A DNA stretch of 23,683 bases from a virus. Location: positions 1 through 23,683 of the IMG/VR virus record IMGVR_UViG_3300021375_000165; one strand, written 5' to 3'. The notes under the pieces are model-generated. The model was not told where the DNA came from. It was given only the letters and a program-made list of their open reading frames with translations, and did not search any database. The position numbers and the translations under genes were made by a program. Each line of letters opens with the position of its first letter. The stretch's first letter is position 1. Positions 1 through 23,683 of the stretch are shown one piece after another.

Positions 1-54
1 ATGATGGTTCCTCCGTCAAAAGCTGCTCACGCTTTCGTTAGTACAGGACTATAA
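1..54 (+). CDS. 3' end of an unidentified gene (partial)
   Basis: The frame is open from the first base and ends in TAA at 52-54. The last base of that stop is the A of the ATG of the next gene (TAATG), the tight coupling used repeatedly in this window. Only about 17 residues are visible, ending in SKAAHAFVSTGL, too few to recognise a family. An ATG happens to fall on base 1, so a tiny complete ORF is formally possible, but the tail of a longer gene cut by the window edge is more likely. Confidence 0.4.
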   Translation: MMVPPSKAAHAFVSTGL

Positions 55-242
55 TGATGATTGAAGTCGAAGTAAAAAACATTGACCAAAAGATCTCTGC
101 TCTGCAGGAAGCTCAAAACGCAATGCTAACATTGAATAAGCATTTAGGCAAGGAGTACTACTCAGGAGATATCTTAAGTATGATTTCAGAGCTTAAGGTA
201 GATCTTGCTGAAATTCGTAGTGAAAAAAGTTTAACTTTTTAA
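54..242 (+). CDS. Small coiled-coil-like phage protein, 62 aa, unknown function
   Basis: This gene starts inside the stop codon of the upstream frame and ends just before promoter 253-281. The protein is charged and heptad-rich (IDQKISALQEAQNAML near residues 10-25, then ISELKVDLAEIRSEK near 44-58), which suggests one or two amphipathic helices. There is no signal peptide or membrane segment. No family was recognised. Translation probably depends on coupling to the upstream gene, since no clear Shine-Dalgarno sequence precedes the ATG. Confidence 0.6.
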   Translation: MMIEVEVKNIDQKISALQEAQNAMLTLNKHLGKEYYSGDILSMISELKVDLAEIRSEKSLTF

Positions 243-252
243 GAAATAACTA

Positions 253-281
253 TTGACATCATAAAGAAACTATGGTATAAT
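253..281 (+). promoter_or_regulatory. Consensus sigma-70 early promoter (P1)
   Basis: A perfect -35 TTGACA (253-258) and a perfect -10 TATAAT (276-281) are separated by 17 nt. The -35 box sits in a longer element, CTATTGACAT, also seen at the promoters at 1191, 2670 and 4291. The leader after the -10 box (gttgtataaattaaattaa) is almost identical to that of the promoter at 4291. It drives the 316-594 gene and, if hairpin 601-660 is leaky, the tRNA and downstream genes. Confidence 0.93.
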
Positions 282-315
282 GGTTGTATAAATTAAATTA
301 ATCAGGAAATAAATT

Positions 316-594
316 ATGAAATTATCTAAAAGTGAAATGACTAAATTGGAAACTTTAATCAACAAAGCTGAAGGTACTGATGTATCAGTTATCATTCAGA
401 TGATTAAGGCAAAGCAAAGGAACGATCAGTTTAAAGCTGCTAGGTCTTTTGAAGTTGGTCAAACAGTTTCCTTTACTACAAGGATCGGTGAAAAGATCGT
501 TGGTGAGGTTATGAAAGTCAATACCAAGAACATCAAGGTAAAGACATCTCAAGGTAACTGGAACGTTACTGCTTCGTTACTGTCAGCTGCTTAA
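316..594 (+). CDS. Small SH3/KOW-like phage protein, 92 aa, unknown function
   Basis: The gene follows promoter P1, with a purine-rich CAGGAA about 8 nt before the ATG. Residues 1-40 are charged and helical (MKLSKSEMTKLETLINKAEG). Residues 45-90 look like a small beta barrel of SH3/KOW type: FEVGQTVSF, then GEKIVGEVMKVNTKNIKVKT, then GNWNVTASLL. Such a fold would suit nucleic-acid or ribosome binding, but this is inference from pattern only. It appears to be the main product of its own strong promoter, with a long hairpin right after its stop, so high early expression is likely. Confidence 0.8.
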   Translation: MKLSKSEMTKLETLINKAEGTDVSVIIQMIKAKQRNDQFKAARSFEVGQTVSFTTRIGEKIVGEVMKVNTKNIKVKTSQGNWNVTASLLSAA

Positions 595-600
595 AGAATT

Positions 601-667
601 AGTCTATCGTCTACTCGACGCGTCTCCACGGAGAGCACCATACTGAGTAGACGATAGGCTTCTTTAT
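601..667 (+). terminator. Long hairpin after the 92-aa gene (terminator or processing site)
   Basis: Bases 601-616 pair with 645-660 over 16 bp with a single G-U. The 28-nt loop can form an inner stem, TCTC/GAGA (623-626 with 631-634, loop CACG). It is followed by CTTCTTTATTA, only a loose U-tract. The tRNA gene begins 12 nt later with no promoter between, so the element must be leaky, or is a cleavage or stability signal rather than a full stop. Confidence 0.7.
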
Positions 668-671
668 TACT

Positions 672-758
672 GCCGCGGTGGTGAAATTGGTAAACACAAG
701 GGACTTAAAATCCCTCGGCTTAACGGCCTTGTCGGTTCAAGTCCGACTCGCGGTACCA
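672..758 (+). tRNA. tRNA-Leu (anticodon UAA)
   Basis: An 87-nt type II tRNA. The acceptor stem GCCGCGG (672-678) pairs with TCGCGGT, with G-U at both ends. The anticodon stem is AGGGA/TCCCT with loop CTTAAAA, giving anticodon TAA. It has a long variable arm, a T stem GTCGG/CCGAC with loop TTCAAGT, and an encoded 3' CCA (756-758). It decodes UUA, a codon expected to be frequent in an AT-rich phage. It is probably cut from the transcript that starts at promoter 253-281. Confidence 0.96.
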
Positions 759-781
759 TATTTTTAGAGAAAGGAAAGTAA

Positions 782-982
782 ATGAGTAATGTAATTCAAT
801 TCCCAATGGATCGTATTCGGTTAAGTCCTACTGGTGAAGACTTCTTTCTAGATCATGTTATCAGAACCGAACAGCAGTTTATTGACCTAGAGGAAGAGAC
901 CGAACGAATGCTTGAGCAAGCAAAGGCTATCGAAGCACAATCAAAACTTATTCTTGAAATGATAAAGGCCAAAGATGATTAA
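782..982 (+). CDS. Small phage protein with acidic helix, 66 aa, unknown function
   Basis: An AAAGGAAAG ribosome-binding site lies just before the ATG, and the gene follows the tRNA by 23 nt. After an N-terminal segment (MSNVIQFPMDRIRLSPTGED) the rest is one long charged helix rich in Glu and Gln (LEEETERMLEQAKAIEAQ), likely a coiled coil. No family was recognised. Its last 8 bases overlap the start of the next gene, which implies coupled translation. Confidence 0.7.
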   Translation: MSNVIQFPMDRIRLSPTGEDFFLDHVIRTEQQFIDLEEETERMLEQAKAIEAQSKLILEMIKAKDD

Positions 983-1187
983 TAACCCAGCTTTAGAAAA
1001 GCCGTATATCCAATTGATATGCAATCCATACGAAGATAAAAGTTCAACTAATACACGAATCACCATTGACGTAATGGAAAAAGATTTGAGCAAAGATGAT
1101 ATGATTGAAGTATTAGAAACTTTTATGAAATCAATGGGATATCATTTTAATCAAGGCGAACACTTAGGCATTGAATATGAAGGTTGA
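975..1187 (+). CDS. Small phage protein, 70 aa, unknown function
   Basis: It starts within the end of the previous gene (ATGATTAA overlap) and stops 3 nt before the -35 box of promoter 1191. The protein shows an alternating beta pattern followed by a helix: IQLICNPYED, then NTRITIDVMEKDLSKDD, then MIEVLETFMKSMGYHF. The last part resembles the recurrent marine-phage motif in which a short helix precedes a GY(H/Y)F strand, but I cannot name a family. No signal peptide or membrane segment is visible. Confidence 0.65.
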   Translation: MINNPALEKPYIQLICNPYEDKSSTNTRITIDVMEKDLSKDDMIEVLETFMKSMGYHFNQGEHLGIEYEG

Positions 1188-1190
1188 CTA

Positions 1191-1219
1191 TTGACATTTG
1201 GTTTAACTTTTGTTATAAT
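1191..1219 (+). promoter_or_regulatory. Consensus sigma-70 early promoter (P2)
   Basis: TTGACA (1191-1196) and TATAAT (1214-1219) are both perfect and 17 nt apart, and the -35 is again preceded by CTA and followed by T. The expected start point is near 1225-1227, and the ATG of the next gene is at 1227. The transcript therefore has essentially no leader. Confidence 0.92.
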
Positions 1220-1226
1220 ATACACT

Positions 1227-1784
1227 ATGAATATTTTTATTTTAGACAACGATCCAATAAAAGCAGCTCAATCTCAGTGCGACAAGCATGTCGTCAAAAT
1301 GATTATTGAGTCTGCTCAAATGTTATCGACCGTTCATCGTATGTTGGACGGCAAAATGGAACGTAGGCCTTCAAAGTCTGGTTCTATGCTAAAGTATTAT
1401 TACCTTGAAGACGGTCGCGAAGATACACTCTACAAAGCCTGTCATCATAATCATCCATCCACGGTTTGGACGAGAGAATCAAAAGCCAACTATGATTGGC
1501 ACTACAAACACTTTATTGCGTTGTGTGATGAATACACTTATCGTTACGGTAAGATCCACATGACAGATACTAAATTAAGACAAGCATTAAAACAAGTTCC
1601 AATTAATATACCTGATATAGGACCAACTAAATTTAAGTTAGCAATGAGTTCTAATCCTGAGTGTATATTTGAAGACGCCGTTAAATCGTATCGTGCTTTT
1701 TATCATACCAAAGAAGAAAGATTTAATTTGGTATGGACGAAAAGAATGATTCCTGACTGGTGGCAAGGTCAGAGATTAGCTTAG
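1227..1784 (+). CDS. Conserved phage protein of the MNIFxLDxDP type, 185 aa, unknown function
   Basis: I recognise this as a protein common in large T4-like and other phages, with the N-terminal signature MNIFILDNDPIKAAQ followed by CDKHVVKMIIESAQMLS. Later conserved-looking parts are HHNHPSTVWTRESKANYDW (residues about 75-93) and a C-terminal YRAFYHTKEERF...PDWW. The many His, Cys, Asp and Trp residues suggest an enzyme or metal binder, but no function is established to my knowledge. A longer frame begins at 1191, but that codon lies inside the -35 box. The family signature fixes the start at 1227, which makes the mRNA leaderless and without a Shine-Dalgarno sequence. Confidence 0.88.
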   Translation: MNIFILDNDPIKAAQSQCDKHVVKMIIESAQMLSTVHRMLDGKMERRPSKSGSMLKYYYLEDGREDTLYKACHHNHPSTVWTRESKANYDWHYKHFIALCDEYTYRYGKIHMTDTKLRQALKQVPINIPDIGPTKFKLAMSSNPECIFEDAVKSYRAFYHTKEERFNLVWTKRMIPDWWQGQRLA

Positions 1785-1814
1785 TTATAATTATAGTAAA
1801 TAAAGGAGAAGTGT

Positions 1815-2039
1815 ATGGTTAATATAGCAGTACAATTATTAGAGGATGCTGATAATAGGGCAATAGATAAGCGAGAGTTATTACAAGCTTGTCTTGAAAG
1901 TATGTCTGAAGATCAGATTTATGAAATGGCAATCCTTCATGGATTCATTGGAGAACCTGAAATAGAAAAGGATCTTTGTTTTGAGAGCTCTACACAAGAA
2001 CGTATCATTGATGCTGTACTTGCTAGGCATGGTGAATAA
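1815..2039 (+). CDS. Small acidic helical phage protein, 74 aa, unknown function
   Basis: A strong Shine-Dalgarno sequence (AAAGGAGAAG) stands 4 nt before the ATG. The protein is acidic and mostly helical: NIAVQLLEDADNRAIDKREL, then CLESMSEDQIYEMAILHGFI. A C-terminal helix ends in AVLARHGE. This pattern resembles small phage host-interaction or inhibitor proteins, but I recognise no family. The stop codon shares a base with the ATG of the next gene (TAATG), starting a chain of four coupled genes that runs to 2650. Confidence 0.72.
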   Translation: MVNIAVQLLEDADNRAIDKRELLQACLESMSEDQIYEMAILHGFIGEPEIEKDLCFESSTQERIIDAVLARHGE

Positions 2040-2284
2040 TGTACGTTGAGCAGTGGATGTTTTGGGTAACAGCTATTGTCTTTACAGCATCAGGATATTA
2101 CTTTGCATCAAATCATTTCGTATATCAGGATGTAAAAAGAATTACACAAAATGTAATTGATACTTTAACGGCTGAAGGATTTTTATACACGGAGTTTGAC
2201 GACCGCGGCGAAGAGCAGCTTGTTAGACATCCTTTCCATGATACACACTTAGAGGAAGAGCAAGATGATACCAGAAGTAGCTGA
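2039..2284 (+). CDS. Small single-span membrane protein, 81 aa
   Basis: One hydrophobic segment lies at residues about 6-24 (WMFWVTAIVFTASGYYFAS). It is followed by a predicted cytoplasmic tail with a helix (VKRITQNVIDTLTAEGFLY) and a very acidic end (HLEEEQDD). Small proteins with one N-terminal anchor and a soluble tail with this NVIDTLxxEGFLY pattern occur in marine T4-like phages, with unknown function. It is coupled by TAATG to the gene before and overlaps the next gene by 20 nt. Confidence 0.75.
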   Translation: MYVEQWMFWVTAIVFTASGYYFASNHFVYQDVKRITQNVIDTLTAEGFLYTEFDDRGEEQLVRHPFHDTHLEEEQDDTRSS

Positions 2285-2462
2285 AATAAAAACAAACTAT
2301 AATGTACCGTACACACCTCCGATTATCGAGTATAGTCAACAGACGGTTAAGACAGTCATTAAAGTAAATGGTGAATTTCAACAAGAGACAGTATATACAT
2401 ATGATAAGTATGGTCGTTTAGTTACGACTGCAGTACAAAGTCATATGATCGGCGAGATATGA
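2265..2462 (+). CDS. Small phage protein, 65 aa, unknown function
   Basis: The ATG lies inside the end of the membrane-protein gene but has its own Shine-Dalgarno sequence (AGAGGAAGAG) at the right distance, which supports the overlap. The protein is short and beta-rich: TVKTVIKVNGEFQQETVYTY, then DKYGRLVTTAVQ. This looks like a small sheet, perhaps one or two hairpins. There is no membrane segment and no recognised family. Its stop overlaps the next ATG (ATATGA). Confidence 0.62.
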   Translation: MIPEVAEIKTNYNVPYTPPIIEYSQQTVKTVIKVNGEFQQETVYTYDKYGRLVTTAVQSHMIGEI

Positions 2463-2650
2463 TTACTGACTTTACACTTTTTAACGTTTCTATTATTAAT
2501 CCATCCACAATGGAAAAAATTGACCAAGGTGAGATGAGATATAAACATGCAAAAGATTTTCTTAATAAAATGGATAAGCAAGGAATACCTGTAATTGTTG
2601 AAGCAATCAACGATTCTGATGTAGCAGATTTCATATTATCAAATAATTAA
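2459..2650 (+). CDS. Small phage protein, 63 aa, unknown function
   Basis: It is coupled to the previous gene by a 4-nt overlap (ATGA) and has GGCGAG upstream. The sequence reads as a small alpha/beta protein: FTLFNVSIINPSTMEKID, helix YKHAKDFLNKMDKQG, strand IPVIVEA, helix DSDVADFILSNN. No family was recognised. It is the last gene before promoter 2670 and the non-coding RNA. Confidence 0.62.
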   Translation: MITDFTLFNVSIINPSTMEKIDQGEMRYKHAKDFLNKMDKQGIPVIVEAINDSDVADFILSNN

Positions 2651-2669
2651 ACTTTTTTCATAAAAACTA

Positions 2670-2698
2670 TTGACATTAGTAAAGAACTATAGTATAAT
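2670..2698 (+). promoter_or_regulatory. Consensus sigma-70 early promoter (P3) of the non-coding RNA
   Basis: TTGACA (2670-2675) and TATAAT (2693-2698) are both perfect with a 17-nt spacer, and AAAACTA precedes the -35 box exactly as at 4291. The predicted start is near 2705. No convincing ORF follows for about 500 nt, so this promoter appears dedicated to the structured RNA and possibly to hemC beyond it. Confidence 0.92.
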
Positions 2699-2704
2699 AA
2701 TCGT

Positions 2705-3128
2705 ATATTGAGGGAAACACCCCAACTCGCAAGAGAAAGTAGATTCGCGATCTACAAGCAGTTGAGATACCCCGAGGTCATAAAGGCTGTCCTTATCAGA
2801 CAGAGGCCAAGGAACAAAAGGTGGACAACCCATACGGCAGCTTGAGGAAGGCCGCTCAGGAAATGAGATAATATGGTGGGATAGAACAAATCAATATAGG
2901 TGGTACTAAACCCCAACCGCACATGAAGAAACTCTATATGTGGTAGTGATTTAGATATCCGCAATGTGAAAGAGATAGATTAGTCCGCAAGGCTAATGAC
3001 ACAGCTCGGCAGAGCAGGATCTTTCTTCCTTGGACCTGAGAGTATGCTTAAGTGTTACCCAGGACTCTGAAGTTAACGAATAACATGTAAGGCCGACGTT
3101 GGGTACCACCGCACTAATTTTTCAGTTT
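2705..3128 (+). ncRNA. Long structured non-coding RNA, family not recognised
   Basis: This stretch of about 420 nt has a perfect promoter, no convincing plus-strand ORF, a higher GC content than its surroundings, and many local stems. Those I can pair by eye are: CAACT 2723-2727 with AGTTG 2760-2764, enclosing GTAGAT/ATCTAC (2739-2744 with 2750-2755); GGTC 2776-2779 with GGCC 2805-2808, enclosing CTGTC/GACAG (2787-2791 with 2799-2803); CCATA 2830-2834 with TATGG 2872-2876, enclosing CGGC/GCCG and CTCA/TGAG; CACAT 2920-2924 with ATGTG 2938-2942; ATTAG-T-CC/GGCTAAT closed by a GCAA tetraloop at 2979-2997; and GCTC/GAGC at 3004-3015. A long-range pairing GGTGGT 2899-2904 with ACCACC 3105-3110 is possible. 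The 3' boundary is set by the hairpin at 3129. Candidate classes are a large phage RNA of the GOLLD/ROOL kind or a regulatory leader for hemC. I do not recognise it as tmRNA, RNase P RNA or a group I intron. Confidence 0.72.
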
Positions 3129-3203
3129 AAGGCTGTTTGACTACGAATCTCAAAGACTCACTATTTAACTCTTTTAGAGATCAAGTCAAACAGCCTTTCT
3201 TAT
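3129..3203 (+). terminator. Long hairpin between the ncRNA and hemC (terminator/attenuator-like)
   Basis: A perfect 14-bp stem pairs AAGGCTGTTTGACT (3129-3142) with AGTCAAACAGCCTT (3184-3197). Inside it, ATCTCAAAGA (3147-3156) pairs with TCTTTTAGAGAT (3170-3181) around a 2-nt bulge. TTTCTTAT follows. It is the same design as the hairpin at 601-660. The hemC Shine-Dalgarno sequence (AAGGAA) follows within about 10 nt and there is no good promoter between, so readthrough must occur for hemC to be made. Confidence 0.78.
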
Positions 3204-3215
3204 AAGGAACAGATT

Positions 3216-4052
3216 ATGATACCATGGATAGGAACTCGAAGATCAAAATTGGCTCGAGCCTACACCGACAAAGCACAGCAGCTTGTCCCAGGTAATATAG
3301 TTCTTATTGATTCTCAAGCAGATTTAAATCCTACTACATCAATTGAAGAGATGGGTGGTAAAGGTGTCTTTTGTAAAGAGATAGAACAAGCTCTTATTGA
3401 TAGAGAAATAGATATTGCAGTTCATGCATTTAAAGATCTTACAAGAGACAACGATGAACTGCTCGAGATATCATGTGTATTAGAAAGAAACGATTTCAGA
3501 GATTGCTTAATTGGTAATAATGTTAATCCTAGAACAATAGGTACATCAAGTCCACGCAGAATAGCTCAGCTACAGGACCTCTATCCTCATTCTCAGATCA
3601 TTCCAATACGCGGCAATATAGATACTCGTATCGCGAAACAAGAGAATGGAGAGTACGACGCGATCGTATTAGCAAAAGCTGGTGTTGACGAATTGAGATA
3701 CGACCATAAAGTATCAAGAGTATTTGGAACCGCTGAAATGTTGCCTGCACCTGGCCAAGGTGTAATTGCTTTACAGACTCGCAAACCTACAAATCAAAAA
3801 GACACAGACATTACTGTTATGACTGCATCAAGAAATCATTGGGATACTTGGTATTGTGTTATGGCAGAAAAGTATATGTTGGCTGCAGTAGATGGAGATT
3901 GCCAAACTCCTATAGGATGTCTTTCATATATAGAAAGTGATAACATAAGAATGATAGCAAAGAATTTTGAAACAGATAAGATAGCAATTGAGAATGGCCC
4001 TATCAAAGAATACAAGGAACTAGGACATAAACTTGGTTCACAATTAATATGA
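3216..4052 (+). CDS. hemC: Hydroxymethylbilane synthase (porphobilinogen deaminase)
   Basis: The enzyme joins four porphobilinogens into hydroxymethylbilane, the linear precursor of haem, sirohaem, cobalamin and bilins, in the cytoplasm. Family motifs appear in order: IGTRRSKLARA (5-15), GGKGVFCKEIEQAL (47-60), DIAVHAFKDL with the catalytic Asp at 74, IGTSSPRRIAQL (108-119) with the paired Arg, RGNIDTRI (132-139), GEYDAIVLAKAGVDEL (145-160), and PAPGQGVIALQTR (177-189). The cofactor-attachment Cys is 229 in DGDCQTPIG. The length of 278 aa is shorter than the usual 300-315, and the loss is in the C-terminal domain after the cofactor site. The active-site set looks intact, so a working enzyme is likely. 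The ATG follows AAGGAA and the stop overlaps the next gene by 4 nt. It lies downstream of the ncRNA and hairpin 3129-3197. Confidence 0.95.
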   Translation: MIPWIGTRRSKLARAYTDKAQQLVPGNIVLIDSQADLNPTTSIEEMGGKGVFCKEIEQALIDREIDIAVHAFKDLTRDNDELLEISCVLERNDFRDCLIGNNVNPRTIGTSSPRRIAQLQDLYPHSQIIPIRGNIDTRIAKQENGEYDAIVLAKAGVDELRYDHKVSRVFGTAEMLPAPGQGVIALQTRKPTNQKDTDITVMTASRNHWDTWYCVMAEKYMLAAVDGDCQTPIGCLSYIESDNIRMIAKNFETDKIAIENGPIKEYKELGHKLGSQLI

Positions 4053-4267
4053 AACCACTAACGAAACAAATCCATAAAGAAACTTCATTTCAGATCGCAA
4101 CCGGATTAGCGATTAATTACCCTTTAAACCTCTTTTTGCTGTATATCTATATAGAACGGTTTGGTATTACTGATCCTATCACGTTAGGGACTCTGGTCAC
4201 TCTAGTAATGACTATTGTTGCTTATACACGTATCTTTTTGATCCGATCATACTTCTCTAAAAAATAA
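4049..4267 (+). CDS. Small two-span membrane protein, 72 aa
   Basis: It overlaps the hemC stop by ATGA. Two hydrophobic segments are visible, near residues 17-35 (ATGLAINYPLNLFLLYIYI) and 44-64 (PITLGTLVTLVMTIVAYTRIF), ending in a basic RSYFSKK tail. The layout (ET near the start, GxxxN in the first span, a Thr-rich second span, then R-Y-F) matches a family of tiny phage membrane proteins in marine T4-like phages whose role is unknown. It is translationally coupled to hemC, though a joint role is only inference. Confidence 0.78.
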   Translation: MKPLTKQIHKETSFQIATGLAINYPLNLFLLYIYIERFGITDPITLGTLVTLVMTIVAYTRIFLIRSYFSKK

Positions 4268-4290
4268 TTCATTTTATTCTCATAAAACTA

Positions 4291-4319
4291 TTGACATTCA
4301 TTGTGAGATAGATTATAAT
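4291..4319 (+). promoter_or_regulatory. Consensus sigma-70 early promoter (P4)
   Basis: TTGACA (4291-4296) and TATAAT (4314-4319) are both perfect and 17 nt apart, with AAAACTA directly upstream as at 2670. The leader TTGTATAAATTAAATTAA is shared with promoter 253-281. It drives the two small genes 4350-4472 and 4472-4777. Confidence 0.92.
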
Positions 4320-4349
4320 TGTTGTATAAATTAAATTAAAGGAGAAGAT

Positions 4350-4472
4350 ATGAGTTGTGAATGGAATGAAATTGTGTTGGAACAATTAAAAGAAGAAGGT
4401 GAATCACTGGGTCTCGAAGGAGAACAGTTGGAACACTTTGTTGATGAACAGTTTGAACAGAGGGCAGGTTAA
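4350..4472 (+). CDS. Very small acidic protein, 40 aa, unknown function
   Basis: A short frame directly behind promoter P4 with an excellent Shine-Dalgarno sequence (AAAGGAGAAG). The product begins MSCEWNEIVLEQLKEEGES and is strongly acidic and helical (GEQLEHFVDEQFEQRAG at the end). Its TAA overlaps the ATG of the next gene (TAATG), matching the coupling habit of this region. Its position, signals and composition make it likely to be translated. No family was recognised. Confidence 0.7.
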   Translation: MSCEWNEIVLEQLKEEGESLGLEGEQLEHFVDEQFEQRAG

Positions 4473-4777
4473 TGTTAGATTTAAGTTATATAGAAGTTAA
4501 TGCAGATACCTGTAAATATAAGAAAGACGGTTTAACATATACCGCTATCATCAAGGAAGTAACTCCTTATCATTTATCAGTAAAGCCAATTAGTGCTGTA
4601 AACTATCAAGATGGAACTTATCTAACTAACATGGATACTGATTTCATTGGTGAGAATTTTTCATCAGAATGTTATGATGTTATTGAATTAGAAATTTGGA
4701 TGGACGGAAGAGGATGTGATAACTCTGCTATCGGTGTTTCAGGTTGTTATGAACCTTGGAGAAACTGCGCTGCATAA
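4472..4777 (+). CDS. Phage protein, 101 aa, unknown function
   Basis: It is coupled to the 40-aa gene by TAATG and is the last early-strand gene. The sequence looks beta-rich: YIEVNADTCKYKKDGLTYTA, then IIKEVTPYHLSVKPISAVNY. A later acidic and Cys-containing part (CYDVIELEIWMDGRGCDNSA) and a C-terminal CYEPWRNCAA give five Cys in about 100 residues, which could bind metal. No family was recognised. Its stop codon abuts the convergent terminator of the capsid operon. Confidence 0.68.
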   Translation: MLDLSYIEVNADTCKYKKDGLTYTAIIKEVTPYHLSVKPISAVNYQDGTYLTNMDTDFIGENFSSECYDVIELEIWMDGRGCDNSAIGVSGCYEPWRNCAA

Positions 4778-4802
4778 AAAAGGCAACCCCGAAGGGTTGC
4801 CC
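4776..4802 (-). terminator. Rho-independent terminator of the capsid operon
   Basis: On the minus strand the sequence reads GGCAACCC, UUCG loop, GGGTTGCC, then TTTTTT (stem 4782-4789 with 4794-4801, U-tract 4781-4776). It lies about 50 nt beyond the gp23 stop and is oriented to end late transcripts. There is no U-run on the plus strand, so it works mainly in one direction. It also marks the convergence of early and late blocks. Confidence 0.92.
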
Positions 4803-4854
4803 AAATGTTCCGAAGAACTTTTAATTGTGGTTTAGTTGACCTAAACTCTTAGTA

Positions 4855-6165
4855 TTAGAATAAGTTAGAGATTCTTACTTTTCTGTAATACTTGTTGGTA
4901 TCCTGAGTCAATGCACCAGAACCTTGAGTGGCTCCTTGAGCAAAAGGATTAGCAACCATACCGTAACGAGTTTTGAAACCAATTTTTGGTTGGAAGCTAT
5001 TTTCACCAACCGCACGAACCATTTGTAATGGGACGTATGGGCAGTAGAATAAACCTGCATCAAATGCAGATGAACCCTTATAACCAACTACTAAGTAGTT
5101 GCCGCCTGCGAATGGATCAACATATACTCTGAAACGTCCGTTAAGAACACCAGCAAAAGTATTACCAGTATCATCAACTTCTAAGTTGTTAGAGTTAAGA
5201 GCAGGAGTGTAGTCAAGTACACCAGCCATTTGTAAAGCAGAAGCTACATCTGAAGAACAGATAACAACGTTACCTTTTCCACGTCTTGTATCTTTAGCGA
5301 TAGCATTAGCTTCTTGCTCGATTTGGAACATCAAGCCTTTGAACTTCTCTACTGACCAACGGCCGTTAGCGTCAACATCTAAGTCAAATACGCCAGCAGC
5401 TGCAGTTCCAGCAGCACCTACTACAGAAGTAGTATAAATGGTTCTAACAACTTCACGGTTGATCTCAGTTAAGATTTCAGTTTGAAGAATGTTAGCAAGT
5501 TCTGTCTCAGCGTCTAGGCCGTGAACAGCTTTAAGATCCTGAGCAAGCTCAGTTGTGTACTCAGCTTTTAGAGCACGAGTCTTAGCAGAAACAGTTACTT
5601 TCTCGATTGAGAAGGCCATTTCAGCATAGTTAGTACCGTTACCGTCGCCTAAGGCTTCAGCTTCAGTTGTTCCCATACCAGTACCAGTTGTGACCAACGC
5701 AGTATTAGCATTAGGTAAAGTGTTAGCATGAGTACCTGCTCCACCGAAGTCTGTATCAGCTTCGTTGAATAATGCCTCTGTGCCACCCTGTGAACCATAA
5801 GTTGAACGCATTGCGAAGATAAGTCCTGTAGGACCAGTCATCGGCTGAACACCACAGATGTCATATGCGATTAAGTTAGGTACAGCACGTCTTACCAATG
5901 AGATAAGAATTGGATCGTAACCTGCAGTAGGACCAGTTGCAGTTGAACCACCACTAAATCCACCAGTTCCGGCGTCGTTAGCAGGTGCTTCTGAAAGCAA
6001 GCTTGTCATGTTAGCAGATAAATCACCAGTTTCCATAAGTGCTTTTTCTGTGTTCTCAAGAATAGTGGCTGTTACCGCTTTTCTGTGAGAATCTTGAATT
6101 GGTGAAAAAGAGTCATGTGCCAGAATTGGCTCCCACTTTTCCACAAGTCTTTGATAGTTATCCAT
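4855..6165 (-). CDS. 23: Major capsid protein gp23
   Basis: T4-type major head protein (436 aa; T4 gp23 is 521). The N-terminus, MDNYQRLVEKWEPIL, is typical of marine gp23. A prohead delta piece ends at a likely protease site LSE|APAND (cut after Glu59), followed by a Gly-rich stretch. Next come PILISLVRRAVPNLIAYDICGVQPM (about residues 84-108) and GLIFAMRS, characteristic of gp23; the C-terminal region contains FKTRYGMVANPFAQG. It is the last gene of the late block, with the scaffold gene directly upstream. I see no TATAAATA octamer in its 51-nt upstream gap, so it probably relies on transcripts from 7269-7276 or further up. Confidence 0.98.
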   Translation of the reverse strand: MDNYQRLVEKWEPILAHDSFSPIQDSHRKAVTATILENTEKALMETGDLSANMTSLLSEAPANDAGTGGFSGGSTATGPTAGYDPILISLVRRAVPNLIAYDICGVQPMTGPTGLIFAMRSTYGSQGGTEALFNEADTDFGGAGTHANTLPNANTALVTTGTGMGTTEAEALGDGNGTNYAEMAFSIEKVTVSAKTRALKAEYTTELAQDLKAVHGLDAETELANILQTEILTEINREVVRTIYTTSVVGAAGTAAAGVFDLDVDANGRWSVEKFKGLMFQIEQEANAIAKDTRRGKGNVVICSSDVASALQMAGVLDYTPALNSNNLEVDDTGNTFAGVLNGRFRVYVDPFAGGNYLVVGYKGSSAFDAGLFYCPYVPLQMVRAVGENSFQPKIGFKTRYGMVANPFAQGATQGSGALTQDTNKYYRKVRISNLF

Positions 6166-6216
6166 TTTGGATTCTCCTATTTTTATTAAAGTTTAATTTA
6201 AAAAATTAACTATTCT

Positions 6217-7206
6217 TTATTTTCTTGTGTTGAAAGCATCAACAAGAGCATTAATAGAGCTGTAATCAGAAGATGGTTTAACAACTTCCTGTTCCTCTAG
6301 AATAATTTCGTCACTTTCTTCTTGTACATCTCTATTTTCAACTAGAGGTTTGTCACTGAAGAATGACTCCTTAATTACTGTAAGATTCTCTGTATAACCA
6401 GCGACATCTTCAATATCAAGTTTTTCTGACAATACTTTCAAACGCTCAACCTGATTTTCAGATAAGCCTTCTGATAGTTCGTCAAATACTTTACCAGCTT
6501 TGTAAGAAGCAATTTCTTTTTGTAGGTCGATGTTCTCGGCTACTAAATCATTTGCTTTTCCTTCCAACTCTGATACTTGTCCTTCTAAGTTTTCCACAAC
6601 ATCAACAGTTTCTTCTGAAACGCTAACATTATGTTCAACAAATAAGTTCTTTAATCCAGACATTAATGATTCCGCCATCTCAACCTTAATTCCAGATTCG
6701 ATTGCGATTTCATTTTCAGCCATCCACTCAGTTACTACGTAATCTAAGTACTTGTCTACATTTTCGGAAATAGTATCTAATTTACTAGTTACTGCTTCTT
6801 CTAAAGACTCGTCCAAAGATTTAGTTAGCTCTTCACGTAAAGCTTCTTCTTTTTGGATTACTTGTTCGTTTACTGCAGCTTCAAATACTAAAGTCATTTT
6901 AGCTTTAAAGTCTTCTGATAAATCTTCGCCTTCGATGATTGACTCAATAGAAGATTCAACCACAATCTCTTCGACTGTTTCTACTTCTTCTTCTACTTCT
7001 ACTTCAGTTTCTTCAGCAGTTGGGACCGGCTTTCCAGCATCACCTTGTTCTGGTGTTACTTTCTTAGGGTCGACAGCTCCTTTAGGCTCATCAGTTGTGG
7101 TCTTCTTTAGTTTGTCCTTTTTGCCTTCTCCACCTTCAGGTGTAACAGGTGTTGGAACACTAGAGACTCCATCATCAGCAACGATTTTATTTTTTTCGTC
7201 TGCCAT
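6217..7206 (-). CDS. 22: Prohead core scaffolding protein gp22
   Basis: This is the highly acidic, helical scaffold expected between the protease and the capsid genes. Residues 1-75 are low-complexity (Pro, Lys, Glu), a Glu/Val run spans about 68-92, and residues 95-270 form long coiled-coil helices (KEEALREELTKSLDESLEEA; VENLEGQVSELEGKANDLVA). The C-terminus, SINALVDAFNTRK, is typical of gp22. At 329 aa it is longer than T4 gp22 (269), mostly through the N-terminal acidic extension. In T4 it is digested by gp21 during head maturation. It has its own late promoter and a GGAGAAA ribosome site. Confidence 0.92.
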   Translation of the reverse strand: MADEKNKIVADDGVSSVPTPVTPEGGEGKKDKLKKTTTDEPKGAVDPKKVTPEQGDAGKPVPTAEETEVEVEEEVETVEEIVVESSIESIIEGEDLSEDFKAKMTLVFEAAVNEQVIQKEEALREELTKSLDESLEEAVTSKLDTISENVDKYLDYVVTEWMAENEIAIESGIKVEMAESLMSGLKNLFVEHNVSVSEETVDVVENLEGQVSELEGKANDLVAENIDLQKEIASYKAGKVFDELSEGLSENQVERLKVLSEKLDIEDVAGYTENLTVIKESFFSDKPLVENRDVQEESDEIILEEQEVVKPSSDYSSINALVDAFNTRK

Positions 7207-7268
7207 TATTTTTCTCCTTTAATTTGTTATTCTATACAAATATTAATTTATAATAAACTTGACTGTTT

Positions 7269-7276
7269 TATTTATA
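7269..7276 (-). promoter_or_regulatory. T4-type late promoter for gene 22
   Basis: The octamer TATAAATA on the minus strand lies 63 nt upstream of the gp22 start and 5 nt past the gp21 stop. It is an exact match to the T4 late consensus, used by the gp55-type phage sigma factor. It likely also serves gp23. Confidence 0.85.
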
Positions 7277-7281
7277 AAAAT

Positions 7282-7956
7282 TTAATTTTTCAAAGAACGG
7301 ACAAATGATTCAAACATCTTTGCCGCCGCTACTTCGTCAATTGTCTTTACTACAGTCCTATATTGTTTTTCTACCTTCTGCTGGATTTCTTCAACCATTT
7401 CAGTGGCTTTCCAATTTCCAGAAGCAATATCGTAGTAATACTCCACGTTCTCCATGATTCCATTTACGAACGCATTTGGTGCAGAAGGGTCAGTAACAAT
7501 ATCAACAGTAGATAGATGAAAATCCTTTTGGACTTCCATGACTCCGTCTCTACCTGCCTTGACTGAACCAAGACCACGTGTCGAAACACCGATCTTAACG
7601 CCTTCATCTAGTAGGCTTTTAACAATTTCTCCCATAGGGGTTGATAAGATTTTAGCCTTACCGTAGAAATCATTTTTATCGCGTCTCATCTCAGTAATTA
7701 GATGTGAAACACGATCCCCGTTGATCTGAGGACCATCAGGATGACCTAATTCTCCAAGAGCACGTTTAGTTTCAATAAACTCTTTTTGATAACGATTCAT
7801 CTCGTTTTCTAAAGTTGTGCTTGGATAAATTCTTCCGTTGCGATTTTTTAAATCGCCTTGCATGAAGATTCCTTCTATAAAGTAACTTTTCTTACCATCA
7901 GCCGCCGCTTCAGTAATTACTTCTAAATCTTCAATTGTTTCTGTTATTAAATTCAT
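7282..7956 (-). CDS. 21: Prohead core protease gp21
   Basis: Serine protease that matures the T4-type prohead by cutting scaffold and capsid at (L/I)xE sites. The family motifs are NGRIYPSTTLENEM (40-53), ALGELGHPDGP with the catalytic His at 72, GVKIGVSTRGLG with the nucleophile Ser at 125, and VDIVTDPSAPNAFVNG. The length of 224 aa fits gp21 (212 in T4). Residues 1-20 (ITETIEDLEVITEAAA) contain LxE-like sites that could be used for self-processing. It has its own late promoter at 7977-7984. Confidence 0.97.
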   Translation of the reverse strand: MNLITETIEDLEVITEAAADGKKSYFIEGIFMQGDLKNRNGRIYPSTTLENEMNRYQKEFIETKRALGELGHPDGPQINGDRVSHLITEMRRDKNDFYGKAKILSTPMGEIVKSLLDEGVKIGVSTRGLGSVKAGRDGVMEVQKDFHLSTVDIVTDPSAPNAFVNGIMENVEYYYDIASGNWKATEMVEEIQQKVEKQYRTVVKTIDEVAAAKMFESFVRSLKN

Positions 7957-7976
7957 AATCGTTTCCTATTAAAAAT

Positions 7977-7984
7977 TATTTATA
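7977..7984 (-). promoter_or_regulatory. T4-type late promoter for gene 21
   Basis: An exact TATAAATA on the minus strand, 21 nt upstream of the gp21 ATG and 5 nt past the stop of the 83-aa gene. The predicted leader is very short, about 10-15 nt. Confidence 0.85.
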
Positions 7985-7988
7985 TTAG

Positions 7989-8240
7989 TTAGGTATAATG
8001 CGCAACGCCGACCATAAGTACGCTGGATGCGGCTGTTAGAGTATCTGTAGGATCCTTTTTAATAAAGGTTACACCTGACCCAACGGTAACTGTACCAATT
8101 GTGTTTGATCCGCTATCCTTTTGAGTTACGAGAATACCTGATGCTGTAGCATTAAAACATCTAACTACTGATGCTCCGCCTACTGTACTTGCAGTAGTAA
8201 CTCCGGCCTCAGTTCCTTTTAGTTTAACTATACTTGGCAT
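7989..8240 (-). CDS. Small virion-type beta protein, 83 aa, unknown function
   Basis: The protein is Gly/Thr/Val/Ser-rich, with alternating hydrophobic residues (VVRCFNATASGILVTQKD, then TIGTVTVGSGVTFIKKD, then a short LMVGVAHYT end). This is the pattern of a small beta-sandwich. It sits between the core-like protein and the protease, where marine T4-like phages carry a small structural ORF. A head decoration or accessory role is plausible but unproven. Its ATG overlaps the stop of the upstream gene by one base (TAATG), so the two are coupled. Confidence 0.75.
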   Translation of the reverse strand: MPSIVKLKGTEAGVTTASTVGGASVVRCFNATASGILVTQKDSGSNTIGTVTVGSGVTFIKKDPTDTLTAASSVLMVGVAHYT

Positions 8241-9325
8241 TATATGTTCTCCTTAGCAAAATTGAGGATCTCGTTAAAGCCTGCCTCGTTACTAACTAAT
8301 ACTTTATACATTTCTTTTGTATTATCTTCTGTTAATTCGTCAAACATTTTGTTTAGTAAATTTGCATCTTCTTCTTTAATATCAATTGAAGTTGCATCTT
8401 CTAAATCAAAACTACCTACTTCGAATGCTTCTCCGTAACCAGCTTTAGCAAATATCTTTGCTGCGCCTAATGGCTTACCGCTGACCATTGCATCACCTTT
8501 TGCGTATGCATATAATGATTTAACATTTGAGAATACTTCTGCTAATTTATTCTGCCACCACTCTTCAGGATCTGTTCCTGAACCAAGGTACTCTTCAATT
8601 TCCTGAGAAGCATAACAAATAAAATGTAGTTGTTTCATCATCATTGGAATTTCTTGTTGGGGACTCTCAAGCAATTCTTCCTCTGTTGATACCTTATCTA
8701 ACATTTCTTTGAACGTTAACGAAATTGTTTTACCATTTGAATCTTTAATAGAAACAGATGTTGGAGAAACCTTAGGCTTCTTAATTGGTTTAGCTTCAGG
8801 TTCTAAAGAATCTTTATTATCTTCTGCATCAACTTTATCTTCTTTAGTTTCTGCTTTCTTGGCAGGTTTCTTTTCGGCTTTTAAAGTATCGCCTGAACAA
8901 CCACCTTCCTGAATATGATAACCTTTGCCGTCACAATGATCACAGCCTTTACCTTCGCACTTAGGGCAAGTTACCTTTGCTTCTTCCATTTCATCTTCTT
9001 TTTCGTCTTTCTTCTTTTTATTGACTCCAAGAATTTCCGTAATGGATTTCTTTAAGATGTTTATTTCTTCTTCAGCTTCTTCTTTAACTCTCGGTAGAGT
9101 TTGAACAATTTTTCTTGCATAAGCTTTGTCGTAATCAGCTACGTCGTTTGTTGTATCGGCTGGACGCTTTGTAGTTCCAACCTTACCGTCTATATCACCA
9201 GTGAATTGGCTGTCAAGAGCAACAGGATGTTTGATTACCTCAATCGTGTGTTGATCTTTAAAGCGCTTTTCTTCGGGTGCCTTGGGTTGGGCAACTTCCG
9301 AAACTAGATCTTTAAAATTTTTCAT
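8240..9325 (-). CDS. Prohead core-like protein with a DnaJ-type zinc motif, 361 aa
   Basis: It lies between portal (gp20) and protease (gp21), the place of the T4 core proteins gp67/gp68. The N-terminus (MKNFKDLVSEVAQPKAPEEK) and high Lys/Glu content suit a core protein. Residues 120-136 read CPKCEGKGCDHCDGKGY, a pair of CxxC knuckles like the DnaJ zinc centre (Cys 120, 123, 128, 131). A charged Lys/Glu linker follows (about 145-190). Then comes a folded helical domain with LHFICYASQEIEEYLGSGTD (233-252), WWQNKLAEVFSNVKSLYAYA (256-275), a block seen in other phage structural proteins. It has its own late promoter. The exact role is unknown, and zinc binding is inferred from the motif only. 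Confidence 0.82.
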   Translation of the reverse strand: MKNFKDLVSEVAQPKAPEEKRFKDQHTIEVIKHPVALDSQFTGDIDGKVGTTKRPADTTNDVADYDKAYARKIVQTLPRVKEEAEEEINILKKSITEILGVNKKKKDEKEDEMEEAKVTCPKCEGKGCDHCDGKGYHIQEGGCSGDTLKAEKKPAKKAETKEDKVDAEDNKDSLEPEAKPIKKPKVSPTSVSIKDSNGKTISLTFKEMLDKVSTEEELLESPQQEIPMMMKQLHFICYASQEIEEYLGSGTDPEEWWQNKLAEVFSNVKSLYAYAKGDAMVSGKPLGAAKIFAKAGYGEAFEVGSFDLEDATSIDIKEEDANLLNKMFDELTEDNTKEMYKVLVSNEAGFNEILNFAKENI

Positions 9326-9356
9326 GTTTAGTCCCTAATATTTAATTTATATTACC

Positions 9357-9364
9357 TATTTATA
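9357..9364 (-). promoter_or_regulatory. T4-type late promoter for the core-like gene
   Basis: An exact TATAAATA on the minus strand, 32 nt upstream of the 8240-9325 start and 4 nt past the gp20 stop. Confidence 0.85.
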
Positions 9365-9367
9365 TTG

Positions 9368-10891
9368 TTAATACGAATCTTCATCTTCTTGGTGGCCGCC
9401 CAGAGCTTTCTCTTCCTGGATCTGCTCCTCCATCTTGACCATATCTTCGTCGGACATTTGAAGTACATTCCTTGTAATCCACTGATGAGAATAGTATTTA
9501 CCTGTATAATCAGATATATCTCTAAGAGTATTTAAACGTTCTCTTAAAATCTCAGCTTCTTTCAATTCTTCAAAATAATTATCCTTAACGAATTCAAACC
9601 TTAAATCATTCCTTATTTCGTTAAACTCTTCAGGTGTTAAAATACCTTTGAGTACTAACTGTTTTTCAAGGATGATAGTAAATAGCCATGAAAATCGAGT
9701 TCTAATTCTTCTAATAAATTTGCCAAATTTCAATTCATCCCGAGTAATCTCGGAAGTTCTACCAAAGGATGCCATTGCTTCTGGCTCTAAACGAGTTAAA
9801 GGTACCTTCAACGCTTTATATAATTTACGTTGAAAATACTCTAAGTTTTCGTTTCCACTCAAACCAGGTGCATTACCACCAGCAAGAGTATCTACCTCTG
9901 TTGACCTTTCGCCGCCTCTACGAGGGAACCAAAAGTCTTCTGTCATTGTTAACATTTTTCTAGCATCGGTGATTTCACCAGTACCAGAATTATATTGTAA
10001 TTTGTTTTTATGGCGAGCCATCATATCTCTAAGATATTGCTCTGCCTTATTCTTTGGCAAATTACCTACATCAATATAAAAAATTCTTCTTTCCGGTGCT
10101 CTTGTTAACGTGTATATAACAACAGCATCTTCCAACATACGTAACTGATTTAAAGCTTTCGTTGCTGGATGTAAATGAGATAATACTAAACTATTATTCT
10201 CGTTCATTAAACCTGAAGTAACTCTTGCTACAGAATCCTTCGCAATCTTTATTCCTGAAGTACTTGTTGAGCCACCTGCTCCTGTACCTGCGTTCTGAAA
10301 ACCATTTTCAGAATACATAAAATACTCATTCTTAGTTTTCTTTAACGGAACACCAGAATGTTTGTCCTTAGTCTTTTTATCTACTTCTCGTATTAACTTT
10401 AACTTACGAGGATCAACATATCTTAATTCAATAACACCTTTCTTAACGTCTTCAGGGTCAATAATAATATGATAGTTTAGTCTTCCATCAACGTAAAACT
10501 TTGAAAACATATCATATGCATTATTTGTAAAGTCCATCAGTGCAAGTATAGAGTCAAATTCCTTTACGATCGTCTTCTTTACTTTATCAGATAAATCTGT
10601 TTCTCCTAATGAGATATCAACAACTCTATCATTTGTATCAACACTAATTGCTTCATTAACAATGTCGTCCAACGCCTGACTTATTTCAGGCTGTTGAGCC
10701 ATATGACGATATTTAGTTATAAGTTCAGATTCCGTTTTAGCGGAACCTTCCATATCTAATATCGTATTATAAAAACCACCAAGTGCATTACCGACTGTAA
10801 TAGCACCATCATCATTAGAGGGTTCGGCGAAGGAAACTGGTAAAGTAGTTTCCTCTTCCGATCTCTTTATATCAAAACCAAAAATTTTCAA
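9368..10891 (-). CDS. 20: Portal vertex protein gp20
   Basis: Forms the dodecameric portal through which DNA enters the head. The length of 507 aa fits T4 gp20 (524). The diagnostic parts are present: ITKYRHMAQQPEISQALDDI (about 63-82), a VDPRKLKLIREV strand, HPATKALNQLRMLEDAVVIY (the region used for marine g20 primers), RAPERRIFYIDVGNLPKNKA, and EDFWFPRRGG, followed by LEYFQRKLYKALKVPLTRLE. The C-terminus is acidic. There is no late octamer in the 19-nt gap to gp19, so it is probably cotranscribed from 11468-11475. Confidence 0.98.
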   Translation of the reverse strand: MKIFGFDIKRSEEETTLPVSFAEPSNDDGAITVGNALGGFYNTILDMEGSAKTESELITKYRHMAQQPEISQALDDIVNEAISVDTNDRVVDISLGETDLSDKVKKTIVKEFDSILALMDFTNNAYDMFSKFYVDGRLNYHIIIDPEDVKKGVIELRYVDPRKLKLIREVDKKTKDKHSGVPLKKTKNEYFMYSENGFQNAGTGAGGSTSTSGIKIAKDSVARVTSGLMNENNSLVLSHLHPATKALNQLRMLEDAVVIYTLTRAPERRIFYIDVGNLPKNKAEQYLRDMMARHKNKLQYNSGTGEITDARKMLTMTEDFWFPRRGGERSTEVDTLAGGNAPGLSGNENLEYFQRKLYKALKVPLTRLEPEAMASFGRTSEITRDELKFGKFIRRIRTRFSWLFTIILEKQLVLKGILTPEEFNEIRNDLRFEFVKDNYFEELKEAEILRERLNTLRDISDYTGKYYSHQWITRNVLQMSDEDMVKMEEQIQEEKALGGHQEDEDSY

Positions 10892-10910
10892 AATATCACC
10901 TTCTTATTAA

Positions 10911-11444
10911 TTATGTAGTAGAAATGCCGGTTGTTCCCTCGACTTTCCAGAAGTCATAAGCGAACGTTACGCCAAAGTCCTGGATTGCATCGTTACTTGA
11001 CCAATCCATAGCAATTGCGTCAATTCCAACAGGATACATACCTTCAAAGATATATGTTCTTATTGGATCACCGTTTTTACTATACTGAGTGATCTGTGCC
11101 TGAGACTTATAGTCACCAGGTAAAGAACGTGTATTACTGTCGTGTGAATTGATTGCATTCATCCACGCTTCCATAGCATTCTTAACTAGGAAGTCCTCAT
11201 CATTTATTATCGTTACTGCCCAATCTGCAAAAGTTCTATCACCAGCATATTTAATCTGTCTTCCAAAATATGGAACAGTAAAACTACCAACCACTGAAGG
11301 TGGAAGCTGTGCTGTCTTAATCATGAAAGGCGCCTTAAAGTCGGCACTTGGATCAACAGGGTTGAGAATTTGCACTTGGAAAAGATTAGCTCGAGCACCA
11401 CCACCAGTTAACTGGGATTTGAACTCATTTATATTAAACGCCAT
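10911..11444 (-). CDS. 19: Tail tube protein gp19
   Basis: The inner tube subunit of the contractile tail, 177 aa (T4 gp19 has 163). Typical features are MAFNINEFKSQL at the start, ARANLFQVQI, APFMIKTAQLPPSVVGSFTV (40-59), PYFGRQIKYAGDRTFADWAV, and YIFEGMYPVGIDAIAMDWSS near the C-terminus. It lies between sheath and portal as in T4, with its own late promoter and a GGAGAAC ribosome site. Confidence 0.97.
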   Translation of the reverse strand: MAFNINEFKSQLTGGGARANLFQVQILNPVDPSADFKAPFMIKTAQLPPSVVGSFTVPYFGRQIKYAGDRTFADWAVTIINDEDFLVKNAMEAWMNAINSHDSNTRSLPGDYKSQAQITQYSKNGDPIRTYIFEGMYPVGIDAIAMDWSSNDAIQDFGVTFAYDFWKVEGTTGISTT

Positions 11445-11467
11445 TCTTGTTCTCCTTTATTTAAAAA

Positions 11468-11475
11468 TATTTATA
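11468..11475 (-). promoter_or_regulatory. T4-type late promoter for gene 19
   Basis: An exact TATAAATA on the minus strand, 24 nt upstream of the gp19 ATG and 4 nt past the gp18 stop. It probably also feeds gp20. Confidence 0.85.
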
Positions 11476-11478
11476 CTG

Positions 11479-13398
11479 TTAGAGAGATCCAACAATTTCT
11501 TCAAACTCAACACCACTTCTTGTTGCTACAAAGGTTAACTCAATCACATTGATTGAACGTGCAGGCTTAATAAAGATATTAGCTCTGAACTTACTTTGAT
11601 TTACAACTGATGGTGTATTTACTGTGCTATCGGAAATTACTCTAAAATCAACAATACCACGTCTTCCTTGAATATCTCTCAAGAAAGGTTCAACGATTCC
11701 TTTAAACTGAGCTTGTGTAAACTCGTCGTTTAATTCAAAGAGGAATGATTGAGCAGCATTAGCGATCGCCTTCTCAACTGCGATGAATAGTCTACGAACA
11801 TTAATTCTATCAAATGCACTGTTCTGACCTAAACCAGTCTTGTCACCGAATAGAACAATACCTTGTCCTACTTGACTCATTACTGGGTTAACTTCATTGC
11901 TGTATAATTGATCTCTTTGAGATTTGTTAGGATTAAATGCAAGTTTGACAACGTTCTTAATAACACCTTTACGGAATCCTGCTGGACTTTCAAAAGGTTG
12001 TACTCTTGAATTAAGACCGGCAATATCACCGTTAAGTGGTGTATATCTGTACACATCTGCGTATCTATCGTATCTGTATTTGTAGCCTGAATCCATTACA
12101 TAGTATGAAGAACTAGGTAAAGCATTCTTATAAGCAATTACATTTGCTAGTTTAGCTTCTGTTTTACTTTCATCAACAACATCTGATTTAGCAGGCGAGA
12201 TAAATGCGATTGCATCTTTTCTGTAATCTGCAACATTGCTGATAATATAGTTTGCGATATTACCTGCATCATCACCTTTACCTTGTAGGATAAAGGATAC
12301 ATCGATTTCGTTAGAAGATTTAAACAAGTCGTAACCAGCAGCAAGATCTGCAAGAGTTGCTGTTGTTTCAGTTCTACCATCTGATCCATTTGCTAATGAT
12401 TCGTAACTAACGAATTGAGCATTTGCTTCAAAGTGAACAGTATTTGCTACTTTGACCCAAGATGATTCTTGGTCAATAACATCTTTATAGTAATTTGTTT
12501 TACCACTTGACAATTTAGCAGTTGATGTTTTAGAAACATTACTATATAATTCTAATAGTGTACCTGCTGTTCCACTAATTGCTCCATCTTCATCAACAAC
12601 TGCAACATGATAATTGCCTGTTGAAGGTTTACCACTAAACGATGCTGCGTATTTCCACTTGCGGCTTATTGATAGTTTGTTAAGATCAGATTCTGGTAAT
12701 TGATATTTTCTATCAAATGTCATTGTGTATTCATAAGCAGCAACTAAAGCAACGTCTGATTCGACACTACCGGCTGCATTAAGAGCACGTTCAACAATTG
12801 ATACAAAACCTAAATCTTGATAGCCAACTGAAGTATTACCTATTGTTATGATATCACCAGCTTCTGGTGTTTCTGTTATTCTGTTTGCCTTAGCAACTTC
12901 AAAAATTGTATTTGAACTAAGGTATGCAATAGTCTGTGAGTATTGTACTGATGTATTACCTGATATACTAGTTGTTGGGATGATTGTCTCAGCAACAACT
13001 GGCGCCTCATACTTAGAAGCTTCTACTGAAGCAACTTCAATGCTATTACCCAGGGCTCCTGGATATAAACCTTCGAATGCGCCGTATGCTGTCACGGCAT
13101 TATTTGCATCTCTGGTTAAAGCATCTGCTTTGACGGACCCGTTATCAACACGAGCTACCCACAATGCATTTGCGTATGAAAGATAATCTGCCGCTACAAA
13201 AAATGTTTCGTAGTTATCATTATCCGGCGTACCAAATTTTGAAACCAATTCATTTTCTGAAGAAACAAGTACTGCTTCTCCAACGGGACCCCATCTATAC
13301 ACACCAGCAATTGCAGCTGGGGGCGTAGCGATGGCAGGAACCGAAGTTGATGCGTCCACCTCTCGAACTATTACGGAAGGACTTACGGAAAAAGCCAT
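11479..13398 (-). CDS. 18: Tail sheath protein gp18
   Basis: The contractile sheath subunit, 639 aa (T4 gp18 has 659). The N-terminus MAFSVSPSVIVREVDASTSV and the following AIAGVYRWGPVGEAVLV are characteristic. The middle (about 130-330) is the variable, surface-exposed insertion rich in Ser, Thr and Asn. The conserved C-terminal half includes ANVIAYKNALPSSSYYVMDS, RVQPFESPAGFRKGVIKNV, SQVGQGIVLFGDKTGL, and FDRINVRRLFIAVEKAIANA. It has its own late promoter and a GGAGAATA ribosome site. Confidence 0.98.
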   Translation of the reverse strand: MAFSVSPSVIVREVDASTSVPAIATPPAAIAGVYRWGPVGEAVLVSSENELVSKFGTPDNDNYETFFVAADYLSYANALWVARVDNGSVKADALTRDANNAVTAYGAFEGLYPGALGNSIEVASVEASKYEAPVVAETIIPTTSISGNTSVQYSQTIAYLSSNTIFEVAKANRITETPEAGDIITIGNTSVGYQDLGFVSIVERALNAAGSVESDVALVAAYEYTMTFDRKYQLPESDLNKLSISRKWKYAASFSGKPSTGNYHVAVVDEDGAISGTAGTLLELYSNVSKTSTAKLSSGKTNYYKDVIDQESSWVKVANTVHFEANAQFVSYESLANGSDGRTETTATLADLAAGYDLFKSSNEIDVSFILQGKGDDAGNIANYIISNVADYRKDAIAFISPAKSDVVDESKTEAKLANVIAYKNALPSSSYYVMDSGYKYRYDRYADVYRYTPLNGDIAGLNSRVQPFESPAGFRKGVIKNVVKLAFNPNKSQRDQLYSNEVNPVMSQVGQGIVLFGDKTGLGQNSAFDRINVRRLFIAVEKAIANAAQSFLFELNDEFTQAQFKGIVEPFLRDIQGRRGIVDFRVISDSTVNTPSVVNQSKFRANIFIKPARSINVIELTFVATRSGVEFEEIVGSL

Positions 13399-13462
13399 AT
13401 TATTCTCCTTTAATATTATTATCTAAAAAAATATTCTTTTTAATTTATAGTTATCACAGTTT

Positions 13463-13470
13463 TATTTATA
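13463..13470 (-). promoter_or_regulatory. T4-type late promoter for gene 18
   Basis: An exact TATAAATA on the minus strand, 65 nt upstream of the gp18 ATG and 19 nt past the gp17 stop. This is the longest late leader in the window. Confidence 0.85.
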
Positions 13471-13489
13471 AAAAAACAATACCGTACAT

Positions 13490-15100
13490 TTAAAACATAC
13501 GATCGTGTTCGGGATATTCAATCCATCCTTGGTCATCGGCCATTGGATCTCCTGTATCAATAAAGCCAAAAGGCAACAATTCTTCATCTAATTGTTGTTC
13601 TGTTTTTTCTTTTAAAGCTGCTAAAGTATTGATATCTGTTAATTCTCTAAAGAATCTTTGGTCCGATAACCAAGCAAATAATACTAAAGTCATGACTAGA
13701 TCATCGTTGTGACCCGCCTCTGCTTCAAATGAACTACCCTTTTTGCTAAATCGTGATAACTCCTGTATTGTGTTATAATCTTGTAGTATTAACTGATTTT
13801 GTTCAATTAATAATTTCAATATAGAACAACCTTTAGATTTTACACTTTTAGTTGTTCTTATTCCATGATCTGATCTCTTCCCACCAAAGTTAGAAACTTG
13901 TTTACCTGCTCGACCATGATTTTCGGTAAAGAGAAGATTTTCGTAGCCGTAGTCCATAAAGAGTACATCAGCAACCTGCTCGCCAATATCGTTAATTTCT
14001 ATTAACACTGCACTCTCATTATACATCAGCCCTATTCTATATATAACGGAGGCAAAGTCTACTGGACTTATGGTGTTATCCTTAAAGACACATACTTGTT
14101 TGTATGGCATCTCCGTCGTATCAACTATATTAAATGCTGAATAATCAAGTCCTTTACCTCTTGATACATCAACTACCATTACATATGAACGATCTGGTTT
14201 AACGTATTCATATTGTGTTATATTCTCTGCCTCATGTATTGGCCTAGAAGGAGCAAGTTCTTTGAGTTTGGCACCGCTTATTAGTGTACCTGAGCTTCCT
14301 AAGAACTGACAACAATATTCTTGATTAAACTTTTCTTGGTCAAAATCTAACGCCTCAAGCGTTTCATCTCTCCATTGTTCGTCCCTACCTGGGACATCAT
14401 CCCACATAACCTCAACATATTCATAACCATTGGTACCTTCTTTAGCACCTTTACATGTTTTCCAAAAGTGGTTTAATCCGTTTGGAGTAGAAGTCATTAA
14501 TAATTTTGTACTTTTACCTGATGAGATCGTTGGATATACTGAAGCAAAGAATTCATCAAATCCTTCAATAAATGCAACCTCATCAAGATAAAGAAATGAT
14601 ATTGATTTACCACGAATAGCTGATGAAGTAGTTGTACCTGCATATATTTTACAACCATTCTCTAAGGTAATATTACCTTTATTCCATTCCTCAATACCTT
14701 GCTGCATCCACTTAGGTAAAGCTTCATATGCAAGCTGAACTCGGCTTAAAACCTCTCGAGCTGCATCACCTTTGTTTGCCAATATGGCTACAGTTTTAAA
14801 TTCGTTAAACAGGATGTAGTGTAATATAACTGCTACTGCTGTTGTAGTCTTTCCTGCCTGTCTTGATGTTAATACAGCAACACGTCTTGAATCTGTAATC
14901 TTTCTTGTAATATCTTTTTGGTAATCGTACATATCCATTGGAATTAATCCGTGGTCAACATGTACAATTTTAATATACTTCTCAGAAAAGTAAATAGGAT
15001 CCTCGGCGCATTTCATATATTCCTGAAGCATCTCAGGAGTAAACTCAATCTGTTCCCCTATCTTCTTAAGGTAAGAGTTACCTAAGTAACCTCTATCCAT
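13490..15100 (-). CDS. 17: Terminase large subunit gp17
   Basis: The DNA-packaging ATPase and headful nuclease, 536 aa (T4 gp17 has 610). Walker A is TSRQAGKTT (78-86), Walker B is FLYLDEVAF (169-177), and the coupling motif is LMTSTPNG (201-208). The RNase H-like nuclease acidic residues are Asp311 in YVMVVDVSRGKGLDYS, Glu369 in VLIEINDIGE, and Asp466/467 in HNDDLVM. The start overlaps the gp16 end by 8 nt. The C-terminal tail contains WIEYPEHD, whose DNA is repeated nearly exactly in the small ORF at 20754-20909. Confidence 0.98.
   Translation of the reverse strand: MDRGYLGNSYLKKIGEQIEFTPEMLQEYMKCAEDPIYFSEKYIKIVHVDHGLIPMDMYDYQKDITRKITDSRRVAVLTSRQAGKTTTAVAVILHYILFNEFKTVAILANKGDAAREVLSRVQLAYEALPKWMQQGIEEWNKGNITLENGCKIYAGTTTSSAIRGKSISFLYLDEVAFIEGFDEFFASVYPTISSGKSTKLLMTSTPNGLNHFWKTCKGAKEGTNGYEYVEVMWDDVPGRDEQWRDETLEALDFDQEKFNQEYCCQFLGSSGTLISGAKLKELAPSRPIHEAENITQYEYVKPDRSYVMVVDVSRGKGLDYSAFNIVDTTEMPYKQVCVFKDNTISPVDFASVIYRIGLMYNESAVLIEINDIGEQVADVLFMDYGYENLLFTENHGRAGKQVSNFGGKRSDHGIRTTKSVKSKGCSILKLLIEQNQLILQDYNTIQELSRFSKKGSSFEAEAGHNDDLVMTLVLFAWLSDQRFFRELTDINTLAALKEKTEQQLDEELLPFGFIDTGDPMADDQGWIEYPEHDRMF
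13502..13525. repeat. 24-nt dispersed repeat, copy 1 (end of gene 17)
   Basis: Encodes WIEYPEHD at the gp17 C-terminus. It matches 20814-20837 at 22 of 24 positions in the same strand and reading frame. See the finding on this peptide. Confidence 0.8.
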
Positions 15101-15560
15101 CTTCTTTTTCGCCCTTAATCATTTTAAGTAAATCTGATGTAGAGACGATAAGATTATTATTCGTAACGTTTGATTGTGATTGGCTGTCTTCTTCTTTTGC
15201 GTATCTTTTCTTTGTTGACATTTCAACGTAATCTTTGTTTGCATCAAGTAATGTTTTCATTAGTGTTGATACAACCTCAAACGCTCGAGGAGATTCAGAT
15301 TGTTTTGCTATCTCTGTCATTTCACGTACTGCATCATCTCCAAGATTAATAATGTTTTCAATGTTAGCTTTTGCTAATTCAATATCTTTTAAATTTTCAG
15401 CAGCGTTCTTTTCAATAACTGCAGGTGGTTGAACTACACTTTCCTGCGGCAAATTTTTCAGATTATCTACACTTTCTACCACCAATTCACCTTCTATCTC
15501 TTTACGGATTTCTTCTAGGGGTCTCATATTTAATTTCTGCGCTATCTTATCATCTTTCAT
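15093..15560 (-). CDS. 16: Terminase small subunit gp16
   Basis: Assigned by position (directly before gp17, 8-nt overlap), length (155 aa; T4 gp16 has 164) and pattern. A variable N-terminus (LNMRPLEEIRKEIEGELVVE) is followed by a central helical part (DIELAKANIENIINLGDDAV; REMTEIAKQSESPRAFEVVS; TLMKTLLDANKDYVEMSTKK), as in gp16 oligomerisation coiled coils. The end is polar and Ser/Asn-rich and finishes with LLKMIKGEKEDG. The gene recognises phage DNA for packaging. It starts near a near-consensus late promoter. Confidence 0.9.
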   Translation of the reverse strand: MKDDKIAQKLNMRPLEEIRKEIEGELVVESVDNLKNLPQESVVQPPAVIEKNAAENLKDIELAKANIENIINLGDDAVREMTEIAKQSESPRAFEVVSTLMKTLLDANKDYVEMSTKKRYAKEEDSQSQSNVTNNNLIVSTSDLLKMIKGEKEDG

Positions 15561-15565
15561 AGTAT

Positions 15566-15573
15566 TATTTATC
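15566..15573 (-). promoter_or_regulatory. Probable late promoter for gene 16 (one mismatch)
   Basis: GATAAATA on the minus strand, differing from TATAAATA at the first base. It overlaps the stop codon of the cytidylyltransferase gene and lies 6 nt upstream of the gp16 ATG, so any transcript from it would start at or inside the gp16 coding start. This is a weak candidate. Confidence 0.35.
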
Positions 15574-16015
15574 CTTCTTCAGTCATCTTCCAATCGCCAT
15601 CTTTATTTACCCAAGCGCAAGCTTTTCGTAAACCAGATGTACTGAATCTGTGATCACGTTTATTAAAATGTAAATCTATATCTCTCTTACGACAAATATC
15701 TTTTCCAGTAAATTCTTTATCACGATATTCTTCTCCTAAGATACGAACATTAATTGTATATAGTTCCAATATATCTTCAAGATCTCTTTCTGTTTGATAA
15801 GGAATGATTTCGTCAACATAACTTATTGCTTTAAGTTGAGTGTATCTCTCAACAATAGTTTGGATTGGTGGGTTCTTTTCTTTAGGACGATCAACGTGTG
15901 GATTCATTTGTAGTCCTACCATTAAATAATCACATTGTTCTTTTGCATCTCTTAGCATTTGAACATGTCCAGCATGAAGCAGGTCAAAGCTGCTACAAGT
16001 AAATCCAATCTTCAT
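15569..16015 (-). CDS. TagD-like cytidylyltransferase, 148 aa
   Basis: A nucleotidyltransferase-fold enzyme that would activate a phosphorylated polyol or sugar with CTP. It has the HxGH signature in FTCSSFDLLHAGHVQMLRDA (about 5-24), a Lys/Arg-rich variable loop (VDRPKEKNPP), and RFSTSGLR near residues 123-130, the equivalent of the ISTSxLR signature of glycerol-3-phosphate cytidylyltransferases. The length fits TagD (about 130-150). It is inserted between gp15 and gp16, neighbours in T4. The true substrate is unknown. It may take part in host-envelope or virion-glycan changes together with the nucleotidyltransferase-cupin gene at 22414-23175. Confidence 0.88.
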   Translation of the reverse strand: MKIGFTCSSFDLLHAGHVQMLRDAKEQCDYLMVGLQMNPHVDRPKEKNPPIQTIVERYTQLKAISYVDEIIPYQTERDLEDILELYTINVRILGEEYRDKEFTGKDICRKRDIDLHFNKRDHRFSTSGLRKACAWVNKDGDWKMTEEG

Positions 16016-16030
16016 TATATCTTTCCTTCT

Positions 16031-16885
16031 TTAACTGGGTTCAGTATCAGAGATTTGCTCTATGTTTTCCCAGTTGTCATCAAATTCAATCAAACTGAAA
16101 TCAACAGTTTGTGTTATATCATCGGTCGCAACATTATTCGCTGTGCTTCCTGGTTGTAAAGTTTGGAACTCAGAAAATACAGTATTAGCGACAGTGTCTT
16201 CTGCATATCTAACATCAACAAACTTAATTGTGTTCTTATCCTTTTCAGGTCCGAAGAACCATCCTTTCATTGTAAAGTTTAATGTATATAATACACTTCT
16301 TCTTGTATTGAAATCTCCGTCGTATAAATCTTCTGATGCAACATCATTTAATATCAACGGTATGTCCATCGGTTCTAATCCATCAATCAATCTTACGGTA
16401 CTTGTATGATCAGGATTGAAGAATGGTAATATTTGTTCTAAACATTTAACAGCATCTTCATTATATTTTGCCATGATGTATAAACTGAATCCCATATTAT
16501 ATGGAGTTCCTGAATAATGAAATCTTCTTCCGCCACCTGCATCAACTGCTGTCTTTCTTACTTTCCTTGTAGGAGCAACCTTTCTTTCGGCATCATAACT
16601 AAAGCTTGTTAATTCAAAAGACATACGAGGTAATGTCATTGCATAAGGTTGGCCTGCTATTGGTTGACCATAAGCATCAGTACTTGCTCCACCTTGTAAT
16701 GCAGGATCTTGGTCTATACGAACTAATATCTTTTGATACGGTGCATAAGAAATAGGTACTATCTGTCTCTGATTTAAAGTACCATCAGTACTTGTTCTAC
16801 GAACTTCTAACTGATTAAAATATGTACCAAATAAAGCAACATATTTGCGAATCGTAGAATTATAAAAATAATTTGCTATTGCCAT
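16031..16885 (-). CDS. 15: Tail completion/sheath stabiliser gp15
   Basis: Caps the contracted or extended tail and joins it to the neck. It matches marine T4-like gp15: MAIANYFYNSTIRKYVALFG (1-20), VPISYAPYQKILVRIDQDPA, TLPRMSFELTSFSYDAERKV, NMGFSLYIMAKYNEDAVKCL, and EQILPFFNPDHTSTV, at 284 aa (T4 272). The start overlaps the gp14 stop by one base. The C-terminus ENIEQISDTEPS closely resembles the end of gp14 (ENIQISDT). Confidence 0.96.
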   Translation of the reverse strand: MAIANYFYNSTIRKYVALFGTYFNQLEVRRTSTDGTLNQRQIVPISYAPYQKILVRIDQDPALQGGASTDAYGQPIAGQPYAMTLPRMSFELTSFSYDAERKVAPTRKVRKTAVDAGGGRRFHYSGTPYNMGFSLYIMAKYNEDAVKCLEQILPFFNPDHTSTVRLIDGLEPMDIPLILNDVASEDLYDGDFNTRRSVLYTLNFTMKGWFFGPEKDKNTIKFVDVRYAEDTVANTVFSEFQTLQPGSTANNVATDDITQTVDFSLIEFDDNWENIEQISDTEPS

Positions 16886-17574
16886 TAGGTATCACTTATT
16901 TGTATATTTTCACTGAATGGATCTACTTCTGAGAAATCAAGAATACTATCGCCTTCTGTTTCAAATCCGTAGTTAGTCGCAAGATCATCAGTTGTAGAAA
17001 GTGCACTTAGAGTTGCATTATTTGCATCAACAATAATATCTGTATTGTAATCAGCAAAGTAACTATCAATGTTTGTGCGGCCTGTGTTGAATCTTTGATT
17101 ACTGTATTCTATTAATTCACAAACCATATCATAGACTTGTGTTTGTCCCATTTGATAGAATACACTTTCGTGTTCAACATTCTTAATTTCAAATATCTTT
17201 TCGTTAATTGGGAAGTAAATTAAATCTCCTTCTCTTGGACGAATAAGTTCAACAACTTCTCGAGTCACGTGTCTTTCGAATGTTCTATTCGCAACTGTAA
17301 GTGTTAACTGATCTCTTATTTGTAATCCAAACTTAGATAAGAAATCACCTTCGCCTTCAAACCCTTCCATATTTTTAACATATGCTTCAAATTCAAAAAC
17401 TTCGTTATATTCAGGAAAGTCATCTTCATTAAAAATTGTATCACGGCCTTTAATCGCTCTACTTATATAAATTACATCAACACCATATTGCTTGATAGAT
17501 TCAATTACTAAATCATCAATTAATGTTTGCTCTGAAACTCTAGAGTAATTGTTGAAAAATACATTAGTTGCCAT
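16885..17574 (-). CDS. 14: Neck protein gp14
   Basis: A head-completion/neck protein between gp13 and gp15. Characteristic parts are MATNVFFNNYSRVSEQTLID (1-20), IESIKQYGVDVIYISRAI, FLSKFGLQIRDQLTLTVANR, RPREGDLIYFPINEKIFEI, and VFYQMGQTQVYDMVCELIEY. The length of 229 aa is near T4 gp14 (256). The C-terminal 40 residues are acidic and variable and end in ENIQISDT. Confidence 0.95.
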   Translation of the reverse strand: MATNVFFNNYSRVSEQTLIDDLVIESIKQYGVDVIYISRAIKGRDTIFNEDDFPEYNEVFEFEAYVKNMEGFEGEGDFLSKFGLQIRDQLTLTVANRTFERHVTREVVELIRPREGDLIYFPINEKIFEIKNVEHESVFYQMGQTQVYDMVCELIEYSNQRFNTGRTNIDSYFADYNTDIIVDANNATLSALSTTDDLATNYGFETEGDSILDFSEVDPFSENIQISDT

Positions 17575-17577
17575 GCT

Positions 17578-18321
17578 TTATCCAATATAATTATATGAGA
17601 GTGGTTGTAGGTTATTAATAGCTTCTTCTTCCATTAACCTTCTTTCTTCTCGGGCATCTGCTAATATTTGTTCTCCGTTAAATGATACTCCTCCAACTAA
17701 TTGCATTCCGTTAAACTTAGTTAAGTTTGAGCCCCACTGTTCTTTAATTAATGTAGACGCATAATTTTGTAAAAAACGATCCGACCATACATCAGAGTAA
17801 GATGCAGGATCAATGACATCATAAGCTTCGATGATAATATAATCACCAACAACTAATAAGCCTTTATCTGTATCTATGTAAAGTTTGTTTACATGTTTGT
17901 TATATCTTAATCTTGGTTTACTATTAAGCATCTCAGATAAGAATTCCATATGAGACATTGCCATATAATAGTTTGTGATATTATAACCAGTAATATCTTC
18001 AAGGTTATTTAAAACAAATTGATACTGAACATTAAAGATACCACCACCTGCTGATATACTTGACTGCATATCAAAGATTCCTGAAATACCAAGTAACCCT
18101 GAAGGTAATGTTATATAACCATTAGTCTTATCGGTTTCAGTAATTTGGTGTTTTAAATAAACAAGTTGACTTCCGTTATAATGATAGTCTCTCCAAAAGT
18201 CAACTGCTTCATCAATACGATCGTCAATCTGTTCGTCAGAAACATTAATGTCAATCACAGGCGCGCCAAGCTTTCTCATAACCCAATCTTTAAATGTTTG
18301 TCTTGATGTTGGTTGTGCCAT
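17578..18321 (-). CDS. 13: Neck protein gp13
   Basis: A head-completion protein, 247 aa, shorter than T4 gp13 (309) as in other marine T4-like phages. The family signature near the N-terminus is TSRQTFKDWVMRKLGAPVID (5-24), followed by VSDEQIDDRIDEAVDFWRDY and LVYLKHQIT. Later come YYMAMSHMEFLSEMLNSKPR, RLRYNKHVNKLYIDTDKG, and a QNYASTLIKEQWGSNLTKF block. A near-consensus late promoter lies 29 nt upstream. Confidence 0.95.
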   Translation of the reverse strand: MAQPTSRQTFKDWVMRKLGAPVIDINVSDEQIDDRIDEAVDFWRDYHYNGSQLVYLKHQITETDKTNGYITLPSGLLGISGIFDMQSSISAGGGIFNVQYQFVLNNLEDITGYNITNYYMAMSHMEFLSEMLNSKPRLRYNKHVNKLYIDTDKGLLVVGDYIIIEAYDVIDPASYSDVWSDRFLQNYASTLIKEQWGSNLTKFNGMQLVGGVSFNGEQILADAREERRLMEEEAINNLQPLSYNYIG

Positions 18322-18349
18322 TGTGTTAATCTCTTTTGTTTATATTATC

Positions 18350-18357
18350 TATTTATT
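18350..18357 (-). promoter_or_regulatory. Probable late promoter for gene 13 (one mismatch)
   Basis: AATAAATA on the minus strand, one base from the T4 consensus, directly behind the stop of the upstream fibre gene and 29 nt before the gp13 ATG. This is the same placement as the exact sites elsewhere in the block. Confidence 0.5.
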
Positions 18358-19314
18358 TTATAAATCTATTGTAGTTACTGTGGTGAATTTAAAGTCTTTT
18401 ACTTTTGTATCACTTACTCCTGACGCCCTTGCCCATAATTCCGCATTTCCAGCACATGTGTACTGAGCATTTCCGCTTGAACCTGTTGCTGTGTTTGGTA
18501 CATGCCTTATCGTCACAGTTAATCCAGTGGCCATCCCACTCGTTAACCATCCACTATCATAAGCTCCGGTTGTACTAAGATTGTGTTGGCCTCCGGCAGT
18601 ATTAGTTAAGCTTCTTAATGGAGAGATATTACCTGCCGCATCTGAAACTGCGGTAACGTTTACAACCATTTTTATACCTGTAATAGTTCCGCTTGTTGTA
18701 TTATTAGCGTATATTGTTTTTCCTGGATTGCTTCGAGTTAATCCATACCGCGTTGTGGAGGTGCCACCGCCACTAAATAAAGAACCTTTTGTATATGTGA
18801 ATCCATCACTGCCCACCACTGAAGTTTGGCCCATCCAAAACCATAATGTATAGACAGGAGTGCCGGCCCATAAAATATCGAGTCTTGTTTCTGTAAATCC
18901 TTCACCATCAGTATACTCTGTTTGTCTCCATTCGTAAGTACCTTGGCTGCCACTATTGGCTGTAACACCACCTGTTTGGTCGTTATATGTTGTTAGCGCG
19001 TTACTTGAAGAATTAGGCCCTCTTGCATATGCATAGTCAACGCGTGAACCGCTTCCAGTTCCAATTGCTTTACTCTCGTCAGTAGCTACTAATCTCAAAC
19101 CAGCTGTTCCGCTAACATAATAATTTAAACCAAATATTGTGTCAGTGTCAGCTGAGGTACCACCAACGACAAGTTGGTTCTGAAGAAAACCTGTCCCTTC
19201 ACTTATATCTGCTACTAGGTTTGAAATTACATTACTAGTAACACCTGCGGCCGCACCACCAGTTCCACCAGTTGCGGTTGTTCCTGCTACTGTATTAAAT
19301 GTATGACTTGTCAT
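18358..19314 (-). CDS. Fibre/appendage-like virion protein, 318 aa
   Basis: A Gly/Thr/Ser/Asn-rich, beta-type protein (MTSHTFNTVAGTTATGGTGG at the start) of the kind found in phage fibres. There is no signal peptide and no enzymatic motif. Its C-terminal part (AELWARASGVSDTKVKDFKF) matches the part of the upstream 474-aa protein that comes just before the Hint domain (ECWARKSGYEDTKVATWRF), so the two share a domain, and here the protein simply ends there. It lacks the MAIK(I/L)xGTxVI N-terminus of its three neighbours. An AAAGGAAA ribosome site precedes the ATG. Host receptor binding is plausible but unproven. Confidence 0.78.
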   Translation of the reverse strand: MTSHTFNTVAGTTATGGTGGAAAGVTSNVISNLVADISEGTGFLQNQLVVGGTSADTDTIFGLNYYVSGTAGLRLVATDESKAIGTGSGSRVDYAYARGPNSSSNALTTYNDQTGGVTANSGSQGTYEWRQTEYTDGEGFTETRLDILWAGTPVYTLWFWMGQTSVVGSDGFTYTKGSLFSGGGTSTTRYGLTRSNPGKTIYANNTTSGTITGIKMVVNVTAVSDAAGNISPLRSLTNTAGGQHNLSTTGAYDSGWLTSGMATGLTVTIRHVPNTATGSSGNAQYTCAGNAELWARASGVSDTKVKDFKFTTVTTIDL

Positions 19315-19326
19315 TTCTTATTTCCT

Positions 19327-20751
19327 TTACTTATTATGAACAATGTGTCCATCAACAATATATGTATTATCTCCACCAACACTAAGTGAATATACATCTC
19401 TAACTTTTTCTGGCCCTTTATTAATTGATGTTACTTCTTCGTCATAATATTCATTTGTTTCAGAATTATATTTCTTTAATATATCTCCTACCGCAAGTTG
19501 TGTTAAATTGATGTCTGAGTAAACTGGATTGTCAGTATGTTCTCCAAGACATTTCCATCCGTCTGTTGTTAAGAATGGGTGAGTACTTGAAACAAAAGCA
19601 TCGCTTCCGTTTATAGCATAAAAATTGTCTTGTAATGGGAAAGTTCTAAATTCTTCAATTTCTTTATGTAAACCATCATTTCCAATAACGTAATGAACTT
19701 CTCCATCTTCTTTACTTGACCATTGGTTATAAGCTGAATCTAAAGTCATAACACTAACTGTATTAGTATCAACATTCCACATATATAAGTTAGCTGACCC
19801 GAAGAAACATCCAGAACCATATGCTTGAGCATCAGCTCTAAATCTCCAAGTAGCTACTTTGGTATCTTCGTATCCTGACTTTCTGGCCCAACATTCAATA
19901 AGTCTTTCAGTACTGCTAGTAGATGTGCTCGACGGGCTGTATGAGTATGCACTAGTGGATACTGATAGTGTTGCGCCGGTTCCAGCTGTTGCTGACGAAA
20001 CATATCCTGTATCTGTTATAATAGTTCCACCGGTTGATTTAAGAACACATCGAGTTGTGTCTGGTGATATTGAGTTTTCTTCCCATATTTCAGTTTGTTG
20101 TCCATCTGTTCTTGATATAAACGTGCCTGTGCCTTGAGCATAATATCCGTTAGTAGCTCCACCTGAACCATTTGGAGTAAAGAATATTTCTGAACCACCT
20201 CCAGATCTGCTATAAAATTTTATATTACAAGTTGAAGTAGCGATGACGGGGTCTTGTACTCCGTAACTCATACTTACGTGATTGTCCGATATTCCTGTAA
20301 GTTGAGTTCCACCTTCTCTTGCAAGAATTGAAGTAGCTCCTGCCCAACCACTTAATGAACCACCACTAGCAGCAGTATATCCAAAAGCAACTGCTCTGAT
20401 TTCGTCTGCGGCTACTACAGTAAAACATAAGTGCCATCTTTGATAACCTGACCATGTTGGAGTCGTTCCACTTGCCCAACTAATGTTTGATGAAAACGTT
20501 GGTGTATGATTGCTCGAGCTGAGGTCTAATAACATCTGTGCAGAATTTCCAATTGCTGCGGATGTTTCAGTAAAAGTAGTATCAGCATTTAATACACAAT
20601 TCATCATTGGAGTTGAAAAATTTATATTATCGGTAGTTGAACTAATTCCATAAGCAGAATTATTAGACTTAATTCTTGCTACGTTTCCAGCAACGTTTTT
20701 TAATATCCTTGCGTTGTCAATTACGTCAGTTCCTGCTATTTTAATCGCCAT
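19327..20751 (-). CDS. Fibre-like protein with C-terminal self-cleaving Hint domain, 474 aa
   Basis: Residues 1-20 carry the shared anchor motif MAIKIAGTDVIDNARILKN. Residues about 88-130 contain the family repeat PTWSGYQRWHLCF. Residues 280-306 contain ECWARKSGYEDTKVATWRF, shared with the 318-aa neighbour. A GSG linker then leads into a Hint domain (315-474): block A CFFGSANLYMWN (Cys315), block B SSTHPFLTTDGWKCL (His391), block F RDVYSLSVGGDNTYIV (451-466), block G DGHIVHNK with His472-Asn473. The residue after Asn is Lys and is the last one, so protein splicing is not possible. Cleavage at Cys315 would release a 314-residue fibre. An AGGAG ribosome site lies at the end of the upstream small ORF. 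Confidence 0.88.
   Translation of the reverse strand: MAIKIAGTDVIDNARILKNVAGNVARIKSNNSAYGISSTTDNINFSTPMMNCVLNADTTFTETSAAIGNSAQMLLDLSSSNHTPTFSSNISWASGTTPTWSGYQRWHLCFTVVAADEIRAVAFGYTAASGGSLSGWAGATSILAREGGTQLTGISDNHVSMSYGVQDPVIATSTCNIKFYSRSGGGSEIFFTPNGSGGATNGYYAQGTGTFISRTDGQQTEIWEENSISPDTTRCVLKSTGGTIITDTGYVSSATAGTGATLSVSTSAYSYSPSSTSTSSTERLIECWARKSGYEDTKVATWRFRADAQAYGSGCFFGSANLYMWNVDTNTVSVMTLDSAYNQWSSKEDGEVHYVIGNDGLHKEIEEFRTFPLQDNFYAINGSDAFVSSTHPFLTTDGWKCLGEHTDNPVYSDINLTQLAVGDILKKYNSETNEYYDEEVTSINKGPEKVRDVYSLSVGGDNTYIVDGHIVHNK
19330..19809 (-). other. Hint (hedgehog/intein, BIL-like) domain coding region
   Basis: Codons 315-474 of the 474-aa fibre-like gene. The N-terminal Cys can make the N-S acyl shift, and the conserved His of block B and the terminal His-Asn pair are present. 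There is no homing endonuclease (the domain is only 160 aa) and no C-extein beyond one Lys. This matches the bacterial intein-like (BIL) arrangement rather than a splicing intein. Confidence 0.85.
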
Positions 20752-20753
20752 TA

Positions 20754-20909
20754 TTAATCTCCTGTTAACCTTTCAATTGCTGCTTGAAGCTCGGTTAAAT
20801 TATCCTCTTCATTATCGTGTTCTGGATATTGAATCCATTCTTCCCATACATTACCATCTGCGTCTTCTCTTTCAACTTTTGATGATTTAAATAATCCTGT
20901 TAAAGCCAT
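20754..20909 (-). CDS. Small acidic protein, 51 aa, in the fibre cluster
   Basis: A frame between the 143-aa and 474-aa fibre-like genes, with GGGGAG about 9 nt before its ATG and a stop 2 nt before the next start, so it fills the gap exactly as a real gene would. The product begins MALTGLFKSSKVEREDADGN, contains EEWIQYPEHDNEEDN, and ends in the short helix LTELQAAIERLTGD. The WIQYPEHD peptide is nearly identical, also in DNA, to the gp17 C-terminal WIEYPEHD. It could be a small chaperone or adaptor for the fibres, but this is speculation. Confidence 0.72.
   Translation of the reverse strand: MALTGLFKSSKVEREDADGNVWEEWIQYPEHDNEEDNLTELQAAIERLTGD
20814..20837. repeat. 24-nt dispersed repeat, copy 2 (51-aa ORF)
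   Basis: Encodes WIQYPEHD. It matches 13502-13525 at 22 of 24 positions, with the differences at the 10th and 18th bases. Confidence 0.8.
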
Positions 20910-20912
20910 TTC

Positions 20913-21344
20913 TTATGCTCCCCAACTTGTCGCTGTGACTGTGTGAATAGTTGCGTCCCAAGATGTTATAACAATGGTCCAATATCTTGCGGTAGACCAA
21001 TCAGGTTCTGAACCATTTTCAAAAACCCAAGTTATGCCACTTCCACCAAATGCTAAATCGTATAACTGGTCAGTGCCGTCAACAAAATATGTAAATTGGT
21101 CACCGCCTGAAGTACCAGATATTCCTTGTATGACTACATTACCTCCGCTTAGCGTTAAAAACTCTTGATGTTCATCTGCCATAGATGGAGTTAGGTTGCC
21201 TGTGCCAAGTGTTTGTGTTGAGTATTTTGGCTGAACATTATCATATTCACCTTCTACTCCAGTAAGATTTTTAAATCGCATACCTGCTAAAGGTGCGCTT
21301 GTAGATCTATCTATTACTGATGTTCCTTCTATTTTAATTGCCAT
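20913..21344 (-). CDS. Short fibre-like virion protein, 143 aa
   Basis: It starts with the shared MAIKIEGTSVIDRSTSAPLA motif. It then has a beta-rich body (TLSGGNVVIQGISGTSGGDQ, QLYDLAFGGSGITWVFENGS) and ends with the family repeat EPDWSTARYWTIVITSWD followed by TVTATSWGA. Relative to its two larger paralogues it stops right after this repeat, so it is the minimal form of the family. It is spaced 2 nt from the upstream gene stop and is probably coupled. It is likely a structural appendage subunit; function not known. Confidence 0.78.
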   Translation of the reverse strand: MAIKIEGTSVIDRSTSAPLAGMRFKNLTGVEGEYDNVQPKYSTQTLGTGNLTPSMADEHQEFLTLSGGNVVIQGISGTSGGDQFTYFVDGTDQLYDLAFGGSGITWVFENGSEPDWSTARYWTIVITSWDATIHTVTATSWGA

Positions 21345-21346
21345 AA

Positions 21347-22366
21347 TTAGAATCCTGGTCCTGGGTTCATGCCTGGTACTGGCCCGTAATTACAAAATAC
21401 ACTTACTCCACTTACATCGGCTGTTGAATAAAAAGTTCCTTCATTACATACAATTTTAATTCTAAAATCTGGATCCGAGGAGTTAAAGGTTGCATAAGTA
21501 TGAGAATCTTGGCCTGAACTTGAATCTACTTCTGCTGACCAACCAAAGAATACTGATGACGAAGAGCAATCATAATAAGTTCCTGTGCTGAGTCCATCAT
21601 CGGTTGGTAGAGGCCCGTAACTTTGCCCTGAATTGCTTCCACAATTATCCCCTGAACAAGCTTGAGTGCCTGGATTATACTGAACTTCAACTGATGTTAT
21701 TCCAGTAAGGCCCGTATAGTTTGCGTATGTAGTAACTTGAGTAGAACCTTCTCTTGAATTTCCATGTCCGTGAGTTACATTAACTCTATTATTTGCCGAG
21801 CTATGTTGGAAAGACATCCAAGCTGCGGCCCACGGTGTACCTGACCCATAAGAATTATCTTGGTTTTGCCACTGATTACCAAGGCCATCTAAGAAATTTG
21901 AAAATGAAGACGATGGAGTAGAAACTGCGTCAAAAGGTACAGCAGTACATCTTGCGACACCGTCAGGCCATATTACACCATTGATTGTCCAATATCTGTC
22001 ATCTGACCAACTTGGCGTTGTTGTAAATGCAAATTGAGAAACAAAAGTTGGAGTATACCCAGCGGCAGCACGATCTAAGTATATAGTAAAATGACTGCCG
22101 AAGTGGCCATCAGAAAAAGCCCCAGCGGGACTAAAAGAAAACTGCAAGTTTTGAGTCATGGTGAAAGTAAATACAGAATAGCCTTGATTAGAAGCGGTTC
22201 CGTCATCGCTATCACCTATTGCTACCGCACCACTCGCGGGAATTGTTTGTACATCTGGATGGAAGTTTGTAAAGTTAACATCATCAAAGTATGTTACATT
22301 ACCATCAGATGTACCAATGACTTTAGAATCAGTAATTACTGGAGTGCCAGCTAGTTTGATCGCCAT
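21347..22366 (-). CDS. Fibre-like virion protein, 339 aa
   Basis: First gene of the MAIK tandem. The N-terminus MAIKLAGTPVITDSKVIGTS is the shared motif. The family repeat TPSWSDDRYWTINGVIWPDG lies near residues 116-135. The C-terminal part is Ser/Gly/Tyr-rich with a Cys pair (ACSGDNCGSNSGQSYG) and ends NYGPVPGMNPGPGF, a variable tip typical of adhesive fibre ends. A very strong Shine-Dalgarno sequence (GGAGGA) and an exact late promoter precede it, so abundant late expression is expected. Receptor binding is inferred only from the composition. Confidence 0.78.
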   Translation of the reverse strand: MAIKLAGTPVITDSKVIGTSDGNVTYFDDVNFTNFHPDVQTIPASGAVAIGDSDDGTASNQGYSVFTFTMTQNLQFSFSPAGAFSDGHFGSHFTIYLDRAAAGYTPTFVSQFAFTTTPSWSDDRYWTINGVIWPDGVARCTAVPFDAVSTPSSSFSNFLDGLGNQWQNQDNSYGSGTPWAAAWMSFQHSSANNRVNVTHGHGNSREGSTQVTTYANYTGLTGITSVEVQYNPGTQACSGDNCGSNSGQSYGPLPTDDGLSTGTYYDCSSSSVFFGWSAEVDSSSGQDSHTYATFNSSDPDFRIKIVCNEGTFYSTADVSGVSVFCNYGPVPGMNPGPGF

Positions 22367-22403
22367 CTTCGTCCTCCGACTATTAGCGTTTAAGTTATAT
22401 AGT

Positions 22404-22411
22404 TATTTATA
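22404..22411 (-). promoter_or_regulatory. T4-type late promoter for the fibre cluster
   Basis: An exact TATAAATA on the minus strand, 38 nt upstream of the 339-aa gene start and 2 nt past the stop of the nucleotidyltransferase-cupin gene. It is the only late octamer I see serving the four fibre-like genes. Confidence 0.83.
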
Positions 22412-22413
22412 CA

Positions 22414-23175
22414 TTAATCGCGGCGCTCAATATCAGATTCTTCAAGTTTATCTCCAAGCCATACTTCAATTACTTTTGCTGATTCTTTACCAACGTTAGT
22501 TGCTCTATGCCATGTTTCTTTTGGAATGTCAACACTCATTCCCGCATGATAAATTTTGGTATGCTTTGATCCTGGCATTCCATCGTCTCTATCAAGTTCC
22601 ATTAAAACAGAACCACTTACAATATGCCAATGTTCAGATCTATGAAAATGTTTTTGGTCACTTAACGATTGGCCAACATCAAAACTTAATTCTTTAACTC
22701 TCCATTGACCGTTAGTATCTAATACTTTATATGTTCCCCATTTACGCTGTGTTGTAGGTTGAGACCATTCTTTTAATATCCAACTTGATGAATTCTTTTT
22801 ATCTTCTCCACCAATTCCAAACTCAAACACAATACCTTCTACTGCCATCTCAGGGATGTTGTCTGATGTTCTATCACCACCATTTACAAATATAATAGTA
22901 TCTGAAGGATATAAATGTTTAACCCGTTCTAAGCAATCTATCGCGCTTCCGTCCGAATCGTCAAAAGCTATTACTGCATCAACACAGGCAAGTTCTTTAA
23001 CAATTGCTGCTCTTTCTTCGAATGGCATAAAGTATCTGCCTTTCTTTCTTATAAGCCATTCATCTGAATTTACACCTACAATTAATTGAGTACCGCTTAA
23101 AGATGCATCTTTTAAATATTCTATATGTCCTGTATGAATTGGGTCAAAGCCACCCGTGGCAACTACTGTAATCAT
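22414..23175 (-). CDS. Nucleotidyltransferase-cupin fusion protein, 253 aa
   Basis: Residues 1-140 form a cytidylyltransferase-type domain with the HxGH signature in TGGFDPIHTGHIEYLKDA (7-24), VGVNSDEWLIRKKGR, and IIFVNGGDRTSDNIPE (94-109). Residues 145-245 form a cupin of the ManC/mannose-6-phosphate isomerase type II kind: RKWGTYKVLD, then SLSDQKHFHRSEHWHIVSGS (170-189) with the metal-binding His set, then DIPKETWHRATN. It may activate and edit a sugar or polyol phosphate for glycan synthesis, but the real substrate is unknown. It is adjacent to the FkbM-type gene upstream with no gap. Confidence 0.88.
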   Translation of the reverse strand: MITVVATGGFDPIHTGHIEYLKDASLSGTQLIVGVNSDEWLIRKKGRYFMPFEERAAIVKELACVDAVIAFDDSDGSAIDCLERVKHLYPSDTIIFVNGGDRTSDNIPEMAVEGIVFEFGIGGEDKKNSSSWILKEWSQPTTQRKWGTYKVLDTNGQWRVKELSFDVGQSLSDQKHFHRSEHWHIVSGSVLMELDRDDGMPGSKHTKIYHAGMSVDIPKETWHRATNVGKESAKVIEVWLGDKLEESDIERRD

Positions 23176-23683
23176 TTATTCTTCCTCTATCGGTCTCATA
23201 AAGTAATCCCAAACAAAATTAACTTCTTTCTTTGATTTCATTTCATGTGGCATATCTATTACATCAGGATGGTAATACCAATCTTCATAAGGATATCCAT
23301 GATTAAACGAAACATTTGGTACAACACAGACATATCCTGCTTTTTCTAATATTCTCTTTGCTTGAAACTTTTTATCAGTACCTAGGCGATATGAATCATG
23401 TTCAAACGTAACGATACCAAATTTATATCTTTCGAATGGAATCTTTTCTAATACAGCAATTGAGAAATCATCGCAATCAATTTGTAAGTAATCTATTTTA
23501 TTATCAACAGAATGCATTGTAAATAATTGTTCATAATCAAGTTGAGTTGCATCTGCGCATATAACAGTACCGCTACGATTTTCTTTAAACTTATAACACA
23601 ATGCTTCTGAGTTGTCAATAGAAATACCTTTCCATCCAAACTCTTCTTCAAGTAATGCTGTATTATTATGAACGTAAGGATCG
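23176..23683 (-). CDS. FkbM-type methyltransferase (partial, start outside the window)
   Basis: The frame stays open to the window edge, so the true start lies beyond it; an in-frame TTG at 23601 is not the start. The visible 168 residues begin DPYVHNNTALLEEEFGWKGI, with a SAM-binding-like strand WKGISIDNS. Then come VICADATQLDYEQLF and the acidic YLQIDCDDFSIAVLEKI, matching the DxE/DxD-type strand that ends in FGIVTFEHD in FkbM-family sugar O-methyltransferases. The C-terminal part is KRILEKAGYVCVVPNV and a Tyr/His-rich tail. It probably methylates a glycan, in line with the neighbouring sugar-nucleotide gene. Confidence 0.82.
   Translation of the reverse strand, partial: DPYVHNNTALLEEEFGWKGISIDNSEALCYKFKENRSGTVICADATQLDYEQLFTMHSVDNKIDYLQIDCDDFSIAVLEKIPFERYKFGIVTFEHDSYRLGTDKKFQAKRILEKAGYVCVVPNVSFNHGYPYEDWYYHPDVIDMPHEMKSKKEVNFVWDYFMRPIEEE

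Follow-up and report, generated by a model that had tools for sequence, protein, structure and literature searches.

Type A BIL domains end in His-Asn, as inteins do, and carry at the following position (+1) a residue that is not a nucleophile (PMC4031507). In the ciliate Tetrahymena thermophila, the BIL2 domain of BUBL1 is reported to form an isopeptide bond to the epsilon-amine of a lysine, by which its N-terminal flank is conjugated to other proteins (PMC8616854). In phages, inteins are well known from enzymes (PMC3556154, PMC5259590, PMC5526547). The open-access literature, to which our search was confined, yielded only such inteins in enzymes and no Hint or BIL domain in a phage structural protein. 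Nor did it yield a C-terminal BIL-type cassette on phage tail or appendage proteins, or an invariant C-extein of one Lys residue.

Here we describe such an arrangement in a virus record of 23,683 bases from IMG/VR, a piece of an uncultured, apparently marine T4-like phage. The whole of this stretch is the DNA that was analysed, and we call it the window. A preliminary description had reported a 474-residue frame with Cys315, a block B THPF containing His391, and a His472-Asn473-Lys474-stop end. All of these lie at the positions it gave, and we add that the gene runs on the minus strand (Table 1).

Table 1. Features of the Hint gene and its neighbours in the window (positions in bases; residue numbers refer to the 474-residue precursor).
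Feature	Position	Strand	Basis or remark
gp13-like (T4) head-tail adaptor	17578..18321	-	phrog_211, 1.7e-40
318-aa Hint-less neighbour	18358..19314	-	12 nt downstream of Hint gene; ends at point homologous to residue 314
474-aa precursor gene: appendage-like N-part, C-terminal Hint, one Lys	19327..20751	-	single open frame from ATG
His472-Asn473 (block G) and Lys474 (one-residue C-extein), then stop	19330..19338	-	HNK invariant in alignments
Hint domain, residues 315-473 (Cys315 to Asn473)	19333..19809	-	Pfam, profile and structure matches
His391, block B His (SSTHPF)	19579..19581	-	invariant; equals intein block B His in DnaB alignment
Cys315, Hint position 1, predicted thioester nucleophile; scissile bond Gly314-Cys315	19807..19809	-	invariant in alignments
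Residues 1-314, predicted mature product (N-extein)	19810..20751	-	two beta domains, first 30 residues poorly modelled (AlphaFold2)
C-terminal domain of N-extein, WARKSGYEDTKV block, common to Hint-less paralogues	19816..20085	-	profile search; BLASTP with neighbour, E 2e-4
143-aa gene, N-terminus MAIKIxGTxVI	20913..21344	-	directly upstream of Hint gene
339-aa appendage-like gene, N-terminus MAIKxAGTxVI	21347..22366	-	open frame and N-terminal motif

The Hint gene belongs to a T4-like structural operon, in which neck, tail and head genes adjoin it in T4 order. The structural genes on the minus strand code for capsid, scaffold, prohead protease, portal, tube, sheath, terminase, gp15, gp14 and a gp13-like head-tail adaptor; Ad2/gp13-like, gp14, gp15 and TerS were named by profile matches, the portal-to-capsid genes by order and sequence, without a profile. 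The major capsid protein is at most 67% identical to T4-type phage capsids (for example, that of Sinorhizobium phage phiM12). Just upstream of the adaptor gene lies an appendage-like array of four genes (318, 474, 143 and 339 aa), three of which have the N-terminus MAIKxxGTxVI in common. In T4, this slot just upstream of the neck genes holds the short tail fibre and fibritin genes.

Gene order is largely kept in related T4-like loci: a short MxIK gene, the Hint gene, a partner gene 12 to 16 nt downstream, and gp13. The short MxIK-type gene precedes the Hint gene in most related loci where that side is present. The slot of the partner gene is kept as well, with products of 252 to 1476 aa. In one close relative the Hint-less neighbour is split by an in-frame stop into 201 and 116 aa (L006:3699-4652), through mutation or an assembly error, and the Hint gene is intact. 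One locus contains two Hint-tailed appendage genes with a short MALKI gene between them (L018:2570-3664 and 4077-5477); L052 has the same arrangement.

The window holds further genes of interest. On the plus strand, this T4-like phage record encodes hemC (hydroxymethylbilane synthase; 3216-4052, TIGR00212 at 7.7e-70). Matches to hemC in the phage collection are few and mostly resemble bacterial DNA deposited as phage. A minus-strand gene adjoining the appendage array (22414-23175) fuses a cytidylyltransferase-like domain to a cupin of the mannose-6-phosphate isomerase type, and a second CTP-transferase-like gene (15569-16015, minus) lies between gp15 and terminase. Both are kept in related loci, a hint at sugar or surface modification.

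Residues 25-130 show weak fold matches to phage spike, baseplate, tailspike and gp9 domains, and residues 139-311 to Ig/FN3-like folds (Z ≤7 for both). No fold match to residues 1-314 is confident: the best Foldseek E-value is 7.5e-3, and the VIA scores (Z ≤7.0) are too low to exclude a chance arrangement. The 474-aa protein has no significant match in NCBIfam or PHROGs. Hence the label fibre-like is based on gene position and on the weak matches to phage appendage domains, and by gene position residues 1-314 are probably an appendage protein of the short-fibre/neck-whisker group. We found neither a Pfam ubiquitin match in the gene nor a ubiquitin-like fold among the matches listed for residues 1-314.

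Comparison with Pfam profiles, a check proposed at the outset, gave a mixed result. The Hint alone matches Intein_splicing (PF14890) at 4.9e-6, but its 26.9 bits fall below the curated cut-off of 35.8, which is a scoring convention and not a biochemical feature. Family members on other hosts (for example, L073, L078 and L085) pass the Pfam cut-off for Hom_end_hint. With a profile made from 15 Hints of the family, solved DnaB mini-inteins are recovered at about 1e-6 and 2lwy, a solved BIL domain, at 0.016.

The structure that AlphaFold2 predicts for residues 311-474, with pLDDT mostly around 90 over the Hint, has a Hint fold. Over these residues, the only ones that the comparison covers, the model matches solved inteins, BILs and Hedgehog with Z-scores of 12.8 to 17.6. 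Among these solved structures, it comes closest to BIL2 of Tetrahymena BUBL1 (6y75; Z 17.6, rmsd 2.1 over 139 residues); mini-inteins (Z 13-17), the Clostridium BIL 2lwy (Z 15.5) and Hedgehog 1at0 (Z 14.7) match as well. Many of the alignments begin at residue 315, that is, at position 1, and nearly all stop at 473 or 474. In the alignment with BIL2, Cys315 corresponds to residue 1 and Asn473 to the terminal Asn. One point against the likeness is that the window Hint shows no evident counterpart of the block F His that many inteins have. Profiles, predicted structure and conservation agree that the C-terminal domain is a true Hint of BIL type with intact active-site residues and with Cys315 as its first residue, as had been proposed.

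Conservation was assessed at increasing distance from the window. A first scan of IMG/VR returned nine relatives with 73-81% identity in the best segment, all ending in ...VHNK. The wider family of 15 Hints, with identities to the window down to 32%, has an invariant Cys1, an invariant block B His with PFLTTDGWK, and an invariant terminal VHNK. Among diverse homologues Cys315, His391, His472 and Asn473 do not vary, and neither does HNK; position 1 is Cys in all 35 full-length domain clusters. The residue before Cys1 is variable (Gly, Ala, Glu, Thr, Ser, Asn, Asp or Gln), and therefore only the domain itself marks the N-terminal site. In ten pairwise codon comparisons, dN/dS of the Hint ranges from 0.14 to 0.35, and its dN is below that of the N-extein in every pair. 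Hence the Hint is a working domain under purifying selection and not a relic.

To see where the protein would end without its Hint, we turn to proteins that lack the domain. The 318-aa neighbour does share the WARxSGxxDTKV block that had been noticed in it (BLASTP E 2e-4 over residues 247-304), and a chance similarity is ruled out by this value together with the profile search. The neighbour also ends at the homologous point, and this matching of ends extends to 27 proteins, 15 with a Hint and 12 without. For this count, a profile of the C-terminal domain before Cys315 was searched against every open frame of the loci gathered by then. Cys1 follows this domain within a few residues in Hint proteins; Hint-less paralogues stop 0 to 8 residues after it. 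Measured from the shared motif, Cys1 comes at 16-18 residues in the 15 Hint proteins and the stop at 15-20 in the 12 paralogues; several of the 27 sequences are close relatives, and independent cases are fewer. The agreement holds for the distant members L019, L022, L024 and L026, too. In the AlphaFold2 model of residues 1-314 the last strand (297-313) stops at the junction.

Because Hint-less paralogues end where Cys1 would start, the Hint caps an already complete protein; the comparison marks the end of a complete protein and says nothing about whether cleavage occurs. Like the fold, the active-site residues, the register and the selection, the completeness before Cys315 comes from sequence and structure comparison.

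What would such a domain do? Every sequence feature of the type A BIL description is present in the window Hint: Cys1 and the block B His, the C-terminal His-Asn, and a +1 residue other than Cys, Ser or Thr (Lys474). Since all of these features are found, the likeliest outcome is the release of residues 1-314. We therefore consider it likely, from sequence, model and analogy, that the phage-borne Hint works like a type A BIL domain and cleaves itself off at Gly314-Cys315.

All chemical steps and the mature product are modelled on BIL and intein biochemistry. In the first step, Cys315 would attack the Gly314-Cys315 peptide bond with the help of His391 and form a thioester. In the second step, Asn473, helped by His472, would cyclise, which would cut the chain before Lys474. 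Finally, the thioester would be resolved, by default by water, leaving residues 1-314 with a free C-terminus and a released Hint. Alternatively, an amine may resolve the thioester, either that of the freed Lys474 or that of a lysine in a partner subunit.

This last alternative leads to the residue after His-Asn. The domain had been described as having no C-extein. Its His-Asn end is indeed followed by a single Lys, as stated, but this Lys474 is no remnant: it is itself a C-extein of one residue, and an invariant one throughout the family. When the C-terminus was kept out of the search patterns, all 24 C-terminal Hints that were found end in His-Asn-Lys-stop; random composition would give Lys at +1 in about 4%. 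The hosts of C-terminal Hints with +1 Lys include unrelated proteins (lambda gpI, baseplate-wedge-like and DUF4815 proteins). Grouping all loci at 90% identity gives 39 clusters, 37 of them with a located His-Asn, and 22 clusters end exactly one residue past it. The +1 residue of the 37, internal Hints included, is Lys in 35, Arg in one and Tyr in one (the Tyr cluster resembles an ordinary intein); this larger set stems partly from a search pattern containing VHNK, so that its Lys count is biased and the 24 of 24 is the unbiased count. Hints with a long C-terminal flank have this Lys too (HNK-GGGG..., HNK-GCFIK..., HNK-RPP), and hence it is not a stop-codon effect. Judged by this constancy, the residue right after the scissile Asn probably takes part in the reaction or belongs to its product.

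It is conceivable, though in our view unlikely, that the product is a covalent joint instead of a trimmed end. A lysine amine would then receive the C-terminus of residues 1-314 from the Hint. The acceptor would be either the Hint's own +1 Lys, through an alpha or an epsilon linkage, or a lysine in an adjacent appendage subunit. The prevalence of Lys at +1 would fit, and so would the isopeptide bond to a lysine epsilon-amine that is reported for BIL2, the top structural match (PMC8616854). Type A BILs can join their flanks via a free amine (PMC4031507), and in related T4-like loci a partner gene closely adjoins the Hint gene. However, the role of the Lys may lie in Asn cyclisation or in the way the C-terminus is bound, and not in accepting the thioester. 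Reported BIL products are mostly cleavage products, no acceptor site was found, and the partner gene varies in size and N-terminus across loci. Thought through to the end, this doubtful scenario makes the invariant Lys the acceptor and the Hint an ATP-free ligase, which would lock the C-terminus of a fibre or tail-tip protein during assembly to its own terminal Lys (a branched end) or to a partner lysine. If so, other tail proteins, with their tandem and internal HNK-Hints, would carry out this chemistry at several sites.

The release of the N-terminal part, which we favour, can also be judged on other phage proteins that carry the cassette. C-terminal HNK-Hints occur on proteins with an MxIKxxG N-terminus (in T4-like loci), on lambda gpI-like proteins (phrog_32, 1.3e-35), and on Baseplate_wedge, Phage-tail_3 and DUF4815 proteins. 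Gene order in the six gpI loci resembles the lambda tail tip, and in those loci that are long enough to show it, the Hint protein immediately precedes a gpJ-like gene; apart from gpI, the genes were identified by order and size. These lambda-like tail-tip operons, each with a gpI homologue that has a C-terminal HNK-Hint, are L065, L066, L032, L034, L067 and L068. In lambda, residues 135-223 of gpI form a trimeric plug in the lumen of the tail tip, held by beta-augmentation with gpJ (PMC10721106). A Hint of 138 aa per gpI copy would be hard to fit in such a plug, which argues for its removal.

For the same reason, it is very improbable that the Hint stays uncut on the appendage and serves as a tip domain with a structural or receptor-binding role. 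Extra C-terminal domains are frequent in phage fibres, but a gpI-like tail-tip plug would leave little room for this one, and the Hint-less paralogues show a complete fold before Cys315. Furthermore, Cys1, the block B His, His-Asn and the +1 Lys are strictly kept across domains that are only 32-43% identical, which therefore points to catalysis and not to a binding surface. That the domain is an ordinary intein which happens to lie close to the end of its host gene, or what is left of a decaying one, is hardly credible in spite of the mini-intein fold and the profile matches to DnaB inteins: with a +1 residue other than Cys, Ser or Thr and a one-residue C-extein there is nothing to splice by the class 1 route, HNK-stop is found in 22 clusters on several unrelated proteins and not at one conserved insertion point, and dN/dS well below 1 speaks against decay.

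Hints of this family are also found in other arrangements. A 2400-aa frame with a DUF4815-like N-terminus (L037:297-7496) has tandem Hints, four full ones and the start of a fifth, in one phage structural protein. L038:258-7610 has two Hints, one of them with Arg at +1. Some of the tandem Hints in L037 stand head to tail with a lone Lys between the Asn and the next Cys (VHNK|CFIAGT). Internal HNK-Hints occur in L077, L083-L086, L090, L092-L106 and L108, behind several unrelated N-terminal parts. Next comes either a Gly-rich stretch or another Hint-like start (HNK-GCFIKGT...), and then 50-155 further residues; these C-terminal flanks are diverse, as at a module-swapping site. One DUF4815 phage protein (L085:431-6079) has a strong Pfam match to E1_FCCH (ubiquitin-activating enzyme; 5.8e-16) upstream of its internal HNK-Hint. 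This is curious beside the BUBL-like structure match, and possibly reflects only a shared beta fold.

The family is rare outside uncultured phages. With the whole protein, its Hint and other HNK-Hints as tblastn queries against 50,697 phage records, no C-terminal HNK-Hint or detectable close relative was found in isolated phages; the matches are mainly intein-type sequences in terminases and helicases, or weak partial ones. GTDB genomes give only four matches. One, at 85% identity, is an apparent stray phage contig in a Pirellulales MAG (L111), and another is the same contig region as an intein locus (L041/L110). The remaining two are proteins of Flavobacteriales MAGs (L112:4243-6312 and L113:423-1868), the sole clearly non-phage-looking carriers that we saw. 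A search of 198 Bacteroidota genomes adds one weak match. Given so few matches, these data place the Hint family almost entirely in phages.

For their maturation, phage structural proteins normally depend on prohead proteases or intramolecular chaperone domains. In the present case, a single-turnover domain of intein type appears to mature unrelated tail proteins repeatedly, and phages with HNK-Hints may need no protease to trim their tail parts or to join them chemically. If this is confirmed, then BIL domains, whose natural roles are poorly known, gain a concrete task in virion appendages, where they would create mature ends or covalent joints. The annotated C-termini of many uncultured phage tail proteins would then be off by 140-170 residues. 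A compact domain with a C-extein of one Lys would also be useful in the preparation of protein thioesters or lysine conjugates.

Compared to known Hint systems, the window Hint shares fold, blocks A, B and G, and register with class 1 mini-inteins (DnaB, RecA, NrdJ-1). In contrast to them, it lacks Cys, Ser or Thr at +1, has a one-residue C-extein, and sits at the C-terminus of structural hosts and not of replication enzymes. Lys at +1, the one-residue C-extein and a domain that caps a complete protein speak against a class 1 intein. The Hog domain of Hedgehog (1at0, Z 14.7) is likewise a C-terminal Hint that releases the N-terminal part, with an external nucleophile to resolve its thioester. 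Hog lacks the His-Asn end, however, and possesses a sterol-recognition region. A Hedgehog autoprocessing domain is ruled out, since the window protein ends one residue past Asn473 and has no sterol-recognition region.

BIL2 of the BUBL1 polyubiquitin locus (6y75/6tmm), the best structural match, hands its N-terminal flank to a lysine amine. However, it comes from a ciliate, has ubiquitin-like flanks and is activated by zinc, whereas no ubiquitin-like flank was recognised in the window gene. Type B BILs, which are without the His-Asn end of block G, are ruled out because HN is present. Entries of BFVD for uncultured Caudovirales phages named 'Hint domain containing protein' (best viral match 2e-9) resemble the window in having predicted Hint folds in phage proteins; they are annotations only, with no function given in the open-access papers searched. 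The type A BIL (Clostridium thermocellum 2lwy) has the same Hint fold, Cys at position 1, C-terminal His-Asn and a non-nucleophilic +1 residue. The phage Hints differ from it in sitting on tail and appendage proteins, in a C-extein of exactly one residue, and in the invariant Lys at +1, whereas described BILs are not limited to Lys (for example, Tyr in Magnetospirillum). Hint annotations in uncultured phage proteins are known already, and the proposed chemistry is type A BIL-like and not a new class.
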